In this document: positions 1 through 64,000 of the stretch, in pieces | Position numbering within the stretch: the stretch's first letter is position 1 | Layout: every line of letters begins with the position of its first letter | NCBI GenBank assembly: GCA_038501195.1 | Contig: JBBPUQ010000001.1 | Coordinates: 1,302,001-1,366,000, forward strand | DNA length: 64,000 bases | From: Nemania diffusa | Taxonomy: Eukaryota; Ascomycota; Sordariomycetes; Xylariales; Xylariaceae | Reading direction: 5' to 3' | Made by a program: the position numbers and the translations under genes | Notes under the pieces: generated by a model | Told to the model about the DNA's origin: nothing | The model's input: the letters and a program-made list of their open reading frames with translations, nothing else | The model's database searches: none

Positions 1-473
1 AGGAGAATATCGTTGTCCCCCAGAAGTCGTCGTCTCAGAAACGCAAGGGCAAGTCACCTTCGATAAATAACCCAGTTAATCTTCGCTTCGCAGCGTTAGA
101 CTGGGAACTGGACGAAGTGACAACCTCTCTCACGGGATCATCGGATGTCACTAGCTTTGACGCAGTTATTGCCTGCGACTGCATCTACAACGACACATTA
201 ATCGAGCCCCTCGTTCAGACATGTGCTGACGCCTGTGCTCTACGGCAGCGTGATCCAGAAGCTGGTGCGCAAGGTGACGGGGCTGCGGCGCCGGCTCTCT
301 GCATCGTTGCCCAACAGCTACGCGATCCCGAGATATTCGAGGGCTGGATCAAGGAGTTCAGCAGGCACTTCCGCGTCTGGCGTATGCCAGAGGAGGCGTT
401 ATCGATGGAATTGCGCGCAAATACGGGGTTCGTGGTGCATGTTGGGATCTTGAAAAATGCGAGCGCGCCCTGA
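1..473 (+). CDS. RKM5: Ribosomal lysine N-methyltransferase 5 (Rkm5), 3' end only
   Basis: The reading frame is open from the left edge (first full codon at 3) to the TGA at 471-473, so this is the C-terminal ~156 residues of a longer protein. Rkm5 is a seven-beta-strand SAM-dependent methyltransferase of family 16 that methylates a lysine of large-subunit ribosomal protein L1 in yeast. Visible family signatures are LDWELDEV near the start, the FDAVIACDCIYNDTLIEPLV block (late core strand plus the DCIY motif), then CIVAQQLRDPEIFEGW and the terminal NTGFVVHVG strand. A low-complexity insertion rich in Ala and Gly (about 270-300) sits where other family members have a short loop. The SAM-binding glycine loop lies upstream of the window. 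The assignment rests on remembered family motifs. Confidence 0.82.
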   Translation, partial: ENIVVPQKSSSQKRKGKSPSINNPVNLRFAALDWELDEVTTSLTGSSDVTSFDAVIACDCIYNDTLIEPLVQTCADACALRQRDPEAGAQGDGAAAPALCIVAQQLRDPEIFEGWIKEFSRHFRVWRMPEEALSMELRANTGFVVHVGILKNASAP

Positions 474-2235
474 ACTATCTGATAGGGGCTTACGTGTTCC
501 AAGTTTCGCCATGAAAAAGGGGAGATGTTTAAGCTAGAGACAACATGCCAATGCTACCGCGAAATATATACTACTAAGTAAGTACAGTCGTCAAGATTTC
601 GTATGTAGAAAAGCTGAGATATATGGGCAGTCCTCTCCCGCATCGTGGGCACAAGGTCCGCCTATTGCATTCTAAAGTGCTGCCGTTCTAACGGGCTTGC
701 AGTGCTTTACGGCACTTGAGACTATTTTACTATATATATATATATATATAGACTGCGAAATCTAAGGATACACATGCTGTTAGATGACGCGATCATGGTA
801 GGCGCTACTACATCGTGAACGGTTTGGGATGAGTATCTCATGCTCACGGTCTGTTATGCGTAATATAGTAACAAAGGCGAGGCTGAATTGAAGGGGGAAA
901 GCAAAATAAAAATGAATGAGTCTATAGTAGATAGTTAATTCAAGAATCTTTCACCCACGGCTACCCAGCAGCAAGCAACTACATTGAGGAAGTGTCAATA
1001 TCCCAATACTCTCTCAAGTTTTCTGTTCACTATATCTTTAGGTACTCCGATAGTCACACTATTTTATAGAACATCGATGAATTTAAACAGCACGCAGGTC
1101 GTAACGCCTCCCGTAACCCACACATCAACCAACTTGACAACCTAGGCTAATATATACAAACAACTGTTGACACATCCAACCCGTATTCCACTCACCATAA
1201 TCCACCTAGTAGAATAGCAAATCATGATATTCCATTTGAGGTGAGAATATGTAACATGACGCCTGGGTAAAGTAGGGCTCACATATATCTCCCAACTAAG
1301 ACAAATACTACTACACAATAGTCTTCTGCTCTTTATAGCACCACTCTATTACTTATCAGCATGCCATAGTGACAAGATAATCAACCTCAAACTTCGAACC
1401 TCATAAACGAGTTTTATGAGGCAATATCCACGAATACTATTTAGTATACAACGCAACACCGAACACAATGGCTATGTTCAATCAGTCTAACCCTGGAAAC
1501 CCCAAATAAATCGTTTCAAAGACCAAGACACGGCATTGTCTAGAAGGTCGGTAACAACCCAGCCATCGGATAGGTTAGATTGACAGCCAATAGCAGAACA
1601 ACTGGGAATAGAAACCCATCCCCAATAATGTAGGTTTCAGACACATAAATCAGAACTCTTGTATGTACCGGTATTATTGAGATGCTTCTTGTTATTTATC
1701 CTCCCCGCCACTTACCGACCATTTCATCCAGTTTTCGCAATCATATGCCAAAAAAAGGTCTGCGTGCGCACTCCTGTTCTTGACGCATTTATTGAGCCTC
1801 AATTCCTAGTCAACCGATAGCGACGTGCTAAGCGAACATTCTTTTACAAACTGAAAGGCTAAGCAATCTACGATCAACGTAATCATCACAGAAAGACGGA
1901 ATCCCACGCAGAAAAAGAAAAGTTATTAGATCCAGAGGAATACTCCCATCTCAATGTTACATTGCCCCAGCTAATCAAAGAACTCAGAAGAACATGGTCG
2001 CGGGCAATGGCTATACATACACAATGCACCACGCCGCGACACATGAATGTTTATACCGAGGTCCCCATTTACCCCGTAAACGCCATGCCAAATGATCCGT
2101 AAAATTGCAGCAGATATTTCTCTCAAACACAAACTTTCTATCCCGAGCACCACGGTTAGCCGTATCGCAGGACAGAATTTCCACTCTTCTTCTTTTGAAA
2201 AGCACTAAGGCTGGGTAGGTCTGACAGGAGCGAAA
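474..2235. other. Intergenic, AT-rich, no gene seen
   Basis: There are no ORFs above about 65 codons and no recognisable domain on either strand. The stretch is rich in TpA dinucleotides and holds one (TA)n microsatellite. It separates the 3' ends of two convergent genes. Confidence 0.6.
731..750. repeat. (TA)10 microsatellite
   Basis: Ten uninterrupted TA dinucleotides lie downstream of the RKM5 stop codon. Confidence 0.95.
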
Positions 2236-3396
2236 TCAAGCCCGTTCGGGTGCACCCTCACTCTCGCCTGCAGCACTCTCGACGTCCGTCCAGCTAGTGG
2301 GCGTGTACATGCCGCTATCGTCGCTCATGACGTCAAACGACTTGGTCGACATGGCCTCGTCGGCGACATCGATGCCGGAGCCGGCGAGTGACACCGAGTC
2401 CGTGGGCGTCATCTCGCCGTCCGTGATGAAACCGGCCTCGGAGGCCGGGGCTGGGGACGCCGGCAGCGGCGAGTAGAAGCTCGCGTCGCGCGACGCACCC
2501 TGTGCCCACTCCTGTATGGAGCCATACACATCGCCGCGGTCGTCTTGTCCGGCCGTCATGTACTCATCGGGGCCGAGCTCGGGTTCAGACACAGGTTCGG
2601 GCTGAGATATGGGCTGAGATGACAGGGGTGCATTCTCGTGTTGCGTGGCCTTCGGGGCCTCCTCGGGGGTCCATGGAACTAGGGGTATCGATACGGGAGG
2701 GTTTTGCTCAGGCGACATGGTTCTGGAAGAAGGGTAGGCGCCGACATCAGTGGCGCTGTAGATATCCGACATTTCATCCTTCTCGGGGTCCATCAGGCTG
2801 TTCTCGAAGGCAATATCGTTTTCGATGCCGTGCTCGTCGGAAAACGGGTTCGTGTAGTTGGAATAGAAGGAGTTGATGCCCCGCGGGTTCTCGCTGCGGC
2901 GCTGCCGGATCGTGCCGTTATTGGTGGGGTTTGGCTCGAGGCTTGTCTGGAAGACGAAGGTGCCCTTCTCCGCTTTCTCATCTTGTTGGAGGAAGTCGTC
3001 GAAGTGGGAGGAACTCCGGGTCGAGGCCCGTTGACGCTGCCGCTTCTCGTTCTGCAGGGCCATCTCCCTGGACTCGCGCATAGCGTTCCAGTACATCATC
3101 TCCTCTCGCTGGCGGCGGAGGCTCTCGGCATCGGCGACGGCGCCCGGTATGCTATCAGGCCCCAGTCCGCGTGACCGTAGGAATCCTTCGGCATCTTCGG
3201 GACGGTTGAAGAGGTTCTCTCGTTCTTGGGGGGTGATACTATCGCCGAAGGCGTGGAGGGCGATAGCAATGCGACGTCGGAGATCATTGGCCATGCGTTG
3301 CAGCTCGGGGGATTCGTAGATGGCTATGGCGGCGGCAACGGCGACCGACACGGCGATGACGCCCGCTGTAGCAGCAGGTCCGTTAATAGGTGGCAT
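2236..3396 (-). CDS. Uncharacterised fungal protein with N-terminal membrane anchor
   Basis: Single-exon gene of 386 residues starting at ATG 3396. Residues about 9-27 (GVIAVSVAVAAAIAIYESP) form a hydrophobic segment preceded by a short uncharged N-terminus, consistent with a signal anchor. It is followed by a basic helix (NDLRRRIAIALHAFGD), a heptad-like charged stretch (about 95-125, REEMMYWNAMRESREM) and a long acidic, Ser/Pro-rich disordered tail. The N-terminal 60 residues resemble a conserved but unnamed ascomycete family; I know of no assigned function. The CT/GA-rich DNA just upstream (3400-3800) would be its leader and promoter. No intron is needed. The gene converges with RKM5 across about 1.8 kb. 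Confidence 0.75.
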   Translation of the reverse strand: MPPINGPAATAGVIAVSVAVAAAIAIYESPELQRMANDLRRRIAIALHAFGDSITPQERENLFNRPEDAEGFLRSRGLGPDSIPGAVADAESLRRQREEMMYWNAMRESREMALQNEKRQRQRASTRSSSHFDDFLQQDEKAEKGTFVFQTSLEPNPTNNGTIRQRRSENPRGINSFYSNYTNPFSDEHGIENDIAFENSLMDPEKDEMSDIYSATDVGAYPSSRTMSPEQNPPVSIPLVPWTPEEAPKATQHENAPLSSQPISQPEPVSEPELGPDEYMTAGQDDRGDVYGSIQEWAQGASRDASFYSPLPASPAPASEAGFITDGEMTPTDSVSLAGSGIDVADEAMSTKSFDVMSDDSGMYTPTSWTDVESAAGESEGAPERA

Positions 3397-4037
3397 GGTA
3401 GATATATACGAGTTGATAAGTAGTAAGAGGTACAGTGATTATAGACTAGTGTTACAGCGGTGGTGCAGCTTTGAAAATGAGACGGAAAGAAAGAAGCAAA
3501 ATGTGATGCAATGCTCTAAAATGATGAGGATTGTAGCCAAATCTCGTCAGCCGTCATAGAAGGTCAGGAGACGAAGTCGTGGGTGCGGGTGACACAGCAG
3601 AGAAGAAGAAAAGGTTAAGTTAGATTCAGATAGATTGAAGGAGAATAGGCTTGTTTGCCTGTGATGTAGGTATGGTTGCGTGGTTGCTCGAGCTCCTTTG
3701 CCACTTCGAGCAACTAGGCAGTCACTTTCTGATTCGTAGCGTGGATTGCAGTTGAACGTGGGGTCAAGGGGATCAGTCATGGGGATCATCTCCGGTGATA
3801 CAATTCAATTCGTCACTCACCCTTGGCGGCTAGGGGCACGGGCATTTCCTATTGTTGAGACTCTAGCAGCCGCAATGCTGAGTTCCGACGGTTCGATTTC
3901 TCTCTTGCAGTTCTAGCGGCGCTGCTAGAAAAGTGAAAGCTCAAGTAGAACAAGCGGCTTGTATGAGAGGGGTAGAGAGAGAGTGTGTGTGTGGTGGGTA
4001 AGTAAGTAAGGTAAGTAGGAGGGAAGATGGGAGCGGA

Positions 4038-4056
4038 GGTAGGTAGGTAGGTAGGA
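4038..4056. repeat. (GTAG)n tract
   Basis: A short perfect tetranucleotide run of GTAG units, one of many TAGG-type tracts dispersed through the intergenic DNA of this window. Confidence 0.9.
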
Positions 4057-4689
4057 TGGAGACACAGGATTGGAGAGAGTTGGGGTCAGCTTCCCCCGTT
4101 CCTTCCTATCCGTTTCTAGGTATTATATACCTACTTAACACACATTAGATAACGATCGCACATTTGCCTTCTGCTGGTAGAAAAATATATTTAACGTTAG
4201 GAAGTTTAAAAGTGAAGCAGCAAGTACACCTACATGTAAGGAATAGGGTACTTTGTTGATCTACGGGAGGTAGGTTAGGTAACCTTAAAAAACGTATGAC
4301 AAGCAATAGCGGTTACGTATACCTGCTAGTTAACTACACAGCCCCTCTCACTCCCTCAGACAAGGCAGACATTTATCTAGTTGTTCAAAAAAAAAAAAAC
4401 GAAGATAGTATCCCTTAGTGTACTATTTCGTGGTTAGATGAATAGCCGTACTATTACAATCAAACTTAAACATTACCTACTCGCCAATGAGTTCCTGGCA
4501 ACTAAGAAGCTAGGTAATAGGCACCTAAGTTTTGGTTTGATAATACCTGGTAGTGGTAGGTACTAGGTATCTTGATGCGGGGCGCGGGCGCGGGGGTGTA
4601 TGGGGAAATGTGTACCTGGGTAGTTCTTCAACAAGAGGCTCATACTTATGTATTATCCTACCTATAGCTTGGCAACTCTGTTTATATGA

Positions 4690-4710
4690 GGTAGGTAGGT
4701 AGGTAGGTAT
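4690..4710. repeat. (GTAG)n tract
   Basis: Five GTAG units in a row. Same motif as at 4038 and 4920. Confidence 0.9.
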
Positions 4711-4919
4711 GCTATTTGTAGATGGGAGTCTCTATGAGAAGAAGGATTGTCTTAAACCAATGGATACTCCCGTGGCGTTCCTCGGGACTGGGTAGGGCAG
4801 AGTTCAACCGGGGCGGGGCAATTTGATTTATAGGTATGCGTAAGTACATGGGGGCAGTGTTAATCAACCGAGACAGGCATTTCATAGCTTGGAGGTGTTG
4901 CATCGTGGGAAGTCATGTA

Positions 4920-4932
4920 TGTAGGTAGGTAA
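4920..4932. repeat. (GTAG)n tract
   Basis: Three GTAG units; short member of the same tetranucleotide family. Confidence 0.8.
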
Positions 4933-5441
4933 ATCTTCCATTGTGCCAATTGGCATACACGCTACATCGTACTCTGATTAACCAGTTTTGTGTAGGTTAG
5001 GTAGGTATCTCCCAATCCATAATTCACCGCAGCTTCGATGCATGTAAAACGCCTCATTATCCATCCCATTTCATCGAACCTTCTGTTGAGTCCGCCTTGC
5101 CATTCAAAACGCCGGTTTGCGCAAAGCAAACTCCACTGTAAATGCATATAAGGGAAAGTGAATTCCACGCCGCTCCCGTCCCATCCCACCATATCCCAAC
5201 TCTATTTGCGTAGCCCGCATGAGGGGGGCGACACCCTATGATGTAAGCCCCCCCTATGCGGGCAAGAGCTGCAGCTTCGGGTTGCACAGCACATACACCA
5301 ATGCTTTTGTCGGACCGGGCAGAACCAACGACCGGCTGGTTGCAGGCCCGCCCGATTGGCTAGGGGAATTCAAAAGTTCCGGGCGGCACTCCCCCGGCTC
5401 GTGTTCAACCGGGCGGGAGACGGCGATCGAAACCATTCCAT

Positions 5442-5750
5442 TTAGTATGAGCTCTTAGAGCTAGACGAGCTAGCGGTCGACGTGGTAGAGAGACCGGAGT
5501 CCGTGCGGGCGATGCCCGGAATGGGTGAGATCTCTGACGAGGATCTTGTGCGCTCGCTGTAAGAGCAAGGTTAGCCCTGTTTGCTTCTTTCCCCTCGTCG
5601 GTTTGGGTATAGGTAGTAGGCGAGTCTCCCGGAAACTTACTAGGCGGCTCTGTTGGAGTGAATCTGGCACTTCCATGAACCTCCACTCGTCTTGATCTTG
5701 AAGGTGACGGGCTTGGTGGTGAGGACCTCTCCGATGTTGGCGGCAGGCAT
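5442..5750 (-). CDS. Small uncharacterised protein, two exons, 74 aa
   Basis: Two-exon model: exon 1 5750-5641, intron 5640-5557 (84 bp, donor GTAAGT, acceptor TTACAG), exon 2 5556-5442. The unspliced frame stops exactly at the donor (TA|GTAAGT). Splicing restores a Tyr codon and a frame ending in TAA, which is good evidence that the intron is real. The product begins MPAANIGEVLTTKPVTFKIK, has a compact N-terminal half with one Cys (SWKCQIHSNRAAYERTR) and a Ser/Thr-rich tail (about residues 55-74). There is no signal peptide or TM segment. I do not recognise the family; the N-terminal part looks conserved in style. The start is the first ATG in a good context (AAAATGCC). The ORFs visible without splicing here are artefacts of the intron. 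Confidence 0.62.
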
Positions 5751-6778
5751 TTTGGTGTTTGTGTTGGATGTGAGGTGAAGTGATGTGATGTGGGTGTATG
5801 CTGTGGCCCTGAGGTATGTAGGTCGAAGTGAGCTTAGTGGTACGTTGCAAGCGAGCTAGAGAGTTGAGGTTGGATCAATAGAAGAGAGTCCGAGGAAATG
5901 AGGGTAGAGGGAGGCGCGATTTATAGGTATTCTAGGAGTGGTCTCGTGTTGAGGTCGAGAACTGGCGGTAGAGGCATACGAGTAGGTATTGTACAACTAT
6001 TGGACCCCTGAATTTACCTTTCTTAGCGCAGCAGGTATATCAATTAAGGTACTATTTGTTACTTCAGTGAGGCATTTTGTTCGAAAGCCAAACCCAGCCC
6101 CGTTGATTGGCAGCAACGTTTGGTTTCTACTGTACAGATTACATATGTACGTACATGAGATACGGGACTGCGACTAGGACTTCCCAGGTACTTAGATTTG
6201 CCCTAGGCAGCGATCGTGCAGGTTGTACCGCCTACTATCTACAGTAGACTATCTAGTACCTGCACAAGAGGCATTGCACACACGATACGCACGATCTTCT
6301 CTCCCTCGGTGCCGGAACGGGATTCCTCACCTCCCCATGCCGAAAGTACCCACAAAGTAGAATACCGTACCTGACCCTCATGCGGGTATGCGCGGAATAC
6401 TTCGATAGCTGATCGAGCGACTTGCCTACTAGGCTTCCTGTCCCAGCAGACCCCACTAGCGCAATGCAATGCATTCGTTTAGTGTGGTACTGTACAGTTT
6501 TAGCATCATGACTACAGTAGACTAGCTCTTCGAGGCTCGCACTTTGTTCTACAGACTACATACAGTACAAAATGCAGAATATAGTCTGCCCGGCGCCCTC
6601 GGTCAAATTGTAATTCGCGAGGCCGGATTATTAGCACTTACTTACCGACAATCATATCGCCACGATAGAAGACGGACAACACGGTACCTTCTCCATTCTT
6701 CTTACCGATATTCTTACCGATATAGGTTAGGTATCTAAGATAGCAGTGCGAACAATGTACAGATATCTGACACAATGT

Positions 6779-6824
6779 ACGCATACGCATACGCATGCAT
6801 ACTATGCGTATTAGTATGCGTATT
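6779..6824. repeat. (ACGCAT)n with inverted ATGCGTA copies
   Basis: Hexamer repeats of ACGCAT are followed at once by reverse-complement copies (ATGCGTA twice), giving an imperfect palindromic microsatellite able to fold into a hairpin. Confidence 0.75.
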
Positions 6825-9800
6825 TAGATGGTATCTACAGTAGGTAGGTAATCTACGCATAAGAGCAGATGTACATAAGCACCGCATAGGTAACGATATA
6901 TCATCCCGGATACATCCGATTTGCGCAATGCGATTACTTGGCTGGCTGAATCCTGTAGTAGCCCTCGTGACAATGATCTGTGATGCAAAAATCAGCACAC
7001 CGATACTTAGATGGCTTGTAATATCTGACCTCCTTCGAGAAGCTTTCCTCTGCATGTCTCTGCTTTGCATTGTCGAATCGAACGGTGGTTACGGAGTGGA
7101 CTGGCCCGTTACTGGACAGGCCTTGAGGGAATTATGGTACCGGCTGCAGTAGCGTGGGCGAGCCACTAAATGCTTGTTTCTCCCACTGCCAGCTGCACCA
7201 CGTTGCTAACCGTCCGATTGGCCTTCCAAAAGCAAGTGGATGCAAGGGTTTTGATTGGCCAGAGCACTATGGGGCCGCCCTGGGAAAGGACCCTGTGCAG
7301 CCGGGGGACGCTGTATTGTCCGATGCAATTCTGATGTGGGATTTCTCCACCTCTCGACCTCCTATCTGTATGAGGCGACTTGCTTCTTCGCTGACCGTGT
7401 AATTCCCGGCCTGGGCCCAGGGACCGGTGATCTTCTCATGAATGGCGGCTCAACTGCTAGACTACGTAGATCTCGGCCGACATACACAATAGATCGAGCG
7501 AGCCAATCTTCGAACTAGCTCATGCTAGATATCTTGGCATGCTAGATTGAAAACTCAAGATACGGCTAGTCATGCCTGCGGCCTCGGCGATTTTATCTCT
7601 TTTTCTATGACCCGAATCCTCCGTGGATTCCGTCGATGACGTAGGTGTCCGTAAACTGAATAGCCAATCTGCAATGTTTCATTAATTCGTTAGTACAAGA
7701 TGTTAGTTCAGTCCGAATTACCCATTCTGGGGAATCCGTCTACCCAGCCGCATGCTTAGCTCACAATGGAGAGGATTACATACATACGATGCTCGAGAGC
7801 CATAATAATGATTGGAGGAAGCTTGGGAAGGGGGCCCAGCCGCCGCCATCTACCTACTAGCTTACATAAAGTAGAAAAGGCGTTTGGAAAGACGACAGTT
7901 TGGTTTGATAGTGGAAGGAATAGGTATGTTTCAGCTTTCGAGATCAATGTAACAGACATACTCTCTCAACCTCCTTTCATTCCCTTCCAACCGGTACCCA
8001 TAGTTTCATAGACGTACATCATCTGACAAGAAATGCTAAGAAACATGCACTTAGGGTAAAATGTTAGGGATCTAGCACTTACCTGCCGGCGGTATCATGA
8101 TATACGAGTATCTTGTCAGTTTCAACTATCTAAGGAAAAAACCGCCGTGTTTCTCCAACTTCTTCTTGGGTAGCATTGAACTCTACTCCTAGCAGACTAC
8201 CGGAAAGGCTGCAGTGCAAACCAAACAAGTTGTTCCTATAAGGGCTGAGCATCCAACACACAATATCGTCATAGGAACGGAGACGCGCTTATATGTAAAC
8301 CCCCCTTTGGAAGGGATCCCACGCGACTAAGTATCCTTATTTTCTACATACCCTTCCTATTGGTCTACTCACTTACTTTTTCGTATCCGTCCTGCATTAT
8401 CTGTCGTGGAAGTTCCGTGTGCTGGGTTACCCTGGGCAAGTTTGCTTCGAGGCTTCAGATATAACCCAATGTTTATGTAACCTTAGCACCTCCAATCATT
8501 CGGGTTTTTTGCTAAATAGCCCACACACCTCACAGGAGATATCTTCAGAATTCGAGACAGATTTCGTGGGGTGTTCACATGCAAGTACCCCCAGTGAGGT
8601 TTCCAGCGTATTTTTGATTACACTCATATCCCAACCAATTCCCCCGAGTTTATTGCAAGAAGTACCGCCGAAAGGACGCTCGGATAATCCAACACAGCAT
8701 CCTACTATTCGTAAATGATGTTAACCATGAATAGCAGGATGTCGTTCCCAACGGACCGCGGCGCCAACGGAGGTAGCCAATGTTTACGTTGCCGATCTCG
8801 CTATCGCCACCATTCAGTGTAGAACTTGACTCACATGGCTACCTTGACTTCAACTGTTATAGGTCTGCATGTGATCCCTCCTACTTGCCACACTCACTTC
8901 ATAGATTCAGGGAACAGAATAGAGAGAAGTATTTATCACATGGGAAGACGGGAAACCTGGGTTTCTCGTATTTATCTCTTTTAGCGTAGGAAGAACGACA
9001 ATGAACATCTCTCTTTGGATCTGGCAAAGCGCTTACACTAGTTGGGTAGTTTATCAGTTTAAAATATGTTCTCATCAGAAGAACAACTACTCGATTCTAA
9101 TCGCTACAGAACCGAGTTGAATAGGATCACCATGCCTTACGTGTCTGTTGCCATTGGCAGATTCTGGGAGGTCTTTTTATTCCCTCATCTGCGTGTCAGG
9201 AGTCAGAGTTGCGTTAGCGGGTAAGCACCCCCTGCATCACCTCTGCAAGCGGAAACTCTTTTGATACTCATACCATGTGAAGCGCACATGGGCTCTTGAT
9301 TCTTAGGAGGTGCATAGCTGTCCGGCACACTGGAGGTGGGTAAGGGGTCGGTGGGGAAATGTCCGTATGCGAAGGATATTTCATGGATATCGATTTCCCT
9401 CAACGCAACCTTAGGTCCCGGGGATTCCTACTCGCTCTTCGATACCTAGGCGCGTATCATCGGCTCGACTTCTGCTCGCTAATATTGTGATATTGGGGTG
9501 AAAATAAACCCCACGCTCCAGGATCTATCATGCGCGCCCTACTACCGGAGGGGTTCCTCCTTGCCTGGAAATTTCTTCTTTGACCAGCCCGGACCGAAAC
9601 CGGCTTACGATATTGAAGGGCAACCCTTTACGTTGCTCGGGTTTTTTCGACTGATTGGATGTTTCGCTGTAGCCAGCATCTAGTTATGGGACGAGTGCAC
9701 GCCGACAGCCGCGTGTGCTAGGTCCGTAGTGACACCTTGGTTACGGCTAACGAAGCTTCGATTACTAAGTACTCATGGGATTCATATTCTTGAGATTAAT

Positions 9801-11629
9801 CGGCTATGGCGGCTGACTATTATTGAGTTTCTTAGTCGTTGGGCGAATAGCTATTGAAGCATCGATGATCGGGACATTCGAATGCAAGGTATTCGCGACA
9901 AGTTTGGTCTCCATTCCGATATAACCCCGAACGGACTTGATGTTCGACACCCTCTGCTTCTGAATAGTGCTAAGGTGAGATAAGGGTTATACTGGCCCTG
10001 ATCTAGGGACAAGAAGATAATTTGATACTTGCTATTTCGCATTCCCTCGAGTGCACGGGTACAGATGGTGACAAGGTTAAGAGTAGTAGGGGAACGTATT
10101 TACATCGATTGCTCGGCTAACCAGCCCCGTTTTAGGCAGTAAGAGGATCACATCAGACTGTAGCGGGACTCTTATTGATTGAAGCGAAGATGAACATATA
10201 TCACCAAGATGTATGCTCCTGCGTGCTACTCCATGATGCGATAGCTAGCCAACAGTCACTCCTCAACCCGGTCACCGACGAGGAATACGTGACGTTTTTG
10301 ATTATCTCCGTTCCTTTCGACCGATGTAGCACCACCGAGGCAGACTCCCCTCGCCTCCCCGGCCGTGGGGCAGTTCGCCGGCATATTGTCACCGGAGTCG
10401 AATGTTTTCAAGAAGGCGATATGATCATCGCATACCATTATTTGATACGAGGAGGTCGATACCAACTGGTCCTTTCGCCTGACCTTGACGTATTAGTAAG
10501 GACACTGCGATAGTGTTCACTCTGACTCAACGCGAATGCCTAGAAGCTCTGTCCTGGATGTAATAAGTAGAATGCGCTTTTGCGGGAGTGAGATGGCCAT
10601 ATTATATAACATAGTTGAACCTTGTTTGCAATTTAATAAGTGCTGATTGGCGCAGGTTCTTGAGGCGTAACTACGGTAATTAGTCGCATGTAAACTTCCT
10701 GCATGAGGCAATGTAGTTGAATTTTCGCTAGAATTCTATCGCAGTGGCTCTGTCTTATTCTCAGGATTGATTGAAATTTCATTTAGAAATGGTCAAGATT
10801 GCCTTGTAATCTTTGTACTGTGCCTATTTTTGGTCATTACCATCTTGTTCTGTCTCAAATCAGAAATGAGAGTGAGGTTACTGTAGTTAATAGTGTGGCT
10901 GGCGGTGCAGATTTCTGCATTTATTGAGGCGAAAGGGTACATGGTATTTGCGTGTGAATAAAATAGCTCTGAAGAGTCTTGCAGTACAATAACAGTTTGA
11001 TCTGGTTGAAAACATTGATCGTCCATATATTCAGTTTGACTTCCAATCAAATTGAGTCAAAGATTTTAGCGCCATGTTTTTTTAAATCTCAAATTCCTTG
11101 TTTTCTCAATTGCGACACCTCTAATTCTGCATCTTTGAGCTGGATAGAGATAGTATCTAGAAATCTCATCTTGTGCCACGCTCATACAAGATTCAGTTGT
11201 GTCAGTGATAGCATGGAGATATGAGGGGTAGGAGGGTGTGCTGGCAAGCTGTGAAACTCGGACCGGTGAGGTTCTATTGCGACAGGTCGCAAGTAAACAA
11301 CCACATGCAGTAGCTATGGTGCGCGGTTATGTTCAATTATTAGTCAAAACTCGCAAAAGTTTATTCATGGGGGGTATATGTACATTATGTAATTCGACTC
11401 CTTTTCTTTTAGGCTGTTTTGTTGTAATCTGCAGCGTGACTGCCACTAAACTGAGCTGGAGGCGAGATAGGCGGCGCATCGCTGGAGTTTAACCTCAGGT
11501 CCTTACCTAAGGCAGTGTATCAATCCACTACCTTTCTAGGCAGCCATTTGCACCACCACACTTTATGCAGAAACCACCATCTCCACTTAGAACGAAAGTA
11601 TCATAGGTAGCTGAGTTGCCTCGCCTTCT

Positions 11630-11672
11630 AGCTCCAGCTCCAGTTCCAGCTCTAGCTCCAGCCGTAGCCCTA
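11630..11672. repeat. (AGCTCC)n-type degenerate hexamer tract
   Basis: Imperfect hexamer repeats (AGCTCC, AGTTCC, AGCTCT variants) followed shortly by an AAC-rich trinucleotide stretch. Low-complexity DNA about 400 bp upstream of the next gene. Confidence 0.75.
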
Positions 11673-12079
11673 GCTGATGTGCAGGAACATCAACAATAAC
11701 AACAACAACGGCATCTATTAAAGGAGGCTGTGTAACTCGGTTACCGGGATCACAGGATCCTGGGAAGCAGTTGCCTCAGCCCTGAGTCACTATGTCACCT
11801 TTCCTATAACACAGAGTCATCCCAACTAGCGAACTACTAGCTAGTCCTCATCTCGTCGAGAATCTTCGTTTCGCATCAAAAGATCGTGGTCAATTTGAGG
11901 AGGAAACAGCACTGTTTCAGTAGCTTTGTTTGGCCAAACTTTCTTATAGCAGCACAATTACCCACACAACCTCTCAGACAGTCTACCTACCTCCTAGCCT
12001 ATTCAAAGTGCATACATGAAGGAGCCTGGGATAGCCAAGAGTCAAAAACTATCATATTCTCAATCTTCGTGAGAACAAG

Positions 12080-13575
12080 ATGGGGGGCCTAGCGTTTGCA
12101 TCGGGTCCTGATCCCATCGTCACACCAAGGATGAAACCCCACGTCTACCGTGCAGTTCGCGACCAGTGCCAAGAAAAGCTGCGAGACTTATTTGTGGTCG
12201 TTGCAGCTCCCATCGAGGGACCAGCGAAGAGCAGTTTCGGAGACAGTAAGTTGGTATCAAGTTCTATCATCTTCCTATTAGGGAATCGAGTTATACTAAC
12301 TTGAGATATGAAGTTGACCTGTTTGTGGCATGGGAACGGAAGGATGTCTTTCCGCCTCTAGAGCCCGCTTCCTCTGGTGAGCTTGTCGAATCCCCAAAAG
12401 AGGCAGTATCTCGGGTGCTGGGCGCTATTCGGTGCAAGAGTGATAACAAACACGTTGTAACAATGGCGATCCCGTGGCCTGACGCCTTCCCGTATAGCGA
12501 CGCGGAGTCTAATATCGAGCTTTTACCCAACGCATCGACAAACGAGCTAGTAGGAGAGCAAAATAATGACAAGGATAAAGACGCAGCCAGCAATAACCAG
12601 AAACCGCCCTGCATCCAAGTAGACATCCACATCTGTGAGACCCTCGAGTACCTACAGTGGATGCTCTTCAAGCACGCCCACGGCGACCTCTGGAACATCC
12701 TCGGGTCCACGATCCGCCCCTCCGGCCTCACCATCGACGAGGTCGGCCTCTACGTGCGCATCCCCGAGATCGAAGAGCTCAACAAGACCGAGGCCAAGGT
12801 CCTGCTCTCCACCGACCCGGGCGGCATCCTCCGCTTCCTCGGCCTCGCCTTCGGCGGCGCGCAGTGGGAGGAGCCCTTCGCCTCCGACCAGGCCATCTTC
12901 GAGTACGCCGCCACGTGCCGCCTCTTCTTCGCCAGGCCCAAGCGCCCCGAGGAGGACGACGAGGGCGGCGGCGGCGGCGGCGGCGGCAGCCCGGAGACCG
13001 ACAGGCGCAGGCTCAAGGCCAACGACCGCCGCCGCATGAACTACCGCCCGCTCTTCCGGAAGTGGGTCGAGGAGTTCGTGCCCGCGTGCCGCGAGTCGGG
13101 GCGCTACCCGCCCACGGGCCCGACCCGCGACGAGGTGCGCGCGCAGGCCTTCGCGTCCTTCCCCGGTGCGGAGCCGACTTATATCGCCCGCGCCACGCAG
13201 TGGCGCGTCCGCCGGCAGCGCGAGGCGCTCTGGCGGGACGTGATCAAGCCCGCCGTGCCCGGCGACATGCCCTACGAGCGGCGGGGGTGCTGCACCGCGG
13301 CGCTGAAGAAGATCATCCTGCACGGCGACGCGAGCTTCGGCGGCATCGTGGCGCCGGCGGAATTGAAGGGCGAGGATGGGTTCTTCGACGAGGACGCCGT
13401 GCGCGTCTGGGTCGAGGGGAACTGGGAGGTGGTGTTGGAGGCTGCTTGGAGGGCTAACCATGAGCGCTTTGTCGCGCATATGGAAGAGTCTAAGGGCGCT
13501 ACGAAGCGCACTGTTTCTGGCTTGGAGAAATCCCCGGGTGGTGGGAGTCCTGCTGGGAGGCCGGGGATGGATTGA
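12080..13575 (+). CDS. Nucleotidyltransferase-like fungal protein (putative)
   Basis: Exon 1 12080-12245, intron 12246-12313 (68 bp; donor GTAAGT, branch CTAAC at 12296-12300, acceptor AAG), exon 2 12314-13575; 475 residues. Splicing creates FGDIDLFV at residues 53-60, the G-x-D-x-D-like signature with two candidate metal-binding aspartates (D55, D57) of the DNA polymerase beta-type nucleotidyltransferase fold. A third possible carboxylate lies in VDIHICETLE (about residue 159), followed by a helical KHAHGDLWNILGSTIRPSGL block and an IPEIEELN segment. A poly-Gly run (about 272-280) separates this from a basic C-terminal domain of unknown role. Similar proteins of unknown substrate are common in ascomycetes. 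Third positions turn abruptly GC-rich after about 12640. The fold call is inference from motifs; existence of the gene is much surer than the function. Confidence 0.6.
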
Positions 13576-14239
13576 GACTCGCCTTGAGTAGAGACTTAGG
13601 TCCTGGGTATCGAAGCAGAGTATTGTTTGCGAAGCTACTCACTCGGACACGGATGTCTACTTTCGCTCCTTGTGTTGCTTCTACGCAAGCGAAGTAACAC
13701 GCGTGGGATTAATTATTCTACAAACGGCGACCGCGAAAGGGTCCTCTTAGGAGAGGAGTAGAGTAACCTTGGTCCCCCCCCTCCCCCCCCTAGAGGTCAG
13801 CGGCGCGGCCTGGTCCTACTACGATAACAAACGACTATTGATGACGATGATTATGATGAGTTTGTAGGATTTTCAGAACGGCGTACAGGGATATGTGATT
13901 TAGGAGATACCCATAACATGCTTTCAGAGAGAAGCACACGCGGCTTTTCGGTCTTGCATTCAAAGGCATGGATGACACCGCCCTTACCCCCTACGGGTGG
14001 CATCAATACATTAATAGATAAGATAGTCCTGCCTACAGTATGTACATATGTTGTCGTAACGTCTACAATACACTTTCAAATTCGACCAAGGCTTCAACCA
14101 TGGGATGATTTAAGTGACTTGAGACACAATCACCATTCTGCCCTATCGTACTGAACTGCTTCGTTATGCTTTGATAGCCTCTAGCTAACTTACCCCTTAC
14201 TCCCAACTCCCATCCAGAAGAAAAGACGTATCCTCGAGA
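13576..14239. other. Intergenic between convergent genes
   Basis: Shared 3' region of the plus-strand nucleotidyltransferase-like gene and minus-strand TRAPPC12. It holds a polypyrimidine run and no supportable ORF. Confidence 0.6.
13774..13790. repeat. Poly-C tract
   Basis: Seventeen-base run of C interrupted by one T. Confidence 0.9.
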
Positions 14240-15751
14240 CTACAACTTGAAGTCGGCATTCGTCTTTTCCCAACCGCCGCCAGACCCGGGCTCGATATCC
14301 GCCACGCGCTCCGCAAGGCGCATCTTGAGTGTCTTCGCCCGGTCACTACAGAGCTCGTACATAGTCGTGAGGTTGAACAGGAGCGTATGCGAGGTCTGTC
14401 CGGCATCTACTAGCTCCTCTAGAAGATCCCGGCCCTGTATTGCACGTTATTAGCATCAATAAAAAAAAGCCCAGTGATTTCCTCGGGGCCTAGCCACTAG
14501 GTGGGAATGGGGAAGGGATTCGAGCAAAGAAGAGTGTATAGAAGAAAGGAAAAGATGGGGAGAATGGGGATAGCACGATCATACCTCAGGCATCCGCCCA
14601 ATATACAACAAGCACACGGCAAGATTAACCCCAACCATCTCGTCCCTCACCCCATCCCGCCCCATCTCCTCACGCAAGGCCCGCCACTTCCCCAGCGCGA
14701 CCTCGTACTCGCCATCCGCCATATCAGCCAACGCATCAACAGCCCGCACCGGCATGCCGCCCGCAGCAGCAAGGCCCGCGCAACAGCGCCGCGCAGCGTC
14801 CACATCACCGATGTGCAGCCAAAGCAGCGCGCGGCTGACGGCCAGACGCGCATCGTCCCCGGCGTCCGCGAGCGAGGCCAGGTGCGCGGCGGCGCCGGCG
14901 AGGTCGTCCATCTCGACGAGGGCGCCGGCGACGCGCACGCCGAGATCTACGAGGCGCCGCTTCCAGACCTCGGCGGCCGAGTGGTCGCGCCGCGCCGCGG
15001 CCCGCGCGGCCTCGGACCGCGCCTCGCGGGCCAGCTCGTAGTAGCTCATGACGGCGCGGCGCGGGTCGCCGAAGCCGATCGTCTGCAGGCGCACGACGAG
15101 CGTGCGCAGCGCCCACGGCGCGAGGTGCGTGCCGGAGGAGGTGCCGGAGGCGGCCGTGTCGGCGTCGACGTCTGTGTAGAAGGCTGAGTTGAGGTCCTCG
15201 AGGGCCTTCGCTTCCTGCGCGGCGAGCGGGACTGCGTCGATGAGGCACAGGCAGGATAGTCGCACGTACAGCAGGTCGAAGATGCGCGCGTGGTCCGTCG
15301 CGAGCAGCGGTGCTGTTGCTGCTCCTCGGTTGTGCGAGCCTGATGAGGTGCCGGTGAGCTCCTGCGCGGCAGCAATGGCGGCGGCGCGGAAGTGGCCTGC
15401 CGCTAGTAGGTCTGGGATCGGCGTGTCGGCCGCGGGCTGTCTGGCTGGGCTCCGGAAGGGCGCCGGGATGGTGAGCGGCGAGAGCTGGTGGTAGATCTCG
15501 GGCTTCAGGAGGAAGGAGAAATCTCGCCTCATCACTGGGGTTTCGGACCGTGGTGCCGCGGTCGCCCGCACCGGAGACCGTGTCTGCGACAAGCTTGTGC
15601 GCGGACTGGCATTCTGGCTTATGGTCCCGCTGAGGCGCTGGGCTTGTGATACTAGGCCAGTGGGCGAGGCCAAGGGGTTGCTGAGGGCTTCTTTAGTTCT
15701 TTCTGTCTTTCTCCATTGTGTCTGGTGTTTGAAATTTGAGACCGTACTCAT
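14240..15751 (-). CDS. TRAPPC12: TRAPP complex subunit 12 homologue
   Basis: Exon 1 15751-14585, intron 14584-14435 (150 bp, donor GTATGA, acceptor ATACAG), exon 2 14434-14240; 453 residues. TRAPPC12 belongs to the TRAPPIII-type vesicle-tethering complex acting at the Golgi and in autophagy, and is made of TPR-like helical repeats. Visible support: a disordered Ser/Thr/Pro N-terminus (1-90); helical pairs such as PDLLAAGHFRAAAIAAAQEL, DLLYVRLSCLCLIDAVPLA and ADMADGEYEVALGKWRAL; the motif NLAVCLLYIGRMPE just before the splice junction; and the C-terminal LFNLTTMYELCSDRAKTLK, matching the LFNLxTMYEL tail of metazoan TRAPPC12. Exon 2 is in phase with exon 1 only after splicing. The central part is very GC- and Ala-rich, which produces long spurious ORFs on the opposite strand. 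Start: first ATG of the open frame. Confidence 0.82.
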
Positions 15752-16641
15752 CTACATCTAGAGGCCCCTTTGTTGAGGATCTAGGCCGAGAGGCTACAAT
15801 GCGGAGAAAGTTAGTGAATGGCATGGTGGCTGCAGATTGATATGTAGGTAGGGGACTAGTGGCCCTGGAGCTCTAATAGTAATAGGTAGCTATCCATCTT
15901 GTAGGAAGGCTTGACAGTTTATAGGTAGTGATTTAGGTATTGATAAAAGTAATAAAGCGTAAGTTCAACACGACATTGGGCCTTTCCATGTTTGCTTGTC
16001 TTATTTGTAGTACCGGAGGTAGTAACAGGCAGTAGCAGGTAGAGGCAGCAGGTAGAGGTAGTAGATTGAGGAAGTAGGTAGTAGCGGAGGTGTAGTGAAG
16101 GCAGCTTGGGTGGGCACGATTGCCAATGCATGATTTGGGATACATGCGCTTACCTTTTGCTGCTGATTTATTCCTTGTGTGACCTCGAGAGGGTAACCCG
16201 ACTTGAGACTGGTCCATCTTCCACTTTTTAAATACCTCAAGATATGGAAAAGGTCGAATAATACTTGTTGAAAGAGGACACCAGACAAACAGGTGAGATA
16301 GATACCTACATAGGTAATGTATCATGGGAGGTAGCTACCAGCAGAGATGATGTCTGCTGATTGGCGCCAAGCAATCCGCTCCCGGTAAAAGCCCGGCAAA
16401 ACCCCCCTTTTCAACTTCATCTTCACTTCGTTATCACAGTGCTCTACTTTTAGTTCATCGACCAACATTTGTACACTATAAACCTATTGAAATAGCTATT
16501 CGGTACGATGCGTTACACATCAGTACTGGATCCTACTTCTGACTTTTGCCTTTTAACAATTCATTTAAGCACTCGACAAAGTCCAACATTGCCATCATCG
16601 CCTGCCCCTTTTTGTACTAATGATAGGCGTATCCTCCCTTA
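15752..16641. other. Intergenic, simple-sequence rich
   Basis: Promoter side of TRAPPC12 with AGTAGGTAG-type purine/TAGG repeats around 16010-16090. Overlapping minus-strand ORFs here are low-complexity Leu/Tyr runs produced by those repeats. No gene supported. Confidence 0.55.
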
Positions 16642-17499
16642 TCAACCATGGATTCCTTGACGTCTCATACGTGAGAGCACGACGTAAACTGTCTTCTCTC
16701 CCTCATCACTCTTGTGGCTTAATGAGAGACAGCTATTTTTTATTTCCCAATGACTATTATCGGCTAGAACACCGCCCAACGAGGGATAATCTAGCGTCTG
16801 GCCGGGTGAGACAAGAGGGGAATATCCCTCGGGCATTTTGCCTTGTTCAAACTCCATAAATCTCTTATCGGTCTTGTCGCTTGAGAGTGTGCCTGTAGAT
16901 GTCCCCGTTCCGTACTTCTGGTTCCAGAAATCTAGTACCCGGTTGTTCGCAGCTTTAGCGGTATAATAAGTACCCACGTTCTCAATCAATAGGCCCTTGT
17001 GTATAGAGTTGTTAACATGGGTTACTGCCAAAACTAGCTTCCCTCTGCCGGGGAAATGTGGTTCATCAGAAATTCGGTCAAGTTCTTGAACAAGCTTCAA
17101 AGGGTACAGTTCATCTTGAAGCTCATATAACCGACGATGGTATTTGTCTCTGTGGACCCGACACGCAGAAGGCGTTGTAGCAACTATAGAAGAAGCGCGC
17201 TGGGCAGCCTTCATAGAAGCTGGTGGCGAGAAGAAGGGCTCGTTCTGCTGTTGCTGGGCTAATTCGTATTTGTTGGCAATCTGAAATGGAGAAGAGGACG
17301 GTGCGGGAAGCCCATCGAGCGCAGGCGCGTGGTTAATGGGTCTCAGGGATGATAGCTTGTTTTTCATTGTAGAAGTGCGATAGAAAGGTAAGCCGGTTTC
17401 TATAAGCTCGCGATCTTGGGATGGGAGAGAACAGCTGCTGGTATTTGGCCATTTGCAGTTGTCCTCCCAGGGTACCTTCGGCGAGGATGACAATTCCAC
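16642..17499 (-). CDS. Uncharacterised protein, start uncertain
   Basis: An open frame of 285 codons ends in TGA at 16642-16644. It begins at a GTG, so the true start is either the in-frame ATG at 17367 (residue 45) or an upstream exon. One possible upstream exon is ATG 17551-17536 joined over a 37-nt intron (17535-17499, GTAAAT...CTAG), which is phase-compatible but unusually short for a fungus. The product is hydrophilic, with a Gln run (about residue 81), a basic patch (CRVHRDKYHRRLYELQDELY) and a better-ordered half containing GKLVLAVTHVNNSIHKGLLI and NRVLDFWNQKYGTG. I recognise no family. There is no signal peptide in this frame. Length and even codon use argue that it codes. Confidence 0.5.
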   Translation of the reverse strand: MELSSSPKVPWEDNCKWPNTSSCSLPSQDRELIETGLPFYRTSTMKNKLSSLRPINHAPALDGLPAPSSSPFQIANKYELAQQQQNEPFFSPPASMKAAQRASSIVATTPSACRVHRDKYHRRLYELQDELYPLKLVQELDRISDEPHFPGRGKLVLAVTHVNNSIHKGLLIENVGTYYTAKAANNRVLDFWNQKYGTGTSTGTLSSDKTDKRFMEFEQGKMPEGYSPLVSPGQTLDYPSLGGVLADNSHWEIKNSCLSLSHKSDEGEKTVYVVLSRMRRQGIHG

Positions 17500-18844
17500 T
17501 AGCCAATATTAGAATACATTGCGTTACATATTTACCAGGGTCCACTTGCATTTAACTGACTCCATCGTGTTAAAGATAGACGGCGTGATCTAAGCAGATG
17601 CGCCTAGCGCAATTTGCTTTTGCTCTTATTATTGATGCCAATGAGGTATTCTGGCTTAGGCACGATGCAGTGTGTAAGCTACTCAATAGTAGTTAGTATT
17701 AAAGGTCATCTCAAGAATCAATAAGGGAATGATACTGACAGCAGTAGGAGTATTAAGCTGTTGATACCAGAGCAGTATTATACAACAACGTTGAGGTTCG
17801 TAAAAGGGGCGAGAAAATGTTTTGTTTTATCTAGGCATGAAGAAGAACTGTCTAGGGCCACTCGAGAGTGCGCAAGGTGTGCTTATATACTTGTAGGTAT
17901 AAAGGGGATAGCAATTGGTCTTGCACCAGCTGTGTGCACAGGTAGGGAATGGAAGGAAAGAAGGAAGGAAGAGGAAGGTGCCAAAACTGTAGGAACCTAT
18001 GATGCGTGATCGTACAAGTAGCTTCATCTAGGTACAAACTTCCAAGCACTGCCTTGACACGCTGTTTCCTCAGATACGTTAGGTAGTACTTAGGATACCT
18101 ACCTACTCAAGTAATGCACGCACTTACATTGAACTCAATCATGCTCTCTACCTACCTGAATACTTAGATACATACGTAGGTACCTACCTAAGGTAGAGGC
18201 AATTACCTCTTCTACGCATCTTCTCTAGCTATTACCTCCTACCTACATTATGTACCTGGGTACACTCTCAATACCTTAGGTACCTCTCAACACCACTAGG
18301 TAGTTGATTAATCTGTAATCTGTCAAATTTTTGAAGTTATCTGGGTATAATTCAATTCTCTTCTTTATACCTATGACATGCTATACCATAGCTAAACTGA
18401 GATCAAGTGGGATTTTTGCATACAATTGCTGAGTAGTTGGCATAGTAACCCCCATTAAGACTGGAAAGTTTGGGGCCAGAAGTACAGCTAGTTCTCTATA
18501 CTACAAACAGGAAAGACTCTACGCGTGGCTCTTTCCTTAAGTCTAGAGGGGGCAAACTGCACCTTTGGAAAGACAGGGTAACCTTTAGGACATTAACCAG
18601 GTTACCTAGGTAATTATTGTGACAAACAACTATTCCCACGCCATTTTCATCTTTTTTTATAACTAGGTAGGGCTTGGAGCAACGTAAAGAGTTTTGTAGG
18701 GCAGGTACTGTTATCAAAGGTTCACGGCAGTTTGCTAATAATAAAACGTGGGTTTCTATTCTACTATCCCAAGTGCTAGCACGGATTGTCGAGATTTCTT
18801 CTGTGATGAAACCCCTGTCACCCAGCAACAATTGTGCTGCTTGT
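17500..18844. other. Intergenic, TACC/TAGG rich
   Basis: Dense clusters of TACCTACC and GGTAGGTA between about 18060 and 18310; no ORF with recognisable content. A minus-strand ORF running into the tRNA at 18845 is excluded. Confidence 0.55.
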
Positions 18845-18917
18845 GCCCGACTGGCGTAGTGGCTAACGCGTGCGCCTTCTAAGCGCAAGATCGCGGGTTC
18901 GAATCCCGCGTTGGGTT
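18845..18917 (+). tRNA. tRNA-Arg (anticodon TCT)
   Basis: A 73-nt cloverleaf. Acceptor GCCCGAC (18845-18851) pairs with GTTGGGT (18910-18916), discriminator T at 18917. D arm with GTAGTGGC; anticodon stem TGCGC/GCGCA with loop CTTCTAA, anticodon TCT, reading AGA. T arm GCGGG-TTCGAAT-CCCGC. No intron and no encoded CCA. The nearest run of five Ts lies 57 nt downstream (18974-18978), an unusually distant Pol III terminator. A second copy lies inverted about 250 bp away and differs only in two T-loop bases. Confidence 0.95.
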
Positions 18918-19157
18918 GATCTGTTTCTAGCACAAGTGCTTGTAGTGTCTTGTGTATTAGTGCCTGAGGTTTCTTTTTATTCATTTGTGTAGCATGGTGC
19001 TAGAAAGAGGATACTAACCGTTAATGGTAGTGATCTTTTTATAGTCGAAAAACAGTGGGCCTTAGGGAGTGTACATCAATGTTGCCTTTAAACTTAAGTA
19101 AATAGTGTTACTCACTCAATATAAGTATGCCTCTGTTATCTGTAAAGTACAACGGCT

Positions 19158-19163
19158 AAAAAA
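19158..19163 (-). terminator. Pol III terminator of the minus-strand tRNA-Arg
   Basis: T6 run on the minus strand, 10 nt beyond the 3' end of the tRNA at 19173-19245. Confidence 0.75.
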
Positions 19164-19172
19164 TAAGAAGAA

Positions 19173-19245
19173 AACCCAACGCGGGGGTCGAACCCGCGAT
19201 CTTGCGCTTAGAAGGCGCACGCGTTAGCCACTACGCCAGTCGGGC
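19173..19245 (-). tRNA. tRNA-Arg (anticodon TCT), inverted second copy
   Basis: Reverse-strand copy of the tRNA at 18845-18917: same acceptor, D and anticodon arms (loop CTTCTAA, anticodon TCT). The T loop is TTCGACC instead of TTCGAAT. All stems pair. A T6 terminator follows within about 10 nt, so this copy has the more conventional transcription unit. The two genes converge across a 255-bp spacer. Confidence 0.95.
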
Positions 19246-19927
19246 ACAAGTACTCTCTTGATATTAAGGCGAGCAAGATTCAATTTCGGAGGTGTTATTA
19301 TAATGCAGGTGGCTCTTTATCATGACGCGGGAATTGGGCTGTGGTATAGGGCTTAGAGAAGTAACTCCCACTGCTGTTGGCGTTATGAGTAGGCCCTCAT
19401 ATCTGTGGACATTGTTTTGAGGATCTATTGGTCCCACAAGTAGCTGGATGGTGATTCTAGAAGCAGCTATCTTAGATACATATAACGGGACTCTCCTATC
19501 TAGCATGTGCTCAAAAAGGAGCAAGAGACTAAAATTATATATATTTGTCCTTTTGAATAGGAGATAGGAAAAGAGATATGTGCTTTACTAGTAATAATGG
19601 AGACATAGCCTTAGTTGCCACGCGTTGCTCGTTTATCAACACGAAAACACTAGAGATTCTCAACACATACCATGTTCACCATCACCAATAGAGGCGTTAG
19701 ATAATTATCAGCTCTCTCTATTAATCTACTCGCTAGTAAACTAAGATGCGCTGAAAGTGGGTGAAGCCGGCGTCTCTCATCATTATTACTATAGCGCCTG
19801 TCCTAACACCCTGAACCATACCGAGCCATCCCTAATCCCTCCGTCAGCTCTACTAAACAGAGCTGGATTAAACAGAAACGCCTCGAAGCCGATAAACCCT
19901 TTCATAGAGTCCCTTGTACATGACATC
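19246..19927. other. Intergenic
   Basis: Upstream side of the minus-strand tRNA and downstream side of the Ala/Pro-repeat gene. No gene supported. Confidence 0.55.
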
Positions 19928-20710
19928 CTAGCACTTCACGACATAAACCCTGCCTGTCAGAGTGTAGTGCAGTTTGCTGTTGACCAGCGAGAAGGTCAAC
20001 AGCCCGTCATCTAATTTCCATGTGTTCGGCCACCCTCCGGCGCCTGCCTTCCGAAGCCAGGTTGGGCTGGGCGGGTCCCAGGGGCCTCTGTCGAGGTGGG
20101 CTAGCTCGCCGTATTTCTCGTACACTTCTTTCATGGCTAGCTCGTTGGCCTCGCGACGCGATCTGCAAGTGCCGATTACGCATGACTCGACTCGCTCGTC
20201 GACCGGGGTTGGCGACCATGGCGAGTACTGGATGATATGGACTACGCTGTATCGGGCCTCTGCTTGTAGTATCTCTGGCGGCGGTACACCTACTGGCGCC
20301 GCTGCTCCCTGTGGCGCTGCTGTTGCTGGCGGTGCTTCTTCTGGTGCTGCTGCTGGCATCGGTGCTTCTGCTGGCGGTGCGGCTGCTGGCGGTGCGGCTG
20401 CTGGCGGTGCGGCTGCTGGCGGTGCAGCTGCTGGTGGGCCGGCGTCTTCGTTCGCCTCTGCTGGCGGCGCAGTGTTTGTATCTGCATGGGGCATATCCTC
20501 GCTGCCTTGCGCAGCGGGAGCAGCAGGAGATGCTGGGGGAATGCCGTACGAGTGCCAGAGCTCAAAGTGCATGTCTTGGGGGAAGTACCACTCCATGTTG
20601 GGTTGTTTAGTTCTGCTATAATAGTCGGCGTATGAAGCTGGGAATCTGGGTAACGGTAATGCTGCTTCTATGGGCCGGACTCTAGGAAAGTGGTGAGAGC
20701 GAATCATCAT
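19928..20710 (-). CDS. Uncharacterised protein with Ala/Pro tandem repeats
   Basis: Single-exon frame of 260 residues from ATG 20710; an internal Met beginning MEWYFPQDMHFELWH (about residue 39) is an alternative start. The middle (about 60-145) is a low-complexity linker of Pro-Pro-Ala-Ala-Ala units, perfect for four repeats at the DNA level (15-bp unit). The C-terminal 110 residues look folded: ARYSVVHIIQYSPWSP, then CVIGTCRSRREANELAMKEV, and a final hydrophobic strand pair (DGLLTFSLVNSKLHYTLTG...VYVVK). The pattern 'V-x-G-x-x-x-S-x-x-(D/E)-A-N-x-x-A-M' also occurs in the small gene at 27510-28025, suggesting a shared domain, but I cannot name it. No signal peptide or TM segment. Confidence 0.6.
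   Translation of the reverse strand: MMIRSHHFPRVRPIEAALPLPRFPASYADYYSRTKQPNMEWYFPQDMHFELWHSYGIPPASPAAPAAQGSEDMPHADTNTAPPAEANEDAGPPAAAPPAAAPPAAAPPAAAPPAEAPMPAAAPEEAPPATAAPQGAAAPVGVPPPEILQAEARYSVVHIIQYSPWSPTPVDERVESCVIGTCRSRREANELAMKEVYEKYGELAHLDRGPWDPPSPTWLRKAGAGGWPNTWKLDDGLLTFSLVNSKLHYTLTGRVYVVKC
20366..20435. repeat. 15-bp coding tandem repeat (four-plus copies)
   Basis: Tandem CTGCTGGCGGTGCGG units on the plus strand encode (PPAAA)n on the minus strand inside the gene at 19928-20710. Copies are identical or differ by single bases, so the number of units is probably polymorphic. Confidence 0.85.
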
Positions 20711-21906
20711 GGTAAGGAGATGATGTGTTTGAATGGTCGGTGCTGGATTTTGGTTGAGGAGAGCTTTTGTGCTTTTGGGAATTATGATGTAGAAGAAGAC
20801 GTCCTGACCAAGACCGAGGAAATTTGGTGCCTTTATAGATTTCTAGTCGGTAGCCGCAGCTCCAAGACGATTTATTGAATGGTTTCTTGAATGTGGTCTT
20901 GGCCAACGCTATTACCAGCTATGGATACATGGCACAATGGAAAATTGAATGACCACAAAGCCCCTCATTTTAATTGTGTTTGCATTTGAATGTGTGACCC
21001 GCTTAGTAGTGAATACCGGCGTGAGCTGTAAAACTTCAAAATGCAATTAAGGCAAAATAGTGGACGTGTTTTGGTAACAACGCAAATAAAATACTACGTG
21101 AAGTGGTTTGCTAGTGGTAAATGAGACAGTGAATGCGTGCACGGATGGTATCACTAGCATCCTTTTTTACATGCCCTTAGCTTCTGCCCTACAAGTTTTT
21201 GTATCCAAGGCTTTTATTGGATAGAATTATTAGAGGCTGTGAGGTCTAAGAATGAAGTGGTTAATAATATACTGTCAGTGGCCTTCACGTTACACATGTT
21301 CTGTTGAATCTAGGTAGGATAGTTATGAATATATTTGAGCATTTGCCTTAGCCTATAATTGAATGTTGAATGAAGTAATAGTATAAGTAAAGTAGGTTCT
21401 GATGAGCTACTCTATGTTCGAAGTTTCTTGGGACTGTTTTATTATTCTAGATGGTGTCGAAGGATAGAACGAAAATATGTCGGTTTGTTGTTGGAAGTAA
21501 CTTGCTAAAAGGCTGTAGGGCCGCAGTTATTGTCATATAATAGTTCCCAAGATAGCTCATGCACTACAAAGGCAAACAGAGTACCAGTATCTTGACTGCT
21601 CTGGCCAAAAGGTCAGTGCGCTTTTACGAGTGATTCTCCACGTCTGTTTCGCCCTGCAAGTAGTTTGCATGCTGACACAAAGCTCCTGGACACGGTAGCC
21701 CGAGAGGCCTGTGGGAAATAGCAGTGATTCTGCCAGTCAGAAACCTAGATGTAGAGACCAGCACTGCTTCCACGGGGTCTAGGGACAACAGTAATTTGGG
21801 CTTTCAATATGCAGATAGATTGCATCCGTTGGAATTTGGGTTATATACACAAGAAGAGATGTTGAACGAGCATTGATAGTGAGACTGTGTGTCTTTTGAT
21901 TGTACT
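20711..21906. other. Intergenic, AT-rich
   Basis: No supportable ORF on either strand. Confidence 0.6.
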
Positions 21907-22849
21907 CTAATTAAGTTCCACGGGTTGTGGATAGTAATAAGGGGGCGCCTCGCCCGGTTTTGGAACATATATACTTGTCGGCACTCCGGCCGCGGGCGAG
22001 CCATTAACGTTGTCCATAGGCCCAGACCCTTGCAATTCCGGCTGCAAACGTGGGTTATTTTGCCGCCTCTTCCGTTTCCAGAACAGCAGAGCTCCGGCGG
22101 CCGCGATGAGGATCACGCCAAGTGCCACGCCGACACCTACTCCCGCCGCGGCTCCCGTGGAGAGATTTTTGGAAGCGGCTGCCGGGCTTGAAGAACCGAG
22201 TGCAGGTTGAACGGATGCACTTGTGCTAGATGCAGTACTGGAATCCGTAGATGATGTAGCTTGAGTGCTTGGCGACGTTGAGAGCGTAGAAGATAGAGTC
22301 GGAGTCGGCGTGGCCGAAGGACTCGTAGACGAAGAGGAAGAAGAGGCGGCGTCGATTGTGATATTGAAGTAGGCGGAACTTTGCTGAGAGCTCGAATTGT
22401 TGTCAAAGAGCCACCAGAAAAAGACTGGGGAGTTCGAGAGCTCAAACTCATAAGTCTGGACGGTCCAGTAGAAGCTCTGGTCAAGGTGTTGTCCAGCTGA
22501 CTCTTGGTGGCGGCTTTGTGTCAGCAGGTTATAATTATATTTATAGTTGATGCTTAACTAGATAGACACTATTCTTCTATCTCTGTCAATTTGTAAACTT
22601 ACGATTATAAACAAAATTCGTAGACGACGTAGCGCCAGCACCGACTAGACTCTGTTGCCATAGCTCGAGCCTGTATGATTCCCAGGGACATGAGAAGGCC
22701 ACGATCTGACTCGAGCCTAATGGCCATTGAGAGGCCGCACCATAGCTACCTCCAATACTTGTCGGTTGATATTTCGGCGAAATGAATCCAATATTCTGGG
22801 CCCCCGAGTGGGAAAATAGCAAGAGGAAGACCACGCAGAAGAAACTCAT
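21907..22849 (-). CDS. Secreted-face single-pass membrane protein, Ser/Thr-rich stalk
   Basis: Exon 1 22849-22603, intron 22602-22503 (100 bp, donor GTAAGT, acceptor CCAAG), exon 2 22502-21907; 280 residues. Signal peptide at 1-17 (MSFFCVVFLLLFSHSGAQ), then an ectodomain with WPLGSSQIVAFSCPWESYRL and, after the junction, FYWTVQTYEFELSNSPVFFW and FNITIDA. A Ser/Thr/Pro stalk (about 130-195) follows, then a Gly/Ala/Val/Leu TM segment (VGVGVALGVILIAAAGALLF), a KRKRR stop-transfer and a short Pro/Tyr-rich cytoplasmic tail ending PVELN. This is the common fungal cell-surface layout of signal peptide, beta-rich ectodomain, glycosylated stalk, TM and basic tail, seen in many uncharacterised wall- or membrane-associated proteins. 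Phase across the intron is exact. Confidence 0.75.
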
Positions 22850-24385
22850 GGCTTTAGGGCCGGACTTTGCTATGCTTAGGTGTGACTGTCAATCCGGACA
22901 CATTTATGTGGTAGAGAATCTTGAGAAACCCACGAGAAACTGGACGTGATATCGAGTTCGTCTAAGTGTCAAGACTTAACACGAATATCATGAATAAATT
23001 CAGACAGGAGAGGAATCTTCCGGATGCGAGGCTAAGAGAGTGCAAGCCTCGTAGAAGAACGTGGCTTTCCAATACTGCAGACACAACCCCGGCAGCGCCT
23101 AGAGATGGCCAGATAACTTGACAATCTCAGTTTCGTAACCATGGTAAGGTACGGATGCCTGACCGCCACCAGCCGAAATGAGGTGGAGGTAGGAATGAAT
23201 CCCCTGCCCATGATAAGAAGCATTGTCACACGGGTCAACCACTGCCAAGTGTGCTATTAGTTTTAGATGATCGACAGTTGCAACCAACAGCCCTATGCAT
23301 TTCATGGCAGAAGTACGCTAAGTATGTTCTGGGATCTAAGACTGAAGGGCCTAGGGCTCTTCCAAGTTAGACTACTGAAATAAAGTTAGGCGACTTGCAC
23401 GGTTTCGGGAGATTATACAAATCAGGCGCTAGATTCCAGCTACCTCCTTACACGGCAAGAAAGGGCTCAAGGCCTTTGAAGCATAGAAATGTTTACTTAT
23501 TAGTTGAAATTGAAATAGTTCAGAGCCCTTATCGAGCCCTTGATACCGAAGCCCTTGTTCTGGACAAGAGATATCGATGGTGACACAGAACATATTACTT
23601 TCAATTGGTTCTTTTGCTAAAGGGCATTGGTCCCGTGTTGCCATTTCAAAATATAGGGATTGCAAGGTAATAGGTACTACTAAATATAGGTTACGTTGTT
23701 GTAGGTAGGACTGTGGACATGCGGCCTTTATTTCCGTAGTTGCGGCGCGGTTGAGCCCTTCCCGCCCGGATGGTGGGTCCGGGGAGAGTACCGAACCTAG
23801 GATGTAAGTAAGGGCTCTTAATGAACCGAGCTGCCTGCATATGTGCAAGTGAAAAAAGAAAAACATCATTTAAGGCCGTTTACCAATCATGCTCGCAGGC
23901 ACAACATCTAGCCTATACATATAGTTGAGACTATGTAGGCAAGACTGATGAAAGTGCATTTCTATTAGGGCGGTGGCTGTGTGTGCTGTTGGTGTTTAGT
24001 GTTTGGTGCTGTTGGTTGGTTGCATTTTCAAACAAGGTACATTGCAGCCAACGCTATCGGTGCTAGCTACATACGGAGTTAGCAATGCAGTTAGGTCCTA
24101 AGATAAGACACGTACTTTTTTATGTCTCTCCATCTAGCGTCATTCAGCAATCCCAGCAGATGTTTGTCGAGTATGGCGCCAATCAAAACTCTGGGATTGG
24201 ACCGTCGGTTTGGCCAAAGTTAACCGCGTATGTGATGTGACCTGGTGGCTTTGGCGCGGGGCCTTATTAAGCTCTAATTTAATACTCAGCCCTTTCCCTT
24301 TGTCCCTCTTGTTGCGAAGTCGCTCTTTTTCTTTTGTATATTTTTTTTGAGTCCAAACTGAGTCAAGAGAAGTTTGAGGCCCGAA
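22850..24385. other. Intergenic between divergent genes
   Basis: Contains promoters for the minus-strand surface protein and plus-strand GT25 gene. A 146-codon minus-strand ORF (23429-23869) has no domain and is not called. A pyrimidine-rich leader lies just upstream of 24386. Confidence 0.55.
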
Positions 24386-25719
24386 ATGGGCAATGTTTCG
24401 ATGTTTATGCGTCAATCGCACCGCCAACTCTATCTCAGTCTTCTAGCCCTTTTTGTACTATTAGCCTTCTTGATCGCATTTCGGTCTTCTGCGGGAACAG
24501 CAGGAGAAAACGTGACTCAGGCGATCAAGTATCGGCCGACTCGCAAGATTTACGAACCCGCCGCGAACGATACTTTGGGATTTTCTAATATTTTCGTCAT
24601 CGGCCTGCCAGAGCGCACGGATAAACGCGATGCATTCGCACTAACGAGCGCCCTTACTGGGTTTCATGTTGAATTTATCGATGGTGTTAAAGGAGAATCC
24701 ATTCCACAAAAAGCAGTCCCAGCTGGCGTTGACAGACATGCGCTCATGGAGACAAATCTTGGGAGTTGGCGAGGCCACATGAATGCAATCCGAAGGCATG
24801 TTGAAGTCAAAAAGTTTGCTTTTTCTTGAAGGGTTACAGGCGTTGGAACACAGACACTAGATTACATAGGCTAATACCAGAGTTGCAGAATAGTAGAAGA
24901 AGATCTAGAATCTGCGCTTATTATGGAAGATGATATGGACTGGTGAGTTCCTGCTACTTCTATTCCAACGTAGTAGCAGCAGAATAGCACTGGTGCTGAT
25001 AGACTTACGCTGCAGGGATGTCCGCTTGAAAACGCAGCTCAAACAAGTCGCCGAAGGCGCTCGCCATATTATACCATCCAGCGAGTCCTCATCTTCGCCC
25101 TACGGTGCTGGTTGGGATGTTCTGTGGCTTGGCCAGTAAGTTTTCGTCCCTGCGCTCGATGAGATTGACCTGCGACGAATCCGTATACTAACGACCAGAG
25201 AACAGCTGCGGAGAAATATTCCCCGAGGTATTACCTGAGAACAAAGGAAAGCGAGAACACCCCAAGTATACCATACTCAACGACAACACCGTACCGCCAC
25301 TTAGCAAAATCACGGGCCTGGTGGAGTTCGCCAAGTATCCGGAATTCACTCGATGGGTCCACATTAGCGGAGGGCCGATCTGCAGCTTCGCCTATGCGCT
25401 ATCCCAGCGCGGCGCCCGCAAGGTGCTATTCGATCTGTCAGTCGACCACCTAGGAGGCCCGTTCGACAATGCACTAGCCGGTTTTTGTCGGGACGGAGCT
25501 TCCGGGAACCAAGACGGGCTTCAGGCCAAGTGCATCAGCGTTACGCCCCCTGTGTTTTTCCACCACCGCGCGAAGGGTCGGATCGACGGCGACAGCGATA
25601 TTCAAAAGTCAGAAAATGCCGAAATACGCGAGATGGGTACGACCGAGAACATTATGTGGAGCGCGCGGAATAATATCAAGAATATGATGCTTGGGTTGGA
25701 GATGGAGAGTCAGTTCTAG
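24386..25719 (+). CDS. Glycosyltransferase family 25 protein, type II membrane
   Basis: Four exons: 24386-24795, 24889-24942, 25016-25135, 25206-25719; 365 residues. GT25 enzymes (LPS-biosynthesis-like) transfer hexoses from nucleotide sugars, probably in the Golgi for fungal members. Support: short cytoplasmic N-terminus and TM anchor (LYLSLLALFVLLAFLIAF, about 13-32); FSNIFVIGLPERTDKRD, the GT25 opening strand; LGSWRGHMNAIRR, ALIMEDDMDWDV with the acidic EDD motif, GWDVLWLGHCGE, and a C-terminal GGPICSFAYALSQRGARK with VTPPVFFHHR. Introns 2 and 3 are canonical (GTGAGT...GCAG; GTAAGT...ACAG). Intron 1 fits the family best with a GC donor (see findings). The start is the first ATG; an upstream TTG extends the frame but is unlikely. 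Confidence 0.82.
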
Positions 25720-27509
25720 AGGCTGCTGCCAGATGCTGTTGTAATACTATGACTACCTATGTGCCGGGTACCGCCTTGTGCTACATACTAGAGCAAATAT
25801 GCATGGCGCACGGAGTATTGGGCATACTGAATATGTATGGGTGTACAAGATCATGGCGCATCTAAGCTGATGCTGTTTGGAAAATTGAATGGCGCATAGA
25901 CAAGGTTGTCTTTTGGATCGCGGATACGGGTAACCGCATATAGCTAATCTAGCCCTCCCTTGAACAATCAGAATAGATTCAAGCAAGCACATTACACTGC
26001 ATCCGATATACCCGGTGGCGTGTAATGCACGCTTCAGCCTTGGGTTTAAATTTTATGGCTTGCCTGGTAGTACTACAAGATCGTTTGCAAGAGACAAGTC
26101 CTGACCTGACTGCAACCCTGTACTTATGTTACCGCCAAAGAAATCGCGCCGTATCTTCTTGCCCGCATGCCGGCTCGTAGTAGAAAGATAGGCGCTAATC
26201 CTTCCCGCTACGGATAGGAGGCGTTAAGGGGCGCAAAAGAAAATATACAAAAAGCCCACGCTGCATCTATTAAATTAGCAATCGCCTTGGTAACTATAGT
26301 AAGTACAGGCAGGTAAAAAAACGAACCATCTACTTGTATACCTCGACGCTAGGCTGCTAAGCGATAATTTAAACCGAGGCTTGACAACGCCAATGCACTA
26401 CGACCTATCTACATACCGGGCGCGCTTTTATATCTCGAGACTTGAACCCATTTCTGACTAAATAGTTTTGGTGCATTCAAGATTTGGAGTGCCAGAAGCC
26501 ATAATTATATAATATCAGTGCTGGTGCTATTTTCTGGTAAGGCGTCTGGTTGGTATCGAATATACAATCAACCGATACACAGATTTATTTCGTGAACGTT
26601 TCTGATGCAAATGAACATGCCATAATGTGAGGGTACGGCAGCAGCTACCTAATGTATCTGGCATATCTACTTTACACCCTCCAGAAAGAAAAAAAAATAC
26701 AAGTGGTCACAGCGGACAGGCGTAAGATCGGCTACAAGACTCTCGTTAAGTTTGTTCTCCTCATTCGTGAGAACTGGCTAGAAGTGAAAAAGGCCCCCTT
26801 TAAAGAGAACTCTTTCGGTGCAAGAAGCTAATCCATGCTAGTGCTTAACCAACTTAACATGTTAAGGAGTGGCATATGGTGAACTAACGTTAATTTAGAC
26901 AAATCAGGTGTGAATAGAGAGGGCTTAACTATGTTGCTTCAGTCGTGAAAATCAAGCGGGATGTAATTAACGAGGCTGTGTGGAATTTTCAGCAACTACC
27001 TAGGGTAAGAAAATCCATCTGGTTACATAGATTTATGCGCCCAGTACAGCAATTCTCGTAAAAGACCATCATAGAGGTTAGAGTCCACCCCAACTAAATA
27101 CTAGAGTGTAGTCTAGTCTGTAGTTTTTAATGATCTTAGTGCTCCTTCTGTAAAGATAAAGATAATACTAGCAACCAACCCCCTTCCCCCTGAGAATACC
27201 ACGAAAAAGAAAAAAGGAAAAAGTGAGAACCCGAGACTTCCTGCGCACGATAAGACCACCCGACGACCCAGAAACCCGTAGCAAATGCACCTACGGCATA
27301 GATGCAAGCCGAATGTTCTCTTTGCTTCCTGTCTCTAGTTTTAGTCTCATGCTCAAGTAGGAAACACGAATAGTCACAAACCTGAAATGTTATGGCGACG
27401 GCCGTCTCAGGAAGTTATGGCGCAAGAACAGAATCAAATTGGCACGATTTGATTACGACGATGAATGAGTGTAATACCGTTCATGAAATTGATTGTAGCC
27501 AGCCTGATG
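25720..27509. other. Intergenic, AT-rich
   Basis: TpA-rich with many stop codons in all frames; nothing recognisable. Confidence 0.6.
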
Positions 27510-28025
27510 TTATTGCAAATCGGCAAGCTGAGCGTCTTGAGAATTCGCTGCCATGCCAGGCTGGTCTATTGGTTGGAAAGTCATAGGTCTCCTTGAGACG
27601 GCGATCGCCAAGTAATTATTAGTGTGAAATCTTGCCTCTAAGAGGAGATGGCCTTGCCCAATGCCATAGCGAATGGCATAATTGATAGATCGGCCTCTGA
27701 TTATGGTCTGTAATCGGTTATGCAGAAGCATCGCACATTCGTTTGCGTCGTGAAGGTTGTTAAAGATTCCAACTATTTCAGATTCGGTAATAGAGAGCTC
27801 ACGAGGCATGTCTAAGTTGCATTGCAGGATTCTGTTGTCGGCATCTCGCAGGTGGACCATCTTGACGACACAATACTCGTATATCGGGTCTAACGGCGAG
27901 AAGGTCAAGGCGTAGTCCCTAGCTCCACGCCAAAGAGCGCAGAAAAGGGAGGAAGGATAGACCGTATGAAGCATCGACGGGTCGATGTATCCTTGTTCTG
28001 CTTGATCACCTACAGCGTCGTCCAT
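27510..28025 (-). CDS. Small uncharacterised protein
   Basis: Single exon, 171 residues, from ATG 28025 to the stop at 27510-27512. The product is soluble, with no signal peptide or TM. Distinct segments are YPSSLFCALWRGARDYALTF, YCVVKMVHLRDADNRILQC, ESEIVGIFNNLHDANECAML and a C-terminal LEARFHTNNYLAIAVSRRP. The 'ES-x-I/V-G-x-F-x-(S/N)-x-x-DAN-x-x-AM' stretch parallels the C-terminal domain of the gene at 19928-20710. It lies just downstream of, and in the same direction as, the 2EXR gene at 28772-29676. Function unknown. Confidence 0.6.
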   Translation of the reverse strand: MDDAVGDQAEQGYIDPSMLHTVYPSSLFCALWRGARDYALTFSPLDPIYEYCVVKMVHLRDADNRILQCNLDMPRELSITESEIVGIFNNLHDANECAMLLHNRLQTIIRGRSINYAIRYGIGQGHLLLEARFHTNNYLAIAVSRRPMTFQPIDQPGMAANSQDAQLADLQ

Positions 28026-28771
28026 GCTGTAACTATGACTTAAGGTGCAGTGTTAGTCTTGAGTGTTTGAAATGTTCATTGAAGAAAAATAGAGTAGCAG
28101 AGACTTACGAAACTTGGCTGGCAACTTTAAAATCTTGCGTGATATCGAAATTTGGGTGCAATAAGAGCGAATCTTTTTTTCTTTCTGTTCGGTTGCGACT
28201 GGAGAAATGTTCCTCGAGAGGGCAGCGAAGGGGGAAACCCGGGTTAAATAAGCGGACGATAGGCTGATATAGGTTTGACCAAAAGATAGAATGAGCGCGA
28301 ATGTTGTGGCGGAAAAATGACTAAGAAATATCTAGAAAACACCGAGACCTGATGTACAGTGTCAGTTCTCCATATGTAAGATTAAGGGCATGGGGGGCCT
28401 GATAGATTTGTAGTAGAACTGTCAGGATATTCTAGAGATAAAATTGAAAATAAAAACGTACTTCCTAATAGTGGTGCTTCCATGACTTGAGAGGAAGCGT
28501 GGCAGCTGAACCCGAAAACCAAATTTTCCCTTTGGTTCCTCTCCCTTTTCCCAGATACCATGATCTCGCAATCTTCCATGACCATGCAATCTTTCATTTA
28601 GGAAATGGAAAGATGATTTAATAGTTTTTGTTCATGAAACAGGTCCCATCCGAGAAGTCCCTGTTAAGAGCATATCGGACTTCAACTCTCATGTGGTGAC
28701 CCTTAAAAAGCGTAGAAAGCTCCCTGAACACATTATCAGCTATAATTATCCACGACAGTTATCTTGTCAAC
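28026..28771. other. Intergenic
   Basis: Between two minus-strand genes, likely promoter of the 27510-28025 gene. No ORF supported. Confidence 0.55.
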
Positions 28772-29676
28772 CTACTCGGCATCAAAGTATGAAAGAGTCA
28801 GCATGTTTCCACACAGTGGAAGTTGGCCTCGTGGTTTTTTGTCGGCTCTTTCAAGTAGAGAAGTTGGGACATCTCTAAGGTGCCCAACGAGGAAGATAAT
28901 CTCCTTCAGCCGGTTGAATCTCGCAAGCATCTGGATGTCGCGCTCCTGGAATGTAGGAAAAGACGGGACGGGCGAGCTTGACGATACATGAAAGGCCAGC
29001 CGTCGAGCGGAGAAGATTCTGTGCTGTGTTTCACCTTCACCTATAAGTTCCTTCTCTATGTCCTTTGCGTCATCGGATGATTCAGTATCTTCCGCCACAT
29101 GCGGAATACCAAACCAATTTGCAATTACCTCTCCGTATTGGTTATTGGTATTGCAGCAAGCGGCACCAAAGCAGAATATATCTTTGTCGTAATTCACTGA
29201 AATATAGAATGAGTGCCCATTCCTTCCAGGCCGACTGGATGGTGGAGGCGCCAGCGGAAAGATCTTTTCGGGTATAGTGAGAGCACCACTGTAATAATTT
29301 TGAGTTAGATGTTGCTCTTCGTCATGTAGAATTAGTGGATTCTCGGGAAATTTGGAGAGTAGTCAGAAAGGGGTAGCGCAGGTATCCCAAAGCACTGCTA
29401 ACCAGCCAAGGAACCAAAACACGTCGAGAATACTTACTGAGTTGTCGAAAATTCGTCTTCTTTCCAACAAAATTTGGTTCTTTCGAAGCTCATACAATCT
29501 CCGCTGAAAAGTAGATAGTGATATGAATCCTTTCCATATGGATTACGATGAGAATGGAAATTGTGGCGTACGCTCGGTGTAGATTCACCATAGAAGCCCC
29601 ATATCATACTCTTAAGCTCAGCCGGGAGTTTTGGGAAGCAATGAAACTCTGTTGGGAGCCTCTTCTCGGAAGACAT
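28772..29676 (-). CDS. 2EXR domain-containing protein
   Basis: Exon 1 29676-29438, intron 29437-29289 (149 bp, donor GTAAGT, acceptor TTACAG), exon 2 29288-28772; 251 residues. The 2EXR family is large and expanded in filamentous ascomycetes, and its function is unknown. Support: the opening block FHCFPKLPAELKSMIWGFYG is the classic 'F-x-x-F-x-x-LP-x-E-x-x-x-x-IW' signature. The later SFYISVNYDKDIFCFGA strand is the usual second 2EXR landmark ('vn...D.ifF'). RRLAFHVSS and LARFNRLKEIIFLVG fit the 'l.i......l.....l..l..l.lv' end of the domain. The MSSEKR start is the first ATG in frame; the longer open frame upstream begins at a TTG. Splicing is in phase. Confidence 0.8.
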
Positions 29677-32344
29677 GGTGCTACCTGATCGAACGCAATG
29701 TGGTAAGATCGAGAACGGATAGAAATGAGGCTGATTGTCTCCTGGGCCAAGTGAATGAATTCGTATAGTTTGTTTCTGAAACAAAGGATACGAGTCCTTA
29801 ATAACTGCGTTGATGGTCTATTCCAGGTTTCAACTGATAACCCTGGGGAGAGGATTGAGAGGGTTGCTTATTAATATCGGTATGCCTTGACGAGTTCTGA
29901 ATAGATTAGCTTCCATATTAAGCGACGTCATGTAGCATTGCGCTCTTCCATTCTATCAAACTACTCAACTTCATAAGTTGCTAAAATATGCACCGTGACA
30001 GTAGTATTCTATAATAGGGTGCAGGAGAGAGTTGAAGATGATAAGGCCAAAGCAAGTTAGAAGCCAAAGGGTGCAAGAGATATGACTTACAATAAACGTA
30101 AACTGGCTCGCTCGGGGATGACAACACGACTTCTCTAGATGGCATAAAGGTACCAGCTACACCGAGAATATTTGATCGGTGACTTGGGGAAGAATACGGA
30201 AGATGAAAGTTAGTTGATTGTTGACTAGACTTCGTAATAGATCTGGCAGTGATAGATGTAAAGTTGAACGTTAGGATGTTAAGTGCGACGGTGAAAAATG
30301 GAATGAAGATTAGTATGAGACAAACGACAGACTAATTGACGGCAGTGACTGCGAATGTATTCACCTAATATGAGAAATCTGCTTCTAGGGGATTAGAGTT
30401 GCTGCCGGAAGGACAACTTCAAGACTGTGTTGTGGGTGATGCGGTGTTATGGTAATGAGGATAGAGTTGATGTATAGAAGGTAGTGTTGTGAGTGGTGGT
30501 GAGGGCGAGGGCGGATGCGGGAACAGGTGTGGCAAGAGGGAAGGAGAGAGGAATGGGAAATGTGCGACCAGATGGGAGAGGGTAATAAGGAAGTTTGTAG
30601 AGAGGTAATCGATAACCCCACCGTACTTCTAGGACGCTAATTGGCAGTGACGGTACCTAGGCAATGACCTGAAATCATATGCCTATTGTTTTTATGCCTC
30701 GATGCAGTACCTAGGCATGCGCAGGTATTTGCAATAAGTTATGGCAACAACGCCCTTGCCCGTTCAAAATTTCTTAGCTCGCTCTCTTGTTTCCATATCT
30801 AGAGCTAGGTACCTAAGCTAGATGTTTGTGTAGAGAGAAGGGGACCTTGTGTTTGCTAGTACTACCAATGGTTAGTTATTATTCTCGACAAGCTTCTTGT
30901 GCAACATTACCAAAAATTAACTGTAGGCTCACACAATAGTAACTGCTCTGAGAAAATTTAAGTTATACTTTCATACGAGAAAAATTGGATGCAGGAAATC
31001 TCGATGGATTGTTTCCAGGAGGGTTAAAGAGGAGTTTCAAAACCCAAGTGGTTCTGCCCCTAGAATAGTAACTTACTCCCTAACAGCAGCATAAAAAGCC
31101 TCCCATAAGAGTAATTAGATATACAAGTGACTACACAGAGTAAGCGTTATTGAGTAGGAATCAAATAGATAGGTATTATTAACAGGAGGCATTTATTCTC
31201 TTTTGATATCTAATAATATCCCATGTACCGCAGTTAGTACGAAGGCATTTTCACCGCTTTCCTCAATTGCAGCTTACTATAGTTATTTCTCTTGTACCTA
31301 ACAGGCAATAATAGTTTTAGTAGTAACAGTTCTTCTTTGATACCTTTTACAGATGGAATATTAATACAATACAAAAATCAGAAAGATGAAATTATTGGAA
31401 CATAAGCGTGATATTCAATACAGCTAACTGTTATTATGTGAGCAAAGACTTGCTCCTATTTGCGGCAAGAGATAGACGCCTTTGCCCCTATCTGTTATAC
31501 AGTGGATGCTGTGACTCCCAGATCTAACATATATCCAACACGTGCATCAACATAAGACTTAGATAATAAGGATATGAATTGTCAACTGGAATCTGCAAAA
31601 TATGCTTGGAAAAAGTAAAATATTATAGAATTAAGGATCCTCTCCTATTTAAAAGGCGCAGTAATCACAATGTATAAAGATTTCTGGTTCTAAAGGGTGC
31701 CCCCTCTTAAAATAGTAAATGGTTCAATTTTTCACAAAAGAAATCTCAGAATGGGGCTACAAGTCCCGACTGTTAACTATAATTAAATTTTTACAAGTTT
31801 TTGTTAAAAAGCAACTGGAAAATATTGTGTCACGGTATTAAACCTCGAGGTTGGAACTGCAACACAGGCCTTAGCCCGGCCTATATAAGCCAGTAAATTT
31901 GATCCTACAAGACTAAACTAAACTCCCCCCCGTTTTCAATAACATTGAGTCATCCCTGGTATCACCAGCTATCTAAACTTTGACATATTGTCAGAGCTTG
32001 TTGGTCAACGAGCAGTTGCCTTCATCCCCAACCCTACGGGTCTTGACTAAGGATGAAATTAAAGGACTCTAAGTCTACGGTAGCACAGAGTACGGGCTCG
32101 GGCCTCTCCAAACCTGAATCGAATACTTTATTACACGCACAGACCTTGTTTTCCTGCCAATTAATATTGCTAATGCTAAGATTCCAGGTGGTTAGTATTT
32201 GAATTACATTACAAAACATATACTTCATGTGAGAAGTCCGCTTGAACTCGGTTAAAAACATGATGAAAGGTAAATCGAGAATCAACAAAGTAGTAAAATA
32301 ATTATCATATCCTGGTTAAATAATTTACTTAGGTTACGGTCGGT
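29677..32344. other. Intergenic, strongly AT-rich
   Basis: About 2.7 kb without supportable coding potential, with a GT/GA-rich patch near 30400-30600 and very AT-rich DNA from 30900. Looks like repeat-derived or RIP-mutated sequence by eye; no composition index was computed. Confidence 0.55.
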
Positions 32345-32432
32345 CAGCGCTACCCACAGGTAAAGTAATACTTTGACTGATTGTCAATTAATTGACCCAA
32401 TCCAGTCCAAATAATCGTTTTAAAATTGATTG

Positions 32433-32458
32433 CAGGTAAAGTAATAATTCTTTACCTG
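32433..32458. repeat. Subterminal palindrome inside the hAT element
   Basis: CAGGTAAAG (32433-32441) and CTTTACCTG (32450-32458) form a 9-bp stem with an 8-nt loop and repeat the inner part of the TIR. Such subterminal copies often act as transposase-binding sites in hAT elements. Confidence 0.8.
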
Positions 32459-32579
32459 ACTTGTTACTTGTCAATTACTTTCAATTAATTTTCCTATTTT
32501 TTAAAATATTTTTTGTTGTTTTTTTGGTAAAAAAGAAGCCTTCTTTTCCTAGGTAGGCTAGGTGGCACCCTATTTTTAA

Positions 32580-32830
32580 ACCCACTTATTCAGCCACACC
32601 TAGCCACATACTTAGCCACCTACTTAGCCACTTACCTAGCCACTTACCTAGCTATTGACTTAGCCACTTACATCTACCTAGCCTACATTCTACCACCTTA
32701 CCTACCAACCACCCTACCAACCACCCTACCAACCACCCTACCAACCACCTTACTAACCACCCTACCTACCACCCTACCTACCACTCTACCTACCTACTTA
32801 CCTACCTATACCTAGGTACCTACACCTACC
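32580..32830. repeat. CCTA/CCAC minisatellite within the hAT element
   Basis: Successive arrays of TAGCCAC(T)TACC-like units, then CAACCACCCTAC units (four tandem copies around 32706-32750), then ACCTACCTA units. All derive from a CCTA/CCAC theme on one strand. Confidence 0.85.
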
Positions 32831-33016
32831 TACCTATCTTGCTTTCTACAATCTGTATGCTTTATGTATATTGCTTGAGTTACTTGGTCAATTAACTTAA
32901 TCAATCAAGTCAATAGATTCAGGCAAGTCAGTCAAACAAGCCTTTTTTTGGGATCAATCAAGATAAAACACGTCAAAAGCCGATTATTTGACTGACTTTA
33001 CCTGTGGGTAGCGCTG

Positions 33017-33776
33017 CGGTCGGTCAGGTCGTTGAAAGTATATTAGGTCAAGGAGCTATTACTCCATGTACTGTAGAGGATAAGGGGCACAGACATCCTG
33101 CTTGTGTCCCATACACTAATAATTTCATTATATGTAACCTGACTCTCTGACTCGGCTCGTTAATTCGCTAAATTCATATCAAAAAGATGTTGAATTAGAA
33201 ATCCAAGGCTTGTTCGCCACATTTCAGAATCCCCCCGACCGATTGGTATTATATGGTGTGCATATAAACAATGAAGATATGGCCTGGAAACCTACGAGAC
33301 TGGAGGTTTCAGCATATAAAATATAATCTTTTGTGCTACGGGTGTAGTACCTTCGGTTAGCAAGCTAAGGCCTTACATATGGTGGTCAAGTTGAATACTG
33401 ATTCACAGGGTTTACCCTCATTGAAGCTTGCACGTACAACATATAACATACACCAAGGCATATTCAAATATAAATTCCCTAGAGCTTACGAATCATTGAG
33501 ATAGCCGGGCCGTGCAGGTGTAGTAGTAGTCCGATTACCGGGGCGATCCAGTCAGTCCGATGACGCAAAAATGTACCCAATTAATTCACCCCGCACTATA
33601 GTAGATACGGTATATACTACTATACCCCTTATCAAAGTGTATTTCAAGCCCATTCTTGTGTAATCCCCTCTCTCTAACCATCCAACATTCATCACCCAAC
33701 CCGACTCTCACAACATTCAATTATTATTCCTACTTCAGTACAGTCACTACCTGGTACGAAGCCCGTGCAAAGAATC
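33017..33776. other. Upstream region of THI5
   Basis: The TSD copy is followed by AT-rich DNA and then a pyrimidine-rich stretch (about 33655-33760) typical of a fungal core promoter and leader. No ORF supported. Confidence 0.55.
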
Positions 33777-34076
33777 ATGGCGCCTCTCGCAATGGCACTA
33801 TCTGCTGATCAAGGTAACTATACAAAATGATGCACCCGGGTGGTCGACTTGCTTTGCTGTGCTTCAGCTAGCCCGCTGTCTGTCGCTCAATCTGATGGAG
33901 CGGCATGTAGGCTAGAAGATCACGGCAGGCAGTTGGTCTGAGAAATACCGGCGAACTTGATCTGGATAATACCAGCGAAAGGACGTGCTTCTTTTACCTT
34001 CCCCCCTTGCAAGTCACTGTCAAAGTTGTGCTGACACCCGCTAGCATCGCGGTCAATCTGTCACCATGTCCACTGA
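33777..34076 (+). promoter_or_regulatory. Upstream ORF in the THI5 leader, spliced or unspliced
   Basis: ATG at 33777 opens MAPLAMALSADQ. If the leader intron (33814-34044, donor GTAACT, acceptor GCTAG) is retained, the uORF stops at TGA 33828-33830 after 17 codons. If the intron is removed, the frame continues 22 codons and ends at TGA 34074-34076, overlapping the THI5 start (34066) out of frame. Fungal NMT1 genes are known to use riboswitch-controlled uORFs. The transcription start is assumed to be upstream of 33777. Confidence 0.6.
33903..33988 (+). promoter_or_regulatory. TPP riboswitch (THI element)
   Basis: The two hallmark TPP-aptamer segments are present: CTGAGA at 33938-33943 (pyrimidine-sensor loop) and GATCTGGATAATACCAGC at 33959-33976 followed by GAAAGGA (pyrophosphate-sensor arm). 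P1 closes with GCATGT (33903-33908) against ACGTGC (33983-33988). The aptamer lies inside the leader intron of THI5 (33814-34044), the arrangement known from Neurospora NMT1, where TPP binding changes splice-site choice and lowers expression when thiamine is plentiful. Sequence and position agree strongly; which 5' splice sites it masks is inference. Confidence 0.95.
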
Positions 34077-35261
34077 CAAGATCACCTTTCTGACCAACTG
34101 GTAGGGATGACGTAGTGCAGTTTGCGATAACACCGAAACCTGGGTTGACATAAGATAGGCATGCTACGCCATACCATGCTCCTCTTTTCCTAGCCCAATC
34201 GAAAGGGTTCTTCCAGGAGCAAGGCATCAAGGTTGCCCTTCTCGAGCCAAATGATCCTAGCGTAAGCCATATTGTGAGCCATTTTCTAGTAGGAGACACT
34301 GATATCGTCATAGGATGTTACCGAGATTATTGGCACTGGCAAAGTCGACCTTGGGTTCAAGGCCATGATCCACACACTTGCGGTAAACTTTCTACTTACA
34401 AAAATATAGGACTCATTCTAATATCAATAGGCCAAAGCTCGTAACTTCCCAGTTCTTTCCATCGGCAGCCTTCTGGATGAACCCTTCACTGGTGTCGTCT
34501 ACTTGAAGTCCTCGGGCATCACCCCCGACTTCCACACTCTCAAGGGCAAGCGCATTGGCTATGTGGGTGAGTTTGGCAAGATCCAGATCGATGAGCTTAC
34601 GTCGCACTATGGCATGTCACCAGCGGACTACACTGCTGTGCGCTGTGGGATGAATGTCAGCAAGGCTATCATCAGAGGCGAGATCGATGCTGGGATCGGC
34701 CTAGAGAACGTGCAGATGGTCGAGCTCGAAGAATGGCTTACTTCCCAAGGGCGCCCAAAGACGGACGTCCAGATGCTGCGAATTGACGAACTGGCTGAGT
34801 TGGGTTGTTGCTGTTTCTGCTCGATTCTGTACATTGGGAACGAGAGATTTATTGAGCAAAACCCAGACAAGGTCCGCGCGTTCTTGCGCGCGGTGAAGAA
34901 GGCGACGGACTTCGTGATCGCGCAGCCGGAGCAAGCCTGGGCCGAGTATATCGACTTCAAACCTGTCATGAACAGCGCCCTCAATAGGAAAATTTTCGAG
35001 CGCAGCTATGCCTACTTCTCCAAGGATCTAAAGAACGTCCAGCGTGACTGGGAGAAGGTCACTGCGTACGGCAAGAGGTTGGCCGTTCTCGACGCTGGCT
35101 TTAAGCCCAACTACACGAATGAGTTTCTGGGCTGGACACTTGGAGGCGATTCGCAGGACCCGACCGGGGATCAGAAAAGGATGGCAAACTTGCAGAAGGA
35201 TGTTGCGGCTAAGGGCGGATTCTGCAGGCTGCAGGTGAAGGAACTGCAGGCTCAGAACTGA
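34066..35261 (+). CDS. THI5: HMP-P synthase (4-amino-5-hydroxymethyl-2-methylpyrimidine phosphate synthase)
   Basis: Coding exons 34066-34100, 34159-34261, 34314-34382 and 34431-35261; 345 residues, close to the ~340 of yeast Thi5. The enzyme makes the thiamine pyrimidine HMP-P from pyridoxal phosphate and one of its own histidines, in the cytosol; it is a single-turnover suicide protein. Key residues fall at the family positions: K62 (PLP lysine) and H66 (donor histidine) in [10 protein letters not shown], and C195-C196-C197-F198-C199, the iron-binding CCCFC motif. The canonical N-terminus [12 protein letters not shown] fixes the start at 34066. Introns are 58, 52 and 48 bp, all GT-AG and phase-correct. 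Regulation: TPP riboswitch in the leader intron plus uORF. The fold is NMT1/THI5-like, as in periplasmic binding proteins. Confidence 0.95.
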
Positions 35262-35781
35262 GAGATCGCATCTTCGCCTTCTCCAACGTATGCTTTGTGA
35301 GGCTGATGCACAAGAAGCCATCGATCAGTAAACTTCTCTGACGCTGGATTTGATTATTTGATTACTTTCTTGCTAAATAAAGGGCCCGGTAGATAGATTC
35401 AATAATAATATATCTACCCAATGTCGAAAGCCTGCAAACACTAGCGAGATTGGGGATACAAGCTACCTTATAATATGGTAAAGCAGTATATGTCAGGCTT
35501 GGATATATAAGACAAGAGGTTAATAGGGATGCCCCCAGCACGACAAACTTTTGGGATCCGAAGATGCGAACCCCTGAACTTTGGATTTTACATGATGATA
35601 CATGGATCTTGTAAGTAGCTTGCCTTTTAAACATCCACAAAGTAGTAGAAACTTTTAAGTAATAGTGAAGACTAGCTAAGCTATGGCGAGGTAAACCTCA
35701 AGCGTTCGAAGAAGAGACGAGAAAGAGAGAGAAATTTTCGTAATGGAAGTGAAATAGCTGCGGCATAACTGTGGACTTCCT
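35262..35781. other. Intergenic between convergent genes
   Basis: 3' ends of THI5 and of the minus-strand 4-TM gene; no ORF supported. Confidence 0.6.
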
Positions 35782-36530
35782 TTAAGTCCAATCATCTTCT
35801 GGTAAAAATGATGGCTTCTGCTTTGGAGTCACAAGCACATGACATGATTTCATATCCCGTACCAGCAGCCCAAGCATGGCGGCTGCAAGAAGCCACAGCA
35901 CCAGTGATAACCCGCGGCTAGCTCTCTCTTCGGCACATTGAATGTCCAAATTCACATTGTCAGAACTCGAGATGTAGGGAGAAAGCCCACAAGCCCAAGC
36001 TTCCAAGGTGAAAGGCTTTTCTTCATTTTCCGTCGTCTCATGCTCGTAGCTGGGGTCGAAGTGTGTGCTCTGGCCGGCAAGTACAAATTGGTAGATGAAG
36101 TTAGCCGCCGATAAAATAGCGTTGGCACTTAATAAAGTGATAACAGCTATACGCTCAGACCGTAACAACTATACATTGGTAAATAATTAGCTTCCACTCT
36201 TGCTAGGTATCATTAGGCGTAGTAGCCAGGCCCTGCCGCTCTGATGTCCATTCGTACCTTCATAGGCCTCCCCCTCCGCATCAAATATGCCGACACTACT
36301 GCCACTGGCAGTGATAGGATTAGATCTATGCTCGCAGTAGCAGTGAGTAGACCTGGGGTGTTCGTAGTGAGCCTTGACGGATACAGCCCCTCCCCGTTGC
36401 CCTTGTATATAGCGAGCGAAGCTGATTTGAAGGCTATACAAAGTATCGAGACGAGCGACAAAAGAAGGCTGCATGACAAGACAAGTGCACCTGATGTGTG
36501 TGCATTGAGAACGACTTTCCTTGATGCCAT
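35782..36530 (-). CDS. Uncharacterised four-TM membrane protein
   Basis: Exon 1 36530-36258, intron 36257-36169 (89 bp, donor GTACGA, branch CTAAT, acceptor TATAG), exon 2 36168-35782; 219 residues. Four hydrophobic helices: SGALVLSCSLLLSLVSILCI (about 13-34), LLTATASIDLILSLPVAVVS (about 63-85), AVITLLSANAILSAANFIYQ (about 98-122) and LSLVLWLLAAAMLGLLV (about 180-198). The TM3-TM4 loop holds two Cys around a WACGLSPYISSS segment, as in many unnamed fungal 4-TM (MARVEL-like in layout) proteins, where a disulphide is expected. The start at 36530 is the first ATG; the frame upstream opens only from a GTG. Role unknown. Transcribed divergently from the F-box/ankyrin gene. Confidence 0.72.
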
Positions 36531-37011
36531 GAATAACAGGTTGTTATTGCCTTGTTCAGACTGTACTGTTTTATAGAATGGAGGAGCGAAAAACAGTGGC
36601 CGACAAAAAGTAACATGTATGGAAGGAGCTAGAGGCACAGAGCTGGAAGCTGTCTTCCATGTGGGTATTTATTTATTGCTCGAATAAATTGCTGCCCGTT
36701 GGACCCCAAAGCTAAGCCTCAATTTCCCAACAACCAACAATAACATTAAACGCGCTACACCCCCAAGTCTTGTTAGGATCAACTACCTGGTTACCGCTAT
36801 AGCAGCCTCAAAATAAATACTTCCGAAGTGCTCCAATAGGTTCATTGCGCAAGAGTATTTGGAGATAATAGAGCAATCACCCGCCACGAACGGGTCGAAT
36901 CCTCTTTGTTCAATTCATCATTCACCCACTTGGTACTCAAGCCGCCACGCCTCATTATTTTCTCATTCTCATTTCTCATTTCTATCCCTGCTTCAATACT
37001 CTTCAGCAATT
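36531..37011. promoter_or_regulatory. Shared divergent promoter region
   Basis: 481 bp between the start codons of the 4-TM gene (-) and the F-box/ankyrin gene (+). A CT-rich stretch (about 36940-37010) precedes the plus-strand ATG. No specific operator is recognised. Confidence 0.5.
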
Positions 37012-38397
37012 ATGTCATTGTCCAATATCCCTCCCGAGATCTTCCACTGCATTCTTGTTCAGGCCGTTCGCGTCCGTACCTTGATACGTGCGCTGCGGCT
37101 CCGACTCGTCAGTCGGTGGTGGGATGATAACGTAAAGCATGTTGTTTTCGATTCTGGGACACTCGAGAAAATTTCTTTAAATACACTGAATAGCTTTTAT
37201 TACCAAAGAGACATGTCGTTCTGGAAGCAATACCTCGTCTACCGAACCCTTCACAGTACGAAGCCGCTGTCTCGTCGCTTAGCAATGATACGCCAAGTAG
37301 CAGAACAAACGGTAGAGATGAGGGATCCGCATGCAGACGAATCAAGCAAGAGGCAGGATCTATTGAGGGTTGTAAAAGAGATTTGTGACGGTATCATGGT
37401 ATTTCACAACGGTGGAGAGACACCGATCTTCGATCTAAAGATAGGCTTTAACAAGCCGGTTCAGTTCGATAAGGCATGTCTTGGGTTTCGTCAAGCCGTT
37501 TTGTCAGTAGCCGCTTACACAAACGACCTAGAGCTTGCTCACAAACTCTTAGCAAGCACCAGCAGAAATCGACGAAAATTCATGTTTTTCTTCGAACCCT
37601 ATGCGGCGGCGGCTTATAAAGGCAACATGGAGTTCATATCGTGTCTCTAGGAGAGCAAGTCAGAACTTATTAGTCATGACATGCAGGATCGAGGATCCAT
37701 TATCCGGAGCGCAATTTACGGGAGCCAACCGGCTGCTCTAGACTTTGGTATGGGTTCTCCATTCGACATACGCAATACAGACCTGGTGGAGGCCATGAAA
37801 TCGGCTATACAATCCATCAAGAGCATTGATATATTCAGGCGCTACCTCAAACCGCTAGATGAAGGTTCGGATGGCGATCCCCTACGTTCAGACGTTATGG
37901 AGTGGTGTGAAGGGCAGTTTCTACAGTTGCACGATGCCGCTAAACTAGGGGCAGTAGATTTAATGGAACTTCTAGTCCAGCGGGGTGCTCCAATCAAAGG
38001 GCCCGGCGTCGTTGTGATTGCCCAATTCAGTCATCCAATAAGCTTGGCAGCATTGCACGGCCACGAGAAAGCTGTGAGGTGGTGTTTGCGTAGGGGCTCG
38101 GATTTATCGGACTCGCTACACGCTGCAGTGGCTGCCGGGTCGCGCAACATGGTGCAACTTTTGCTTAAATGTGGAGCTACTATGGACCCCAATGTGATGG
38201 AGTGCGCTATGTACGAAGCAGTAAAAAGAGAAAATGAACATCTATTCAAGCTCCTAGTAGCTGCGTGGGGCCCGTGGGGGAGGGCCGGGAGGCTTGACTG
38301 GGAGAGGACTCGAAAGGCTCACAAAATTGCCAAGACCAAAGGACTTGAGTCTATGATGAAGTTAATACAAGAGCATTCGCAAAATACCGTGTTATAG
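37012..38397 (+). pseudogene. F-box/ankyrin-repeat protein interrupted by one in-frame TAG
   Basis: One continuous frame from ATG 37012 to TAG 38395-38397 is broken only by TAG at 37648-37650. The N-terminal part (212 codons) starts with an F-box-like LSNIPPEIFHCILVQAV and RLRLVSRWWDDNV, then a helical region and one ankyrin-like unit (PYAAAAYKGNMEFISCL) that runs straight into the stop. The C-terminal part (about 249 codons) has further ankyrin-type units: LHDAAKLGAVDLMELLVQRG, PISLAALHGHEKAVRWCLRR, LHAAVAAGSRNMVQLLLKCG. Fungal F-box/ankyrin proteins are expanded, fast-evolving SCF adaptors of mostly unknown targets. The frame is otherwise intact, so the nonsense change is recent, a sequencing error, or suppressed by readthrough. 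No intron can remove it without a non-consensus splice. Confidence 0.72.
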
Positions 38398-39044
38398 AAA
38401 CCCAATTATTCTCAGAAAACTATCTCCATCCCAGTTTTAGCGTCATCTTAAAGTGTCAGATCTGATTGTGCGGATTGCTTTCTCATAACCATGGGTTCTA
38501 TTCGAGATTCTCTAGCGTCAAGTCCCAACACATCTCTAGTGTCGACTAATAATCGCAAACTATATGTAAGCAACTTTAGCCTTTTGTTGCATGTTGATAT
38601 ATTAAAAGTACCAGCATCAGGGACTATGGTCGACAAAAGGCCACGAGCTAGTTGCCCTATAGTAGTCCCAATGCTACAAATTAGGAGTATGATAGGGCTA
38701 TAATTCCCTCGATAGCGCAGCAGTACCAGCGAAGAAATAATAGTATTTATTCTCATGATAAGCCGTGGCCCATCTCATAGTTGGATGGACTGTCCAGAAG
38801 ACTTACCTTGTCTTTAGATAATCCCTCTGGATGTAATGCCTTGGACAGTAGAACTAGAGATAGTAGTTGCCCTAGTAGTCGCGCCGCCGCATAAACCCCT
38901 CCCGAGCGTATAAATATATATAACGCATAGTAACATCTATCGAGGTGTTAGAGGATAAGGTCTAGAGTGAAGATAGAACACATAGATACAAGCAGCCAGG
39001 TAAAAGCTAGGTAGCAGTATAGGGTCAAGGCTTAATTTCATTGA

Positions 39045-39079
39045 TTCTTGAGTCCTCCTTCAAGAATAGTGGAGGACTC
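39045..39079. repeat. Overlapping inverted repeats (two alternative stems)
   Basis: GAGTCCTCC (39050-39058) pairs with GGAGGACTC (39071-39079). ATTCTTGA (39045-39052) pairs with TCAAGAAT (39060-39067). The two stems overlap and cannot form together. Confidence 0.8.
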
Positions 39080-39362
39080 TACTCCTTATATAATATTAGT
39101 AATTATTACAAATACCCCTGGGAGTCCTAGAGTGACCAAGCTGCGACTTTATCGCATGATACGAAGGCTAAAAATATCAGAAAATCGGCCAAGCAGAGGC
39201 TGAAAAGCAGCACTAGCGAAGGAAGGATGGGTTCATTGGCCAGAGCCAGTTATCCCTCGAAGGTACCTCGGCAAGAATATATGGCGCAGCCGTTGGAATA
39301 ATTGTGCTTCGAATGGCAATAAGCCCTGTCACGGTCCCATATATAATTAAGACCTGCAAACG

Positions 39363-39382
39363 GTCAAGGTTCCCACCTTGAC
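39363..39382. repeat. Perfect 8-bp hairpin with TCCC loop
   Basis: GTCAAGGT (39363-39370), loop TCCC, ACCTTGAC (39375-39382). Confidence 0.85.
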
Positions 39383-39607
39383 AATGTTCTACTTTTGGTA
39401 GTGGTGTGGTTTAGCGTTGCAGTTCTGTTCCGTGACAAGCCCCTTAAAAGTTTAAACTAGGGGAAAGAGGCTGAGGCGTACTGAGATGGATATTTCAACT
39501 TACTTCTCCTAGGCCGCAGGTGATAACATAATTCCAATCTTTATGATAATGGCCTAGAAGCCGAGGATTTATTGTACTATCTTGAATTCGACCTTTAATG
39601 GTCTATC

Positions 39608-39970
39608 TTGTTGAAATCTGGTGTTCAGGTGGCACGCGAGATCATGGCCGATGGGCCTGACCTCAGCCCTTCTCAGGCAAGAGCTAGTATTATCGGCTAT
39701 ATATATGGTGTCTTGCCTGGATTAGCTATTCCAATAGTTTTCGGTCTAACAAAGGCTTTTCGGCGAACTCTGTACGAGACTTCCGTGAGCAGGCGATGGC
39801 GGGCAAGAGGGCGGCGAAGAAGGCCCTCCTGGTGCGGGTCTGATCCCCAACTAGCTACTCTACCGGCACCAGCTCCGGGGTTACCGCAGCATCCCAACCC
39901 GCGGGTTCAACACATGGCGGGGTTTCATACCGATGTCCTTGGGAGAGACTGGGGCACAGAACGACACTAG
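39608..39970 (+). pseudogene. Possible 3' remnant of a multi-pass membrane protein gene
   Basis: A 120-codon frame contains QARASIIGYIYGVLPGLAIP followed by VFGLTKAFRRTLYETSVSRR and an Arg-rich tail. This looks like the last TM helix and cytoplasmic tail of a polytopic fungal membrane protein. No upstream TM helices can be found in any frame, and the surrounding DNA is decayed. The call rests on the shape of one hydrophobic segment and is weak. Confidence 0.25.
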
Positions 39971-42701
39971 GAAGTGTGAACTCTGCTGGGCATGGAGAAA
40001 TATGTATTTAAGGAAAATTTAGAATAAGGGTGATCGTACGAATTAACTACTTAGCTTACTATTAGGCTTAGTGGCTCTACTGGCGGTTGATAAAGTGACA
40101 AGACACTATAGGGGTGTTAATTTCTGTAGCGTCAACTAAGTATAGAGAGGGCCTCTGGTCCCGTTAGGGACCTAGAAGGCCAGGAATCAATAAATCTGTC
40201 TATAGCTCGATACTACGCCCTTTTACACCCTCCTTCCTAGCTGCTACAGGTCTTTTATTTACTCTCTGACAACAACCCTTGACACTACACTTCAATAATA
40301 CTCATTTAAGATCGTGATATCACAAAGGAAATTTAGTGGGTTGAAGGAACAGGCGTTTGTCTAATCAGCCAAATACGGATCTATATCAGAATGTAGGAAC
40401 TCAAATAGTGTGATAAGGCTGGTGCTGTTAGTAGAAGAAGCGGTTCCATTAATAGGCCTATCCTAGAAGATATGTGCTAAACTTTTCCTATATACTCCTT
40501 AAAGTTCCCTAAAGGAACTTTTTTAGCTAGCGCGTTAGCTTCAAGACCCGAGTTCTATCGACAGTTTCCCCACCAAGATTTAAAGTCGAGAATCTTTAGA
40601 ATTTCCGTTGTAACTTTCGTCAACTCTCTAGAGTGCGGTGTGTGCCTATCACATGTTCCATTTTATTACACTAAAAGACTACGTGCTCTACGAACTTTTC
40701 TACTGGCCATTATACTTCAAGTACATTGAAGGACCGAAAACACCAAAGCGATACCAACTACAGGCCAAGTACTACATAGATCCAAGGGCCCAGTCACCCC
40801 ATGTCCCAACCCTCCAACCGCGTAGAGTACCGCCTTTGTGAACTTCCGGATTGCCCCATGCTCGTCTTAAACCATACACTCTCTAGAACGCTATTTGGCC
40901 TATTTCGCGCTAGTGTTAATTACGCGCTACAGTACGCGCTCTACAACGATGACAAACTTTCCGGAATCTAATCGTGCTCTGTTGACCAATAGCGGTGCAG
41001 TTCGCGCTACTACGTAGAGAAAAGAAGGGAGATTTGAGCGCGTATTTGCAACTGAAAGCCTAAACCTCTTGAGTTCAAATGGCAAGAGTATAACTCGGTG
41101 AATATTGATTTAGCCTTCAGCATACAGAGCGTGTTTCAAGTCTAGAAGTAGGGGAGAGTTAGAGATATGCCCGGCAAAAGAGATGACTTTAATCATAGTT
41201 CATAGTATGTTTTACTAGATTTCAGTTTACGGCCCCTTGCTTGGTTGACATCTTATGGCCAAACATAGGCTAGGGCGGCTCAATTATCAACAACAGCCTA
41301 TAGATTGAGTACGAATACACCGACACTACATGGTGCAACATTATCAAGACTACAAGATATAAGGGTAGACCAATGGACCTAGGTGTCACATATCGCCAAA
41401 GCCTCTATAGATTTATCGTGGCGATGTCGCTAACCTCATACCCAAGTTTACCCCTTTTAACCTCTTTGAAGTTTCAGTTGAAAATTTTATGTATGCTTTA
41501 AGATTACTATTTGAACTTTATTAAAGTGCTAAATTAAGCGCTGTCGCCATAATAATTACGACATCTACGCTTTAGAAAACTCGAGTGACATAAAAAACTT
41601 CGTTTGTGTGTGTTGAAGTGCGGTGGGCGTTGCGCTCGCTTACGCAAAGAAAGTTTGAAATATGGCGGTCAGGGGATAACATCCCTACGGCTCTTCTTTC
41701 CTTCTTTTCCCAAGATAGCTTAGATAGCCGCCCCATGGGTAGTAGCATTTATAAGATATGTTGCTTTCAATTAAGTCTCCTTCCTTCTGCACTGTGGCCC
41801 TAGAAAGTGTGCGCAATTGCTGTGCACAAAGGATGGACAACGTGCACTGAGTTAATACCTAGGTAATGTATTATTGTAGGGAGAACAGTTCGCACCAAAT
41901 CCATAATGCGTAGGGGTAGGACTCTATTTTGGAAGCTCCTTCTATCTACGAAACCTACCTATCACTGTATACAGCAGTTCACCAGCATCGTATGAATCGG
42001 CAATCGGGAAGCGACAATCAGCAAACATCAGCAAGCATGAACATTTTCTTTTCTACTCTGTGCTGTCTTATTTTATATTTCACGCTTATCCAAAGAATTG
42101 CTAAATTCTACTTTTATTTTCGTATTATTCCTTTTATTGCTACGTCCCTTTTATATATCATGAAATCCCGTAGCTTTCTTTATAATAGCTGAGCACTTGG
42201 CTTATTTCTGATATTCACCTAGATACTTAGACTAGATAGTTTATTGTCAGTATTCCTTGTTAAGAAGGAGCGAAGCAGCGATAAGGTTAGCATTGCGTGT
42301 TTATACATCTGATCATAGATCCGTGAAGTTACTACAATTCAAGGTTTGCCTCAGGAAGCCTACAGTTCCACGAGGTTAATCACTTAGATGTATCAGTCCT
42401 GGCGCTTGGCAGGTAGGTGCCTCAATTGATGGATAGGTTGTTTGTTTAGAGCTTTCCTTACATATCTTCCGAGCCGCATTATCTTTCTACTACCAATCCG
42501 TATCCATCTCTACTTAACCTGCAACCTTTCCCATCTCCCTTCTTTCCATTGCCGACTCTTCTCACATCCATACTCCAGCAGTTTTGCCCAACCTTTGAAC
42601 TCCTATAGCACTTTAGGCCCACCATCATTGGTATTGGCATCTCATAGCCCTCATACCCCTAGCCGCTGGTCATCAAAAGGGGTACTGTTCGCATCATCAC
42701 C

Positions 42702-44903
42702 ATGTCGTCTCCATCCGCAAAAAGCGAAATTATAGTCGCATTCCCCGACATGCAGGATGAAGATGATCCTATCGAATCTTCCGCTGCTGGTTCCTCGGTT
42801 AATGACTCTGATGATCCTGCTGAAGAAACACCGACTAACCACCCACATGGCTCCTATATCATTCTGGACCACGACCATGGCAATTCATCAGCCGAAATCC
42901 ACAGAAACCTGCACCCCGGCACGGCCCCTTCAGCTGGTGCTGGTCTAGGGCAGAGTTCATCTTCTGTTCCTCCGCATGATGACATTAGGAAACAATTTTA
43001 TGTCCCTAATGCAGCATACATTGATATGCCCGGCATGAGTAACATCAGGAAGGCTTGGGAGCGTTATCTCGAAACAAACAACTATGCTGCCGCTTTTGAA
43101 AGGTTGCATGGCACTGAGCGTGACCGCTATCATCCTATTATCGAGCAGGCGAAGGCCACAGAAGCCTTGAAAAGTCGACGTGCCTTTGAAACAATGCAGG
43201 TAATCCAGACATTAGAACCGCAAATTAACCATATGCTCTATGTGGCCCGCAACGAGCCTCCACGCCAGGAGCACATATTCGGAAACCCCAATCGTTCAAT
43301 ATCGAAGTACGGTCAGTACATTAACAATATGCTGGAACTCAAACAAGGCTATAGAAAGCTCAGAGAGTACCTTAAACGAGGACTAAGATACACCAGGCAA
43401 AACCCGGTGTCCCACAAGGCTGCCTGCACCACAAGGTATGGCATACTTACAGCCTGTACTATACTCCCTCCAGAATATTGGTATGCCGGCCATCGACCGG
43501 GAGATCCGATTGTTCGCATAGGGGAGAATCCTCTTCAGCGTACGTTTAACAACGGACACAGGTTCCACGTTTATGACCTAGCCGGTGATAAGGATGGAAA
43601 CGAGCCGGAAACGTACAAGGTTCATTTCGAAGGCGTCGTCCCATTCAACACTAATGAGTTATACGAGCGTTTTACGCAGCACGTGTTCCCTAAGCTGGTG
43701 CGGATGGGGATTGCTGCTGTAGGATTTGATCCTCGGGATAAAGAGCTCGGTGCCTCCCCTTGGCTCAAGCAATATGATTGTCTCGGGTTTGACGAGTTTA
43801 CAGAGCGAGGTGGGGCCAAGCTCCTGAGATTCTTGCGAGAAATCTGGCACATGAAATACGGCAACAATTTAGTGGGCTACCCTATATTTTGGAAAGTCCA
43901 ACTTTTAAAATCGATATGTTCTTTGAGGGAGATGGGCTGGCTCATTAGCAAACTGGAGCGCGACGCACCCCATCTTGCCAGGAACCATTATTGGGGCCAG
44001 TGCAAGGGTCTCTTCCGAGACATGGCGGGTCGCGAGCCGGTGTTGCTGGCACAGGAATATTTCAACGAAACGCTTGCTGACGAGTCCGGAAGGCTATTGA
44101 AGGAAGGAAAACTAGACGGCATCTTAGTCTACAAGCAGAGTAGAGCGAGCCGGGAGGTAGCAAAGGTACGTATTATTTTTTCGCTCACTCTGGTTTCTCG
44201 GATCATTTACAGCATTCCCCTTTCTTTCTCCTCGTAAGACTTTACCTACATTTACTCCCAAGAATGTGTCGAGAGAGCGGCGATCGAATCACATCAAATG
44301 GTCCTATTATGGAGTTTTTGCAGATTCTAGGGAGGTGTTTGTGTGTGAGGTATGAGATGAAGTTCTCACGAAATGGGGCGCGGGAGTCCGTGCCCTATTC
44401 ACCTCTCATCTCTATTGGCCGGAGGGATTATAGATTCTCCCTCGTGTACCCTAGGTATAGTACTTACACAGTACTTATGGAGCCCCTACCCACCAACCAA
44501 GCACCGCCACTAGATACCTAGATTGCCTATCTACTTTATCTGCATGTATGAACATCGAACTGGGACCGGCGCGATCCTTGCATCCCATGCAGCGAATCTC
44601 GAAGCTAATTATTTTCTACAGCTTCAGGTTATATACAAACCCGACGGACCGAAGTGCTACATCTCTTCACAACAGATTAATCGCCTTTACAGCCTAGCGA
44701 ACCATTACGCACAAAGCAACTGGTTCCCTGAAAGTGTATATCCAGACATAGAGGAGGCAATATACACCGCACCTGCGGCGCCTGCGGTACCTGCGGCACC
44801 TGCTGCCACTAGAGAGAAAAGTGCCGCCAGCTTAAGGAAGCGCAAGCGATCCAAGCAAGTCTCGAACCAAGAGGGCTCAGCTGGCCCTAGCACAAAACGT
44901 TAG
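42702..44903 (+). CDS. Uncharacterised protein with C-terminal nuclear localisation signal
   Basis: Exon 1 42702-44165 (ATG in CACCATGTC context), intron 44166-44621 (456 bp, donor GTACGT, branch GCTAATT, acceptor CTACAG), exon 2 44622-44903; 581 residues. The N-terminal 90 residues are acidic and disordered. The middle is a well-ordered unknown domain: an AWERYLETNNYAAAFERLHG helix, a tract with KQGYRKLREYLKRGLRYTRQ, TILPPEYWYAGHRPGDPIVR, and a segment with EGVVPFNTNELYERFTQHVF. Exon 2 encodes YKPDGPKCYISSQQINRLYS, an Ala/Pro linker (APAAPAVPAAPAA) and a basic RKRKRSKQ signal. A second in-frame AG six bases downstream (acceptor at 44627) could remove two residues. The intron is long for this genome and could hide another exon. 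I do not recognise the family. Confidence 0.65.
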
Positions 44904-44959
44904 TCGAAACTCAGGATATCGTGGCAAACCGACAACTCAACCGACGATTGACACGCACC

Positions 44960-45671
44960 ATGTCCGCCCCCGTGTTTCGAAGCCTCTTCGCGAGGCTGTC
45001 CCTGACGTCTCCCCCCCTCACACGAGCGACCACCCGCAGCATGTCGCCAACGATTGCTTATATCACCACATCCGCCACCAATACCCCATCTAGCACCTCC
45101 CCTCCCACGCCATGGCGCCAGTCCCGCTCTTTCCACATAACGGCAGCGCAGTCGAAGTCGGTCGTGCCCGCGAAAGGCAGCAAGAAGCAGAAGAAGAAGA
45201 AGAAGAAGGGCAAGAAGGGCCGGGACGACGGCCCCGACCCGCGCATCGTGAACCTCAAGACGTCGATGCCGCGCACCGTGCCCTCGCCCCTCCGCTTCGC
45301 CCGCAACCGCGCGCTGCGCCACTGGACCATCCACCGCGCGTGGCTGCTGTTCCAGCGCAAGGAGCGGGTGCGGCGGGAGCACGAGCTCGAGAAGTAGGTC
45401 CCCCTTCCCCTCCCTCCCCTCCCCTCCCGCGGTATAATAAGGAAATACGGTATTCTAACGGGAAAACAGAATGTACCAGTCCATGCACAACGCCTGCGAG
45501 GAGCTGCGCAGCACCAGCGGCCCAGGCACCCGCGAGGAGGGCTACTTGTACCGCGTCGCCATGGAGAAGCACGGCATGTACGGCCATAACGCCGTGCCCA
45601 TCGAGTACGCGCGCCCGCAGACCGAGACGCCTGCCCGCCAGGCGTGGAATCACGAGTGGACGCGGTCATGA
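44960..45671 (+). CDS. MRPL28: Mitochondrial large ribosomal subunit protein mL40
   Basis: Exon 1 44960-45393, intron 45394-45469 (76 bp, donor GTAGGT, branch TCTAACG, acceptor AACAG), exon 2 45470-45671; 211 residues. This is mL40 (yeast Mrpl28) of the mitochondrial 54S subunit. It has a Ser/Thr/Arg-rich mitochondrial presequence (about 1-60, ending RSFHITAAQ), a Lys-rich segment (KKQKKKKKKGKKG), then the conserved core: DPRIVNLKTSM, PLRFARNRALRHWTIHRAWL, YQSMHNACEELRSTSGPGTR, EEGYLYRVAMEKHGMYG and PIEYARPQTETPARQAWNHE. The start ATG sits in CACCATGTC, and the upstream extension uses a GTG. The intron is C-rich at its 5' end. It begins only 56 bp after the stop of the preceding gene, which leaves little room for a separate promoter. 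Confidence 0.9.
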
Positions 45672-46838
45672 ATTTCCTTTTTTCCCCCTATTTTCTAATT
45701 TCCGGTTTTCCAACCCCCTGAGACAAGATCTGGCGACGAACGTGCCGTTGAGCATGGGCCTACTTACTACCTAGCTTTTCGCCTACCTCGAGTGTACGAT
45801 ATGATGCGCTACGCTATGATGGTTTCCCAGCATCGATGAGGACGGAGGTGTTAGATAAAAAGTTGCATAGAGGTTAGGTATAAAACTCTGCCTACGGAGA
45901 CAGTTTTGTCCTCCCTTTGTATATTGGATATGCATTTCCACTCTCTCCTACCAGAACTGTGCATTGGTCACTTTTCATGTCTACACAGACAGAGCATAGC
46001 ATGCGTACGCATTGGGTGGAACCAACTTCTGCAAATTAGGAATTCGGGAGTAATAAAAATTAGCGATAAATCAAAGCAGGAATTCTCAACTCGTGATATG
46101 AGTTCATTCATGCCACTTATGCGTAGTGGACGGGATTCTCCTCCCGCCCTGCATCCTTGCTAGCCGCATCCATGGTCACCTGAAGACACTACGCCCATCA
46201 TGTCGAGTAGATGGTGTATAAATTAATACCGCATCTATGACTATTATGCAAGCTGGGTTTTTCAATAATTGGATACAATGAGTGATGGTGTCATGTTCGT
46301 AGTAGTAGTGGTGGTAATTGTGTTCAAAGATGTATCCCCCCCTGCCTATCCCCTTAAGCCAATTTTTTGCGCTCCCCTCGGGTTATTTTCTTTTACCAGC
46401 TCCGGTCCGGTTATGAATTAGAAAAAAACTTCCCGGAATGCCTTAGCACTTTCTGCTAATATCTATGAGGTGATGGATAGATGAGATCCGTTGTGATGAA
46501 AAGCAAAGCAAAGCAAAAAAAGTATATTTCGTGATTAATACAGTCACCCTCCGAGAACGCTCCAGTAAGCATTGCGCGGTTGTTTAGTTTGTTGGTTGCA
46601 TAGGGTTCTCGAAATCCTCGTTTTTGTAACATGAAATGTCGATATCCTGTTGCGGTAGATAGGTAAGCGAGCTTAGGTAACGAGTCACCTTGATCCTTCT
46701 TGGACTTTCCACTTGTAGTCATGATGAGATGAGGTGGTCGGTAGACGGGTCTCTCTGGTGATGCTTTTCAGCAGGACCGGGACCTTTCGCAATAACCATC
46801 CTCATTCTTTGGGTAACCCATGAGTCGGATTGATAACC
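45672..46838. other. Intergenic between convergent genes
   Basis: 3' regions of mL40 (+) and Rho2 (-). An 88-codon minus-strand ORF (46456-46722) has no features that justify calling it. Confidence 0.55.
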
Positions 46839-47942
46839 TCATAAGATCACGCAGCAGCCTCCATTCTCGCCTTTTTCAAAGGTAAGCAGAGCAGCTCGCG
46901 TCGCAGCCTCAAATACATCGTCAACGCCATCGCCACTCAAGCTAGAGCACTCGAGGTACTTGCGTGCCCCTATCTCTTGTGCAACTGCCTCGCCTTGTCG
47001 TTCGGTCACGAACTTTTGACTCTTCTTCCTCATTGCTTCAATCGCTGTAGGGTCGTCTCGAAGATCTTTCTTGAGGCCCACTAGGATGATCGGAACCCCC
47101 GGGCATCGCTCCGTTGCTTCTGTTATCCACTGTCGCAACTATTAGTGTCTGTGGAACATAGGTAGAAAAGTCGTCGAGGGGGCATCTTATTGACCTTGTG
47201 TTTCACGTTATCTAGGGAGTCTGGGGTGTCGACTGAGAATCCGATAAGGAGGATGTGTGCTTTGGCGTAGGCGAGGGGGCGCAACCGTTCATAGTCCTCT
47301 TGTCCTGCCGTATCCCATAACGCTAGCTGTACTGACTTGCCATCTACTCGACAGTCCGTGACGTAGTTCTCGAAGACGGTTGGGATCTACGGTTCTCGGC
47401 GGTTAATAATGACGATCTTGTCGGCAAATGGTGACACCTTCGCCAGTAACGCTTACATAATGCTACGAGCGGTCAGCATGGATAATCAAGTATAGCTTGG
47501 GAAGAATAGGAAGCCGAGGGGGCCGAAGACTCACAGTTGGGAAGTATCCTAGCGTGAAGACGCTCAGCAAAGAGGTCTTACCGCAAGCTCCATCGCCTAT
47601 GATGACCAGCTTTCTATCGGTCCATGGTCAGCATTTCCATCCTACGAAACGACGCATCTCGACACGATTTGCAGAGCAGGCAGTCCATGTCCCAACGCCC
47701 TGGTTGTAAACTGAGACAGCGCGGACATATGTAGATAGTTGCAGGGAGAGTTTAGAAAACGAAGAGCAACGAAAAGATGACGTCGCGCGATCGTTACTCC
47801 AACGACCCTGGCAGGGGCATAGGGCCGCATGCGAGAAAAGATCGGCGTCGGCATCGGCATCAGCAGCCCAGTCCAGTCCAGTCTGGGTTCAGTCCAGTTA
47901 CACGTACCTACGAATGACATTCGGAGCAGTCGACGACGCCAT
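46839..47942 (-). CDS. RHO2: Rho-family small GTPase, Rho2 type, with a 6-nt microexon
   Basis: Five exons: 47942-47908, 47613-47535, microexon 47462-47457 (CATTAT), 47386-47195, 47129-46839; 200 residues. Rho2 GTPases act at the plasma membrane in polarity and cell-wall integrity signalling. Motifs: P-loop [11 protein letters not shown], switch [14 protein letters not shown] (Thr contacting Mg), switch [22 protein letters not shown] (NKxD-equivalent; K replaces N as usual in some Rho2s), ECSSLSG (SAK-equivalent), Rho insert helix and C-terminal CCVIL, a geranylgeranylation-type CaaX preceded by a palmitoylatable Cys. All exons join in phase. The microexon supplies HY of switch I. Introns are GT-AG. 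Rho2 rather than Rho1/3/4 is inferred from [13 protein letters not shown] and [20 protein letters not shown]. Confidence 0.88.
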
Positions 47943-50900
47943 GGCAGGTCTCAGGCGTACAGCCAATGTATCGCAGAAGGAAAATGTCACAAGACCGGTT
48001 CGAGAGGGCCCGCGTAAGCCGTAAGCGGGAGTAGCGAAAGACAAGAAGGGCCGGCGACGGATCTGGTTGGTTGGTGCGTGGGTTTAGAATTTGGAGTTTT
48101 GAGAACTGGGAGGTAGCAATAGCTGGATCAGGCAGCGCGGAGGGAGAGATAAGATGGGCTGAGGCGCAGCGCCCGAGACAAAGAAATCGCGTAAGTCGGT
48201 AGGAGGGAGGGAGTAGGTAGTAAGAAGATTAGCTGATACAGAGACAGAGCACCAAGTGGAGAATCCAACTTGGCCGTATGGCACCGCAGCCGTGTCTCAG
48301 GTTGTGGTGTTGTACATGAAGGGGGTTCGGGTCCAATAAGCGGATATACAAGAAGGGAAGAAGAAGAGGAGAGCGCTGTCCCGAGGCCTCCTACTTACTT
48401 GAGTTGTTGCGTTGGGTTGATCGACGAACAGAAGGATGTAAGATGTGATGCCGAAGGGAGGTAGGTACCTACCTACCGATATATGCAAAGCTACAGAGTA
48501 CCGAGGCACCTAAAGCCTGGGACTTGGGCACTGTAGCTTGGTTAGGCGTACGCCGTAGATCAATCTTATAATACCAGGTACATGTGCTGTGGTGCTTTCT
48601 CTCTCTTTCTCTCCCTCCCTATGCGTGTGTGTCTCAAGTTTACAAAACTCTAGGTAGGTTGGATTTTTAGTAGGAAACGGGAATGATATAGCAGACGAAG
48701 GGAGTCTTAAAGGAAGAAGGGATAAAAATAAACATTGAAATCCAACAGCCGGTGCAGCCTCAAAATAGCGGGTGGGTGTTGGGGTGGGTTTTATTGCTGG
48801 CTGTGAAGCCCCTCCAGGCATGTACCGTGGCACCCACAATCAATACAACACCGGTGTAATCCACTAACTTACCCCCTATAAGCTCAGCTCTACAGGTGAA
48901 AAGATGCAGGTAGGTAATTCCGGATGGTATTTTGTCCACTGATCCACAGACGGGCTGCTTAGACTAACCCCAGTTCTAGTAATGCATATTATGTCCTGTC
49001 CCTATCTGGTTATATCTTTCATAGAACTTTTCCTGGCCGGTCCCTACATATCAAATCTATCCTGGGCCCGCAGATTATCAAGAAGTCCTACATCGCAAAA
49101 CGTAGACCTTCAACATCTTAAGTGGTGCCATTCCACAGACGGGAGACGGTGAAGTTACGTTACAAGTGGCGCTGTTGGCGTCCGGGACAACCGACTCTTG
49201 GCGGATTACATGCAGAGTACTGCGTATAACAGAAAGAGCGCGCTGCTGTATATATTACACCAGCGTTGCAGGCAGGTTTTTAATTAAAGCTTTAAGACTT
49301 GGATAGATGGCCTAGATAAATAAAGGGGCTGTAAATGCTAGGAATTCCCATCTTTGTTAGAGGTGGAAAGTATGAAAAGCTCAGGTTTATAGCTCGAGCC
49401 ACTACAAATGTCTAATCATGTTAACATTATCATAGTCAGAGAATATCTAGATTCTAGACCATATAAAGAAACCCATGAGTAGCATTGCTTAAATTTTCAG
49501 GCAGAGGATAGGTATAATATACAGCATAAACCCATAGCTCGGTTGTCGTAACAATAGTACCTAGGTAGGTATTTAATAATCCATCATTTTCACGTGCCTA
49601 CTAAATACCAATTACCTAACAGGTTTTACAATAGATCAACTGCAGGTTTCTTAAGTCAGATCATCTTCAAACACTATACAATAAGTTAGCAAAGGGCGGT
49701 ATGTTTTCTATTTAAAAAGTGCTATCATCAATAATTCCCAAGGAGGTCAAGTTTCTTGTACTATTGCTCGCTCGTCTTTCAATCATGGAACTATGACGTA
49801 AGCTCTTGGTTACTTGCTTAAAACCTTAACCATGCTTAATATTAGACCTAAGAACTATTTGTTCATAACTGCCCTTTTACAGCAACAAAACAAATACTTC
49901 CCCAGGCTAAATAGCGTCATGGGCTCAACAGAAGCAGTGCCAGCTCTTACCATAGTCTGAGGCGCCATTAGTCCAGGTAGACAAATACGTAACAGTACTA
50001 CTACGTGAGGAATGTATGATAACTTGGCATAGCAATCAAGTGATACGTGGGAAGACAAACATGATGTGTCCAGGAGAAATCAGCAACGTGGGGCACGTAC
50101 AGTACTCTGTAACTCGAAATATTTATTTCAGTATCATCTCTCGTCACGTGACTATCGCTCATTAGCTTCAGCCACTCCAGCAGCTGCCTATGCAACCTGT
50201 AGACCTGGGTGCTGGGGCTGAAGCTGGGCGGTGGCTGCCAAGAGATTTGGCATCGGCGCAGAAGTAGATAGGTACGTACCTGTAGGTACGTCCAGGTACC
50301 GAACAGGTCGACATTTGATGGTCAATGTACCTAATGTAGGTACCTGCCATCGCAATTCAGGTGCAAATTGCAAATACAGTGACAAGTGACAGACAGGAGG
50401 TCGCTCAGTCACCACCACGCATACCTAATCCACGCTACAGTTCTGATTCTACAATCAACAACCGTACTTATCCTCCCGAAGAACGCGGCATACGATAGCA
50501 CGAGAACGAGGCAGTCTCCTAGCAATCATTTTATCCAGAGAAGGCGCAAAGGGATCCCTCTCCCACCTTCCGTCCTCGCGGGTCACCTGGCCCCCCGAAA
50601 GCAAGCAGCAAGCTTGAAACCTGCAGTTCAGACTCGCTGTAACCAACGACGGACGCCTTTCCCACATCTCGATTGCAGTTGCAGGGGGCCTTAACCACCA
50701 ACCCAAAACCACCACCACTACCAATACCAATACAATTACCGTTCTACCGCTGTACTGCTACCATCACCACCATCACCATTGCGGTCGCCTTCCGCACCAC
50801 CAAATAACAAACAAAACATACCAAACACGTCTTACTCCTCACCCTCGTGCATTTCTTACCGAACATCTAGCATTTCTCGATCCTGTGGTGGCGGTTCCCG

Positions 50901-51038
50901 TGCCTGCATTCCCCGCCAATGCTCGCTGCGCTCCTTGCCCGACAATAGGTCGCATTCCATTTTACCGCCGATTATTGTTGTCCGCCGTCGTCTGTCGCTC
51001 CTTTGCATGATCCTAGCTTGTCCTGTGTGGTAATTCCC
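47943..51038. other. 3.1 kb intergenic region between divergent genes
   Basis: Near side is the Rho2 leader and promoter; the middle (48850-50000) is AT-rich. The far side (50400-51038) is CA/CT-rich and forms the long NST1 leader, with CCA/CAC trinucleotide runs around 50697-50782. No supportable gene. Confidence 0.55.
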
Positions 51039-54000
51039 ATGCCTACCAACAACCCCAGGCAGCCCGCTGCCGTCGCAGCCGCCTTGTCGACACCGAAGAA
51101 GTACACCAATAAAGACGGAACCAAGTACATATCTGTTCCCAAGTCCTCGGCATCTACTCCCCCGGCTCAGCCATCGCCCACGACAACCTCATCCTCGCGG
51201 GGTGGTGCGCCGACAAACGGCCAGGTTCCTCCCGAGCCCCAGCTGCCTACAGCCGTGAATAAAAAGAAGCAAAAACGCCGTGCGAAGGCTGCGGCTAAGG
51301 CTGCTGCCGAGAAAGAACATGTTGTTACTGCTAATGGCCTTCCGAGTCCAGCATCAACTTCAAGCGCTCCTCTCCCCACACATCGAAAGCACCCACCTAC
51401 CCCTCACCATGTCCCACAGGTTGAACAAATCCCACCTCGAGCTAATTACTTCAATAACGACGATTGGGGTGAAGAAACAGAGAGCGACGATGGCCGTCGG
51501 GACACTTTCGCCAGAGATCCTCACCATCTATCTGCCAACAGACCAGGGCTAAAATCGAAAAAGTCCAAGAAAAAGAAGAAATCAAAAAAGGACGCCGCTG
51601 CAGACCCTGAAACTACCCGCCCATCAGGTATCTCCCGGGAAAAGATATGGAACACGTCCGGCCCTGAAGAGAGGGAGCGAATTAAGCAATTTTGGCTGGG
51701 ACTAGGTGAGGAGGAACGAAAATCTCTAGTCAAGGTTGAGAAGGATGCTGTGCTTCGCAAGATGAAAGAACAGCAAAAGCATACTTGCAGCTGCTCTGTA
51801 TGCGGTCGCAAGCGCACTGCAATAGAAGAAGAACTAGAGGGGCTCTACGATGCGTATTATCAGGAGCTTGAGTCCTACGCCAACCAACCCCATACCCATG
51901 GTCCGCCCATGTTCGCTCAAAAACAGTTCAGCCCCATAAGTGGACTACATCCGCCCGGCATAATGCCATCCGGCTACTCTAATCATCATCCATCGCGCGG
52001 GCATATAGTAGAACACGTGGATAATGAGGAGGATGAGCTTGAAGGCGGAGACGGGGAATATACTGATGAAGGAGATGTAGAAGAGGAAGAAGACGAGGAT
52101 GAGCCCGAGGAAATCCCCCGAGACCCATATGCGAACGACTTTTTCAATTTCGGTGCGAGTCTCACTGTCAAAGGTGCGCCTCCCCAGTCTCCGATCCTCG
52201 TAATCTCAATAGGCTTAACTAACGCGCCTCAGGCGGCATCCTTACTGTGGCGGACGACCTTTTAAAGAACGACGGCAAAAAGTTTATTGAGATGATGGAA
52301 CAACTAGCCGAGCGCAGGATGGCTCGTGAAGAGGACACTGCTCATTATTCTAGTGGTTATAGTCACAGTATAAATGGCGGCTTATCAAATCCTCACAACC
52401 ATCCACCTCCCGAAGACGAAGAGTATGCCGAAGGAGAAGAGGAGGAGGAGGAGTATGAAAGTCAGGAGGAGGATTATGAAGAGGAGGAGGAGGAAGAGGT
52501 AACTCCATTAGAGCCAGTCTCCCATATATGTGCTAACATTTACACAGGAGCAGATGACTGAAGAGCAGCGCATGGAGGAAGGCCGTAGGATGTTCCAAAT
52601 TTTCGCTGCTAGGATGTTTGAACAGCGCGTCTTAACAGCTTACCGAGAAAAAGTGGCAAAGGAGCGACAAGAGAAACTACTAGAAGAGCTTGAACAAGAA
52701 GAAACCCAGGAGTCCCAACGCAAGGCCAAGAAAGCAAAGGATGCACAGAAACGAAAAGAAAAGGCTCTTCAGAAAAAGCAAGCTCTTCTCGAGGAGAAAA
52801 CGAGGCGCGAGGCTGAGAAGGCAGCCGAAGAGAAAGCTAGATCAATCGAGGAAGCTAGGCGCGAAGAGGAAGCTCGAGTCAAGGCGGAAGAAAGGCGGAA
52901 GAAGAAAGAGGCGCAAAAGAAGGCGGAAGAAGATGAGCGCTTACGAAAGGAGGCCGAGAAACAACGCCGAGCGCACGAGCAGAAGGAGAGGCAGGCCGAA
53001 CAGGAACGAAAGGCTCGGGAAGCGAAGGAGCGCGAAAGGAAGCTAAAGGAAGAACAACGACGGAAAGAACAAGAGGCACGTGAGATTAAGGAACGCGAGA
53101 CTCGTGAACGCCGGGAGAAGCATGAGAAGGACAAGAGGGAAAAGGAGTTGAGGGCGGCTCAGGCTAAAGCCGAACGCGAGGCCAAAGAGAAGATGAAGCA
53201 GGAAGAGAAGACGGCGGTGAAACCTCATTCGCTTGCTGCTCCTATTCCATCACAGCCCCTGAAAAAACAGCATCCAATCTCAATACCTGCCCTTCCTCAA
53301 CAGATTTTAGGGAATCATGCTTCACCCCAAATTCCAGTTGCAACGCCAGTCTTACCATTAGCTCACACGCCCATCAAGCCACGGTCTGTTTCTCAAGATG
53401 TCACGCGGTCAGTTTCCCAGGCATCCCACTCGGTGTCTGGCCCAAGTCAGACGGCATCACCACATGCCCTCAGTCCACTACATGCCAGTCCTAGGCCAAT
53501 TGGACCGCCAGGCAAGATACCGTCCTCTGGGCTTCCACTTCAGCCTATGTCACCCCATCACAGCACTGTAAAAACTCCTCCTGGTCTTCCGCAGGGCCCT
53601 TTTGACATGGGTATGCCATCGATGCCAATACAAATGCCTCCAGGAATTCCACCGATGCCTCACGGTTTTCCCCGAATGCAGGAGCCCATATTTCCACCGA
53701 TGGTCGGACAATTTCGTCCACCTGGTATACCCGTGCCGCCTCCCGGCCTAGGTGGTCATATGGGCAGACCATTTCACATGCCGCCACCAGGTTTTCCCCA
53801 GCCAGGAATAGATCCACACCTACCGAACTTGCATCAAAGTTATTCCTCTCCGGAGAATGCTCCCAGCCATTATACGTCGCATTCGCATCAAGGATCGCAT
53901 TCCCGTCAAGGATCAACGTCTTTCGAAGCAAATACTCTAAATGGGCAGCCTCCGGGAAAGCCAACACCGATTGGCCGGCCAGAAAGTATAGTTCACGGTC

Positions 54001-54674
54001 AGCGAAGCCATGACATGTCTGCGGATATCGATGACATGAGTAGCCATCTTGGCAGCAGTGCCTTGTTAGATGACACAGACGAACCCTTGGATCGTTTTGA
54101 TCCAGTGCGTCGAGGTACAGTCGCCCCAGGCAGGGAATGGGGGTCAAGTGGCCCATCGTTTATGAACCCAGTTTTCCCAACCCCTGGTGCCCATTGGGGT
54201 GCTCCCGCCATATTCCAGCCGCCACCGCCAGGTTTTGGTCACGTTCCTGGGAATGCAGCTTGGCCGCCTAGCTCAGCATTCGGTGTTCTGCCTCATATAA
54301 AAAGACCAGCACAACCTCGCTCGCTCGTAATTCGTCAATTGCTTGTGCGTGCTTGCAAGGATTTAGAAAATTATGCGGCAGACGCTGAGGGCTACATTGA
54401 TCTATCTGCAATCAAAGGGCATGTGGATTCGATCAACCCTTCTTCCTCTGAGTCGATAGATGAGGTCGAACTACTTGACATCTGTGAAACAGAAGGAAAC
54501 CAGCAAAACGGTGGCGGTAGCTTTGATATCCGTCGTGCAGACAATGGCAAGGTCGCCATCCGCTTTGAGATAACTGTAGGTTCCGGTGTTGGTCCGTTTC
54601 CGAGGAACGTTGGTGCTCCCGGTGAGATCAGAAGTCCTATTGTAGAACCAGGCACACCTTTCTCTCGTGGCTAG
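51039..54674 (+). CDS. NST1: Stress response protein Nst1
   Basis: Exon 1 51039-52173, intron 52174-52232 (59 bp), exon 2 52233-52498, intron 52499-52547 (49 bp), exon 3 52548-54674; 1175 residues, the usual size for filamentous fungi. Nst1 is a cytoplasmic protein implicated in salt-stress response through Msl1 in yeast. Order of parts: N-terminal [16 protein letters not shown]; poly-basic [32 protein letters not shown] block with a [11 protein letters not shown]ys cluster; acidic runs; [20 protein letters not shown]; a second acidic run; then [20 protein letters not shown] and a ~230-residue charged single helix or coiled coil of RKE repeats; a Pro-rich region; and a conserved C-terminal segment from about [16 protein letters not shown]. 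Both introns are GT-AG and phase-correct. The start is in TTCCCATGCC. Confidence 0.93.
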
Positions 54675-56814
54675 ATCCCGCGTAAGCGTTAATCACCACC
54701 TCATTTAATGAGTTGGCGCTATCGCTCTTGTTGGCCAGGAGACATGGGACCGGCATTCCGTTGAAGTCATTCATTATCATATCTTTAGCCCCTGTCACGA
54801 GCTACACCAACCACAAAGGCCTATTGTCACGAGTAAAACGCATATCGTTGTCGGGGGATAAGCCGCGTGCTGGGTGAGCAAACCGCGGCCCCTCTGTACA
54901 ATAGATAGCGTATTTTTTTCGGCGCTTTGTCTAGACATCTACCCACTCAAGGGTTAGGGATGTCATCTGCACGTGCCTTGAGGCAGTTTACGCTGATTCT
55001 TTGAGGCGATTACTTTCTCCGCCTCATTTAGTACCATAGTCAATAAAGACTGATTGGTCTTGTTAAATTATATTTAAAGGCCTCCGACTTGAGGCTGAAT
55101 TATTCCCACTTGCTCACAATTTCTAGTATAAATGTTGTTGATTGATGAGACCTATCGTATGTTTATATTAAAGACCGGGCCGCTCCCATGGCTCAGTGTA
55201 TTAAACGTAAAGGGAGTATAATAAGTTCGTTTATTAACTATGGTCTACTTGTATATTTATGGCCTTATCATGGACTTTTTTCCAGCTCTTCAAGATCAGA
55301 GAAAGCTCTCCAATAATAAAAATTGGTCCGGTTAATTATTGGGTAAGATTAGAGGATAAATGAACTTTCAAGGCCTTATAAAAGTCATATGCTATCATCT
55401 GTGAAAACAGTATGCCTAAGTAGGTAGTTCGTTAAGAAGCGTACTTTTGTGCCCTAATTGTAACTCTATTCTCAAGTATCAACAAAGCCAGTTATACTTA
55501 TTTTTATATTCTATTAGCATATTTCCTAAGAGGCGGCACCATAGGATTTTTCTACATTTTTGCCGGATGGCCTAGCTCCAGAGTGAAGGACGCCACTAAT
55601 AATGAACCAGTTTGCTAGGTCACTGTTGTGCTATCTGCAGTTCGTAATCCGGAAGTCAATTTTGATATCATTGATTTTTGAGGCTCTCCCAACTTGGAAG
55701 GGGGAATATCTATTATTGGCTCTTGTATTAGGGGGAGGATGGTCTCGGCGAGGACTATTAAAGTCATTTTTTACTGTGAGAGAATAAATATCCATAGTAT
55801 TTCTGTTATTAAATCCTGCAAATATTGCACGTACGAAGCACAGTTCTAGTGTTAAAGCTAATACTTACCTTAGAGTACTAGATGTCCGGTAACCTGCGGT
55901 GAGTAACTTTGTAAACTAAGTACAGAAACTATAAAACCTATAAAAATGAAAGAAATCATAGAAACCGTATATAATACTCCAATCTACTAGCTCATAAGGG
56001 TGGAACTCTTAAACCTTAATTTAAATAGATATATACTAAAGAACCAACGCTCTAACTCATTAGATAAATTATACCATTGTTCCTGTGCTTAATGGCCTGC
56101 TGGAGAAATCTAAATGTAAACCGATACAATATGTAATCATTGTGCTAATGAGGCTAGGAAAATGGAACTTGCTCACATAGAAAATTTTGGGTAGGCTGCT
56201 CTGAGTAAGCTCTATAGACAACAAGCCTAACTCTAGTTGGCTATCACTGAAGGTTACGTTATGGTGTACTCATGGTTAGGGCCTCAGGAGCTACGCAAAT
56301 GACTTAAAAATTAAGTTTGGATACTAGGTCGTTGTTTCTCTGTCCAGACGATATGACAGCCTTAAATAAGGTATACTATGCAAACTTTCGAAGAGTCCAA
56401 TACTCCTTCTCGGCAAAAGGTAAACAAATGCTGTGTATATAAACTACCACTATTCCACTCTATTTTCTGTCCGAATCCATAGAAATCTCCAACCAACATC
56501 AGTTCTGCACATGTTACTCCAAGATATCACAATTGATATTACATCATCTTCTACAATCACGGTTACAACCTAATCTAATTATCTTCACTCCTAACATTAA
56601 ACACTACATTCCTTTCGCCAGAGCGCACCTGGTCAGATAGTGAGTACCCCCAAGTCCCAAATGATCTCTAGAGGCTCAGCAGCATCTAGCATGTCACTCT
56701 CACTAATCTAACAAGCTAATAGCAACTACCAGAGATCAATCTACTTAGTTGTTGCTCTATCTTTCGACATATATATAGGAGCTCGTAACAAATACCTGCT
56801 ATCATCTAAACAAT
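54675..56814. other. Intergenic, AT-rich
   Basis: After the NST1 stop the DNA becomes strongly AT/TpA-rich with stops in all frames. A CT-rich stretch (about 56450-56600) might belong to the leader of the candidate gene at 56815. Confidence 0.55.
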
Positions 56815-57358
56815 ATGTCTGAATCGACAACCACCAATGACGCTGGCAGTCATGCGTCGGGCGACGACAGCCAGCAGAACTCGGTAGAGCGTATTGATAT
56901 CGTAAGTAATCTGAAACCTCCTTGAACCTTTTGTTTTTCCTTCGGTATCTCGAGAACAAGTACTCAACTACAAAGTGCTTACTTCCTCTATTACGCCTAC
57001 ACGCTCGGGGCAAATATCCAGTTGCAACTAACTCAAGACTGTAAAATAGAGCCACTATTACATAACCGACTTCACCGCTGCCCCCTTTACGCCTCGACCA
57101 AATCGAGCAGTTCTCGCAATAACCCGACCTATTAAAGGTCCTAAAAGAAGCCCATGCCCTACCACGGGTCGAGGAAGAAGCTCATGCGCTACCACGAGTC
57201 GTAGAAGGAGCACATGCGGCACCAAGGGTCGTGGAAGAAGCCCATGCGTTTGTGGGGCGGGCAAAATACTGAAAGACTTGAAGTTCTATTTCAAGCGAAT
57301 CATTCATACGGCCTGCGGGTTATTTTGTAACTTGGCTAAGAAAGAGAGCATCGATTAA
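56815..57358 (+). CDS. Candidate small Arg/Cys-repeat protein
   Basis: Proposed two-exon gene: exon 1 56815-56901, intron 56902-57049 (148 bp; donor GTAAGT, branch ACTAAC at about 57027, acceptor AATAG), exon 2 57050-57358; 131 residues. Exon 1 gives a polar N-terminus (MSESTTTNDAGSHASGDD...). Exon 2 gives HYYITDFTAAPFTP, then about 3.6 tandem ten-residue units of the form R-S-x-C-x-T-T-x-R-x, then a possibly amphipathic KILKDLKFYFKRIIHTACGL and a short Lys-rich end. Five to seven Cys. There is no signal peptide, so secretion is not supported. I do not recognise the family. Both exons are open and phase-matched with a good donor and branch, but short; a chance ORF over a minisatellite is possible. 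Confidence 0.38.
57146..57253. repeat. 30-bp minisatellite, 3.6 copies
   Basis: Units start at 57146, 57176, 57206 and 57236 (last partial), each beginning A(G/A)(A/G)AGC(C/T/A)CATGC. The 30-bp period is a multiple of three, so every frame repeats as a ten-residue peptide unit. Confidence 0.88.
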
Positions 57359-60205
57359 TTGATGAAAGCCTGGTTGGCTACAGAACATTTGGTTGTTGCG
57401 AATATATCTAACATATTATGGGAAGATGGGCTATTACTAGGTGCTTCTAGAGACAAGGCTAGAGAGAAGGGGATATGTACGAGTTGTAGCCCCGTGTGTG
57501 GTTGGAGTTCTTGGAGTAGGTGGCTAGAGGTCAATATTAAAGTGCCTTGGTTGTTAAATTCGACAGGAAATCTTAGATGGCCTGATGTTGCTTTTGATGT
57601 GCTACAGTAGTCGAACATTCTAAAAGTTTTGTTGACTGCGCTACGGAATATCGTGGGATGACAGGGGTCAGGGAACTCTAAACCCCTGCCTCTCGATTTC
57701 AGTACCTAGAGTAGTCTAGGGCTAGCGTTATAGGTAAGGCGCGCGTAAGGCTGATGATTATGCCCCGGTTCCCGGTTTCTGGGCAATGCGATTAGACACC
57801 AGATACCCGTCGTGGATAACCACGCCAGATGGGAGAGAGATTTTGATCTTTTTTTCTATGGCAGGCCAACACGCGACCATGAGGGAGACTGGTCTGTTCT
57901 GAACTATAGTTTAACTCCTGCATCTTGAAGTAGGTGTATTTGTTGTCTCTCTGCTTATTGGTAGGTTTAACGGGCTCGATTTTGTACCGTATCAATGACC
58001 AAAGCTTGGTATAGTAGGACTGCTCTTAAATGGAACGTATTAGTAAAAGCGAACCCAAATGCCCCTGATCCTAATAAGACCCTTCCGGTCGTTTGGGTAT
58101 GTAGGCCATGATCTAGAACTGGCCTCAGCTCAATACCTCAAGGTGTGTTGTGGATAGAGCGGGAGCTCCCCGAGGTTTATAGATCATCTAGTTTAAGGCT
58201 AGATAATACCCCTGCTAGGATTGCTGGCTCCTTCCGAATGATACTCCCTAGCCTTATCCATTGCTCTGCGTAGATGCCGGTGCGAATAATACTCTGTAGC
58301 TGATGCTGGGCTTGGTATTGACTCGGCGGATAAAAGAGCAAGCATTGATTGATTACCATCGGCCAGCCTGCCTTTCACGACTTCTACAAGTAGTGACTGA
58401 GAATTGCCGGCATAGGGATCATGCTTGGCAGTTTTCAGGGCCTGTGCGGCATGTCTAGCTCTGCGCAAATAGCAAGCAGCACACTATGCGAAATACTATT
58501 CCTTGAGCTATCGTTAGACGTAGCTGTGTAAATCTTAGCTTCATCTTACACTCGTAATATTAGGAACTAAAACGGCCTCTAGAATTAGAGTTGTACTAAA
58601 CGATTCATTTTTGCCTCATACACAAAAAAGTATAATAGTGCGTTTGATATTGCGACAATGGGCACACGGTGAGGAGGTAAATATTAGTGTAGCTATGCAG
58701 GGATTACGCCAACATTGCAATTGCGGTCGCCCGTGTTGGAGACCTCGTGTTGGAGGCGGTAGTGCTTCGGAGCAAAAGACATCCTTGAGAATGTGTACTA
58801 AATGAGACATGTTGTCTTGATTGACTTGCTGGGCTGTAACGGATGTTTTCCCCTACGCGTCGTCATTCCCGATGATAGTACTTATGTACTATGGCTGAAA
58901 ATAGTGTAGAGAATCTGACGCTCATGTACCTACAATAGGATATATGGAGATGGGTGCAGGGAAAATAGCGGGCTATCTAGGTGGGAAGGAAATACTCGTT
59001 TAGGATACCTGTGTGGTTAAAGGGGGAGCATAGCTTAGGTAAGGTGAGGCTATCGCGCTAGAATAAATAAACTTTTTATACAGAGTATGTACCATGGTAC
59101 TCTGTATTCTATTAGCAGCTACCTACCTACATATCTACATGGTATTCTGCAGGGAGATAGGTACCTAGGGGTAGTAATCGATAATCTTTTCACCTGTAGG
59201 TATACCTAGATATTTTAAGTCGGAATGAGAGTTTAAGCGTGGTATACTGTCCTTGAGATTTTATAGCCATGTCCGTAAATAAATAGGGTTTGTGATGGAA
59301 CGCGTCACGTACGTAAATTCACGGGGGGTCCCGAAGGCATTGGTATTGAGTAGTGACGTGGTTCTAGTATTGTACGCGTATGTCTGAGAACCCTCTGTGA
59401 CTGAAAGTGCTAACTTACGCAATAATTGATCACCACACATACCTACGTAGAACAGCGGCGTAGTCTTGTAGATTAGGTGCTGTGAAGTTAAAAAGATATC
59501 TATGTATGTGAATGTATGTACGTATGGAGTAGTGGACAGATATGGTGATCTGAAGGCCATTTTCATGAGCCCCTTTTCTCGCCTAGGTACCTACTTATGC
59601 TAAAGGGGCAGAAAAGAGACGCTGCTAGCACGTGGGGGGGAAAGGGGCTTATCGGTTGGCCCTGGTTCGCCCTAGTTACTGACGTCAATGTCGATCGTAT
59701 AAGATAAAATATAAACGGGTACAGCCAATTTCCCGTTTATTAAAGGCTTGGCGGGATCGTGCACCGAATTGGCTAATGCTCAACGGTGGTTGGCATAAGT
59801 GGTTCAGATTTTATCCCCTAATTTCCTGCCCTGTAGACGCTTATCACTGCTGGAGCTAGCAGGATTGGGTGCTGCTTCAGCTGGGATCAACTAACCAAAG
59901 AAGTGTAGGGATGTGTAGGGGTGCCTCCAGGGTGGTGCAGAGTGGGTAAGCGCGTTAGTCTAACTATGCTATGTAACCCACTGACTGACAAGTACCGATC
60001 TGCATACCATGGGTCTTGCGTCTTGCTTGAATCAAAAAATCTCGGGTCCCATCCCATTTAGTTGTCCTCCAGAATTTTCAACTTCCGCACGACTTCATCC
60101 TCCTCTCAACACAGACACCGCCATCCACCAGCCGAACCGAGCGCGCTGTTCACACGACTTCCGATTCTCCATATTCCTTGCACAGGGCAATTCTTTCACA
60201 TCACA
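57359..60205. other. 2.8 kb intergenic region
   Basis: Short ORFs on both strands with no domains. The block 59960-60205 is the leader and promoter of the transporter gene, with a CT/CA-rich stretch. Nothing else supported. Confidence 0.5.
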
Positions 60206-61942
60206 ATGGGTGCTCCTAATGATGAGCGCAAGCTCGAGAGCGGCGGGGTGGCTCCAGCACCAACGCGAAACATCCACCCAGCATTCTACATTGCGTACGC
60301 GACCAGTCCACCATCAACAGAGGCACGACCATAGAAAGCGAATTACTGACATTTATCATAGGCTGTGGATTGCTCTGAGCTCTAGTGTTATTCTCTTCAA
60401 CAAATGGGTGCTCTTCAGCGCCAAATTTGGTACGTCTATCCCCAACTCTAGTGGATTTGAACCCCTAAACAAGTGCACAAATTGAACCAAGAACCAACTA
60501 ACGAAATAATTAGATTATCGTGAGTGACATTCAACCTCAACGCCCGACCGAGGATGATCTTTGCGTAGTTGCGCGTGCATCCAGACTGACAGTTGCTATT
60601 AATCAGCCTTATTTTTGACAACATGGCACATGGTCTTCGCTACGTTCATGACGCAGTTTATGGCTAAGTTTACCACAACACTCGACTCGCGTCACAAGGT
60701 GCCTATGAACACCAATACTTATGTGTAAGTTGATGGCATGAATGGAAGGTTATAAACCTCGGACGTAGTTAACTGACATCGGTAATAGCAAGGCTATTGT
60801 GCCTATTGGCGTCATGTTCAGCTTGAGCTTGATTTTTGGCAACTTTGCTTACCTCTATCTGAGCGTTTCCTTCATCCAAATGCTCAAGGTCAGTAGCCGA
60901 AGAATCTGCCTATTAATGAGTAGCACCGGTAGAGCTAACAGAATCATGTTAGGCTACAAATGCTGTCGCCACTCTCCTTGCTACCTGGGCTTTCGGCATG
61001 GCTGCCCCGAACTTGAGCAAATTGGTTAACGTGTCTGCCATTGTCATTGGTGTTGCTATCGCTTCCTTTGGCGAATTGAAATTTGATGGCCTAGGATTTA
61101 TCAGTATGTAATGACATCTATGGCAATGGTCGAAGGCCATGATCTAACCTTGATTATAGTCCAAGTTACTGGCATCGTCTGCGAAGCACTAAGACTTGTC
61201 ATGGTCCAGCGCCTTTTGAGCTCCGATGAGTTCAAGATGGATCCCCTAGTATCCGTTTACTGTAAGACGCTATTCTGCCCTTTCGACTTTTTTATACGTC
61301 ATGTCAATATTTTTTTGTGTCTGGCTATTGCTGTCCAACCTCTGGGCTTTAAGATGTCAAAGAGGAGTGCTAACATCTGACTAGACTATGCTCCTGCGTG
61401 CGCAGCTATCAACGGTTTCTTTACTCTCATGATCGAACTTCCCCGTATGACGATGGGTGACATTCTCCAAGTTGGCCTGATCACATTAATTGCCAATGCA
61501 TTTGTCGCCTTCCTTCTCAACGTATCCGTTGTTCTGCTGGTATGTATTTTTATGAACTACAGACTTCTAGCTTACCCTAATTCCAATACTAACCCTCCGC
61601 TAGATCGGCAAGACGAACGCTGTTGTCCTCACCATGTCCGGTGTTCTAAAGGATATCCTGCTAGTCGTCGCTTCCATGACCATCTTCGGTGATCCGGTCA
61701 CTCTCCAGCAGTACTTCGGCTACTCCATCGCACTGGCTGGTTTGGTTTACTACAAGCTTGGCGCTGAGAAACTGCAGCAAATGACTACGGACGCCAAGTT
61801 GACTATCAACGAGGTGCGCCGCAACAACCCAGCCGGCTTCAAGCTAGGCGCTATCTGCGGAGGCCTCTTCTTTGTTGCCTTCGTATTTATGAGCTGGTCC
61901 CGCGGCATACCAGAGTCATCTCTGCCTACCCCAGGTGTCTAA
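60206..61942 (+). CDS. Triose-phosphate-translocator/DUF250 family transporter with a 6-nt microexon
   Basis: Nine exons: 60206-60294, 60362-60429, microexon 60514-60519 (ATTATC), 60607-60724, 60789-60888, 60953-61103, 61160-61261, 61385-61539, 61604-61942; 375 residues. The family (SLC35-like drug/metabolite superfamily) moves nucleotide sugars or phosphorylated sugars across Golgi/ER membranes; the substrate is not predictable here. About ten TM segments are visible, e.g. ALSSSVILFNKWVLFSAKF with its N-K-W/V signature, FLTTWHMVFATFMTQFMAKF, PIGVMFSLSLIFGNFAYLYL, ATLLATWAFGMAAP, the kinked NAVVLTMSGVLKDILLVVAS (K and T near the helix, typical of TPTs) and YFGYSIALAGLVYYKLG. Every junction is GT-AG and phase-correct; branch sites (CTAAC) are visible. 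The microexon gives D-Y-P of KFDYPLFLTTW. The start follows a CACAATGGG context. Confidence 0.9.
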
Positions 61943-63108
61943 GCTACACAATGATGTTCTTAACGATACAGGCACATCCCCTGCTACAAGGGCGTTTCAA
62001 ATAATTTCCCTGTTATTTTAAAGGGGCTTCTCACTTCGCCTTTTTTTTATGTTAAGATGCCCCCATACTATGTACTTGGGTGAATTAGAATGGATAGATG
62101 AGTGGGAGGAGAGCTGTGCTGTCACTACCCTAATCTGTCTGCATCTGTGTAACCTTACCCACCCTTTACGGATATTATCCTGCACTGCCTCACGGCCCTT
62201 TTTTTTTTTCTCCTATGTTCTCATTCTCGCACATATTTGGTAAAAGTTTTTTGCTCTGGTTGGGCTACTCTTCTACGGCTAGGGATACTCGGTTAGAGAA
62301 TCTAAGAATTAATGATGATGATGGAAACTTGAAGTCTAATCTTATTGTACTTGGATTTTTTCCATCTCCATTGTGATAATGGGTCTTTTCTAACTAGTAA
62401 CAAAATTCAGTTGGACCTTGTCACACGTGCTCACATACGATTGGGAATAGAAAGACAACTGTTATTTCCATACGAGGCGAAGAGCGAAGGGAGGGGCAAA
62501 AATATACGAAGAAGATGGATAGGTGGATTAGCAAATACATTCAGGAATTTGACCATAGTGAACCCGAGAGAGGCGACTTCATTTTATGCTGTACGACCAA
62601 CGGTCCGTTTATCGATATTCCCGACGGACGTCAGTGGGTGGAAACGTTCACAGGGAGACAAACTATCACAAATACGATCTACCAAGCTTCTCCTATGACG
62701 CCACGCAGGAAATGTAGGATGGGCATTACACCAGGGGCTCCTAAACTCGATGTTGTGTCGAATAGGATATGATTTATTTAGGGGTTGACCTCGAATGCAG
62801 GCAACATTATGGAAGTATTTTTATAAACATCGAAACAGAAGATAAGGAATGGACCAAGGTCCAGGTGAACTGCCGATCTACCTCGAGACTCCTCGCATCA
62901 ACGCAATATACCCGTCCAATCCAGTTTTCTAACCATGAGATATCGACCGAAACGCGAAAAAGGAACATCGTGAGGGAAGTAACTAACGAGAGCACACCCG
63001 TGCTCAGGACGCCATGAAATACACCCCATGCCATATCTCGCTACATCCCGACACCGCGAATACGAAACCCATTATTTTGTTGTTTATCCAAAAGACACGC
63101 CTCACGCC
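61943..63108. other. Intergenic between convergent genes
   Basis: An 85-codon ORF at 62515-62772 starting at ATG lacks any recognisable feature and is not called. T-rich 3' region just after the transporter stop. Confidence 0.5.
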
Positions 63109-64000
63109 TCACGCCGCACTACTTACTACGCCCTCCTCAAACGGATTCTCCTCCCGCCGCCCCTCCATGGCGCGCCGGAACGCCCAGTCGCGCGCCTCCA
63201 TGTGCTGCCGCCGCAGGCGCTCGCGCTCGACCTGCATCTTGGCGAAGCGCCGCAGGGACTCGTCGGAGGCCTTCTGCTCCTTCTCGCGCCTGTCTGCCTC
63301 GGCCTTCTCGCGCGCGAGGCGGCGCGCCGCGCGGTCGCGGGCGTAGAAGAATAGTAACGTCGCTATCACGGCGACGATGGCGAGGGCGAGGATGACGGTT
63401 ACGATGACGCCGCTTTGCGAGAGGGCGGTGGTGCGGTAGGCGCAGGTCCCGTCGGCGAAGCAGATGTTTGTGGCGGCGCAGGCTTGGGTTGTTGCTGTGC
63501 TTGTTGTGCAGGGGAGCTTGGTGATCATGTCTTTGGCGAGGGAGGATATGGGGCATATTGTTGTTTTGAAGGTGTGTGCTGTGCTGCATTCTGTTGGTGT
63601 GCTAGGTAATGTGGTTGTTACTGTTGCGGGACTTGTGGATTCTGAGGTTTGGGTGTTTTGAGGTGCTGGTGTTGCGGCTGTTATTTGCAGATCGTTTGTC
63701 AGCCAAGCTGTCTTCGTGTGGTTGATGGTCAGAGGCATGAGGTCCTACCTGGTATTGCTTCTGGACCGCGCCGCCGCAACTCAGGTACTGGACTGCTTGC
63801 ATCGCAATTCTCGAGTATGATCACGGCCTCTGTGGTAGCCTCTGGTATTGTGCAGTCGGCATCTATGAAACATCTCTGCAGATCATCTAGAGTGACGGAA
63901 CTTGGAGACTCTAGGAGGCAGTTTTGCAGTGATAGTCGATCACCGCAAGATGCTGCTTGGGCTAGTATAGGGGCGTTTTGGCGCACACATATCGATCGGT
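63109..64000 (-). CDS. Membrane protein with Cys-containing ectodomain, 5' end outside window
   Basis: Exon A 64000-63749 (open to the edge), intron 63748-63678 (71 bp, donor GTAGGA, branch GCTGACA, acceptor TAACAG), exon B 63677-63109; at least 273 residues. From the edge: CVRQNAPILAQAASCGDRLS, LQNCLLES, DLQRCFIDADCTI and VIILENCD, giving a helical ectodomain with regularly spaced Cys. Next come a Thr/Ser-rich stalk, a second Cys group (CSTAHTFKTTICP ... CAATNICFADGTCAYR), the TM helix GVIVTVILALAIVAVIATLL and a cytoplasmic, strongly charged coiled coil (RREKEQKASDESLRRFAKMQ...). It looks like a fungal surface or endomembrane protein of unknown function. The signal peptide would lie beyond the edge. 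Splicing is needed to join the frames and is in phase. Confidence 0.72.

Follow-up and report, generated by a model that had tools for sequence, protein, structure and literature searches.

A putative TPP riboswitch resembling that of Neurospora NMT1 in the leader intron of the NMT1/THI5 gene of Nemania diffusa

The NMT1/THI5 gene found in the 64,000-nt stretch of Nemania diffusa DNA analysed here (the window, positions 1302001–1366000 of contig C1, whose coordinates refer to the plus strand unless stated otherwise) appears to be controlled by a fungal TPP riboswitch that operates in the manner of the Neurospora NMT1 switch (Type I), a reading to which we assign a probability of about 0.85. 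When TPP is low, the P4 strand of the aptamer (33956–33962) would pair with nucleotides 33807–33813 and hide the proximal donor S2 at 33814. Splicing would then join the distal donor S1, for which 33754 is the most likely site, to 34045; the start of the upstream open reading frame (uORF) would be lost and NMT1 would be translated. When TPP is bound, P4 and P5 would fold into the aptamer, leaving S2 free to be used, or the intron would be retained; the resulting mRNA would keep two upstream ATGs in good positions. Their reading frame would, in the S2-spliced form, cross the NMT1 ATG out of frame, suppressing NMT1 translation and possibly exposing the transcript to NMD. If this is correct, a textbook riboswitch design of eukaryotes would extend to a fungus whose closest NMT1 relatives, among the matches listed, belong to Xylaria and Nemania.

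The gene itself is predicted to encode an HMP-P synthase, on the grounds of full-length homology and a conserved start. Four coding exons (34066–34100, beginning with the ATG at 34066; 34159–34261; 34314–34382; and 34431–35261, up to the TGA) yield exactly the 345-aa protein, and the gene is complete. The protein is 92% identical over 100% of its length to a Xylaria grammica protein (P0001), and the closest relatives among the best 120 of 923 matches are Xylaria and Nemania proteins. Residues 1–337 match PDB 4h65, named THI5, with an E value of 2.3e-153, and the start at 34066 fits the first residues of this solved THI5. A search of the genome with the closest NMT1 relative returned two matches only, both of them exons of this same gene.

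The aptamer is predicted at 33913–34000, where the RF00059 covariance model aligns over its full length (model positions 1–105) with 42.4 bits and an E value of 6.6e-7 for the 701 nt searched. In a scan of the whole genome (55.6 Mb, 16 contigs), in which scoring covered 49 of 1776 candidates and yielded three matches, the same match has an E value of 1.2e-5. This Infernal/Rfam check bears out the TPP riboswitch that a preliminary description of the DNA had placed upstream of THI5, although the limits given there for the aptamer, 33903–33988, lie some 10 nt too far 5′. The conserved core can be recognized, with CTGAGA at 33938, GAACTTGATC at 33953 and TAATA at 33967 in addition to P4/P5, and an extended P1 can be drawn by pairing TAGAAGA at 33913 with TCTTTTA at 33990 and CACG at 33921 with CGTG at 33984. 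The score lies below the Rfam gathering score of 54.3 for RF00059, and for this reason the aptamer is absent from the default Rfam scan of the window, which lists two tRNAs only. The window contains two near-identical tRNA genes in inverted orientation and 255 nt apart, at 18845–18917 on the plus strand and at 19173–19245 on the minus strand. A score under the cutoff, together with the several non-standard pairs flagged in the RF00059 alignment, is what one might expect of a decayed or chance match that does not bind TPP. We nevertheless regard this as the least credible of the alternatives considered here, in view of the genome-wide E value, the position directly upstream of a thiamine gene and the joint presence of CTGAGA, P4/P5 and TAATA; moreover, of the three riboswitches of N. 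crassa, one likewise falls under the Infernal threshold (PMC5997356).

As judged from the sequence, the aptamer would be located within a 5′ UTR intron of this thiamine gene, bounded by a donor at 33754 or 33814 and by a common acceptor AG (GCTAG, 34043–34044), with a branch-site-like CTGAC at 34031–34035. The leader intron first proposed, 33814–34044, stands in so far as its donor, acceptor and branch-like site are present; what is improbable is 33814 (AAG/GTAACT, 33814–33815) as the productive donor. Since its flank is complementary to P4, this site is best read as S2, the OFF-state donor that TPP would regulate. The flank, GATCAAG at 33807–33813, is the exact complement of CTTGATC in the 5′ strand of P4 (33956–33962), its predicted partner, with 7 of 7 pairs. 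When the donor region was shuffled 5000 times, an equal score was reached in 53 cases; in genomic controls drawn from twenty 10-kb stretches (200 kb) of the same genome, it was reached at three GTAA sites out of 615 and at 94 GT sites out of 10331. When the longer P4-P5 stretch is considered, 33814 pairs best of the 11 GT sites in the NMT1 leader, with 57 of 2000 shuffles doing equally well. Such complementarity between the P4/P5 strand of the aptamer and the surroundings of S2 is also a feature of the N. crassa NMT1-type switch. Thermodynamic folding lends mixed support to the model, the computed probability of the S2-P4 helix being 0.88 for an RNA starting at 33740, 0.10 for a start at 33700 and 0.01 for starts at 33640 or 33790.

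As to S1, the distal donors at 33738, 33754 and 33765 were all tried and each leaves an NMT1 leader devoid of upstream ATGs. The best candidate by position and sequence is 33754 (CTG/GTACGA, 33754–33755), which lies upstream of the first uORF ATG; this is a matter of judgement and not of a score, the grounds for picking the site being its location, the absence of ATGs and a weak match to the motif. Its GTACG start is shared with a candidate donor of the THI4 gene described below. A search for introns by coding potential produced 17 candidates only, 10 of them with G at +5 and one with GTAACT, and a count of donor hexamers in front of 215 acceptor-like sites gave no enrichment above noise (536 GT versus 518 in a control stretch), so that donors could not be ranked by it. 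Introns of chaperonin genes were read as well: on the plus strand TGG/GTACGT is among five options at locus L055, CAC/GTGAGT is the sole option at L050 and five unclear options exist at L056, while four minus-strand loci offer 5, 5, 9 and 1 options, including GAT/GTGAGT and GAA/GTGAGT. As these options include GTACGT, a GTACG start is acceptable for a donor in this genome. The CTGGTA of S1 can also pair with TACCAG in the aptamer; no weight was placed on this pairing, which 129 of 2000 shuffles equalled.

The putative donors S1 and S2 enclose the start of the uORF, with an ATG at 33777 and a second one in frame at 33792. Both ATGs have a purine at −3 and a G at +4, a good context, so that many scanning ribosomes should start there. 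Reading the predicted isoforms by script reproduced the two splice-dependent forms of the uORF that had been described earlier, including the overlap. When the intron is retained, the frame from 33777 reads MAPLAMALSADQGNYTK and ends at 33830 after 17 codons plus stop (33777–33830). When 33813 is joined to 34045, the 5′ part of the uORF (33777–33813) continues through 34045–34076 to give 22 codons plus stop, ending at 34076 and overlapping the NMT1 ATG out of frame by 11 nt. With transcription assumed to start at 33660, the NMT1 leader contains no upstream ATG if spliced from 33754, two if spliced from 33814 and six if the intron is retained. The S1-spliced leader is accordingly predicted to be uORF-free, and the S2-spliced or unspliced leader to contain uORFs. 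A further candidate donor exists at 33907 (CAT/GTAGGC); its use would place an ATG at 33895 (33895–33906) in frame with NMT1 and add 11 residues.

One could imagine a simpler arrangement in which the 33813/34045 junction belongs to the productive mRNA, transcription starts downstream of 33779 so that no 33777 uORF is made, and the switch consists of retention versus splicing of a single intron. It would be helped by the fair quality of 33814 as a donor, where the exon ends in AAG, and by the fact that the position of the transcription start is deduced from sequence. However, a TATA-like stretch, GTATATACTACTATACCCC, at 33610–33628 suggests a start at about 33640–33700, roughly 100 nt upstream of 33777, and the in-frame ATG at 33792 would have to be avoided too. 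In addition, the flank of 33814 carries the P4 complementarity expected of a masked donor, and the layout with two donors is repeated at THI4. We consider this arrangement improbable. Among the explanations raised in the preliminary description, the use of another 5′ splice site is the best supported, 33754 giving a uORF-free leader and THI4 showing the same layout; a control logic different from that of Neurospora, which had also been raised, finds no confirmation, given the P4 complementarity next to 33814 and the THI4 arrangement. The apparent paradox arose because 33814 was taken as the productive donor, and it illustrates how choosing the wrong donor of a pair can make the standard control logic seem paradoxical.

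The second TPP match of the genome, on contig C4, lies upstream of THI4, identified by Pfam PF01946 in its first exon (locus L003, whose own coordinates are used for this gene). The leader has a candidate distal donor TCG/GTACGC at 1262, upstream ATGs at 1299, 1339 and 1349, a proximal donor CAG/GTAACA at 1375 as the S2 candidate, and an acceptor at 1631. Each of four distal donors tried, 1262 included, gives zero upstream ATGs, while splicing from 1375 keeps all three, and the frame from 1339 then runs past the THI4 ATG in a different reading frame, with an overlap of 53 nt. The first uORF (1299–1352) lies wholly between S1 and S2; the second does not. The two riboswitches are alike in having a GTACG donor upstream and a GTAAC donor downstream of the upstream ATGs, in the GCTGACAC branch region and in an out-of-frame overlapping uORF in the S2-spliced form. 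They differ in the S1-S2 interval (113 nt in THI4 versus 60 nt in NMT1), and THI4 is further distinguished by having three upstream ATGs, by the length of its overlap and by one weak upstream ATG (1349) in frame with THI4. If spliced from 1375, the frame of this weak ATG (1349–1374 joined to 1632–1653) would extend THI4 by 16 residues (MTSINIVIRTSPHTFT).

The ATCAGGT of the THI4 S2 candidate can pair with ACTTGAT of P4 in the same register as in NMT1, a pairing that was equalled in 184 of 5000 shuffles and, among the genomic control sites, by 14 of the 615 with GTAA and 371 of the 10331 with GT. Against P4-P5, 145 of 2000 shuffles equalled the S2 candidate, and the stretches near the GT sites 1313/1321 and 1477/1482 outpair it. 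The probability of the S2-P4 helix in thermodynamic folding was 0.00 from all four starts tried. THI4 on its own would not prove donor masking. In the two leaders combined, the S1-S2 intervals (173 nt in total) hold five ATGs and the 229–339 nt of leader outside them hold none, an enrichment with p values of 0.0143 to 0.0042 depending on the assumed start, which are indicative only because S1 was chosen in part for the lack of ATGs and the count is to that extent circular.

Since S2 is situated inside the NMT1 uORF, splicing at S2 creates a frame that crosses the NMT1 start, and this overlapping frame is most likely the OFF product. The out-of-frame overlap is not surprising by itself: we estimate its chance at roughly 3 in 10, from about 2/3 for the frame and about 0.4 for 18 open codons. 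Between the stop of this uORF at 34076 and the first coding-exon junction (34100/34159) there are 24 nt, and two further junctions follow; this arrangement makes NMD plausible. It had also been suggested that the overlap could serve termination-reinitiation. The overlapping uORF would then be an active element, ribosomes ending at 34076 stepping back to reinitiate at the NMT1 ATG and securing a regulated low-level expression from the S2-spliced mRNA. The 11-nt ATG...TGA overlap that this would use is indeed present in the S2-spliced form, but overlaps of this kind arise frequently by chance on the above estimate, and the matching THI4 overlap is so much longer that the short spacing is not conserved even between these two genes of one genome. 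Reinitiation across an 11-nt overlap would furthermore need a backward movement of the ribosome, which is unlikely. The suggestion gained no support from the analysis, and we hold it to be very improbable. Keeping to the OFF-product reading, one may speculate that the S2-spliced uORFs crossing the main ATG in NMT1 and THI4 form a built-in second lock in this lineage, combining start-site occlusion with NMD and going beyond mere competition for ribosomes, and that the weak in-frame THI4 upstream ATG could give a thiamine-dependent N-terminal extension; this is an unlikely elaboration. That the putative OFF isoforms of NMT1 and THI4 alike carry a uORF across the main start adds a small, testable detail to the scheme.

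The original study of the Neurospora NMT1 riboswitch is reportedly that of Cheah et al. in 2007. In the model as presented in three later accounts (PMC5882874; PMC5997356; PMC7404189), the surroundings of the second donor are paired with a portion of the aptamer when TPP is absent, so that splicing takes place at the first donor and removes the uORF; TPP releases the second donor, and the uORF then remains in the mRNA. N. crassa NMT1 (THI5, NCU09345) is the experimental basis of the Type I class of Mukherjee et al. 2018 (PMC5882874). The gene examined here has in common with it an aptamer in a 5′ UTR intron of the HMP-P synthase gene, a single acceptor, two donors flanking the uORF start and an aptamer strand complementary to the flank of the second donor. 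In the strict wording of PMC5882874, the Type I uORF is flanked by S1 on its upstream side and by S2 on its downstream side, whereas S2 is here inside the NMT1 uORF. As this uORF runs through S2 and ends at 33830 or 34076, we do not claim strict Type I and keep the term Type-I-like.

In a limited search of the literature, no paper was found that joined 'Xylaria' with 'TPP riboswitch'. A fungal-like P4/P5 pattern had no match in the viral contigs searched and occurred in 20 stretches of the genome contigs, all with bacterial titles; tblastn with NMT1 and THI4 exon 1 gave no match in these 20 loci. GATCAAG was found within 170 nt upstream of none of the 21 pattern places in the bacterial-titled stretches, where by our estimate about 0.2 would be expected by chance, so that the control is weak. 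A pattern for NMT1 retrieved 15 stretches from the viral contigs, none of which was confirmed by tblastn. DNA of a related fungus was thus not found in the viral or genome contigs searched.

The third TPP match of the genome, on contig C6 (locus L001, 1501–1596, minus strand), falls in a region whose encoded protein matches SSF weakly (PF00474; E 1.6e-4, 21.1 bits versus a cutoff of 22.8). It looks like the internal-intron type represented by NCU01977/DUR31, for which PMC5882874 describes, as Type II, a riboswitch in a long internal intron of a transporter gene with long-distance P1 pairing. That system also uses a TPP aptamer to regulate splicing of a thiamine gene, but it does so without a uORF in the 5′ UTR. 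The three genomic matches, at NMT1, THI4 and the gene with the weak SSF match, correspond to the set of genes reported for N. crassa in PMC5997356.
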